The notes under the pieces: generated by a model
Seen by the model: the letters and a program-made list of their open reading frames with translations, nothing else
Told to the model about the DNA's origin: nothing
Databases searched by the model: none
Translations under genes and position numbers: made by a program
In this document: piece after piece, positions 1-35,983 of the stretch
How positions within the stretch are numbered: position 1 is the first letter of the stretch
Layout of the letters: the number at the start of each line of letters is the position of its first letter
Assembly: GCA_002239025.1 (NCBI GenBank)
Contig: MPNM01000003.1
Coordinates: forward strand, 206,047 to 242,029
DNA length: 35,983 nucleotides
Direction of reading: 5' to 3'
From: Chloroflexi bacterium bin125
GTDB lineage: Bacteria; Chloroflexota; Dehalococcoidia; Bin125

Positions 1-200
1 AAAACGGCCTCCTCTTCGCCGGAACCCTCGACAGCGTCAAAAGACAAGTCCAGGCCATGATGGACGTCACCCCGGTGACCTGGATCTTTATGTGGCAATA
101 CAACGGGCTCCTCACCCAGGGCCAAATCCTAAGGTCGATGGAAGACTTCTCCGAGAAGGTCCTCCCGGAGTTCGGCGAGTTGGAGAACAACAGAGGGTGA
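1..200 (+). CDS. C-terminal end of a luciferase-like monooxygenase (partial)
   Basis: The reading frame is open from the window edge (codons in phase with base 3) to TGA at 198-200, giving about 65 residues. The tail reads as a short Gly-Thr-x-(Asp/Glu)-x-Val segment, a hydrophobic strand with WIFMWQYNGL, then a helix RSMEDFSEKVLPEF. This matches the usual C-terminus of bacterial luciferase-like flavin or F420-dependent oxidoreductases, where a cofactor-pocket strand precedes a helix ending in xVLPxF/xVMPxF. Only the end is visible, so cofactor, substrate and start cannot be judged. The following 150 bases hold no gene I can support, and the next gene converges on this one. Confidence 0.6.
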   Translation, partial: NGLLFAGTLDSVKRQVQAMMDVTPVTWIFMWQYNGLLTQGQILRSMEDFSEKVLPEFGELENNRG

Positions 201-349
201 GCCCGATCGGAGGAGGCCATCGTTCCTCTTATGGGGAGATTCACGCTCGGATAGAGAGAGGGTCTTCGTCGCTCTCGGCGCCCAACCAGCTGTCTCAGCC
301 AGGGTGCTCGCAAATGGGCCTGCAGGCATCGCTGACCTTGCTCCTCTCC

Positions 350-1921
350 CTAGAATCGGAAACTTTCAAGCATGTGGTCGATTGCAACGGCGTGTTCTGA
401 GATCCGATGCTCGTTCGTGCGAGCGGTCACTACGTACTCCAAGCTTCCGCTCCGGCCAACCTGGATTATACATATCACAGCGGGCTGGTAGCCATGTGGT
501 TTATATCGGAAGTTGATGCGGTACCAATTGTGTCCCTCATAGTCATCCTCGTGTGAGGAGAGGACGTCCCACTGTTGCCACGCGTCCTCCTTCGTGAGAT
601 GCTCCGCCACAGCATCCTTGCACAGTTCTTCTGCAGTCACATGGTCGGCCACATCAACGATGTCTACTGTGAGATAGGCGTCCTGTTCAGTAGAGTTGAG
701 TATGAGCCCTAAGTCATCACAGTGAGTAGAATGCCAACCCGGTGCTGCAGAGATGCTCCAGTAGTAATGGTCGCTCCAGTAAGTGTCCCAAATCGAAACT
801 GTGTCGAGGAACGAAGCTATCGTCCGAGAGAGTTCACGCGCTCCTTCTCCGCGTTTGGACCGAGTCCTTCCTGCGCCCACATAGTCGTGAGCCACATTTA
901 AGTCCGCTGAAATCAGATGCCTAGAGTTTGTAGGAGATGAGAACAGCGACCATTCGACTCGACCAGTGCGCATTCCTGAACCGTCGCCACGGTCGCCTCG
1001 AAGCGAGAGAGAGAAGTTGTTCCGGCTTGATCCCCGCGACCTGCCGTGCCAGGTAGCTGAACCATCGGTCCAGCTACCAGCCTCTTCATGCCACCATCTA
1101 TACATGTCGTCGGCGAAGTCCTGCAAAGAGAAGGCGTTGTCGACCTTTATCACGTTAACGGAGAAGTAGTTATCATCGAGGAAAAAGAGCGTACCTTGTT
1201 GATTAAACTGATTCGGCGTCCAAGCTTGCGGCATGGCGATACTGAAGCCGCCGTTCCCGATGTGGTGAAGGACACTGGCTCCTTGCTTTGAGGCTTCCAA
1301 ATGGTGGACTTTTGGGCTTGTAGGGTGAGTGCCGGATGCTAACAGGTCAAGCGCTTCTTTGACGTCGTCAATGGGAATGGCAAAGCCAATGCCTCCGATG
1401 GATTGCCCTGCCACGGGTGCGAGTACTGAAGTGTTGACGCCAATGGCGTTGCCGTGGGAGTCGAGCAACGGTCCGCCGCTGTTACCTGGGTTGATGGCAG
1501 CATCAGTCTGCAAGCTGTCGACACGCTTTGCTGAGATGATTCCTCGAGTCACCGTTGGGGAACCCTTAAGAAAGTCACTCATCGGATAGCCAATGGCCAC
1601 GACATCCTCACCAACCTGAGCCGAACCTGAGTCACCCAGTGGCAGAGGCTTCAGAGTGAGATTCTCGGAAAGTCGAATACAAGCCAAATCCAAGCTCGGA
1701 TGGACGCCAATGACGAGACCGTTGTGCGTTTCGCCATTAACGAACTCAAGGGTCACCTCCGTATGTGACCCAACTACATGAGAGTTCGTGATCACATTAC
1801 CTGAGAGATCGACGACAAAGCCTGAGCCGCTGCTGCTGGGGGTCCTGATACAAACTAAGCTGGGCTCCGCATCTCGGACGATCTGCGATAATGGAGGGGT
1901 AGAAGGGATTTGGGCTTCCAT
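350..1921 (-). CDS. HtrA-type trypsin-like serine protease with tandem C-terminal domains
   Basis: A serine protease of the S1C (HtrA/DegP) fold. The triad is His48 in TNSHVV, Asp78 in SLDLACI and Ser148 in NPGNSGGP, within residues 25-195. No PDZ domain follows. Instead there are two segments (about 222-378 and 386-523) that both open with a motif like S-I-x-x-x-P-x-x-W and close with a helix ending xxFLDTV or xxMLESF, resembling a tandem pair of PsbP/DUF1795-like domains. There is no signal peptide or membrane segment, so it is probably cytoplasmic or exported by another route, unlike classical DegP. The frame opens at a TTG at 1927, but ATG at 1921 is preferred because GAGGA lies 9 bases upstream of it. 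The gene is visibly less GC-rich than its neighbours, so recent acquisition is possible. The protease call is firm; the tail is inferred. Confidence 0.85.
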   Translation of the reverse strand: MEAQIPSTPPLSQIVRDAEPSLVCIRTPSSSGSGFVVDLSGNVITNSHVVGSHTEVTLEFVNGETHNGLVIGVHPSLDLACIRLSENLTLKPLPLGDSGSAQVGEDVVAIGYPMSDFLKGSPTVTRGIISAKRVDSLQTDAAINPGNSGGPLLDSHGNAIGVNTSVLAPVAGQSIGGIGFAIPIDDVKEALDLLASGTHPTSPKVHHLEASKQGASVLHHIGNGGFSIAMPQAWTPNQFNQQGTLFFLDDNYFSVNVIKVDNAFSLQDFADDMYRWWHEEAGSWTDGSATWHGRSRGSSRNNFSLSLRGDRGDGSGMRTGRVEWSLFSSPTNSRHLISADLNVAHDYVGAGRTRSKRGEGARELSRTIASFLDTVSIWDTYWSDHYYWSISAAPGWHSTHCDDLGLILNSTEQDAYLTVDIVDVADHVTAEELCKDAVAEHLTKEDAWQQWDVLSSHEDDYEGHNWYRINFRYKPHGYQPAVICIIQVGRSGSLEYVVTARTNEHRISEHAVAIDHMLESFRF

Positions 1922-1988
1922 AGCCAAGAGTCCTCTTTGTCACGGTTGGCAGAAATGCCTGCACGGGCTGCCGGAATCCAAAATCGGC

Positions 1989-2071
1989 CTAACTCAATCG
2001 ATCCAGGATCAACCCCAGATTCGACGGGTCCGACCGCAGCTCTCCGACCGGGAAGCTCCTCACGACCTCAG
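1989..2071 (-). pseudogene. Duplicated 3' end of a ketopantoate-reductase-like gene
   Basis: This stretch encodes on the minus strand the last roughly 27 codons, plus TAG stop, of a protein almost identical to the C-terminus of the reductase at 2339-3370. Over bases 2000-2071 it differs from 2350-2421 at only three positions. Two are silent (Ser AGC/AGT, Gly GGG/GGC) and one is Leu for Met. Upstream of the block the similarity stops abruptly and no reading frame continues. The pattern of silent change suggests the tail came from a once-functional paralog rather than from a very recent copying event. It is now only a remnant. Confidence 0.75.
2000..2071. repeat. Direct repeat, copy A (72 bp, 350 bp from copy B)
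   Basis: Matches 2350-2421 at 69 of 72 positions at a constant offset of 350 bases. The two copies bracket the small membrane-protein gene at 2079-2315. The homology ends 7 bases from that gene's stop codon. Confidence 0.9.
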
Positions 2072-2078
2072 TGGCCGG

Positions 2079-2315
2079 CTACAGCTGAGTCAGCAGCGCC
2101 ACCGCGCCGATGATGACCGCTGCTATCCCGATCATTGCGATCAGCAGACGATTGACAATTCGTTGTTCCATCGCCTGGAGTTCCAGACGGAGATCGTCCT
2201 TAGTGACCAAGTCCTCAAACCCTTCTGACACCGCCTCAGTGAACTCGTCAGCCTGAGCGTCGTTCGCGCCGATATCCACAATGCTGCGGCGAATCCGAAT
2301 TGGGTTTAGAGCCAT
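2079..2315 (-). CDS. Small coiled-coil membrane protein (paralog of 4485-4721)
   Basis: A 78-residue protein: a basic N-terminus (NPIRIRRS), an acidic helical region with TKDDLRLELQAMEQR that looks like a short coiled coil, then one hydrophobic helix at about residues 54-74 reaching the C-terminus. It is probably tail-anchored in the membrane with its head in the cytoplasm. The frame opens at GTG 2321, but ATG at 2315 is chosen because a full AGGAGG lies 8 bases upstream. A clear homolog of the same length lies at 4485-4721 (shared N-terminal R-I-R-R, the I-G-A run, and TKDD before the helix). The layout resembles DUF1640/coiled-coil membrane proteins, but I do not recognise a function. It follows the reductase gene in the same direction with a 23-base gap. 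Confidence 0.8.
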   Translation of the reverse strand: MALNPIRIRRSIVDIGANDAQADEFTEAVSEGFEDLVTKDDLRLELQAMEQRIVNRLLIAMIGIAAVIIGAVALLTQL

Positions 2316-2338
2316 GTCCACGACCTCCTGAGGCCAGT

Positions 2339-3370
2339 CTACCCAAGCCGATCCATGATCAAGCCCAGATTCGACGGGTCCGACCGCAGCTCTCCGACCG
2401 GGAAACTCCTCACGACCTCAGCCACCGCAGCGTTTGCCGGCGTTGCGATCTCTACAGCTTTGCCCTGTTCCACGACCCACCCGTTCAGCGCATCAATCTC
2501 CACCCTGCGCTGACGGATCACGTCCTGCAAGAAACTCGGCCGACCTGCTCCCAGCGCTTGCGCGCCGGCGATCAACTCCGCATCGAGCTCCGACGAATCG
2601 CCTCCATTGGCGACATCGACGAACTTCTGCGCGTCGATGCCCCAGACGCCGTCGATGTTGTGACCGTGAGCCCTGCCGACCTCGATCACCTCGGCCGCGA
2701 TCCGGATGCACAGCCAGCGAGTGTCGTCTCGGGCGCGGACCTCTCCCGATCCATATCCCGACAGCCCAGCAATCGGATTCGCCATGCAGTTCACCGCGAG
2801 CTTGCCCCAGCGCTCGCCCCACAGATTCGTCGTCGATTCCGATCCGGCCACGTGATTCATCATCGCTGCGATGTCACGCGCCCGGTCGGAATCCGAGCCG
2901 TCCAGCTCGCCGATTTTGAAGCCCAGTGTCCGTGTGTCGGTGCGCATGCAATGGCCCGGCTCGTACATTCCCGCGCCGATCGTGATCACGCAGCCCAGCG
3001 TCCGCTCGCGACCAGCAATCGCTGCCACTCGCTCGTCATTGATTCCGTTCTGGAAATCAACGACAGCGCCATCGTCCCTAACCAGCGGCGAGATGAACGA
3101 CGTCGCCCATTCGGTGTCATAACTCTTGACGGCGACGATGCCGATATCGAACGGCTCCGAAATCGCCTGCGCCTCATACAGATGCCGCGCATCGACGGGC
3201 ATGCGAATATCGCCGATCAACGGACCGCTCAGCCGGAGTCCGTTCTGCTTCATCTCGTTGATGTGCTCGACCCAGTGGTCGAACAGTGTCACCTGGTAGC
3301 CGGCGCGCGTGAGCATCCCACCGACGACACCGCCAATGGCGCCGGCTCCGATGATGCCGATTCGAGTCAT
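2339..3370 (-). CDS. 2-dehydropantoate 2-reductase (ApbA/PanE) family oxidoreductase
   Basis: An NAD(P)-dependent reductase of the ketopantoate reductase family, which converts 2-dehydropantoate to pantoate in pantothenate/CoA synthesis; many relatives act on other 2-oxo acids. The N-terminus carries the Rossmann motif G-A-G-A-I-G (residues 8-13). The catalytic Lys sits in WGKLAVNCMANP with the usual Asn four residues later. At 343 residues it is slightly longer than the typical 290-310. ATG at 3370 has AAGGA upstream. It follows the MaoC gene by about 16 bases and is probably its operon partner, so a role in a CoA-ester or 2-oxo-acid pathway is as likely as vitamin synthesis. Its last codons are duplicated at 1989-2071. 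Confidence 0.85.
   Translation of the reverse strand: MTRIGIIGAGAIGGVVGGMLTRAGYQVTLFDHWVEHINEMKQNGLRLSGPLIGDIRMPVDARHLYEAQAISEPFDIGIVAVKSYDTEWATSFISPLVRDDGAVVDFQNGINDERVAAIAGRERTLGCVITIGAGMYEPGHCMRTDTRTLGFKIGELDGSDSDRARDIAAMMNHVAGSESTTNLWGERWGKLAVNCMANPIAGLSGYGSGEVRARDDTRWLCIRIAAEVIEVGRAHGHNIDGVWGIDAQKFVDVANGGDSSELDAELIAGAQALGAGRPSFLQDVIRQRRVEIDALNGWVVEQGKAVEIATPANAAVAEVVRSFPVGELRSDPSNLGLIMDRLG
2350..2421. repeat. Direct repeat, copy B (3' end of the reductase gene)
   Basis: This is the coding 3' end of the reductase gene and is 69/72 identical to bases 2000-2071. See copy A. Confidence 0.9.
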
Positions 3371-3386
3371 GTCCGTGTCCTTTGTG

Positions 3387-3851
3387 TTAGCTGCGGCGAG
3401 GTAGACGTACCGTCGCCCAGCCTGGCGTGGTCACGCCGAGTCGGTCGTTCTCCAGCCAGACCTCGAGCTCGATGAGTCCGTGCTCGTCGTCGAGTTCTGA
3501 TTTGCCGGTGACCTTGCCACGAGCGTGTACCTGGTCCTCGGGAATGTTCATCCGCCGCATCTCAAAGCGGAACTTGCTCATCCATCCCGAAGGTCCGGCC
3601 CAGTCGGTCACCACGCGGCAGAGCGCCGCTTGCGTCCAACCGGTGTTGTAGAAGATTGCCGGATGCCCGGCCTCGGCCGCAAACTCGGGATCGTGGTGGA
3701 CCGGATAGAAGTCCTGCGATCCCGATACCTGCTCAACCATCTTGGTCCAGTCGAGCGTCAGATCGTAGCCCTCAATCAGGTCGCCGACGCGGACGTCGTC
3801 CCAGTAGGTCTGTTCGGTTGAGACACTGTTCTGTGCGCTCTTGGTGGTCAT
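3387..3851 (-). CDS. MaoC-like dehydratase, catalytic-type subunit
   Basis: A 154-residue hotdog-fold protein of the MaoC/hydratase-2 family, which adds water to or removes it from acyl-CoA thioesters. It carries the hydratase-2 style D-x-x-x-x-H signature (QDFYPVHHDPEFA, about residues 42-54), the Asp/His pair expected in an active subunit. The frame continues upstream, but ATG at 3851 is chosen because it overlaps the stop of the preceding gene as ATGA, typical of translationally coupled partners. Paired with the upstream MaoC-N type protein it should form a heteromeric (R)-specific enoyl-CoA hydratase or beta-hydroxyacyl dehydratase. The substrate is unknown. Confidence 0.85.
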   Translation of the reverse strand: MTTKSAQNSVSTEQTYWDDVRVGDLIEGYDLTLDWTKMVEQVSGSQDFYPVHHDPEFAAEAGHPAIFYNTGWTQAALCRVVTDWAGPSGWMSKFRFEMRRMNIPEDQVHARGKVTGKSELDDEHGLIELEVWLENDRLGVTTPGWATVRLPRRS

Positions 3852-4396
3852 AGCGGTCGCTCGCCTTCTTCCGATTCGACTTGTTCGGGAGTCCGATGCG
3901 TACATAACGTGTTGGTGCCAACTGCGACCAACTCGCCGTCCTGGTTGGTGATGCGCATCTCCGTCTTGATCCAGACCGAGCGTGGATCGAGCTTGATTGA
4001 TTTCTCGTAGATGTCAATCACTTCTGTCTGAGAGGACAGGTGATCACCAACCTTCGCCGGCCGGATGTACTCCCACTCAGTGTTGAGATTGATGTTTCGT
4101 TCTCCCCGAGTCGGCACCTGCAGGAGCAGGCTGACGCCCTCGTCGGAAGACGGCGGCCACACACCGGACCCGGCAAAGTAGCGGGTCATCACCGGTGGGG
4201 CGATCACCGATCCCCACTCCGACTGCTTGCCGTACTGAGGGTCGAGGAACAGCGGATTCGTGTCCTCAACCATGTGGCAGTGGCGTCGAATGCTGTCATA
4301 TTCAACCGGATACCGACCGGGAACGACCTCCGTTTTCCGCCCCATCCACTCGCGACGAACCGCGTCAATGTCGTAGCGTCCTGTAACGCGAACCAT
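3848..4396 (-). CDS. MaoC family N-terminal-type dehydratase subunit
   Basis: A 182-residue hotdog protein of the FAS1-type/MaoC-N class. The expected region reads VEDTNPLFLDPQYG, followed by IAPPVMTRYF. The His usually found in NPLH is Phe here, so this subunit is probably non-catalytic and supports the partner encoded immediately downstream, which keeps the His. The two genes overlap by four bases, as in two-gene heterodimeric MaoC hydratases. The start is ATG at 4396. The gene is transcribed away from the small membrane-protein gene at 4485; the 88 bases between them hold both start regions. Confidence 0.82.
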   Translation of the reverse strand: MVRVTGRYDIDAVRREWMGRKTEVVPGRYPVEYDSIRRHCHMVEDTNPLFLDPQYGKQSEWGSVIAPPVMTRYFAGSGVWPPSSDEGVSLLLQVPTRGERNINLNTEWEYIRPAKVGDHLSSQTEVIDIYEKSIKLDPRSVWIKTEMRITNQDGELVAVGTNTLCTHRTPEQVESEEGERPL

Positions 4397-4484
4397 CGTC
4401 GTTCTCCGGTGACAAAGGCCTATCCCCGTGGCTAGGCTGAGGCTACCAGACTGTTAGGCGTCGTCCGTTTCGAGGAGTGAAGCG

Positions 4485-4721
4485 ATGTCCGTAATGACCC
4501 CGATTCTGCGGATACGTAGGGTGCTCCGCTCGATTGGAGCCACCTCGCAACAATCTGACGATTTCGCCGATGCAATGTCCGCCTATCCAACCAAAGACGA
4601 CTTCCAGCAACGGCTTGACACGATGTTCGCTCAACAGTTCAACCGAATCATGTTCGGCATCATCGTGGTCGTTGGCCTGGCGGTGGCAATCATCACCGTG
4701 TTGATGGTGGCATTGGACTGA
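4485..4721 (+). CDS. Small coiled-coil membrane protein (paralog of 2079-2315)
   Basis: A 78-residue protein with a basic start (LRIRRVLRSIGA), a polar helix with TKDDFQQRLDTM, and a C-terminal hydrophobic helix (about residues 52-77) likely to anchor it in the membrane. GAGGAG lies 7 bases upstream of ATG 4485. It is the same length as the protein at 2079-2315 and has the same order of elements, so the two are paralogs about 2.2 kb apart on opposite strands. It lies alone on the plus strand between the minus-strand MaoC and crotonase genes and ends 4 bases before the crotonase stop. Function unrecognised. Confidence 0.8.
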   Translation: MSVMTPILRIRRVLRSIGATSQQSDDFADAMSAYPTKDDFQQRLDTMFAQQFNRIMFGIIVVVGLAVAIITVLMVALD

Positions 4722-4725
4722 GTCC

Positions 4726-5604
4726 CTAGCGCGACTCACTCCGAGGACCAAACGGCTCTGGACGGAACGGTTCATCGCGAGCTCGCAGGAAGGCCCCGAA
4801 TCCACCTGTTTCCTTCGCCGCGTCGAGATGCGCGACCTCTGGTCCATCGGCCGACGCCTCAACCATCGTCGAGAGCATCGAACCAACATTGAGCGCATTG
4901 CGCAGACCCATCGCCTCAAGGCCGCGAGCCGTAATCAGCTTGTTGTAGCGAACCGAGTGCGAGGGCACGAGCGCTAGCCGCCGCGCCAGCGCATCGGCCT
5001 TCTCCATCAGATCCTCGACCGGGACAATCTCATTGATCACGCCGATTCGCAGCGCCTCCTGAGCGTCAAAGTGGTCGCCGGTCAACGCGTATCGATGCGC
5101 GGTCTTCCAACCCGCCAACGCCGCAAACAGCACCGAGCTGTTCGAGATCATCCGAACCTCAGGCTGGGCGAAGACAGCTCGATCAGTCGCGATCGTGATG
5201 TCGGCCGCCAGCGAGTACCAGAATCCACCGCCGATGCACCAGCCGTTGACCGCGGCAATGATCGGCGTCTCCAGCGTCATCAAATGCATCATCATGTCGG
5301 GGTTCTTCGATGAGAAGCGGAACCAGCGCTCGAGGTGCTCGGAGACCGGCTGCGTCGGTCCGCCAACCTCACTGTCAATCCCACCGGCGATGTTGTAGCC
5401 CGACGAGAATGCCCGTCCCGCGCCGGTGAAGATGATCGCTCGTGCCGTCGGATCGGCATTGGCCACATCCAGCGCGTGATGGAACTCCTGCTCAAGTGCA
5501 GGCGTGATCGCGTTCAGGGTCTCCGGGTTGTTCCAGGTAATCGTGACAACCGGACCGTCTTGTTCGTACAGAATGTTCTCGTAGTCGGGCATCATGACGC
5601 TCAT
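4726..5604 (-). CDS. Enoyl-CoA hydratase/isomerase (crotonase) family protein
   Basis: A 292-residue crotonase-fold enzyme acting on acyl-CoA esters. Seen are the N-terminal strand TITWNNPETLNAI, the first oxyanion segment GAGRAFSSGYNI, and the second NGWCIGGGF. By eye the first catalytic acid of classical hydratases is kept (Glu in the PEVRM segment), while the second appears replaced (TAHRYALTG where hydratases have an Glu in that helix). Isomerase, lyase or another crotonase activity is therefore as plausible as hydratase. The start is uncertain: ATGs lie at 5604, 5595 and 5592, with no strong ribosome-binding site. It is divergent from the CoA-transferase array at 5678. Confidence 0.85.
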   Translation of the reverse strand: MSVMMPDYENILYEQDGPVVTITWNNPETLNAITPALEQEFHHALDVANADPTARAIIFTGAGRAFSSGYNIAGGIDSEVGGPTQPVSEHLERWFRFSSKNPDMMMHLMTLETPIIAAVNGWCIGGGFWYSLAADITIATDRAVFAQPEVRMISNSSVLFAALAGWKTAHRYALTGDHFDAQEALRIGVINEIVPVEDLMEKADALARRLALVPSHSVRYNKLITARGLEAMGLRNALNVGSMLSTMVEASADGPEVAHLDAAKETGGFGAFLRARDEPFRPEPFGPRSESR

Positions 5605-5677
5605 TTCTCGCGCTCTTGAGGTTCAATCAGAGTCTACGCGCCACTCTCCCGTAACCTGAGCCCTTGGGGAGGCCCGA

Positions 5678-6958
5678 ATGCCCGGACCACTCGATGGCAT
5701 CAAGGTGCTCGAACTGACCCAGATCATCGCCGGTCCATACTGCGGTGTCGCGCTCGCTGATCTCGGCGCAGATGTTGTCAAGCTCGAGTCACCCGTCGGC
5801 GACGCCTCGCGAAAGATTGCACAATTCGCACCCGGCGAAAGCAAGGCCTTCCACGCCCTCAACCGTGGCAAACGAGGACTGGTCATCAACCTGGCAACGA
5901 CTGAAGGACAGGCGGTGGCCCACCAGCTCATCCCCCACTTCGATGTGTTTGTCACCAACGTGCGCCCTGGTGTTGCGGACCGAATCGGGATGGACTACGA
6001 CACGCTGCGCCAGATTCGCTCCGACCTGATCTACTTCGATGTCACAGGCTTTGGAGATCGCGGACCAAGCGCTCACCGCGCCGGGTCCGACGCGATGGTT
6101 CAGGCTTACTCGGGACTGGTCGCCGGAGATCTGAAGGTCGGACCGGATGGAGCGCCTGAACAAATCACGGCTTCCGCGCCGTCCGATTACATCGCTGCCC
6201 TGGGTGGTGCGATGGGAGTCTGCGCCGCCCTCTTTCACCGAGAACGAACCGGCGAAGGTCAGCGCATCTCGGGCACACTCCTCGGAGCCGGACTCGCGCT
6301 GCAAACGCCATGGGTCGCCGACGTGCCCGTCTCAGACTCAATCCTGCTCGAACCACTGCGCCGGATGATGACGGAAATGCGGGTATCAGGAGCCTCATAC
6401 GCAGAAATGATTGAAGCGAGACGCAGCCGTCCCAACCAGGGCAAGGCTTTCCGAATCTACTACTCCGGCTATCCGGTCAAGGACGGCGCAATCATCCTCG
6501 GCGCCCTGACCCCTCAAAACCGCGACCAGATTCGCACCGCCCTCGAAATCACCAATGACCCCACGGACAACGACGACTTCAATGCAATCGGCCCCGACGC
6601 GGACGCCATCGTCGCTCGCGTCGAAGAGCAGATCAAAGCAAAGCTCGCGAGCGGCACAATGACTGAATGGATCCGCAAGCTCGATGCCGCCGGAGCGCCG
6701 GCCTCGCCCGTCAACTGGATGGAAGACATGCCCGACGATCCCCAGGTCGCCGCGATGAACCTGATGAGACCAGTCGAACACCCACTCACCGGCCCCGAGC
6801 GCCACGTCGGCCCCCTGGTAAACATGTCCAAGACCGCAACCGGAACCAGCCGTCCTGCGCCACCCCTCGATGCCGAAACCGACGACATCCTCCGCGAACA
6901 CGGCTTCAGCGACGAAATGATCGCGTCATTGCGCGAAACGGGCGCTGTCGGCGCTTGA
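5678..6958 (+). CDS. CaiB/BaiF class III CoA-transferase, copy 1
   Basis: A family III CoA-transferase, 426 residues, moving CoA between carboxylic acids through an aspartyl-CoA intermediate. The N-terminus G-I-K-V-L-E-L-T-Q-I-I-A-G-P, the LGADVVKLE strand and the catalytic Asp170 (APSDY) are all present, followed by CAALFHRERTGEGQ. A GGGGAGG site lies just upstream of ATG 5678. It is the first of three tandem paralogs. It differs most from the other two, which share features such as FLINARPGVP and DEKVDE that it lacks. It is divergent from the crotonase gene, and both probably use the 73-base space between them for promoters. Substrates are unknown. Confidence 0.92.
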   Translation: MPGPLDGIKVLELTQIIAGPYCGVALADLGADVVKLESPVGDASRKIAQFAPGESKAFHALNRGKRGLVINLATTEGQAVAHQLIPHFDVFVTNVRPGVADRIGMDYDTLRQIRSDLIYFDVTGFGDRGPSAHRAGSDAMVQAYSGLVAGDLKVGPDGAPEQITASAPSDYIAALGGAMGVCAALFHRERTGEGQRISGTLLGAGLALQTPWVADVPVSDSILLEPLRRMMTEMRVSGASYAEMIEARRSRPNQGKAFRIYYSGYPVKDGAIILGALTPQNRDQIRTALEITNDPTDNDDFNAIGPDADAIVARVEEQIKAKLASGTMTEWIRKLDAAGAPASPVNWMEDMPDDPQVAAMNLMRPVEHPLTGPERHVGPLVNMSKTATGTSRPAPPLDAETDDILREHGFSDEMIASLRETGAVGA

Positions 6959-7013
6959 ATCGGAAACTGGTTGCCTATCCTCTGCGCAACTGCAATCCCG
7001 ACAGGAGACTCCA

Positions 7014-8315
7014 ATGCCCGGTGCGCTTGATGGAATCAAAGTCCTCGAAGTCACTCAGATCATCGCCGGACCGATGTGCGGAGTCATGCTCTCCGACATG
7101 GGCGCCGATGTGATCAAGATCGAATCTGCCGCCGGCGACGGCATGCGTCTGCTCGGCCAATTCGCGCCTGGCGAGAGCAAGGGCTTCCACGTCTTCAATC
7201 GCGGCAAGCGAGGCATGGTCCTCAACCTTCAGGATCCCGATGGGCAGGCCGTGGTCCAGAAGTTGATCTCGGAGATGGATGTCTTCCTGATCAATGCCCG
7301 GCCCGGAGTGCCGGAACGTCTCAGCATCGACTATGAGAGCCTCCGCGCACACAAGCCCGACCTGATCTACCTCGAAAACACCGCCTACGGCCCCACTGGA
7401 CCATCGGCTCACCGCGCCGGCGCTGACATCATTGCCCAGGCGTATTCGGGCCTCATGGCCGGTGACGAAAAGGTCGATGAGCACGGCGGACCGGACCTCA
7501 TCACAGCCACCACTCCCGCCGACTTCGTTGCGGCCTTCACCAGCACGATCGCGATCTGCGCCGCCCTCTTCCACCGCGAGCGCACCGGTGAAGGCCAGAA
7601 GATCGATACCTCGCTGCTGGCCGGGGCACTGGTGTTGCAGAACGCCTTCACCTCACGCTTGCCGGTCTCCGATGCGATCATGCTCGATCCCATCCTCAAC
7701 GGGCTCGCCGCAGTCCGTGAGCGGGGCGGCAGTTACCGCGAATTGCTCGGAGCGCGAGGCGGTCTCCGCGCCCTGGTCGGAGGCGCATTCTTCCTCTACT
7801 ACGGCGGCTACCAGACTTCAGACGGCGCAATCATGCTCGGTTGCGTCACGCCGCCCAATCGACAACAGGTGCGGGAGGCGCTCGGGCTGCAGCCCGGAGA
7901 CGATCCGACTGACGACGGCGATTTCAACGCACTTGCTGACGGTTCGGAAGAGATTGTCGCTCACGTCCGCGCGCAGATCTCGGAACGATTCGCGTCCGAC
8001 ACCACCGAGAACTGGGTCGCCAAACTCGACGCCGTCGGCGCGCCGGCCTCGCAAGTCAACATTCCTGAGGAGATGATCGATGACCCGCAGGTCCAGGCGC
8101 TGGGCATCATGGTCGACCTCGAACATCCGCTCACCGGACCCGAGCAGATGGTTGGTCCGCCGTTCAACATGTCGGCAACGCCGCCTCAGGCCAAAGGGGC
8201 AGCGCCTCCGCTTGACGGCGACACCAACGAGGTGCTGATCGAGTACGGCTACAGTGCCGAAGAAGTCGCGGCCCTTCGCTCATCCGGCGCCGTAGGTCTG
8301 CCTTCCGACAGCTAG
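7014..8315 (+). CDS. CaiB/BaiF class III CoA-transferase, copy 2
   Basis: A 433-residue family III CoA-transferase with catalytic Asp170 (TTPADF) and the same motif order as copy 1. It starts at ATG 7014 with AGGAG 6 bases upstream, 55 bases after copy 1. Copies 2 and 3 are much closer to each other than to copy 1; both have a QIIAGPMCGVMLSD N-terminus and an LYYGGYQT segment. It is probably co-transcribed with copy 3, whose start lies 9 bases after this stop. Two close copies in tandem could form a heterodimer, since this family works as interlocked dimers, or serve different acids. Confidence 0.92.
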   Translation: MPGALDGIKVLEVTQIIAGPMCGVMLSDMGADVIKIESAAGDGMRLLGQFAPGESKGFHVFNRGKRGMVLNLQDPDGQAVVQKLISEMDVFLINARPGVPERLSIDYESLRAHKPDLIYLENTAYGPTGPSAHRAGADIIAQAYSGLMAGDEKVDEHGGPDLITATTPADFVAAFTSTIAICAALFHRERTGEGQKIDTSLLAGALVLQNAFTSRLPVSDAIMLDPILNGLAAVRERGGSYRELLGARGGLRALVGGAFFLYYGGYQTSDGAIMLGCVTPPNRQQVREALGLQPGDDPTDDGDFNALADGSEEIVAHVRAQISERFASDTTENWVAKLDAVGAPASQVNIPEEMIDDPQVQALGIMVDLEHPLTGPEQMVGPPFNMSATPPQAKGAAPPLDGDTNEVLIEYGYSAEEVAALRSSGAVGLPSDS

Positions 8316-8324
8316 GAGCCGCGT

Positions 8325-9614
8325 GTGCCCGGTCCGCTCGAAGGCATCAAAGTCCTTGAACTCACCCAGATCATCGCTGGACCGATGTGCGGCGTCATGC
8401 TCTCCGACCTCGGTGCAGACGTGGTCAAGATCGAATCACCGGCGGGCGACGGTACCCGCGTCATCGGTCAATTCATACCTCACGAATCCAAGGCGTTCCA
8501 CGTGTTCAACAGAGGCAAGCGGGGCATGGTCCTCAACCTGCAGACGGACGACGGGCGAGAGGTTCTGCATCGTCTGATTCGGCAGTTCGACGTCTTCCTG
8601 ATCAACGCTCGACCGGGCGTACCGCAGCGGCTGGGCGTCGACTACGAATCATTGCGATCATTGAATGACCGGCTGATCTACCTGTCGAACACGGCATTCG
8701 GTCCGGAAGGACCGTCGGCCGGACGCGCGGGCGCCGACATCATCGCTCAGGCCTACTCGGGATTGATGGTTGGCGACGAAAAAGTAGATGAGCAGGGCAA
8801 TCCCACCTTGATCACGGCGACGACGCCGGCTGATATCGGCGCCTCCTGGACCAGTGCGGTCGCAGTCTGCGCTGCGTTGTTTCATCGCGAGCGGACCGGA
8901 CGTGGACAGCTCATCGAAACGTCGCTGCTCGGCGCGGCGCTCACACTGCAGAACTTCGCGTCGGCGAGACTGCCGGTCAGCGACGCCACCTTTCTCCAGC
9001 CGTCGCTCGATGCCATACAACAGGTTCGCGATCAGGGCGGGTCTTACCGAGAACTGCTCGAAGCGCGCTCCGGCACGCGTTCCACGATTGGCGCTGCATA
9101 TCTGCTCTACTACGGCGGTTATCAGACATTCGACGGCGCAATCATGCTCGGCTGTCTGACACCGCTGAATCGACAGCAGGTGAGGAATGCGCTCGGACTC
9201 ACAGAGAGCGAAGATCCAACAGATACCGAACAATTCAATCCGCTCGAAGATGGCTCTACAGCCGTCGTCGATGAGGTTCGCGAGAGAATCTCGCTTCGCT
9301 TTCGTGGCGACACCACAGCCAACTGGGTCGCCAAGCTCGATGCCGCAGGCGCTCCCGCCTCGCAAGTCAACATCCCCGAGGACATGGTTGACGATCCTCA
9401 GGTCCAGGCAATCGGCGCCATCGCCGAGATTGAGCATCCACTCACGGGTCCAGAGCGGATGGTTGGCCCGGTCTATCGAATGTCCGACTCCCCGCCCAAA
9501 GCAACCGGACCATCCCCCATCTTCGACGGAGACACTGACGACATCCTCAAAGAACATGGCTACACCGACTCCGATATCGTTCAACTCCGAGCTTCCGGCG
9601 CCATCGGTGTCTAG
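8325..9614 (+). CDS. CaiB/BaiF class III CoA-transferase, copy 3
   Basis: A 429-residue family III CoA-transferase with catalytic Asp170 (TTPADI). Translation begins at GTG 8325, supported by AGGAG nearby and by the MPGPLEGIKV N-terminus aligning exactly with copies 1 and 2. It is the last gene of the array. A hairpin-bearing repeat about 57 bases after its stop could act as a terminator. The downstream gene converges on it. Confidence 0.92.
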   Translation: MPGPLEGIKVLELTQIIAGPMCGVMLSDLGADVVKIESPAGDGTRVIGQFIPHESKAFHVFNRGKRGMVLNLQTDDGREVLHRLIRQFDVFLINARPGVPQRLGVDYESLRSLNDRLIYLSNTAFGPEGPSAGRAGADIIAQAYSGLMVGDEKVDEQGNPTLITATTPADIGASWTSAVAVCAALFHRERTGRGQLIETSLLGAALTLQNFASARLPVSDATFLQPSLDAIQQVRDQGGSYRELLEARSGTRSTIGAAYLLYYGGYQTFDGAIMLGCLTPLNRQQVRNALGLTESEDPTDTEQFNPLEDGSTAVVDEVRERISLRFRGDTTANWVAKLDAAGAPASQVNIPEDMVDDPQVQAIGAIAEIEHPLTGPERMVGPVYRMSDSPPKATGPSPIFDGDTDDILKEHGYTDSDIVQLRASGAIGV

Positions 9615-9670
9615 CTTCCGCCCCAATTCCCATCTGCCCCTTGCGCAGGAGATGCCGGTTCTTCTCCACG

Positions 9671-9738
9671 CTCCCCCTTGCAGGGGGAGCTGCCGAAGAG
9701 CCTGCCCCCGGCTTGAACGGGGGCTGAGGGGGTCCCTC
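9671..9738. repeat. Short palindromic intergenic repeat (type B)
   Basis: A hairpin CTCCCCCTTGCAGGGGGAG followed by CTGCCGAAG, a second small inverted segment and CTGAGGGGGTCC. The same layout occurs at 19146-19187 and 26905-26946. It sits between two convergent genes, where the hairpin could also terminate transcription. Confidence 0.8.
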
Positions 9739-9766
9739 CCCGGCCCGACGAAACACGCCTATCCAA

Positions 9767-10267
9767 TCACTCACCCGGCTCCCCACCTGGATAAGGATCC
9801 CCAACACTCAATTCCCGCTGAGAATCCAGAATCAGAAACCCGTCAATCTCCTTCCCCTCCCACAACGTCTTCACATACTCAATCACGGCGACAATCTCCT
9901 CGCGAGACAGCTCATCCTTAAACGACGGCATGTTGCTGCCAAAGCCAAGCCCCAATCCGCCCTCACTCACGATCCTGTAGAGCACTCCGTCCGAGTGATG
10001 CCAGGTATGACCCTCACCGTTGAGCGGCGGTGGAGGCAGGCGTCCGTCCTCATCCCGCACCTTCCAATCTTCGACACCCTCACCTTCCGAGCCATGACAC
10101 ACCGCGCATGTCGACGCGAAGACCTCTTGGCCGGTGCGATTACCAGCATCCGACGCCACACTCGGCGCTACTTGTTGCAAATCCGGCGCGCTTGCGGAAC
10201 AGGCCATCGCCAATCCGGCGGCGACGCTCAAGCCCAGAGCGACAACGATTCGCAACGTTGAACGCAT
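9767..10267 (-). CDS. Cytochrome c lipoprotein
   Basis: A 166-residue mono-haem cytochrome c. An N-terminal hydrophobic stretch ends in the lipobox L-A-M-A-C, so Cys23 is the likely lipid-bearing residue and the protein is anchored on the outer face of the membrane. Haem is bound at CAVCH (Cys54, Cys57, His58). The second ligand is probably Met113 in SNMPSF, followed by the usual C-terminal helix (EEIVAVIEYVKTLW). The frame opens upstream, but ATG 10267 is chosen because GGGAGG stands about 10 bases before it and the signal then begins at once. Likely a small electron carrier; its partners are not in the window. Confidence 0.88.
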   Translation of the reverse strand: MRSTLRIVVALGLSVAAGLAMACSASAPDLQQVAPSVASDAGNRTGQEVFASTCAVCHGSEGEGVEDWKVRDEDGRLPPPPLNGEGHTWHHSDGVLYRIVSEGGLGLGFGSNMPSFKDELSREEIVAVIEYVKTLWEGKEIDGFLILDSQRELSVGDPYPGGEPGE

Positions 10268-10485
10268 CTGTTCCGTTCCTCCCGCTGAGCTGCCGGCCAA
10301 CCATTACCGCCGCAGCGGTTGCATTCGACGGTACGTCAAGACGCGCCACGCCCACTCAAAGGGACCGTAGCGGAAGCGGGCTAACCACCATGGCGACTCC
10401 GCGCAGGGCGTCGAGGATCGTGATCCGCCCGGCTTCCTAGATCGGCCCAGCGCTCGTTGGTTCTGCCATGGGTTCTGCAACTGGT

Positions 10486-10542
10486 GGGTCCCTGCGTATG
10501 ATGCAGGGGACGATTGAACGGCAGGTTAGACCCTCTCGGAGG
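10486..10542 (+). promoter_or_regulatory. Possible structured leader of the aminotransferase mRNA
   Basis: A hairpin GTCCCTGC/GCAGGGGAC (10488-10511, one bulged G) lies just before the aminotransferase start. GGGTC at 10486-10490 can alternatively pair with GACCC at 10529-10533, while CCTC at 10532-10535 can pair with GAGG at 10539-10542, which is the ribosome-binding site. The two pairings share bases and exclude each other, the logic of a translational switch. I do not recognise a known riboswitch class; this is pattern inference only. Confidence 0.3.
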
Positions 10543-10548
10543 TTGTTC

Positions 10549-11721
10549 ATGGTGCTTCCAACCAGCGCGGCGCAGAATCTCGGCACCGAGACTGCATTCG
10601 AAGTCCTCGCCAAGGCCAATCGGCTCGCCGCCGAAGGACGCTCGATTATCAACCTCGGCATCGGACAACCCGACTTCGCCACGCCCGACAACATCGTCAA
10701 GGCCGGCGAACGCGCGCTCGCCGAAGGCAAGCACGGCTACACGCCCGGTGCAGGCATCCCTGAGCTCCGCGACGCCGTCGCCCGCGACCTCAAGCGACGT
10801 CATGACGCCGATGTCGACCCCGAGGCCGTGCTGATCACGCCCGGAGCAAAGCCCGTCATGTTCTTCGCTGCGCTACTCATGGGCGAGCCCGGCGCCGAAA
10901 TCCTCTACCCCAACCCCGGATTCCCCATCTACGAATCGGTCATCCGCTTCACCGGCGCGACGCCCGTGCCGATCGAGCTGCACGAGTCCGACGGCTTCAC
11001 CTTCGATCCCGACCAGGTCCTCAGCCAGGTCAACGAGAACACGCGCCTGATCATCCTCAACAGCCCAGCCAACCCGACCGGCGGCGTCTACACCCGAGAT
11101 CAGATCGAGCGAATCGTCGAGGGCCTTGAGCAATGGCCCAACGTCGTCATCCTCAGCGACGAGATCTACTCACGCATCCTCTACGAAGGACGCCAGCACG
11201 TCTCGCTGCTCGACTACCCACAACTCCGCGACCGCCTGATCGTGCTCGACGGCTGGAGCAAGACCTACGCCATGACCGGCTGGCGGCTTGGTTACGGCGT
11301 CTTCCCACCGGACCTCTTCCCCTTCGCCGAGCGTCTTGCCATCAACAGCTATAGCTGCCCAAACGCTGCGACCCAGTACGCCGCAGTCGAGGCCCTCGAC
11401 GGACCGCAGGAAGCCGTCGACATCATGACCACCGCCTTCGACGAGCGGCGCCAGGTCATCGTCAAGGAACTCAACGACGTCCCCGGCGTCAGTTGCGTTG
11501 ACCCGGGTGGAGCCTTCTACGCATTCCCCAACATCTCCGAGACCGGCATCAACGCCCGAACCCTGCAAGAGCGCCTGCTCGACGAAGCAGGACTCGCCGT
11601 GATCGCCGGCACCAGCTTCGGACACCTCGGAGAGGGATACCTGCGATTCAGCTACGCCGCCTCTCTCGAAGAAATCGTCGAAGGCGTCGACAGAATGCGT
11701 ACCCTGTTGGCCAACAGCTGA
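10549..11721 (+). CDS. PLP-dependent aminotransferase, class I/II
   Basis: A fold-type I aminotransferase of 390 residues, close to the AspC/AlaA-like family length. Visible are the N-terminal GIGQPDFATP, NPTGG near residue 175, Asp204 and Tyr207 (SDEIY), the cofactor Lys238 in DGWSKTYAMTGWR, and the C-terminal carboxylate-binding Arg in RFSYA. The frame is open further upstream, but ATG 10549 is chosen because GGAGG lies 6 bases before it. The amino-acid substrate cannot be told from sequence. The OsmC-family gene follows 18 bases downstream, so the two are probably co-transcribed. Confidence 0.9.
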   Translation: MVLPTSAAQNLGTETAFEVLAKANRLAAEGRSIINLGIGQPDFATPDNIVKAGERALAEGKHGYTPGAGIPELRDAVARDLKRRHDADVDPEAVLITPGAKPVMFFAALLMGEPGAEILYPNPGFPIYESVIRFTGATPVPIELHESDGFTFDPDQVLSQVNENTRLIILNSPANPTGGVYTRDQIERIVEGLEQWPNVVILSDEIYSRILYEGRQHVSLLDYPQLRDRLIVLDGWSKTYAMTGWRLGYGVFPPDLFPFAERLAINSYSCPNAATQYAAVEALDGPQEAVDIMTTAFDERRQVIVKELNDVPGVSCVDPGGAFYAFPNISETGINARTLQERLLDEAGLAVIAGTSFGHLGEGYLRFSYAASLEEIVEGVDRMRTLLANS

Positions 11722-11739
11722 TTCCGCAAGGAGTGAGAG

Positions 11740-12210
11740 ATGCCCCACTTCGAATACATCTCACGAAACAAGCTCGAGCTCAAGAATGGCTTCCGCCACG
11801 CCACACTCGGTGACGTGCCCGAGCAGGTCGTCTACGGCGTCCAGGGCAAGCTCAAGGAGCACTACGGCGTGCCCGAGGATGCGCCACCCATGACTGCCAC
11901 GCTTGACCACATCGTCGCCGCGGTCGGCGGTTGAATGTACGGCACGCTCGCGCGGGCGATGTCCGTGCGCAAGGTCGAGTTCGACCCCAACACCTACAAG
12001 GCCGACGTCCTGGGCACCATCGAAGGCGATGACAACCAGACCATCCGGATTACCAAGATCCACGTCATCTTCAACATCCCCGGAATCGCCGAGGATCAAC
12101 GAGCCGCAGCCGATCGAGCGGTCAAGTTCCACGCCCCCGGCTGTCCCGCCCACGAAAGCGTCAAAGACGCCATCGACATCACCTGGGAAGCCAACTACGA
12201 CGACAACTAA
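11740..12210 (+). CDS. OsmC-family selenoprotein with in-frame TGA (Sec65)
   Basis: Read through one TGA at 11932-11934, the frame gives a 156-residue protein of normal OsmC/Ohr length. The first 64 residues end in ATLDHIVAAVGG, the segment just before the reactive Cys in this family. The TGA falls on that Cys, and MYGTLARAM continues the helix. The second redox residue is Cys135 (GCPAHES), 70 residues on, matching the family's Cys pair. AGGAG lies 6 bases before ATG 11740. The ATG directly after TGA has no ribosome-binding site, so an independent second gene is unlikely. OsmC-like proteins are a known bacterial selenoprotein family; they reduce organic hydroperoxides with the first residue as nucleophile. 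Alternatives are a nonsense mutation or sequencing error. No Sec-synthesis gene is in the window. Confidence 0.82.
11942..11968 (+). promoter_or_regulatory. Candidate bacterial SECIS hairpin
   Basis: Directly downstream of the in-frame TGA, GCACG (11942-11946) pairs with CGTGC (11964-11968). Inside this, TCGC (11948-11951) pairs with GCGA (11956-11959) around a GCGG loop (11952-11955). The loop starts 17 bases after the TGA and its first base is G. Bacterial SECIS elements lie within the coding region just 3' of UGA, with the apical loop about 16-37 bases away and a G among its first two bases; this hairpin fits. Folding was done by eye. Confidence 0.65.
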
Positions 12211-12214
12211 CGGG

Positions 12215-12454
12215 CTAATCGTCCACCGGCCGCCGAGCATTCCAGACCACCTGCTTCGGCATTGGAGCCGGCTGCGGCTGCGGCTCAACCACCGGACGAT
12301 TCGCCACATCCCCCGTCGTGATATCGATAAAGTCGTCAAGCACGACCGGCTTTCCACCGATCGTAAATCGCGCGTTGGACGAGATCGGAAATTCGCGGTC
12401 GGGCTCCTCCGACGCCTCGTCAATCTCAGGATCCTCGTGCTCATGCTCAGACAT
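12215..12454 (-). CDS. Small acidic hypothetical protein
   Basis: A 79-residue frame: a strongly acidic N-terminus (SEHEHEDPEIDEASEEPD), a short middle region predicted to form strands (ARFTIGGKPVVLDDFIDI), and a Pro/Gln-rich tail. No domain, signal or membrane segment is visible. ATG 12454 has only a weak upstream AGG. It ends 4 bases from the stop of the convergent OsmC gene and diverges from the reductase gene at 12477. The codon pattern (G/C third positions) resembles the neighbours, so it is probably real, but no function is proposed. Confidence 0.5.
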   Translation of the reverse strand: MSEHEHEDPEIDEASEEPDREFPISSNARFTIGGKPVVLDDFIDITTGDVANRPVVEPQPQPAPMPKQVVWNARRPVDD

Positions 12455-12476
12455 GCCCGCAACCTAGCATGAGCCC

Positions 12477-13205
12477 ATGCACCAGAGCGAGATCGACTAC
12501 ACCCGGCTCAGCTTCCCCGATCCGCCGCAGGATCGACCATTCGTCGCCATCAACATGGTCATGTCCGCCGACGGACGCACCGTCGTCGACGGTACCGAGC
12601 GAGGCCTCGGTTCAACGCTCGATCAACGCCTCATGCGAGAGCTCAGAGTCCACTTCGACGTCGTCCTCAACGGAGCCGCTACCTTCCGAGCCTCCGGAAC
12701 CTCAGCCCGCCTCAACAACCCCAGACTTGAGCAATGGCGAACCGATCGAGGTATGTCTCCGTCGCCCATCGCTGCTGTATTGACGAGGAGCGGAAACCTC
12801 CCGCCCGAGCGTCGCTTCTTCACAGACCACAGCTTCGAAGCGATCATCTACCTCTCCAGTGCCGCCCCAGAATCGGTACGCCAGGAACTCGAATCAAGAG
12901 GCCGTCCCGTCGTCGTTGTCCCCGAGGGCGATGAAGCATCCGCAGCCCTCAATCACATGAAGTCAGAACTGGGAGCATCCCGAGTCCTCGTCGAGGGAGG
13001 AGCCAAGCTCAACGGAGACCTCATCCGCCACAACTGCGCCGATGAGTACTTCCTCACGCTTGCCCCAAAAGTCACCGGAGGCCAAACCGCCCACCCAGCC
13101 ATCCATTGGCCCGGCGGTCCCACCGTCTCAGAAATCAAACTACTTCGGCTGCTCCATGCCATGCCCGCCGAGACTGGGGAGCTATTCCTGCGCTACCGCG
13201 TGTAG
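12477..13205 (+). CDS. RibD C-terminal domain (dihydrofolate-reductase-like) protein
   Basis: A stand-alone RibD-C domain of 242 residues, the NADPH-dependent reductase fold of riboflavin synthesis (reduction of the ribosylamino-pyrimidine). Seen are the N-terminal VAINMVMSADGRT, the LMRELRVHFDVVLNGAATF nucleotide-site region, LVEGGAKLNGDLI near residue 175, and the C-terminal EYFLTLAPKVTGG. No deaminase domain is attached. Stand-alone proteins like this may be true riboflavin reductases or uncharacterised NADPH reductases. No other rib gene is nearby, so the pathway is uncertain. Confidence 0.87.
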   Translation: MHQSEIDYTRLSFPDPPQDRPFVAINMVMSADGRTVVDGTERGLGSTLDQRLMRELRVHFDVVLNGAATFRASGTSARLNNPRLEQWRTDRGMSPSPIAAVLTRSGNLPPERRFFTDHSFEAIIYLSSAAPESVRQELESRGRPVVVVPEGDEASAALNHMKSELGASRVLVEGGAKLNGDLIRHNCADEYFLTLAPKVTGGQTAHPAIHWPGGPTVSEIKLLRLLHAMPAETGELFLRYRV

Positions 13206-13251
13206 CACGTAGCAACACTCGGCCTCATGGGATCCCAGTCCCCGCTTAACT

Positions 13252-13424
13252 GAGACCTTTGAAAACTCCCGAATCCCTTCTCCCCCCCTTGCGGGGGGAG
13301 ATGTCACGGAGTGACAAAGGCGGGTCGGCTGATGATGACCAGCTAGGGCTCCCGAACAGCGGACCCCCCTCTGCCTTCGGCATCTCCCCCGCAAGGGGGG
13401 AGAAGGGGAGTTCTTCAAAGGTCT
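13252..13424. repeat. Terminal-inverted-repeat element, copy A1
   Basis: An element of about 173 bp. The left arm (13252-13302) begins GAGACCTTTGAA and contains CTCCCCCCTTGCGGGGGGAG; the right arm (13379-13424) is its inverse with a small indel and ends TTCAAAGGTCTC. The interior begins with the motif GAGATGTCACGGAGTGACA, also found at 20351-20518 and 28694-28899. There is no coding capacity. It lies between convergent genes. It looks like a small non-autonomous mobile or palindromic repeat. Confidence 0.85.
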
Positions 13425-13470
13425 CCGCAAGGCGGGGAAAGGTCTTCAACCTACAGCCGAAACGGCCCAA

Positions 13471-14412
13471 CTATTCCCGGACCAGCTTGCTCAGCGAGTG
13501 CAACTCGACACCCAGCGCCTTGCCACGAATCGTGTTGCACACCTCACCGACGTACACGTCGCCCTTTGAGTCCACAGCGATCCCGTGCGGGGCGATGAAT
13601 CTGCCCGCCTCGTCTCCCTCATCAGGATGACCCAGCAGCGCCAGCCGATTCCCCGAACGGTCGTAGATGCTCACGCGGTGTCCCAGGCCGGGCGCGTCCT
13701 GCATCCCGCCCATCTCGTTCAGTTCGCCGATGTAAATGTTGCCGTCCGGCGCAAGCGTTAGACCATCGGGTCGGTGGATGTTATTCCACATCGTCACAAA
13801 CTGGCCCGACTCCGAGAAAATCTGCACCCGGTGACACTCACGGTCGGCGATGTACAACAGCCCATCCTCATCGATCGCGATGTTGTGCGGGCGAATGAAC
13901 TGGCCGGCGTCGATCCCCGGCGTGCCCCAGGTCTGCTTGTGATTGCCGTCCGCATCGAACCGATGCACACAGCTATTGCCGTAGCCATCCGTGACGAAGA
14001 TGTCGCCCGTCTTCGGACTCACTGCCGCATGCGTCGGACGGTTGAACGGCTTCCCGGCCCAAGCCGGAGCCGGATTGTAGGGGTCGCCCAGCGTCTGCAG
14101 TAACTCACCATCCGGCGACCAACGAGTGATCGTGTGCGTCCCGTCGTCCGCGCCCCAGACATCACCCTCCGGACCGATCCAGATGCCGTGTGAGCGGTCC
14201 GTGAAGTTTCCCTGACCCCAGCTCCCACGCCACGATCCGTCCGAATTGAAGACCATAACGGGGTGCTCGACGTTACGCGTCAACACATAGACGGTGTCAT
14301 TGGCGTCAACAGCCACTCCGGGACACTCAACCAACGTCACGCCGTCCGGTAGCTGCTCCCAGATATCGAGCGCCGCATACGTAAAATTGCCGTCAGAAAG
14401 CTGCGCTGTCAT
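13471..14412 (-). CDS. NHL-repeat beta-propeller protein
   Basis: A 313-residue propeller with about six repeated blades, each with a pattern like P-x-G-I-A-V-D-x-x-G-x-x-Y-V-x-D and a V-x-x-F-x-x-D-G closing strand, for example PTHAAVSPKTGDIFVTDG and PHNIAIDEDGLLYIAD. Such proteins resemble the peptidylglycine alpha-amidating lyase/NHL group. Here there is no signal peptide, so it is probably cytoplasmic. Catalytic function is unknown. GTGGAG lies 7 bases upstream of ATG 14412. It is divergent from the carboxyltransferase gene at 14535, and the 122-base space between them holds both promoters. Confidence 0.85.
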   Translation of the reverse strand: MTAQLSDGNFTYAALDIWEQLPDGVTLVECPGVAVDANDTVYVLTRNVEHPVMVFNSDGSWRGSWGQGNFTDRSHGIWIGPEGDVWGADDGTHTITRWSPDGELLQTLGDPYNPAPAWAGKPFNRPTHAAVSPKTGDIFVTDGYGNSCVHRFDADGNHKQTWGTPGIDAGQFIRPHNIAIDEDGLLYIADRECHRVQIFSESGQFVTMWNNIHRPDGLTLAPDGNIYIGELNEMGGMQDAPGLGHRVSIYDRSGNRLALLGHPDEGDEAGRFIAPHGIAVDSKGDVYVGEVCNTIRGKALGVELHSLSKLVRE

Positions 14413-14534
14413 CGTTATGCTCCACAGTCATTTGGTCGTTTACCAGTCTGGTCATCTCAGGACCTGCGAGTGAGTCTAACCGCGCAATACCCTGTTGACA
14501 TGCTGTGTACCAGATGTGACGCTGGGAGCCCTCG

Positions 14535-16199
14535 ATGACGAGCAACGGCGTTTCAACCGAGCTGTCGCAGCGCCTTGAGGCGGCGACCCCGATCCAATCG
14601 GTCATCGACACCAACTCACCCGAGTTCCACGAAAACACCGCCTGGATGCGCGGCCTGGTCGAAGAACTTCGGGAGCACGAGGCGGTTGTCCGCGCTGGCG
14701 GCGGACCGCGCAGCGTCGACCGACACCACGCTCGAGGCAAACTCCTCGCCCGCGAGCGCATCGAGCGCCTGCTCGACCCCGACTCACCCTTCCTCGAGCT
14801 CTCGCCGCTTGCCGCCAATGGCATGTACGGCGACGAAGCGCCCGGCGCAGGCATCGTCACCGGCATCGGACGCGCCGCCGGCCGCGAGATCATGATCGTC
14901 GCCAACGACGCCACCGTGAAGGGCGGCAGCTACTACCCCGTCACGGTCAAGAAACACCTTCGAGCGCAGGAAATCGCCGCTCAGAATCGACTGCCTTGCG
15001 TCTATCTCGTCGACTCCGGCGGAGCCTTCCTGCCCATGCAGGCGGACGTCTTCCCCGACCGCGAGCACTTCGGCCGCATTTTCTACAACCAGGCCACGAT
15101 GTCGGCCCAAGGCATCCCCCAGATCGCCGCCGTGATGGGCTCCTGCACTGCCGGCGGCGCGTATGTCCCCGCCATGTCCGACGAAGCGATCATCGTCGAC
15201 GGTGTCGGCACCATCTTCCTCGGCGGACCACCGCTCGTCCGTGCCGCGACCGGGGAGGAAATCTCCGCTGAAGAACTCGGCGGCGGACTGGTCCACACAC
15301 AGATCTCAGGCGTCGCCGACCACCTCGCCGAGGACGACGAACACGCGCTCGAACTGGTCAGGGCCGCCGTCGCCAATCTCGGCAGCGAGACCAGCGCCGA
15401 TTGGCCCGTCTCACCGCCCGACCAGATTGAAGCGCCGCTCTACGACCCCAGCGAGATCTACGGCATCGTGCCGCAGTCGACCCGCAAGTCCTACGACATC
15501 CGCGAACTGATCGCCCGAATTGTGGATGGATCGAGATTCCACGAGTTCAAGCCATCCTACGGAAGTACCCTCGTCTGCGGATTCGCGAGAGTGATGGGGC
15601 ATCCGGTCGGCATCGTGGCCAACAACGGCATTTTGTTTTCCGAATCCGCGCTCAAGGGCGCCCATTTCATTCAACTCTGCGCCAAGCGCGGCACGCCGCT
15701 GCTCTTCCTACAGAACATCACCGGATTCATGGTCGGTCGCCGATACGAGCACGAAGGCATTGCCAAGCACGGCGCAAAGATGGTCACCGCCGTCGCCTGC
15801 GCCGAGGTGCCCAAGTTCTCCATTGTCCTCGGTGGCTCATTCGGCGCCGGGAACTACGCCATGTGCGGACGCGCCTATTCGCCGCGACTGCTCTGGACCT
15901 GGCCTAACGCCCGCGTCTCCGTCATGGGCGGTGAGCAGGCCGCAAACGTCCTCCTGACCATCCGACAGGATGCCCTCGCCAGACAGGGCGAAGAGATGAC
16001 GCCCGAACAACAACACGAGTTCATGGCGCCTACCTTGGAAAAGTACGAGGAGGAGGGGGCCGCCTACTACGGTTCGGCCCGGATCTGGGACGACGGCATC
16101 CTCGATCCGATCGATACACGTCAAGCGCTCGGAGTCGGACTCGCAGCAGCGCGCAACGCGCCGATCCCAGAGTCAAACTTCGGCGTCTTCCGGATGTAG
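14535..16199 (+). CDS. Acyl-CoA carboxylase carboxyltransferase subunit (methylcrotonyl/geranyl type)
   Basis: The carboxyltransferase subunit of a biotin-dependent acyl-CoA carboxylase, 554 residues. The segments [54 protein letters not shown] and [20 protein letters not shown] are the hallmarks of the 3-methylcrotonyl-CoA/geranyl-CoA branch rather than propionyl-CoA carboxylase. Such a subunit moves CO2 from carboxybiotin to an unsaturated acyl-CoA, as in leucine or isoprenoid breakdown. The biotin carboxylase/carrier subunit is not in the window. GGGAG lies before ATG 14535. The next gene begins 7 bases after the stop, so it is in the same transcript though apparently unrelated in function. 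Confidence 0.9.
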
Positions 16200-16205
16200 C
16201 CTCCG

Positions 16206-18695
16206 ATGGCACAGGCAGACCAGGTCTCCGCTACAGAATCCACCGCCGGTCAACGAGGTCTGCCACACCTCGCTGGCCTCGACGGTATCCGCGGCCTCGC
16301 CGCGTTGGCTGTGGTCCTCTTCCACGCCGGAGTCTCCTGGCTGCCCGCCGGATTCCTCGGCGTTGATGTCTTCTTCGTCGTCTCCGGTTTCCTGATTACT
16401 GCGCTGCTCGTCGCTGAGCGTGAGCGCAGCGACAAGACCAACCTCGGCCAGTTCTGGCTGCGCCGCGCCCGGCGGTTGCTGCCCGTGCTGGTGCTGGTGC
16501 TCATCGTGACCACCGTCTATGCCGCGCTGGTCCTGCAGGACACCCTCGGCCAACACCTCCACGACCTGCTCATGGCCGCGATCTACGCGACCAACTGGGA
16601 CCTCATCGTCCGCGGCGTCTCCTACTTCGAGATGTTCGAACGCCCCTCTCAGCTCCGGCACCTCTGGTCGCTCGCCGTCGAGGAGCAGTTCTACATCGTC
16701 TGGCCGATCCTCTTCACCCTGGTCCTGCGATTCCTCAACCTGCGCTGGCTCTGGTGCATCGTCGCGGCCCTGGCTGTGCTGTCCGTGATCTGGATGATCA
16801 TGCTCTTCACGCCGGGCAGCGACCCCTCCCGCGTCTACTTTGGCAGCGATCCCCGCGCCTTCACCATCCTCATCGGTGTCGCCGTCGGACTGATCTGGAA
16901 GCCCTGGCAATACACCTGGGGCAGGCCTGTCGGCGTCGTGATGGATCTGCTGGCACTGCTGGGATTGATCACTGTCGTCGGAATCATGATCATCGGTCGC
17001 CACTGGAGCGACTGGATGTACCCCTGGGGTCTGCTGCTCACATCGCTCTCCACGATCGTCCTCGTCGCCTTCGTCATTCGCCCCGGATCCTTGCTCGGCA
17101 AGGCGCTCGAGCTGGCCCCCTTGAAATGGATGGGCGAGCGTAGCTACAGCATCTACCTCTGGCATTGGCCTGTCATGCTGGCCCTGCAGTGGGAGTTCAA
17201 CTTCGTCCCCAACACCGTTGCGATGGTCCTCACCGGATTGATTGCCACATTCCTGCTGTCCGAACTCAGCTATCGACTCGTCGAAGCCCCTATGCGCCGC
17301 CCTCAGTTCTGGAATCCGAGTCGATACCGGGGAGCGCTCGCGAACCCGCGAGGCATCGCTACGGTCACGGCTGCCATCTCACTCGCCGTCTTGCTCGCGC
17401 TCTTGGTCGGATTCACCGTTTTGCCCGGCCGTTCCCCCTCCGACCTCCTCTTCTCAGCATCAGCCGAACAATCGGGACACAACCAGGAATCAATATCCGG
17501 GACCGTTCCGCCGAGGGCAGAGCGCTCGCCGCTGCAAACCACGACCTCGACCACCATTCCCAGAACGGCAACGAGTACCCGACCCGCTGCCACGACGGTC
17601 GAGAAGACGACCCCCACGGCCGATGACACCTCCAAACAGCCGAAGCTGGAGGTACAGACGACCGCCATTGCGACCACAACAGTCGAAGGCACCGAGGATC
17701 AGCCCACCGAGCCCGCCGTTCGCCTCGCCCGCGCCAAACCGTTAGTCGAATATCCACCCGGCGAGTACTTTGCCACCTACACCGTTCAAAGCGGCGATTC
17801 ACCGTACGGGCTCATGCGTCGGTTCGAGATCACGCGCAGCCAGATGATTGATCTCAACGGGGATAAGGTCTTGCGAATCATCCATCCCGGCGACGAGCTC
17901 AAAGTGCCGTGCCCAGGCACTGCCCCATGCGCCTTCGTGAAGATCAAGCAGATCGGTGACGGTTGCGTTACCTGGCCGGAGGAAGCTGAGATCAATCGGT
18001 TGTGCAAGTCCTCAACCGTGCTGGTCGACTTCCCCATCCGTTTCACCGCCGAACCCGGCGGCCCACTCGACGCTTCGCCCGAGTGGTATTGGGATGGCTC
18101 CGCGACCGAAGGAATGATCTTCACGATCGCGCCCAGCCTGCCCGATCTGGCGCATACTGCCGCCTCGACCCTGGAACTCCGCTTCGGCTTACCGCCCCTG
18201 GCCATCGGCGACTCCGTCATGGTCGGCGCGCGCTCCAGACTCCGGGACGTCGGGATCGAGGTCGACGCTGAAGTCGGCCGCCTCGCCCATCAGGGGATCG
18301 CAATTCTGCTCGAACAGACCAAGCGCTACGGAGCTCGCGACACCGTCATCTTCCACGGCGTCGGCACGGGATTCCTCGATGCCAGGGGCTTCCAGAAGCT
18401 CATCAATGCGGCCGAGGGTGTGCGTCATCTCATCGTTCTCACCCGCCAGTTCCCACCCCGCGAGCCATTGCTCAGCTACGAGCGAGACACCAACAAGATG
18501 CTCCGGGAAGAAGCAGCCAAGTATGACTGGGTCACGCTGGTTGACTGGAACGAAATCACCGACGGGCGCGAAGACGAAGTCTCATGGGACGGAACTCACC
18601 TCAACGCCCTCGGCCGTCAGCTCTACACCGACCACATCCTCGCCGCCATCCTCAGCCGCCCACCACCCCAGTTCGGAGGATTGGGCGGTGGCTAA
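16206..18695 (+). CDS. Acyltransferase 3 - LysM - SGNH fusion (cell-envelope O-acyltransferase)
   Basis: An 829-residue membrane protein. Residues 20-405 form an acyltransferase-3 domain of about ten membrane helices with LDGIRGLAALAVVLFH, the conserved His40, GVDVFFVVSGFLI and HLWSLAVEEQFY. A Thr/Ser/Pro-rich linker follows (about 440-505), then a LysM domain (about 525-570, YTVQSGD ... VLRIIHPGDELKVP), then an SGNH hydrolase-like domain with IGDSV near 665 and DGTHLNALG near 795. AT3-SGNH proteins such as OatA pass acetyl groups across the membrane to peptidoglycan or polysaccharide. The LysM insert should tether the outer domain to glycan. The start has only weak ribosome-binding signal, 7 bases after the previous gene. 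Confidence 0.88.
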   Translation: MAQADQVSATESTAGQRGLPHLAGLDGIRGLAALAVVLFHAGVSWLPAGFLGVDVFFVVSGFLITALLVAERERSDKTNLGQFWLRRARRLLPVLVLVLIVTTVYAALVLQDTLGQHLHDLLMAAIYATNWDLIVRGVSYFEMFERPSQLRHLWSLAVEEQFYIVWPILFTLVLRFLNLRWLWCIVAALAVLSVIWMIMLFTPGSDPSRVYFGSDPRAFTILIGVAVGLIWKPWQYTWGRPVGVVMDLLALLGLITVVGIMIIGRHWSDWMYPWGLLLTSLSTIVLVAFVIRPGSLLGKALELAPLKWMGERSYSIYLWHWPVMLALQWEFNFVPNTVAMVLTGLIATFLLSELSYRLVEAPMRRPQFWNPSRYRGALANPRGIATVTAAISLAVLLALLVGFTVLPGRSPSDLLFSASAEQSGHNQESISGTVPPRAERSPLQTTTSTTIPRTATSTRPAATTVEKTTPTADDTSKQPKLEVQTTAIATTTVEGTEDQPTEPAVRLARAKPLVEYPPGEYFATYTVQSGDSPYGLMRRFEITRSQMIDLNGDKVLRIIHPGDELKVPCPGTAPCAFVKIKQIGDGCVTWPEEAEINRLCKSSTVLVDFPIRFTAEPGGPLDASPEWYWDGSATEGMIFTIAPSLPDLAHTAASTLELRFGLPPLAIGDSVMVGARSRLRDVGIEVDAEVGRLAHQGIAILLEQTKRYGARDTVIFHGVGTGFLDARGFQKLINAAEGVRHLIVLTRQFPPREPLLSYERDTNKMLREEAAKYDWVTLVDWNEITDGREDEVSWDGTHLNALGRQLYTDHILAAILSRPPPQFGGLGGG

Positions 18696-18704
18696 AGCCA
18701 GCGG

Positions 18705-19121
18705 CTAGTCCGGCAGCGATGCCTCATACCCAGTCACCGAAACGACATCACGGCGCTGAAACAGCCACTCGCCATCGACCTTGACCACGATGTCCTCATA
18801 GCCAAGCAGCACAGACGTCACAGACCCGTCCGGCGACGGAATCTTGAAGTCCAGGAAGCACTTGTGCTTGCAGGTGTCGCCATCGACCTCAAACAGGTGA
18901 TTGTCGGTGAAGTGCATCCCACCCGGGAATGATGCGCCCAGCTCGCCACAGAACGCGATCAGCGCGTCACGACCCTCAGCATGCCCTGCCGGTCCATGAA
19001 AGATGCCACCAGCCGTAAACGTGTCGGCCCAGCCCACACCGTCAACCTGGTCAACCGTGTAGTTGTACCGAGAACAGAGATCAATGATCTCAAACCGGTC
19101 CTCAAGAGAAATCTTGCCCAT
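18705..19121 (-). CDS. SnoaL-like (NTF2-fold) protein
   Basis: A 138-residue alpha+beta cone protein of the SnoaL-like group: the N-terminal helix EDRFEIIDLCSRYNYTVD, the strand FTAGGIFHGP, and the C-terminal strands ending GEWLFQRRDVVSVTGY. Members are small hydrolases, isomerases or ligand-binding proteins, and substrate is not predictable. GTG 19124 and ATG 19121 are adjacent, and GAGGA lies 5-8 bases upstream of both; ATG is preferred. Its stop lies 10 bases from the convergent acyltransferase fusion stop. Confidence 0.8.
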   Translation of the reverse strand: MGKISLEDRFEIIDLCSRYNYTVDQVDGVGWADTFTAGGIFHGPAGHAEGRDALIAFCGELGASFPGGMHFTDNHLFEVDGDTCKHKCFLDFKIPSPDGSVTSVLLGYEDIVVKVDGEWLFQRRDVVSVTGYEASLPD

Positions 19122-19145
19122 CACTATCTTCCTCTCTGAAATCTG

Positions 19146-19187
19146 CTCCCCCCGAGGGGGAGCTGTCCCGCAGGGACTGAGGGGGCC
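19146..19187. repeat. Short palindromic intergenic repeat (type B)
   Basis: A hairpin with CTCCCCCC and GAGGGGGAG, then CTGTCCCGCAGGGACTGAGGGGG. Same plan as 9671-9738 and 26905-26946. It lies between two co-directional genes. Confidence 0.75.
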
Positions 19188-19204
19188 CGGCCCACATCGC
19201 AGAG

Positions 19205-19603
19205 CTAGTCCAGCACCACGATCGCCTCAACCTCGATCATGAACTCTGGAGCAGCCAGCGCCTGCACCCCAATCAGCGTGCTCGCCGGAGCCGTCGATCC
19301 CTCAAAGACCGCCTTGCGAGCGTCATTCAACGCGCGGCCCATCTCAGGGTCATAATTCACGATGTACACGTTTGTCTTGGCCACATCAGCCGGCGTCGCG
19401 CCGGCCGCCGCAATCGCGACCGCCAGGTTGTCGTACGCCTTCTTCGCCTGGGCCGCAAAATCACCGACCCCAACAATCCCGCCATCGACATCCCAGGCCA
19501 CCTGACCCGAAATGTAGATCGTCTTGCTGCCGCTCGTAGCAACAACCTGCGTAAACGATCGCAGGTTGACCAGCCCATCAGGATGAATGTGTTCCAGTGC
19601 CAT
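19205..19603 (-). CDS. RidA/YjgF-YER057c-UK114 family protein
   Basis: A 132-residue protein of the Rid superfamily: an N-terminal SFTQVVATSGSKTIYISGQVAWD, a middle PADVAKTNVYIVNY, and the C-terminal FMIEVEAIVVLD. By eye the Arg that RidA enzymes use to hold the imine/enamine substrate (ARS near residue 105 in classical RidA) is replaced: the equivalent segment reads P-A-S-T-L. It probably belongs to a Rid subgroup without standard imine-deaminase activity. AGGAG lies upstream of ATG 19603. It precedes the SnoaL-like gene in the same direction. Confidence 0.88.
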   Translation of the reverse strand: MALEHIHPDGLVNLRSFTQVVATSGSKTIYISGQVAWDVDGGIVGVGDFAAQAKKAYDNLAVAIAAAGATPADVAKTNVYIVNYDPEMGRALNDARKAVFEGSTAPASTLIGVQALAAPEFMIEVEAIVVLD

Positions 19604-19704
19604 CTATCGCTCCTAGCCCGGCGTCTCTGTGAGAAAGTCCTGTCGGACGCTTACGATAGCGTCGAAACCTGCAACTCGCCCATCCATTACGAGAGGAACC
19701 CGCC

Positions 19705-20337
19705 ATGCCCCGCTACGGACGACTCGGCCTCCCGCTCTACGAAGCCATGTACTCCATGCGAGCCATCCGCCGCATGCGCCCCGACCCGATCTCCGATGAG
19801 GACCTGGAGATCATTCTCGACGCCGCCCGTCAGGCCCCCAACGGCGGCAACGCCCAACCCTGGCATTTCCTCGTCGTCCGAGGCGAGCAAGAGAAAGCCA
19901 CTCTCGCCGAGCTCTACCACGAAGCCTGGTGGGCCAAGCGAGCTGACCAGGGCATGGAAGGCCGAGACCATCCCGGACTGCAAAATCCGGTCAGCCGATC
20001 CGCCATGAGACTCGCCGACGAGATCGGCGGAGCCCCCGTCATGATCCTCCTCTGCGCCACCGGACCGGGAGCAGGCAACGCTCAATCCGTCATCCCGTCC
20101 GTCCAAAACCTTCTACTCGCCGCCCGAGGCCTCGGCATCGGAGGAACCATCACCACCCTCCACCCCGTCGTCGATGCAAGGGTGAAAACCCTCCTCGAAA
20201 TCCCCGAAGAAGCACAGGTCGTCTACTGCATCCCCCTCGGCTACCCCAGAGGCCGCTTCGGCCCCCTCAACCGAAAACCCCTCAAAGAAATCGTCTCCGA
20301 AGACAAATGGGGCGCCACCCCCGACTGGATCGAATAG
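19705..20337 (+). CDS. Nitroreductase family protein
   Basis: An FMN-dependent nitroreductase-fold protein of 210 residues. The N-terminal flavin-site segment is SMRAIRRMRPDPISDEDLEIIL, followed by APNGGNAQPWHFLVV. The middle has NLLLAARGLGIGGTITT and the C-terminus EEAQVVYCIPLGYPRG, all typical of the family. It reduces quinones, nitro groups or similar acceptors with NAD(P)H; the natural substrate is unknown. GAGGA lies just upstream of ATG 19705. It is divergent from the RidA-like gene with about 100 bases between them. Confidence 0.88.
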   Translation: MPRYGRLGLPLYEAMYSMRAIRRMRPDPISDEDLEIILDAARQAPNGGNAQPWHFLVVRGEQEKATLAELYHEAWWAKRADQGMEGRDHPGLQNPVSRSAMRLADEIGGAPVMILLCATGPGAGNAQSVIPSVQNLLLAARGLGIGGTITTLHPVVDARVKTLLEIPEEAQVVYCIPLGYPRGRFGPLNRKPLKEIVSEDKWGATPDWIE

Positions 20338-20350
20338 CTCCCCCCTTGCA

Positions 20351-20518
20351 GAGACTGATGCACAACCTCAGATTGCCTTCTCCCCCCCTTGCGGGGGGAG
20401 ATGTCACGGAGTGACAGATGTGAACAGGCCCTAATAGATAGGGCCGACGGATAGAGAACCCCCTCTGCCTACTGCATCTCCCCCGCAAGGGGAAAAAGGG
20501 GAGCAATGAATTGGTCTC
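20351..20518. repeat. Terminal-inverted-repeat element, copy A2
   Basis: An element of about 168 bp. The left arm holds GAGAC near its end and the CCCCCCTTGCGGGGGG hairpin (20378-20403); the right arm (20475-20518) is the inverse and ends GGTCTC. The interior starts with GAGATGTCACGGAGTGACA as in copies A1 and A3. A second inner hairpin, GGCCCTAATAGATAGGGCC, is unique to this copy. It separates two convergent genes and has no coding capacity. Confidence 0.85.
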
Positions 20519-20547
20519 TTGCACAGGGAGACCGATTCTTACGGCCC

Positions 20548-21657
20548 CTACGGAATCAGCATCGACCTCGACACATTCGTGTCCCGCTCATGCCACTCAC
20601 TGTCTTCAAACGCCTGATTCACTTCGGCCAGAGGATACGTATGAGACACGATTTTGTCATACGGGATATCCCGCTGATTCTTCAGCAACATGTCCATCAT
20701 CAAGGGCAACAGATGCGGCCGATACATCACCGATCCCATGATCTTCTTCCCGCTCAGCATCGTGCTCGGGTCAATCGCCACCGTCTGACCGCGAACGATG
20801 TCGCCAATCTCAACGAACGTCCCACCATTGGCCAGGTACGTCAGACCCTCCGCCAACAACTCGGCCCGGCCAACCAGCTCCATCACTATGTTCGCGCCGC
20901 GACCTTCAGTCAGATCCCACACCGCTTTCCTCCGAGTATCCGGCGTGTTGAACTCTTCGATATTGATCGTGTGATCCGCCCCAAACTCTTCCGCTAACGC
21001 CAGCCGCTGAGGCAGACGATCGAGCACAATCACCTTGTGCGCGCCCATATCCTTGGCCATCGCCGTGGCATTGAGTCCCAGCCCGCCCGCGCCCTGGATC
21101 ACGACAAAGTCGTTCTCCTTGCAGCCCGCACGCATCAGACCTTCGGTCGTCGTACCCATCGCACAGTTGACGAAGCCCAACACCTCATCAGGTAACTCAT
21201 CCGGAACCTTGAACACCGGATGATTCGGCCGCAGATAGTAGTAGTCGGCATAAGTCCCAGTGAAGTACGGAGCCACTCCCGCCTCCCGCGACCACGCGGT
21301 GCGGTCAGAGCACCAGTTCGGCTCACCCCGAGAACACTGATAGCAGCGCCCACAGGGAGTAATCGCCGAGTACATCAGCCGGTCGCCCACCGCAATCGGC
21401 TTGCCCAGCGAGTCCGTCGACACCCCCTCACCAAGCGCATGAACCACTCCAGTCCCCTCATGCCCCATCACCCGGCCACCACCCGGCAGAGGAGTTTCCA
21501 CCATGTCCCCACGCCAGGTATGCAAGTCCGACCCACAAACCCCAGCCTGGGTAATCCGCAGAACAATCGCCCCAGCCTCGGGCTCCGGAACCGGATACTC
21601 CTCAATCACAAACGGCTGCTGATACTCCTTGACAACGACAACGCGTCCGGTAGCCAT
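20548..21657 (-). CDS. Zinc-dependent alcohol dehydrogenase (MDR family)
   Basis: A medium-chain dehydrogenase of 369 residues. The catalytic zinc site has Cys41 (GVCGSD) and His66-Glu67 (MGHEGTG). The structural zinc site has four cysteines, 102, 105, 108 and 116 (CGRCYQC ... NWC). The NAD(P) site is GAGGLGLNATAMAKDMGA. ATG 21657 is chosen over the TTG at 21663 because AGGAG stands about 7 bases before it. It oxidises an alcohol or polyol with NAD(P); substrate unknown. The 297 bases upstream hold only repeat sequence, so it is probably a single transcription unit. Confidence 0.9.
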   Translation of the reverse strand: MATGRVVVVKEYQQPFVIEEYPVPEPEAGAIVLRITQAGVCGSDLHTWRGDMVETPLPGGGRVMGHEGTGVVHALGEGVSTDSLGKPIAVGDRLMYSAITPCGRCYQCSRGEPNWCSDRTAWSREAGVAPYFTGTYADYYYLRPNHPVFKVPDELPDEVLGFVNCAMGTTTEGLMRAGCKENDFVVIQGAGGLGLNATAMAKDMGAHKVIVLDRLPQRLALAEEFGADHTINIEEFNTPDTRRKAVWDLTEGRGANIVMELVGRAELLAEGLTYLANGGTFVEIGDIVRGQTVAIDPSTMLSGKKIMGSVMYRPHLLPLMMDMLLKNQRDIPYDKIVSHTYPLAEVNQAFEDSEWHERDTNVSRSMLIP

Positions 21658-21767
21658 GATCAATCTCCTCTACAGACTCCAGGTGCCCGAAGTCTAGGCA
21701 TTTCGCAATGGCTCGATCTGTCCTAGCGCCCACGTCTCCAGGGATGTCTCGTAGACCCAAACTCCCA

Positions 21768-21788
21768 GTCCCCGCTTTTCGCGGGGAC
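21768..21788. repeat. Perfect 8-bp-stem hairpin in a repeat-like intergenic region
   Basis: GTCCCCGC and GCGGGGAC are separated by five bases, so the hairpin could terminate transcription. The surrounding ACTCCCAGTCCCCGC is echoed near 13234 and, inverted, near 32040-32058, so this is part of a dispersed repeat. The remaining bases of the 21664-21954 gap show no gene. Confidence 0.6.
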
Positions 21789-21954
21789 CCGCTCCTTCCC
21801 CGGCTCCTGAGCACTGGCCACATCTGTCTCCGCTGTCTGAACAACCGGAGTCAGTCGTTGCTACTGAGGTTTGACGAAATCTGGTCCCCGCTCAGAGGCG
21901 AGGACGGGAAACTGAGTTATCCCTTGGTCTCCCAATGAAGGGTGCCGACCAGAC

Positions 21955-22872
21955 TTACCCAGCCCCACGCAGCCGAGGATCAAACGCATCCCGCAGAGCA
22001 TCCCCGATGATGTTGAACGAGAACACCGTCAGGAAAATCGCCAGACCCGGCCAGACCGATAACCATGGCTGCTCGATCATGTGAATCCGCGCCTCGGCGC
22101 CCAACATGAATCCCCACGAGGCCGCAGGCGGCTGAATCCCGTAGCCCAGGAACGACACCGACGCCTCGATCAGAATCGCAATGCCCAACTGCGCCGTCGC
22201 GATCACCATGATCGGCGGCAATGCATTCGGCAGGATGTGCCGACCAATAATCCTCGCCTGACCCGCACCTAGCGTCCGTGCCGCCTCGATGTACGGCTGC
22301 GACGACACCTGGATCGCCGCCGCGCGGGCCACACGGATCCCGGCACCAAGCAGCGCAATCGCGATCACCACGATCAATAGCCCCACGCTATTGCCCAGGA
22401 ACGCCGTCAACGAAATCACGATGATCAGGCCGGGGAAGGCCATCAGGATGTCGACAATCCGCTGCGTCAGCACGTCAAACCAGCCGGTTACCGCGCCGCT
22501 GACCAGGCCAACGAACGTGGATATGACAATCGCGAAGCCCACCGATGCCACACTGATACCCAACGACGCACGCCCTCCGTAGAGGACCCGCGTGAATACG
22601 TCCCGACCCAGCGCGTCGGTGCCCATCAGGTAGGCCGTGGTCGGTCCGAACAGTCGCTCCCGAGGATTGATCGCCAACGGGTCCGCCGGCGCGACGAAGT
22701 CGGCCAGACCAGAGCCCAGACCAATCAGCACCAGTACCAGCGCCATCAGACAGGGGAACGGATAGCGCCGGACGACTCGCACGAACCGACGCGCCAGACC
22801 CGGGCCGCCGGACAGCGCGGCCGGCGCGGTGCGCTCAGGCGCCGATGCGGATGCGGGGGTCGAGGAAGCCAT
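21955..22872 (-). CDS. Dipeptide/oligopeptide-type ABC permease (DppC-like)
   Basis: The second membrane subunit of a peptide/nickel-type importer, 305 residues. It has a cytoplasmic N-terminus, a first helix (PCLMALVLVLIGLGSGLADF), then the permease domain with LMGTDALGRDVFTRVLYGGRASL, the EAA loop (YIEAARTLGAGQARIIGRHILPNALPPI) that contacts the ATPase, and four to five further helices. It overlaps the upstream DppB-like gene by 38 bases, which indicates coupled translation. The operon ends here without ATPase genes. Confidence 0.92.
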   Translation of the reverse strand: MASSTPASASAPERTAPAALSGGPGLARRFVRVVRRYPFPCLMALVLVLIGLGSGLADFVAPADPLAINPRERLFGPTTAYLMGTDALGRDVFTRVLYGGRASLGISVASVGFAIVISTFVGLVSGAVTGWFDVLTQRIVDILMAFPGLIIVISLTAFLGNSVGLLIVVIAIALLGAGIRVARAAAIQVSSQPYIEAARTLGAGQARIIGRHILPNALPPIMVIATAQLGIAILIEASVSFLGYGIQPPAASWGFMLGAEARIHMIEQPWLSVWPGLAIFLTVFSFNIIGDALRDAFDPRLRGAG

Positions 22873-23785
22873 ACGACACGTCCACTAGAAGATTGGTGAT
22901 GATCACTGCACCGGCGATCCAGACGTTGACCGCCTGTACGACGACGTAGTCACGATTCGCGATCCCGTCGAGCAGATACGCGCCCAATCCTGGCAGCGCA
23001 AAGATCAGCTCGAACACGACCGCGCCGCCGAGTACGACTGGAAACTGCACTCCGATCACGGTGACAAACGGAATCAGTGAATTGCGCAGCGCGTGACGAC
23101 GCAAGAGCAAGAGCCGAGATAATCCCTTCGCCCGAGCCGTCAACATGTAGTCCTGACGCAGCACGTCGAGCAGCGCGGTGCGCAGAATCCGCGTCTGCAC
23201 ACCGGCCAGGATCAGCCCAAACAACAACGCCGGCAGCCACATCTGTTGCAGATTGGTGAATGGCGCCTCCCAGATCGGTTGATAGCCCAGCGGCGGCGAC
23301 CAGCTAAACCACTTCGCGCCAAACACAACCGCCAGCGTCGCGAGCCAGAATCCCGGAATCGCCAGCGCGAACACGGCGATACTACGGGCGACATAATCTG
23401 GCCATTGACTGCGCCGAAGCGCCGCAACAATCCCCAGGGGCACCGAGATGAACGTCGCAATGATCAGCCCCAGGATCGCGAGCTCCATGGTCACATCAAG
23501 CCGATGCCCCAGGTCGCTGCCGACACTGCGCTTCGTCCGCAAAGACTCGCCAAAATCGCCTTGCAGCGCATCGCCGAGCCACTTGCCGAAGTAGACGAAG
23601 AACGAGTCCTCCAGTCCCAATTCTTCCCGCAGGCGGTCCTTCTCCCGGTCGTCGTAGAAGGCCTCCGCCGCCAGGACATCCACGACATCGCCCGGCAGCG
23701 TGCGCATCATCCCTGCGACCAACATGCTGATCCCCAGCAGCGTCAGGGCTGCCAGCAACAGTCGTCGCACCAGATATCCGCGCAC
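22835..23785 (-). CDS. Dipeptide/oligopeptide-type ABC permease (DppB-like)
   Basis: The first membrane subunit, 316 residues, about six helices. The N-terminal helix LLLAALTLLGISMLVAGMM, the typical periplasmic region, and the EAA-type loop (DYMLTARAKGLSRLLLLRRHALRNSLIPF) are present. The start is GTG 23785 with GGAG close upstream. It follows the binding-protein gene by 72 bases and overlaps DppC by 38 bases. Ligand cannot be deduced from the permease. Confidence 0.92.
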   Translation of the reverse strand: MRGYLVRRLLLAALTLLGISMLVAGMMRTLPGDVVDVLAAEAFYDDREKDRLREELGLEDSFFVYFGKWLGDALQGDFGESLRTKRSVGSDLGHRLDVTMELAILGLIIATFISVPLGIVAALRRSQWPDYVARSIAVFALAIPGFWLATLAVVFGAKWFSWSPPLGYQPIWEAPFTNLQQMWLPALLFGLILAGVQTRILRTALLDVLRQDYMLTARAKGLSRLLLLRRHALRNSLIPFVTVIGVQFPVVLGGAVVFELIFALPGLGAYLLDGIANRDYVVVQAVNVWIAGAVIITNLLVDVSYGFLDPRIRIGA

Positions 23786-23857
23786 GCGCTCCGCCCATCA
23801 ACAGTCAGTAAGAGTCAGTTCGCGCAAGAGGCCTCAACTACCTCGCCTGTTAGGCGG

Positions 23858-25711
23858 CTACAGGTTGTTGAACCACATGTCCTCCAACGACGGCGACGGT
23901 GCAAATGTCTGGATGAACTGCACGCCCGACAGCTCGGGTCGGGCAATCTGAGAGATCGCAGCATTCACCCACGGCACCGAGTACATCTGCTCGGCAATGT
24001 GCAACTGCAAGTCGTAGATCTGCTTCTTGCGAGCTTCAACGTCGCTCTCAGTGCGCTGCATGTTGAGCAGCTCCGACATTCGAGCGTCACTCGCCATCAA
24101 TTCACCATTGGGAATCGGCGAGCGCGGACTGTCCGGGATGAAGACGTTACGCAGCGCCTCATCCGGTTCGATCGACGCCACCGACAGCGTGTGACCGATC
24201 ACACCGGTCGTGCTGCCGTTGAAGATCGTCGAATAGTGGACCGTCGGTTCATTGACCACCAGCTCGACTTCGATCCCCACGTCGAGAAGGTTGGCCTGAA
24301 CGACCTGCGACTGCTCGGCGAAGATCGGCCCATACGCCGTCGTCGTATGCAGCGGCACCGCATCAATGCCATCGATACCGGCCGCATCGAGCAGTTGCAT
24401 CGCTCGCTCGGGGTCGTAGTTGTAGTACTCGCCCAGTGCGGCGTCCTCCTTCGGGTCGACCCACCAGCCTGGCATCGGCGGCAGCGCCGTCGACCACTTG
24501 CCGGTTTCCAACGCCCCGCCAACCGCCAGGATCGAGTCCCGGTCAATCGCCGACGACATCGCCTGCCGCACGCGTGGATCGGTAAACGGCTCCATCCCAA
24601 TGTCCGGGAACACGCCGCCGATCACGAGGCTTGGCTCAAACTCCCAGGTCGAGCCGGGAATACCGTTCTCCAGCTCCTCCACGATCGGGGGAGCAACACC
24701 GAACCAGCTCGTATTCAGCTCGCCGCTCAGGTACGCCGCCGCAATCGCCGAGTTGTCACCGATGAAGTTGATCACCAGTGAGTCGGCATACGGCTTGGGC
24801 GCGTCGAAGTAGTTGGGGTTGCGCTTGTACACAACTCGTGAGCCCGGCTCATACTCGTCGAGCAAGAATGGCCCGGCGCTGATCATCGTCTGCCGGGACA
24901 TCTCGTCCTCAAGCAGCTCCGGCGGCATCACATATGGTCCCGCGTGGTGGCCCAGGTAGAGCAGGAACGGAGCCAGCGGCGCCGTCAGGTCAAACCGGAC
25001 AGTTCGATCGTCCGTCGCCTCGACCCCGCCCAGACTGGGCAGAATCGCGCCGCGGTTGGGATATCCCGCATAGCGGTCGCCCGCGAACGAGAAGGCCACA
25101 TCCTCGGCCGTCACGTTGCGTCCGTCAACCGGCGAACGGTCCTCCCAGACCGCGTTGTCCTTGATCACGAACAAATACGTCGCGTCGTCAGGCTGCTCAA
25201 CCGAGTCGGCCAGCCAGAGCTCAGGCTGGAAATCGATCGACGACTGTCCCGACTCGTTCGAGAACTGCGTCAGCATCGGGTAGCAGTTGTGACCGTGCAG
25301 GAACGCCTTGTAGCCGAAGGTCAGGAAGCCGTCGAACGAGGCCAGGTCGGACGTGTCCGAAATTCGCAACTCGCCGCCCATCGCCGGGCCGGCCTGCTGC
25401 TGTTGAGCCTGTGCAACCGCTGCCTGATCCTGCTGCTGGTCTTGCTGCTGCGCCGCGGGCTGGTCCTGCTGCTCGGCCTGATCCGCCGCATGCGCCGCTG
25501 CCTGATCCTGCTGCTGCTGGTCGCCCTGCTGCATCTGTTGTTGCTGCTGGTCCTGCTGAGCGGCCGCCGGCTGCGAATCGTCGTCATCATCGCCACAGCC
25601 AACGAGCGCAAGTCCAGCAGCGCCCACTCCAGCCGTCGCCGCAGATCGCAGCACCGCCCTCCGAGAAAGCCGCCGAGTCCGCATCCGGGACCAATAGTTC
25701 GAGCTTGACAT
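23858..25711 (-). CDS. ABC transporter substrate-binding lipoprotein, family 5
   Basis: The solute receptor of the importer, 617 residues. The N-terminus has twin arginines (SRRAVLRSAA, residues 16-24), a hydrophobic stretch, and the lipobox L-V-G-C with Cys39 as the lipid site, so it is probably exported folded by Tat and lipid-anchored. Residues 47-108 are an unusual linker made almost only of Gln, Asp and Ala. The binding domain follows, with the family 5 pattern from GELRI to the ligand-pocket segments DPRVRQAMSSAIDRD and YNPERA-like YDPERAMQLLDAAG. GGGAGG lies 5 bases before ATG 25711. Peptides are the default ligand guess for the family, but many other solutes are possible. Confidence 0.92.
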   Translation of the reverse strand: MSSSNYWSRMRTRRLSRRAVLRSAATAGVGAAGLALVGCGDDDDDSQPAAAQQDQQQQQMQQGDQQQQDQAAAHAADQAEQQDQPAAQQQDQQQDQAAVAQAQQQQAGPAMGGELRISDTSDLASFDGFLTFGYKAFLHGHNCYPMLTQFSNESGQSSIDFQPELWLADSVEQPDDATYLFVIKDNAVWEDRSPVDGRNVTAEDVAFSFAGDRYAGYPNRGAILPSLGGVEATDDRTVRFDLTAPLAPFLLYLGHHAGPYVMPPELLEDEMSRQTMISAGPFLLDEYEPGSRVVYKRNPNYFDAPKPYADSLVINFIGDNSAIAAAYLSGELNTSWFGVAPPIVEELENGIPGSTWEFEPSLVIGGVFPDIGMEPFTDPRVRQAMSSAIDRDSILAVGGALETGKWSTALPPMPGWWVDPKEDAALGEYYNYDPERAMQLLDAAGIDGIDAVPLHTTTAYGPIFAEQSQVVQANLLDVGIEVELVVNEPTVHYSTIFNGSTTGVIGHTLSVASIEPDEALRNVFIPDSPRSPIPNGELMASDARMSELLNMQRTESDVEARKKQIYDLQLHIAEQMYSVPWVNAAISQIARPELSGVQFIQTFAPSPSLEDMWFNNL

Positions 25712-25740
25712 GTCTACCTCCCGCTCGTTTAGCGTGAGGC

Positions 25741-25769
25741 TAACGAATTCAGATAGGCCTGATTGTCAA
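25741..25769 (-). promoter_or_regulatory. Possible promoter of the ABC importer operon
   Basis: On the minus strand TTGACA (25769-25764) is a perfect -35 box. At 17-base spacing the -10 position reads TCGTTA (25746-25741), a weak match. The binding-protein start is about 30 bases further on. Suggestive only. Confidence 0.3.
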
Positions 25770-25801
25770 GAGCCCGAGACAACCACCAAACGAGAATTGG
25801 T

Positions 25802-25823
25802 ATTCCCGCGCTAGCGCGGGAAT
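25802..25823. repeat. Perfect 22-bp palindrome
   Basis: ATTCCCGCGC is followed directly by its inverse complement around CTAG. It sits between the importer gene and the PhyH gene, both on the minus strand, where it could end transcription of the PhyH gene. It resembles dispersed CCCGCG-type palindromes seen in many bacteria. Confidence 0.6.
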
Positions 25824-25864
25824 GGCAATTTGCGTTGGCTAACTGTCCTCATGATGTGTGGGCC

Positions 25865-26779
25865 TTAGCCCTTCCGATCCTCATACGTCTCGAAGAACCG
25901 CGTCTTCACCGTCTTCTGATTCTCGTAAATCGAGCCCTGCTTCGGCGAGATTGGCAGTGGCAGATACGCCGGCACCGCTGTCTGACGCGGCTGCTCGACG
26001 TGTTCGCCGGCGCACATGAAGCCCTGGTAGTCCTCCAGGCTCAGTTTCCCCAAACCCATGATCGGCCAGGCGTCGGCGGCTGCGTAGCCGAACAGTAGCA
26101 ACCGACGCGGGTTCTCCGAGCGATTCAGCGCCGATCCGTGCATTGTCCGTACGTGGTGGAACGAGACCGTTCCAGCCGGACCCTCTAGCGAGACCAGGTC
26201 CTTGTCCATGTCCCAGTCAAACTCCTCGGGCTCAACTGCGCCCGTGAAGTACCGACCCTCGGGGTGGTGATGGTCGTAGATGTCGCGCTTGTGCGATCCC
26301 GGCACCACCAGCAGCGGACCGTTGATCGCATAGCAGTCATCCAGCAGGACGCCCGCCGCGACGAGGTCGTCGTTCGTGTGCGGATAGAACGGCCAGTCCT
26401 GGTGCCATTCGACCGGCGCGCCATACTCGGCTGCCTTCATGTTTAGCTTGTCGTTCTGCAACCGGACGTTCGGACCGATCAGCGCCGTCACGACCTCCAT
26501 CAGCACCGGATGCTGAGCCAGCTCGCGGAAGAACGGCCAGTGCGTCGAAGGCGACTTGAGCCGCCGCACCCGAGGCTCCTCCGCCGTATGCGAGTCCTCG
26601 AGGTCGTACATCGCGTTGTGATCGGTCAAGCCGGCCGCTTCAGCAACGATCCGGTCGGTCTCGTCGCGTAGCGCTTGTAGCACGTCGTCCGGCAACAGCT
26701 TCGGCATCACCAGGAAGCCGTTCTCGTTGTAGAAGTCGACGTGTTCCTGGGTCACGGTCGGAAGGGCGGCGGTGGTCAT
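25865..26779 (-). CDS. Phytanoyl-CoA dioxygenase (PhyH) family protein
   Basis: A non-haem Fe(II)/2-oxoglutarate oxygenase fold of 304 residues. The iron ligands are His126 and Asp128 (EWHQDW) and His214 (RTMHGS). An Arg at 225-226 is placed to hold 2-oxoglutarate. The N-terminal FYNENGFLVMPKLLP is typical of the PhyH family. ATG 26779 is preferred over upstream starts because AGGGAG lies about 6 bases before it. Family members hydroxylate acyl-CoAs, small metabolites or phosphonates; the substrate here is unknown. It is a single gene, divergent from the gamma-glutamyltransferase. Confidence 0.9.
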   Translation of the reverse strand: MTTAALPTVTQEHVDFYNENGFLVMPKLLPDDVLQALRDETDRIVAEAAGLTDHNAMYDLEDSHTAEEPRVRRLKSPSTHWPFFRELAQHPVLMEVVTALIGPNVRLQNDKLNMKAAEYGAPVEWHQDWPFYPHTNDDLVAAGVLLDDCYAINGPLLVVPGSHKRDIYDHHHPEGRYFTGAVEPEEFDWDMDKDLVSLEGPAGTVSFHHVRTMHGSALNRSENPRRLLLFGYAAADAWPIMGLGKLSLEDYQGFMCAGEHVEQPRQTAVPAYLPLPISPKQGSIYENQKTVKTRFFETYEDRKG

Positions 26780-26904
26780 GGCAAAACTCCCTGCAGCAGC
26801 GGGCCTGTCAATCAAAATCTCTGCGTCAGTCTAAGCGATATGCGTCCGTCTTCGAGCCTGTTTGCGGGATGTTGCAAACCCATGCCAAACACACTCTATT
26901 CCTC

Positions 26905-26946
26905 GCTCCCCCTCGCAGGGGGAGCTGCCGAAAGCTGAGGGGGTCC
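26905..26946. repeat. Short palindromic intergenic repeat (type B)
   Basis: The hairpin GCTCCCCCTCGCAGGGGGAGC is directly followed by TGCCGAAAGCTGAGGGGGTCC, as at 9671-9738 but without the middle insert. It lies in a divergent intergenic region, so a terminator role does not fit here. Confidence 0.8.
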
Positions 26947-27021
26947 CGCTGGCCACCGGCAAGGTCGTGTCACGCCGATTCGTATGTTCAGCCCCGCTCA
27001 TGACCGTCCTAGACTGTGCCC

Positions 27022-28656
27022 ATGCCAGACCTACCTGATCACCCGTTCTTGTTCGAATCCCGACGCTCGCCCGTGCTCTCGCGTCGAGGCATCGTCGCGA
27101 CCAGTCAGCCGCTGGCCTCGCTGGCCGGCCTGACGATCCTCCGAGAAGGCGGCAACGCCGCCGACGCCGCCGTCGCAGCGGCCGCAACCCTCGCCGTCAC
27201 CGAGCCGACCTCCACCGGCATCGGCGGCGACTGCTTTTGCCTGTTCTACAACGCTTCCGACCAGTCCGTCCGCGCCGTCAACGGCAGCGGACGAGCGCCT
27301 GCCGCGCTCAATCTCGATGTCGTCGAACGAGCCGGAGCATGGGACCGCCAGGGCGCGCACGCAGTCACCGTCCCCGGATCGGCAATGGGCTGGCACGACA
27401 CCGTAGAGCAGTTCGGTCGCATGAATCTCGCCGATGTGCTGCAACCCGCCATCGAGATTGCCGAGCAAGGCTTCGTCATGACCCCGGCCATCGGCAGAGG
27501 CTGGGCCTTCCAGGCCGATTTGCTCGCTGCTCAGGGTCCTGCCGGACAGGACATGCTGCTCAATGGCAAGTCCCCACGGGCCGGCGAGGTCTGGACCAAT
27601 CCGCTGCTCGGCCGCGTTCTGCGGGAAATCGCCGAGGGCGGTCCCGATGCCTTTTACCGCGGACGACCCGCCGAGCGCATCGTCGAAGCCCTCTCCGAGC
27701 ACGGCGGCGTCATGTCCCTCGACGACCTCGCCAACCACTGCTCCACGCTCGACGAAGCCATCTCCACCACCTACCGTCGCCACCGAGTCTGGGAATGCCC
27801 GCCCAACGGACAGGGCATCACGACCCTGATGGCGCTCAACATCCTCGAGGGCTTCGAAATCGGCGAGTACGAAGCGCGCTCGCCCGAGGTGTTGCACATC
27901 ATCATCGAAGCGTTGCGACTTGCTTTCGCCGATGCCCGCGCGCTCGTCGCCGACCCGGCCAAAGTCGATGTGCCAATCGAGGAAATGTTGAGCAAGGCCT
28001 ACGCCGCTAAACGCCGTCAGTTGATTTGTGAAGACCAGGCCATTGAACTTGCCTCCTCCGGCTTCCTGCCGGGCAAGTCCGACACCGTCTATCTCTCCGC
28101 CGCCGATGGCGACGGAAACGCCTGCTCCTTCATCAACTCCAACTACGAAGGATTCGGCAGTTGCATCGTCCCCCGAGAATCCGGATTCAGCCTGCAAAAC
28201 CGCGGCGCAGGATTCGTCGTTGACGATCCCGATCACCCCAACGCGCTCGCCGGCGGCAAGCGGCCGTACCACACGATCATGCCCTCAATGATCACCCGCC
28301 CCGACGGCAGCCTCTTCGCTAGCTACGGCGTCATGGGCGGCTGGAACCAGCCCCAGGGACAGACCCAGGTCGCGATCAACCTGATCGATCGAGGCATGGA
28401 CGCGCAGACTGCCATCGACGCCCCACGTGTCTCGATGTACGAAGAACCGCCCAACGGACGCATCTACGTCGAAGACACCTTCGGCATCGAGGTCCTCTCC
28501 GAGCTGGCCCTGCTCGGTCACCCGGTCATGCCCGCCACCGGAGCCATGAGAACCGGAGTTGTCGGAAAAGGCCAGGTCATCGTCCGAGATCCCGAAAGCG
28601 GAGTCCTCTGGGGAGGCAGCGACCCAAGATCCGACGGCTGCGCCGTCCCGCTCTAA
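27022..28656 (+). CDS. Gamma-glutamyltransferase family protein
   Basis: A gamma-glutamyltranspeptidase-like Ntn hydrolase of 544 residues. The N-terminus has the family pattern RRGIVATSQPLASLAGLTILREGGNAADAAVA and TSTGIGGDCF. The self-cleavage/nucleophile Thr is probably in KSDTVYLSAADGDGNACSFI, and the small-subunit glycine-rich part includes NNRGAGF-like NRGAGFVVD and RPYHTIMPSMI. No signal peptide is seen, unlike enzymes acting on glutathione outside the cytoplasm, so this may be the cytoplasmic or acylase-like branch. The frame can also start at GTG 27016; ATG 27022 is chosen, but neither has a good ribosome-binding site. Confidence 0.88.
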   Translation: MPDLPDHPFLFESRRSPVLSRRGIVATSQPLASLAGLTILREGGNAADAAVAAAATLAVTEPTSTGIGGDCFCLFYNASDQSVRAVNGSGRAPAALNLDVVERAGAWDRQGAHAVTVPGSAMGWHDTVEQFGRMNLADVLQPAIEIAEQGFVMTPAIGRGWAFQADLLAAQGPAGQDMLLNGKSPRAGEVWTNPLLGRVLREIAEGGPDAFYRGRPAERIVEALSEHGGVMSLDDLANHCSTLDEAISTTYRRHRVWECPPNGQGITTLMALNILEGFEIGEYEARSPEVLHIIIEALRLAFADARALVADPAKVDVPIEEMLSKAYAAKRRQLICEDQAIELASSGFLPGKSDTVYLSAADGDGNACSFINSNYEGFGSCIVPRESGFSLQNRGAGFVVDDPDHPNALAGGKRPYHTIMPSMITRPDGSLFASYGVMGGWNQPQGQTQVAINLIDRGMDAQTAIDAPRVSMYEEPPNGRIYVEDTFGIEVLSELALLGHPVMPATGAMRTGVVGKGQVIVRDPESGVLWGGSDPRSDGCAVPL

Positions 28657-28693
28657 CGAGATTGGTGCGGATCCTACAGGTCCCCTGTCCCCG

Positions 28694-28899
28694 TTGCGGA
28701 GATCCTCGAAAGCTCTCGTTCTCCCCCCTTGCGGGGGAGATGTCGAAAGCCTGCCCCGGGCTTGACCCGGGGGCAGAGGGGGGCTGTTCGCAGCTTCTAT
28801 CTGGCACTAACCGACCGCCCCCCCTCTGTCACTCCGTGACATCTCCCCCCGCAAGGGGGGGGAGAGGGGAAGTGGGAGTTACGCATCGGTCTTCGCAAA
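28694..28899. repeat. Terminal-inverted-repeat element, copy A3
   Basis: An element of about 206 bp. The left arm has TTGCGGAGATC and CTCCCCCCTTGCGGGGGAG; the right arm is the inverse (CTCCCCCCGCAAGGGGGG ... GGTCTTCGCAA). The shared interior motif GAGATGTCACGGAGTGACA appears on the opposite strand compared with A1. It also holds a CCTGCCCCGGGCTTGACC stretch related to the insert in the type B repeat at 9671-9738. It lies between convergent genes and has no coding capacity. Confidence 0.85.
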
Positions 28900-28950
28900 G
28901 GCGAGGCATGAATGGCGAGTGATCCCGCAACTCACTAATCCGAACGCCCC

Positions 28951-31314
28951 CTACCGATCCGAAGGCTCCATCCGATATCCCTGCCGCGGCTCGGTGATGA
29001 TGTACGTCGGACGGGTCGCGCGATCCCCCAACTTGCGCCGCAGATTCTTCACCACCGTGCGCAGCATTCTCGAGTCATTCATGTTTCGCTGCCCCCAGAC
29101 TCGTTCCAGCAACTCGGCATGGGACATCAGCCGCCCTGGATTGGAGCTCAACTCAACCAGTAGCTGATACTCCGTCGGCGTCAGACGCACCTGCGATCCA
29201 TGGATCGTGACCCGTCGCGCCGAATAATCAATCCGCAGCGCCTTGAAGGAGTACTCGTCCTGTCTGTCGGATTCGTTCAACGATTCTGCAGAACGGATGG
29301 CGCCACGAACTCGAGCCAGCAGCTCGTTCGCCAGAAACGGCTGAACAATGTAGTCCGTTGCCCAACGCGAAAGCACCGCGGAGAACTGTCGATCATCGAC
29401 GTATCCGGATAGCATCACGATCGGCGCCTCAACGATTGATCTCACCCGCACCAACACAGCCTCAACCCCCGACGCATCCCGGGAAGCAAACGTGACGCCA
29501 ACCAGCACAATGTCGGGATCGGCCGCAGCAGCCAGATGCTCAATATCATTCAGATCGGCCGCGAGCGTCACGTAGTAGCCAGCGCCGGAAAGCACTTCGC
29601 CCACATAACTCAGCATTGCCTGGTCGTCATCGATCACCAAGGCGCGACGCCCCGGTGGCTCAGAGCCCCGCTCCCACTGTGGTGACGACGACGCCGGCAT
29701 CGTTGTCACGTCGAGGCTCGGCAGTGTGAAGGTGATCCGTGTTCCCTGCCCAGGTCCAGGGCTGCTTGCCCAGATGCGACCACCGTGGGCCTCGACGATC
29801 CCTCGACACAGGGCCAGTCCCAGCGCCGATCCGCGCATGCCGAACTCTGTCTCGCCATGGTTGCCAAACAGACTGGGCAGTGCCTCGACCGGCGCCAACT
29901 CCCCATCCCCGGCAACTGAGATCGCAACATTCGGCATATCGATATCGGCAGCCAACACGAGTGGACTCTGGCGAGATGATGACTGTGCTGCCAGTGTCAG
30001 CAACTGCCTCAACACGTGGTGAATCCGAACCGAATCGGCATAGACCGGAGGCAACCCCTGCCCCGGATCGATTTCAAGCTCCCGGTTGCAGCCGCTGGCG
30101 ATCAAAGACTCTTGAGCCCGCTCGAACAGATTCTGAACGTCCACCGGTTGCAGCTCGAGCGAGAGAGTGCCCGTCTCGACCCGGCTCAGGTCGAGCAGAC
30201 CATTGACCAGATGATGCAGTTGGTCGGCTTGCTGTTCGACCACGTGAAACAACTGCCGCCACTCAGCCTGAACACCTGGCGATAGATCGCTAAGCGCTGC
30301 CGCAGCGCAACCCTTGATCGAGGTGACGGGTGTCAACAGGTCTTGACTGACCATGCTGAGCAACTGTGACCGCAACTCGTCCAACCGTGCGCGTGGCGTC
30401 ATGTCCTGCAGCGTCACCAGGCTCGAGTGCATGACGCCGTCGTCGCCGACAATCGGCGTTGCATTAATCATCACCGGCAATTCACGGCCGCTGGGAAACT
30501 GGATCATCACCTCCTCGGCACGCATTGCCTTCTTGCTCATCAGAGTTTCCATCAACGGGTAGTCCGACTGCGACACTAGACGACCGCTAGACAGCCGAAA
30601 TCCGAGAAGGTCCATGTAGCTGGGCGCCTCGCCTTCGACTACCGGGACTTCCGCCAATAGCTCCTGCAGTTCACGGTTGAGAAACGTCACATGATGCGAC
30701 TCGGCATCGATGACCGCGACCCCCACGGGAGAAGTGTGCATCAGCGTTTCTAGGTCACTGCGCGCGGACTGCTCTATGCCAAACAGGCGCGCATTCATAA
30801 TCACGAGCGCTGCGTGAGGAGCCAGCATCGCCAACTGTTCTTCATCTTCCTCAGTGAATGCCTCACCTCCGCGACGTTCAGCCAGGCAGATAAACCCCAC
30901 CGAACGCTCTCCTTGCCTGATCGGGGTACACAAGAATGACGTCACGCCTAACGGCGATCGAAATCGCTCCAGCCCTGCTGCGTGCATGGAGCGCTCGAGG
31001 TTGCGCACTCGCAGCGGTCCCTGCTGGGCCAACAGATACTGGAAAAACCGTTCGCCGTCGGGGGTCGCCAGGACCACCTCCTGTTCCGTCGGCGTCATGC
31101 CCACCGAAGTCAAGCTCTCCACTGCCCCCTCGTCGTCGACGGTGACCACTGAGCCGTAAGTCGCGTCTGCTAGAGAACAAGCACTGTTCGCTACAGCGGA
31201 CAAGACGTCGGGCAGCTCAAGGCTCCCGTTGATCTGCAGCCAGGCATCACTTAGCCCAGACACACGAGCCCGCAGGGTGTCGCGATGGGATTCGTGTCCA
31301 TGATCCACTGGCAT
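28951..31314 (-). CDS. GAF-PAS-HisKA-HATPase-receiver-winged helix protein with lost phosphotransfer residues
   Basis: A 787-residue regulator combining sensing and DNA binding. Order: GAF (about 35-175), PAS (about 190-300), HisKA-like (about 308-380), HATPase-like (about 385-535), receiver (about 555-670), OmpR-type winged helix (about 690-785, LTPTEYQLLVELSSNPGRLMSHAELLERVWG). No membrane segment, so a cytoplasmic sensor. The HisKA helix reads MVSQDLLTPVTSI where kinases have S-H-E/D, so Gln324 replaces the phospho-His. The ATP boxes have lost both N-box Asn and the G1 Asp. The receiver keeps the acidic IDDDQ start but has Gly606 for the phospho-Asp (DIVLVGVTF) and Gln658 for the Lys (DYIVQPF). 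It probably signals by binding or conformation. ATG 31314 is chosen over the TTG at 31332 because GGAG lies 5 bases before it. Confidence 0.9.
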   Translation of the reverse strand: MPVDHGHESHRDTLRARVSGLSDAWLQINGSLELPDVLSAVANSACSLADATYGSVVTVDDEGAVESLTSVGMTPTEQEVVLATPDGERFFQYLLAQQGPLRVRNLERSMHAAGLERFRSPLGVTSFLCTPIRQGERSVGFICLAERRGGEAFTEEDEEQLAMLAPHAALVIMNARLFGIEQSARSDLETLMHTSPVGVAVIDAESHHVTFLNRELQELLAEVPVVEGEAPSYMDLLGFRLSSGRLVSQSDYPLMETLMSKKAMRAEEVMIQFPSGRELPVMINATPIVGDDGVMHSSLVTLQDMTPRARLDELRSQLLSMVSQDLLTPVTSIKGCAAAALSDLSPGVQAEWRQLFHVVEQQADQLHHLVNGLLDLSRVETGTLSLELQPVDVQNLFERAQESLIASGCNRELEIDPGQGLPPVYADSVRIHHVLRQLLTLAAQSSSRQSPLVLAADIDMPNVAISVAGDGELAPVEALPSLFGNHGETEFGMRGSALGLALCRGIVEAHGGRIWASSPGPGQGTRITFTLPSLDVTTMPASSSPQWERGSEPPGRRALVIDDDQAMLSYVGEVLSGAGYYVTLAADLNDIEHLAAAADPDIVLVGVTFASRDASGVEAVLVRVRSIVEAPIVMLSGYVDDRQFSAVLSRWATDYIVQPFLANELLARVRGAIRSAESLNESDRQDEYSFKALRIDYSARRVTIHGSQVRLTPTEYQLLVELSSNPGRLMSHAELLERVWGQRNMNDSRMLRTVVKNLRRKLGDRATRPTYIITEPRQGYRMEPSDR

Positions 31315-31894
31315 GCTGTCTCCGGCGGTCAATTTGAACTCACGTTAGACGCATATTCATGTCTCATAGAAAGTCACACCGACACACATTGACAGATTCT
31401 ATGTATCCGGCTGAGATCGCAAAGCCAGCGTCACAGCGACTTCACGGTAAGCGATACGTGTCATGCAGGATTCAACTATGCTCCGCAGTTGAGTCTTAAC
31501 TTAACGCACAAGCACATCGCTGCAGAACAATAACCAACGTCGGAGCCAAGTTTCATGTCACATTGCTACAAGCAAACGAAACGCTAGCTGTCTTGTCTCC
31601 CGGAACATGACGACCCTTCGTTTAGCATGCGGTTCTGAAGTTCAATCGATGACCAAGGAAGACCAGTCTCAGCGGCTGTTCAGACCTCAGCGGACGTGCT
31701 GCGGCTTGTCACCGATTGAGGTCTGCCCAGGGCAGCTACGCTGTCTGACCCTTGCGCAGATCGAGTCGGGCCGAGAGATAAAGAACCACTGAAGCGTGTC
31801 GGGAGTGGCGTTCCCGGAAGCAAACCTGCCGCGTTCCCTCTTGGTATGGACCAATTCGTCTGACAGAGCCGATGTAAGCAGGAGTTGCCTCTTG
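31315..31894. other. Non-coding stretch upstream of the sensor gene
   Basis: About 580 bases, visibly richer in A+T than the coding regions, with no frame I can support. It includes the sensor gene's promoter region. TTAACTTAAC near 31497-31506 is a five-base direct repeat that could be a site for an OmpR-type regulator, but this is guesswork. Confidence 0.5.
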
Positions 31895-32038
31895 ATGGCT
31901 TCTCATCCCTTCCGATGGCTGTCGAGAACAATCGCCGTGTGCGCGGGATGTGTGCTGCTGACCGTCGCCGCGTTGCTCGGTGGCGCGGTCCATCTGATTG
32001 TGATGTCTCGGGCGCGACTAGATCGGGTCGCCGTGTAA
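31895..32038 (+). CDS. Possible small single-span membrane protein
   Basis: A 47-residue frame beginning MASHPFRWLSRT with one hydrophobic helix (about residues 13-36, IAVCAGCVLLTVAALLGGAVHLIV) and a basic tail SRARLDRVAV. AGGAG lies 10 bases upstream of ATG 31895. The profile fits a small inner-membrane protein. It is isolated in a gene-poor stretch and unrecognised, so it may be spurious. Confidence 0.4.
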   Translation: MASHPFRWLSRTIAVCAGCVLLTVAALLGGAVHLIVMSRARLDRVAV

Positions 32039-32103
32039 AACGGGGACTAGGAGTTGGGACTGTTGGGATACCCGCTCACCTGAGAGAGACCGAAGCATCA
32101 CTC

Positions 32104-32262
32104 CGCATCTCCCCCCGTTGCGGGCGAGATGCCGAAAGCCTGCCCCGCATTTGATGCTGGGGCAAAGGTGGGTTCCTGTCCGTCACTCAGGTCTGGTGGT
32201 CACCGGCCGGCATCCCCCTTTCTCCCTCCGTGACACCTCCTTTTGCAACGGTCTCTGCAAGG
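32104..32262. repeat. Degenerate terminal-inverted-repeat element, copy A4
   Basis: A decayed relative of A1-A3: CATCTCCCCCCGTTGCGGG with GAGATGCCGAAAGCCTGCCCC at the left, and TCCGTGACACCTCC, TTTTGCAACGGTCTCTGCAA at the right. The arms no longer match well. It suggests these elements have been present long enough to decay. Confidence 0.6.
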
Positions 32263-32850
32263 GAGGAGCGATGGATGAGAATCCGCTGGTCACGCCATTG
32301 ACAACCAACGCCGCCGAGTGAGACAGCCCCAATTGGGCACGCCATCACAAGAATCATCCAGCCAACGATCAGCCAACAGTCCGTGCGCCTACAGTGAGCG
32401 TCGACCAATCCCCGTGAACTACTCAGGAGATTCACGGGACCCAAACACAACCCATCAGACTTCCCCCCGAGATTCTCAGCAACTCGCAAAAGCACAAGCA
32501 CGAAATCCGGACATTTCTATCCAGATCTGGACAAGTCTGGACGTTTCAGAACACCTCCAACGCAAATTCTCAGTCAACAGCGCCAGATCCTCACAATTCC
32601 CCAGAAAACACCCGCAATAGGTAACTTCGGAGCAGACTTGGCGTGCATGTTCAACCGGGATTGACATGACTGGCCGGCCTGGGTCGAGTATGTCCTCACC
32701 GTTCAGGGTCGGCTTCGGTCCGTCGATTCCACGAAGGAAACTCCCGACCTACGGCGCAAATCCTCGGCTTGGTAGCAGCACTACTTGGACGATGTCGAAC
32801 CAGCAATCCGGGCCTGAGCTGGGGCGAGCTTCAGCTAGTGCGAACGGACA
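32263..32850. other. Gene-poor stretch downstream of the DUF2339 gene
   Basis: About 590 bases with no supported gene. Open frames here have irregular composition unlike the neighbours. Three TC(C/T)GGAC motifs at 32506, 32526 and 32536 are spaced 20 and 10 bases apart (see findings). Otherwise nothing recognised. Confidence 0.5.
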
Positions 32851-35613
32851 CTAATCATCCAACAGGAAGCCTCGGACCACGTGGCGGTGGCGCTGGTAGA
32901 GCAAGCCGCCGGCGAGCAGGATCGCGCCCAGAGCCAGGAACGCAATCACCCGGTAGACCTGCTCCAGCTCCTGCGAGTCGTAGGCGAACAACTTGACCAC
33001 CGCCACGATCAACAGCGCCAGCCCGGTCACTCGTACCCATCGCCAACGCCTCAGCACGCCCGCCAGCATCAGCGCGGCGCCGTAGATTCCCCAAAGCAGC
33101 GTCAGACCCAGAATCGAGACGTTCTCACTCGCGCTGTAGCTCAGGTCGAAGAGCGCGCTGTCGGCTGAGGCAAGAACCTCTGCCGACAAGATCCATAGGG
33201 TCGTCAGCGTGGCCAGTGCAAACAGGATCGGCGCAGCGTACCGAACCTCGTCATTTGCCTTCGGATGGTTGAAGTCAACGCCCGTTCGGCGCGCAAACCA
33301 CTGCGCGGCGTACAGGCTGGCGACTCCCGTGAAGAATGGCAGGAACCTCCAGTTGACAATCGGTAGGAATGTCTCCAGATCAACATTGCCAGTATCGATT
33401 GCAGCCAGGCGAACGATCATCGTGCCTAGAAGCAGATAAGTGAACCAACGCAGCACGTCCAGTCGTAGTCGCGCCGACAATGTCAACAGGATCACCGCTT
33501 GACCTGCCCACGCCACGCTGACCCAGACTCCGCCGACCTGCGCCGGAATGGTGATCGCGGCGAAGAGTGCTGCCCACACTGGAAAGACCTGGACGACAAC
33601 CTCTTCCTGGGGTCGCAGCTCTCGGACGTTCCTATGCAAGAGCCAGGCGGCCAACGCCGGCAGCACAAACGATGCGGCATAGCCGAGCATGGGCAGGTTG
33701 AGGAATGGCGTCAAGTCCTGGCTGATGACATCAGGTGTGTCCACGGCCAGTAACCACACCGCCGAGACCGCGAAGACCAGGTAGCCGAACCAACGAAGCT
33801 GCTTGATATCCAGCCGGAATGAAAGCCACAGCAGCGCCAACGCTTCGATCCCCCAGGCCACGCTCAGCCAAACACCGTGAAGCTGTACGGGAATCGCGAG
33901 GGTCGCATACAGAGCTGCTCCTACTGCCAGCGCAGGTACAGCCAGCAGTTCAATGGCCTCCATTTCTTCTCGATGCCGTCGAAGCAGCCAAACAGTCAAT
34001 GCCGGCAGGACGACTGCCGACGCGTATGCAAGCATGGGCATATTGAGCAACAGAGTGAGGTCGGCTCGGAATGCGTCTGGCGTGTCGAACACCAACAACC
34101 AGCCACCGGACACGATGAACAAGAGTACGCCGAACCAACGTAGCTCGCGCATCTGAATCCGGAACGACAGCCAGACCAACGCAAGCGCCTCCAGACCCCA
34201 GGCCACAGTGACCCAGGCTCCATCGAACTGGACCGGAACAGCCAGAGCTGCGAAGCCAACTCCCAACGCCGCTGCCAGAGGAGACAGTAGGAGTGGCGTG
34301 TCCGTCCGCAGCCGGCATGCAAGGAGCATGAGCGCATAGAACCCGGCTAGTAAGGCGGTAAAGCCTCCCATCCAGGCTCGGTAGTCGTCGAACATGACCT
34401 CGTAACTGATCAAGAGGTAGCCGACCGCGTTGAGAGTCAGGAACAGCAGGTCGAGGTCAGCCGTCGGCTGTCGCCGGATGATGTGGAACAAGACCGTGGC
34501 TGCGGTGAAGATGATGAAGACTGCAGAGATGCCACCCTGAGCCAGACCGATCGACGGATCAAGTTCCGTGTACCAGAAACCGAAGAGGATCAGCGATCCA
34601 ACCCAGGCCAACAGAGTGAACCAGCGCCAGTTTCGGAACGCTGCCAGTGCTATGACGCCCATGTCCAACAACAAGACATAGGCGAGCAACGTCCACTCTT
34701 CGGGCAATCGCTCCTGCAGCAGCAGGGGAGTCGCGAAACCACCAAGAGTGGCAAACACCGCTAGTCCGACCGAATCGTGGCGCAATGCCTGCGCTACGCC
34801 CCCGGTAGTGATCAGGATGAACATGCTGAAGGCCACGAGTGGTGGGTAAAGCTCGTACAAGGCAAACCCGCCCCAGACCGCCAAGTAGAGGATGGCCAGA
34901 CCACCACCGCCCACCGTCTGTGCCCAAATGCCGTAGCGGGTCCGGTAGTACTCGCTAGCCGCCAACAAGGAGAGGCCCAACAACGCTCCCAGGATCACGC
35001 GCTCGGTTTCGCCCAGCCAACCTCGATCGATAGCGAGGCTGATGAAGAAGGCAACACCAAGGACCAGCGCCACGATCCCAACGCGAGCCAGCCAGTTGCC
35101 GCCAACCAACCACTCCCACGCATCGTCTGCCGACACCTCTGCTGAAGGGCCTGTTGACGGCGTCAATCGCGAGGATGGTGCAGTGCTGTCGGCCGCTTGA
35201 ATTGGGGCTCTCGCCCGATACTGTTCCCGATTGCGAACAAACCCGTACACCTCGTTCGGCTTTGTTTCTGTTCCTGGTGTGTCGGCGGTGGGCCGTGGAG
35301 CATCCTGTGTCTCAGAGGATTCGGCAGGCGGTTGAGACACGGCGGTGCTTCTAAGTTCAAGGGTCGGTGCCTGCACCGGGGGCGCCGCCCTGCTCTTCCC
35401 CTCCAGCGCGTCGAGTCGTTCCGACAGCGCCTGGATCTCTGCTGCCTGGGCACGAACCATCACCCGCAGCTGGTCAAGCTGGTCAGACCGGTGCACTGCC
35501 AACGAGTCGGCGTCCAGAGACGGTGCTTCTACCTCAGCAGTGCGCGCACCGCACTGTGGGCATTCGGTCTCGGTCGTTAGCTCGAACCCGCAGTTGTGAC
35601 AAGCCGTAGGCAT
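32851..35613 (-). CDS. DUF2339 multi-pass membrane protein with zinc ribbon
   Basis: A 920-residue protein. It begins with a zinc-ribbon (Cys5, Cys8, Cys18, Cys21), then a coiled-coil-like segment (about 45-72, VRAQAAEIQALSERLDALEG), a disordered Pro/Ser/Thr-rich stretch (about 75-165), and then more than twenty membrane helices, the DUF2339 layout. The membrane part contains three consecutive similar units, beginning at VQFDGAWVTVAWG, VQLHGVWLSVAWG and AQVGGVWVSVAWA, exactly 115 residues apart. The function of the family is unknown. ATG 35613 starts just before the zinc ribbon. The 370 bases beyond the start, up to the window edge, contain no gene I can support. Confidence 0.85.
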   Translation of the reverse strand: MPTACHNCGFELTTETECPQCGARTAEVEAPSLDADSLAVHRSDQLDQLRVMVRAQAAEIQALSERLDALEGKSRAAPPVQAPTLELRSTAVSQPPAESSETQDAPRPTADTPGTETKPNEVYGFVRNREQYRARAPIQAADSTAPSSRLTPSTGPSAEVSADDAWEWLVGGNWLARVGIVALVLGVAFFISLAIDRGWLGETERVILGALLGLSLLAASEYYRTRYGIWAQTVGGGGLAILYLAVWGGFALYELYPPLVAFSMFILITTGGVAQALRHDSVGLAVFATLGGFATPLLLQERLPEEWTLLAYVLLLDMGVIALAAFRNWRWFTLLAWVGSLILFGFWYTELDPSIGLAQGGISAVFIIFTAATVLFHIIRRQPTADLDLLFLTLNAVGYLLISYEVMFDDYRAWMGGFTALLAGFYALMLLACRLRTDTPLLLSPLAAALGVGFAALAVPVQFDGAWVTVAWGLEALALVWLSFRIQMRELRWFGVLLFIVSGGWLLVFDTPDAFRADLTLLLNMPMLAYASAVVLPALTVWLLRRHREEMEAIELLAVPALAVGAALYATLAIPVQLHGVWLSVAWGIEALALLWLSFRLDIKQLRWFGYLVFAVSAVWLLAVDTPDVISQDLTPFLNLPMLGYAASFVLPALAAWLLHRNVRELRPQEEVVVQVFPVWAALFAAITIPAQVGGVWVSVAWAGQAVILLTLSARLRLDVLRWFTYLLLGTMIVRLAAIDTGNVDLETFLPIVNWRFLPFFTGVASLYAAQWFARRTGVDFNHPKANDEVRYAAPILFALATLTTLWILSAEVLASADSALFDLSYSASENVSILGLTLLWGIYGAALMLAGVLRRWRWVRVTGLALLIVAVVKLFAYDSQELEQVYRVIAFLALGAILLAGGLLYQRHRHVVRGFLLDD

Positions 35614-35834
35614 GGCGCAAGCCTAGGGCTGTGAAGAGCGAATGGTGGCCAATCTCCCGAAACACACGCTGTCTACATCCCGATGGCGCCAAATTTGCAC
35701 AGAAGCGACACTTCCTGCTCAATCAAATCGATGCGAGTGAGAGAGGCATCATGGAAAGGCTCTTGGGTAATCACGCATCCTCGACGCCGCGCAACGGGTT
35801 CCGAACACCTGAGTAGCGCGTTGCAATCACTATT

Positions 35835-35848
35835 GGATCGACCGATCC
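35835..35848. repeat. Short inverted repeat (possible operator)
   Basis: GGATCG and CGATCC flank AC, about 220 bases upstream of the DUF2339 start. It lies in the gene-free 35614-35983 stretch and could be a regulator site for either that gene or one beyond the window. Low confidence. Confidence 0.25.
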
Positions 35849-35983
35849 TGCTGTCTGTAATCAGGTCTGTTACGCGCCGTGTGATGTACGGAGTACGACT
35901 GTAGACCCGGTGTACGGGCCTTGGGGCATTTCCAACTCAAAAGTTCTTGCCCTTGGGAAGTACTGTGGAGGAAGTTTGGTGGA

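Follow-up and report, generated by a model that had tools for sequence, protein, structure and literature searches.

OsmC-like selenoproteins were first reported in 2005 from the Sargasso Sea and carry the motif UxxT (Zhang et al., PMC1088965). A 2026 catalogue lists solely this UxxT form of OsmC selenoprotein (PMC13188914), which is modelled by NCBIfam NF041052 (OsmC_like_Se; cut-off 95 bits). A literature search for an OsmC form with the motif U-x-x-G-T found no description of one. The gene analysed here is of that kind: the motif in its family is U-x-x-G-T (GGUMYGT or AGULTGT) rather than UxxT, and its protein scores 17.6 bits against NF041052, far below the cut-off of 95. All 18 close members match this model weakly (best E 8.2e-06), and other members score 14–25 bits or give no match. 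The members of NF041052 in Chloroflexota read GFULLTQ or AFULLTQ (ULLT).

The gene lies in a stretch of 35,983 nucleotides (the window, i.e., the whole of the DNA that was analysed) on a 242-kb contig (C42) of a 3.68-Mb assembly, which is 96.7% complete. On comparative grounds it is almost certain that the locus encodes an OsmC-superfamily selenoprotein. Its features, in window coordinates, are as follows.

10468..11721, + strand: upstream neighbour, a class I/II aminotransferase gene ending in TGA as a true stop
11728..11733, + strand: ribosome-binding site AAGGAG, 6 nt upstream of ATG 11740
11740..12210, + strand: predicted OsmC-superfamily selenoprotein gene, 156 residues with Sec65, stop TAA
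11932..11934, + strand: UGA codon predicted to be read as selenocysteine; OsmC/Ohr peroxidatic Cys column, conserved TGA
11932..11991, + strand: wider putative SECIS region; lower stems pair nt 1–12 with nt 43–52, few synonymous changes
11949..11969, + strand: putative SECIS apical hairpin, 9-bp stem, nt 18–38 counted from the U of UGA
12142..12144 (TGT), + strand: Cys135, predicted resolving cysteine; conserved in homologs and aligned to CPVSR of 1ukk

The TGA at residue 65 is the single internal stop of the frame 11740–12210, and Cys135 is located 70 residues past it. The read-through protein matches Pfam OsmC (PF02566) at 35.6 bits (cut-off 27.5), and no other gene with PF02566 was found in the genome; neither half alone matched any NCBIfam family, even at E-values up to 10. 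Most same-genus relatives, too, have a GGAG-type site ahead of the start, and nothing comparable to a ribosome-binding site can be read upstream of ATG 11935, directly after the TGA. The original prediction, which described an otherwise intact 156-residue OsmC frame with one TGA at the reactive Cys, a second Cys kept 70 residues later, a good ribosome-binding site before the ATG and none before the downstream half, is thus borne out by the frame, the Pfam match and the alignment given below.

The whole window was scanned for in-frame TGAs flanked on each side by 25 or more open codons, and TGA 11932 ranks first by coding score on both flanks. This rank and the conservation of its column (52 of 54 loci; see below) exclude a chance origin of the TGA-bearing frame. 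The second-ranked TGA, at 15308 on the – strand, lies antisense within a carboxyl transferase gene (14535–16199) and is probably a codon-usage shadow. As for the gene neighbourhood, several relatives also have the C-terminal end of an aminotransferase ahead of their OsmC gene, and three family III CoA-transferase genes stand in tandem at 5678–9614 of the window.

Homologs were found in 18 of the 41 nearest genomes searched, all 18 with one TGA, always at residue 65, and of 400 Chloroflexota genomes searched with a profile, 37 have the OsmC gene. When the homologs covering the Sec column were pooled from both searches (54 loci, Chloroflexota only), column 65 was TGA in 52 loci of 49 genomes, TGC in one (L098) and TGG in one (L099); neither TAA nor TAG occurs there among the 54 covering loci. 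Protein identity among the TGA-bearing homologs is about 30–92%, and nearly every homolog has its sole TGA at the Cys column. Residue 135 is always TGT or TGC, never TGA, in homologs that reach it in frame. Plasmid records were also searched and encoded no relative. The original prediction had proposed a search for UGA-containing and Cys homologs, and would have counted close relatives ending at the same stop against a selenoprotein; UGA forms occur throughout Chloroflexota with one Cys homolog beside them, and no relative ending at this stop was found.

The Cys homolog (L098, also L126; G410:C243) is an intact 169-codon gene in a genome that retains selA. It branches inside the Sec clade with support 94/82, and its position suggests that a later Sec-to-Cys change is more likely than an ancestral Cys form. 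In the TGG homolog (L099, also L127; G335:C49), the N-terminus is no longer alignable and the hairpin stem is disrupted; decay of the copy, a fault in the assembly or a Trp variant could each account for this. One genome has a second copy (L100; G285:C793:1-1000), in which the match is split over two frames after the TGA, a probable frameshift or assembly error.

Selection acts on both halves of the frame. In 15 same-genus sequences, Ka/Ks is 0.089 upstream of the TGA and 0.103 downstream, and the third codon position carries most of the variation in the same-genus set (50 of 60 codon columns before the TGA, 62 of 89 after), indicating that the downstream half is translated in the frame of 11740–12210. 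The codon after the TGA is ATG in 27 of 51 sequences, CTC, CTG or CTT in 23 and TTG in one; ATG is confined to the genus of the window and its nearest group, and the other four codons are found in the other group. As this codon is no usual start in about half of the family, re-initiation is not the cause of the downstream constraint.

Published features of bacterial SECIS elements (PMC1088965) agree with the position and form of the hairpin at this locus, a stem-loop directly after the UGA whose apical loop is small and contains G; the lower stems extend to the UGA itself in the window's own group. Within the genus, no third position varies among the ten codons +10 to +19, compared with 7–10 of 10 in codon windows elsewhere than behind the UGA. 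Synonymous change is scarce at codons +5 to +19 in three subgroups (P = 9e-05, 0.001 and 0.0005, counted only over degenerate, amino-acid-conserved columns and serving as guides, the sequences of a subgroup being related), and the 15-codon window of least synonymous change starts at most 10 codons after the UGA in all three. In the subgroup of 23 sequences, codons +7, +8, +9, +11 and +12 are frozen and correspond to the arms of a hairpin at nt 23–29/33–39, and loop codon +10 varies freely. All seven pairs of this stem are kept in the eight distinct stem-loop sequences of two subgroups, in which pair 27/35 is a compensatory position seen as C-G, G-C, A-U and G-U.

Relative to synonymous-codon shuffles, all three subgroups have their strongest hairpin signal at codons +5 to +13 (mean z -1.3, -2.0 and -1.5); L012 and L026, two of the 18 nearest sequences, show a less distinct hairpin. 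When the 54 nt after the UGA are folded as a single sequence, the result is unremarkable against dinucleotide shuffles (z -1.08), and the SECIS is visible only by cross-species comparison and synonymous-codon controls. Rfam gave no SECIS match, either in the window at the gathering threshold or around the gene at E up to 1. Judged from these comparisons, the hairpin with the frozen synonymous sites after the TGA, retained in all three subgroups, is a bacterial SECIS element.

The genome also encodes the machinery for selenocysteine. A profile search found selA (515.7 bits); selB is full length (a 622-residue SelB, 328 bits), selD scores 350.8 bits and a tRNA-Sec with a UCA anticodon scores 66.4 bits. 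The tRNA-Sec gene shares the 242-kb contig with the window, so that a binning error cannot account for the match. The search for selA, selB, selC (tRNA-Sec) and selD which the original prediction had called for thus found all four, in support of its claim that the organism uses selenocysteine. Its further suggestion of a Chloroflexota-like lineage fits the named relatives, which are Chloroflexota/Dehalococcoidia MAGs; some of their bins presumably come from marine sponges, judging by the bin names. selA occurs in 36 of the 37 genomes with the OsmC gene and in 323 of the 400 sampled Chloroflexota. Selenocysteine use is therefore common in the phylum, and the presence of selA by itself says little about the selenoprotein status of OsmC. 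In G132, a TGA-bearing genome, a search for selA gave no match, possibly due to an assembly gap.

The selD gene (L053:1238-2200, G000:C5) is itself a selenoprotein gene, with one in-frame TGA within its GGUG motif, and each of the above-cut-off selD matches listed among the 41 genomes has one TGA. Like the OsmC gene, it is a selenoprotein gene with a single in-frame TGA, the second such gene of the genome, although SelD and OsmC are unrelated proteins.

We consider, with a probability of roughly 0.95, that the locus encodes one selenoprotein, in which Sec65, inserted by a SECIS- and SelB-driven process, would take the place of the peroxidatic Cys found in OsmC/Ohr proteins. A broken gene or a sequencing error, i.e., an ordinary Cys-OsmC in which TGC or TGT became TGA by a nonsense change, would look the same at a single locus, as the TGA stands at the Cys position and one base from a Cys codon. 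The same TGA, however, recurs at 52 loci from 49 separate genomes across the wide identity range given above, for which the pseudogene reading is rejected; also, the Ka/Ks of 0.10 downstream reflects purifying selection, synonymous sites just after the TGA are constrained and the Sec machinery is complete. A broken gene is thus extremely improbable, and the earlier judgement that selenocysteine is the likelier explanation is upheld by the conserved TGA, the purifying selection, the Sec machinery and the SECIS constraint. Scarcely more credible is a pair of small proteins, with ribosomes starting anew at the ATG adjoining the TGA (TGAATG) to make the second. This would suit the 27 sequences with ATG, from the window's genus and nearest group, but nearly all sequences of the other group lack a usual start, having CTC, CTG, CTT or TTG, no ribosome-binding site precedes 11935, and a split would cut the central helix (H55–76) which spans residue 65 in the model. 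The stop is, moreover, always TGA, never TAA or TAG, at the catalytic Cys column, and a split gene is rejected on this ground and on the lack of a usual start in the other group. A genetic code particular to this lineage, in which UGA stands for an ordinary residue (e.g., Trp or Gly), could appeal to the TGG of L099; its probability is as minute as that of a broken gene, because TGA is the true stop of neighbouring genes (6956–6958 and 11719–11721) and the full selA/B/C/D set is present, which lead to its rejection, and because nearly all homologs limit TGA to one occurrence at the Cys column and the one intact homolog with a sense codon there encodes Cys.

The protein fold is consistent with the OsmC superfamily. 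The predicted model has modest confidence (pLDDT 58.7, with residues 1–38 below 50); its best Foldseek matches are all Ohr/OsmC-type (probability 1.00, E up to 0.001), and VIA gives Z 11.5 to 1ml8 (107 aligned, rmsd 4.7) and Z of about 10 for many Ohr structures. Sequence identity to the solved OsmC/Ohr structures in these matches is just 11–21%. PDB sequence searches with the protein or a close alignment gave chance matches only, and a wider alignment was required: with the wider-family profile, a weak match (E 0.015) to Thermus thermophilus OsmC (1ukk) aligns Sec65 with the peroxidatic Cys (AGCFSM) and Cys135 with the second Cys (CPVSR). Alignment of the read-through protein with OsmC/Ohr, suggested by the original prediction, thus puts residue 65 at the peroxidatic column. 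In the Ohr of X. fastidiosa, the catalytic Arg is Arg19 and the catalytic acidic residue is Glu51 (PMC5962072). In the family of the window gene, Asp56, nine residues before Sec, is invariant, and Arg is common at column 19, within the low-confidence part of the model.

Computation supports the reading frame, the conservation of its UGA, the presence of the Sec machinery, the constraint on the SECIS, the fold and the match of both catalytic columns; insertion of Sec in the cell and the peroxidase chemistry, with its substrate and reductant, are inferred, as follows. The stem-loop after UGA 11932 would recruit SelB with Sec-tRNA(Sec), and the ribosome would insert selenocysteine at residue 65, where OsmC/Ohr enzymes have their peroxidatic cysteine. 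The selenolate would attack an (organic) hydroperoxide, the resulting selenenic acid would join Cys135 in a selenenylsulfide, and reduction by a dithiol (lipoyl groups in Ohr) would restore the enzyme. The protein thus probably reduces hydroperoxides by means of Sec, Sec65 acting as the peroxidatic and Cys135 as the resolving residue. A selenoprotein of another activity, e.g., a Sec-based reductase or transferase which uses the OsmC scaffold for a different substrate, is a less likely though serious candidate. The low identity to solved structures leaves room for it, as do the conserved surroundings TLDxxVAA, UxxGT and CPxxxS, which are particular to this clade, and at least one OsmC-kind protein is reported to have no thiol-dependent peroxidase activity (PMC4069020). 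Both redox columns of OsmC/Ohr are nevertheless kept, and Sec at the peroxidatic position suits peroxidase chemistry, in favour of the hydroperoxide reductase.

Most selenoprotein families have many Cys homologs. In the U-x-x-G-T family Sec is nearly fixed (52 Sec, 1 Cys and 1 Trp codon), suggesting that Sec is required, and the family offers a clean case in which to ask what selenium gives an OsmC-type peroxidase. It adds a distinct and widespread selenoprotein family to Chloroflexota. The NCBI Sec-OsmC model NF041052 misses this family, and its genes are therefore probably split into two fragments or discarded in annotation.

Compared with known systems, the protein shares its fold with the OsmC peroxiredoxins (TIGR03562; Escherichia coli 1nye/1qwi and T. 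thermophilus 1ukk) and matches them weakly around both Cys columns, but scores only 13.9 bits against a cut-off of 85.8, and those enzymes have Cys rather than Sec. Ohr likewise has the same fold, with the two redox residues on the same elements, but carries Cys in place of Sec at about 11–21% identity, and the N-terminal part of the window's protein, where the catalytic Arg of Ohr would lie, is modelled at low confidence. The NF041052 family is of the same superfamily and also has Sec at the peroxidatic Cys position, encoded by an in-frame UGA with a bacterial SECIS-like hairpin after it; it differs from the family of the window gene in its motif (ULLT versus U-x-x-G-T), in the gap in score and in the tree, where the window gene's family forms a separate clade (100/100) and NF041052 groups with other OsmC proteins, the tree being unrooted and its other rows picked among weaker NF041052 matches. 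Both families occur together in several genomes (G075, G109, G325 and G349). The original assignment to an established OsmC-like selenoprotein family therefore holds for the superfamily, and for the family it gives way to a clade separate from NF041052/UxxT. Sec was probably gained independently in the U-x-x-G-T and UxxT families. We lean towards the view that the U-x-x-G-T proteins represent a second OsmC selenoprotein lineage of independent origin in about a dozen Chloroflexota families, long kept almost only in the Sec form, missed by annotation and possibly having its own substrate or reductant.
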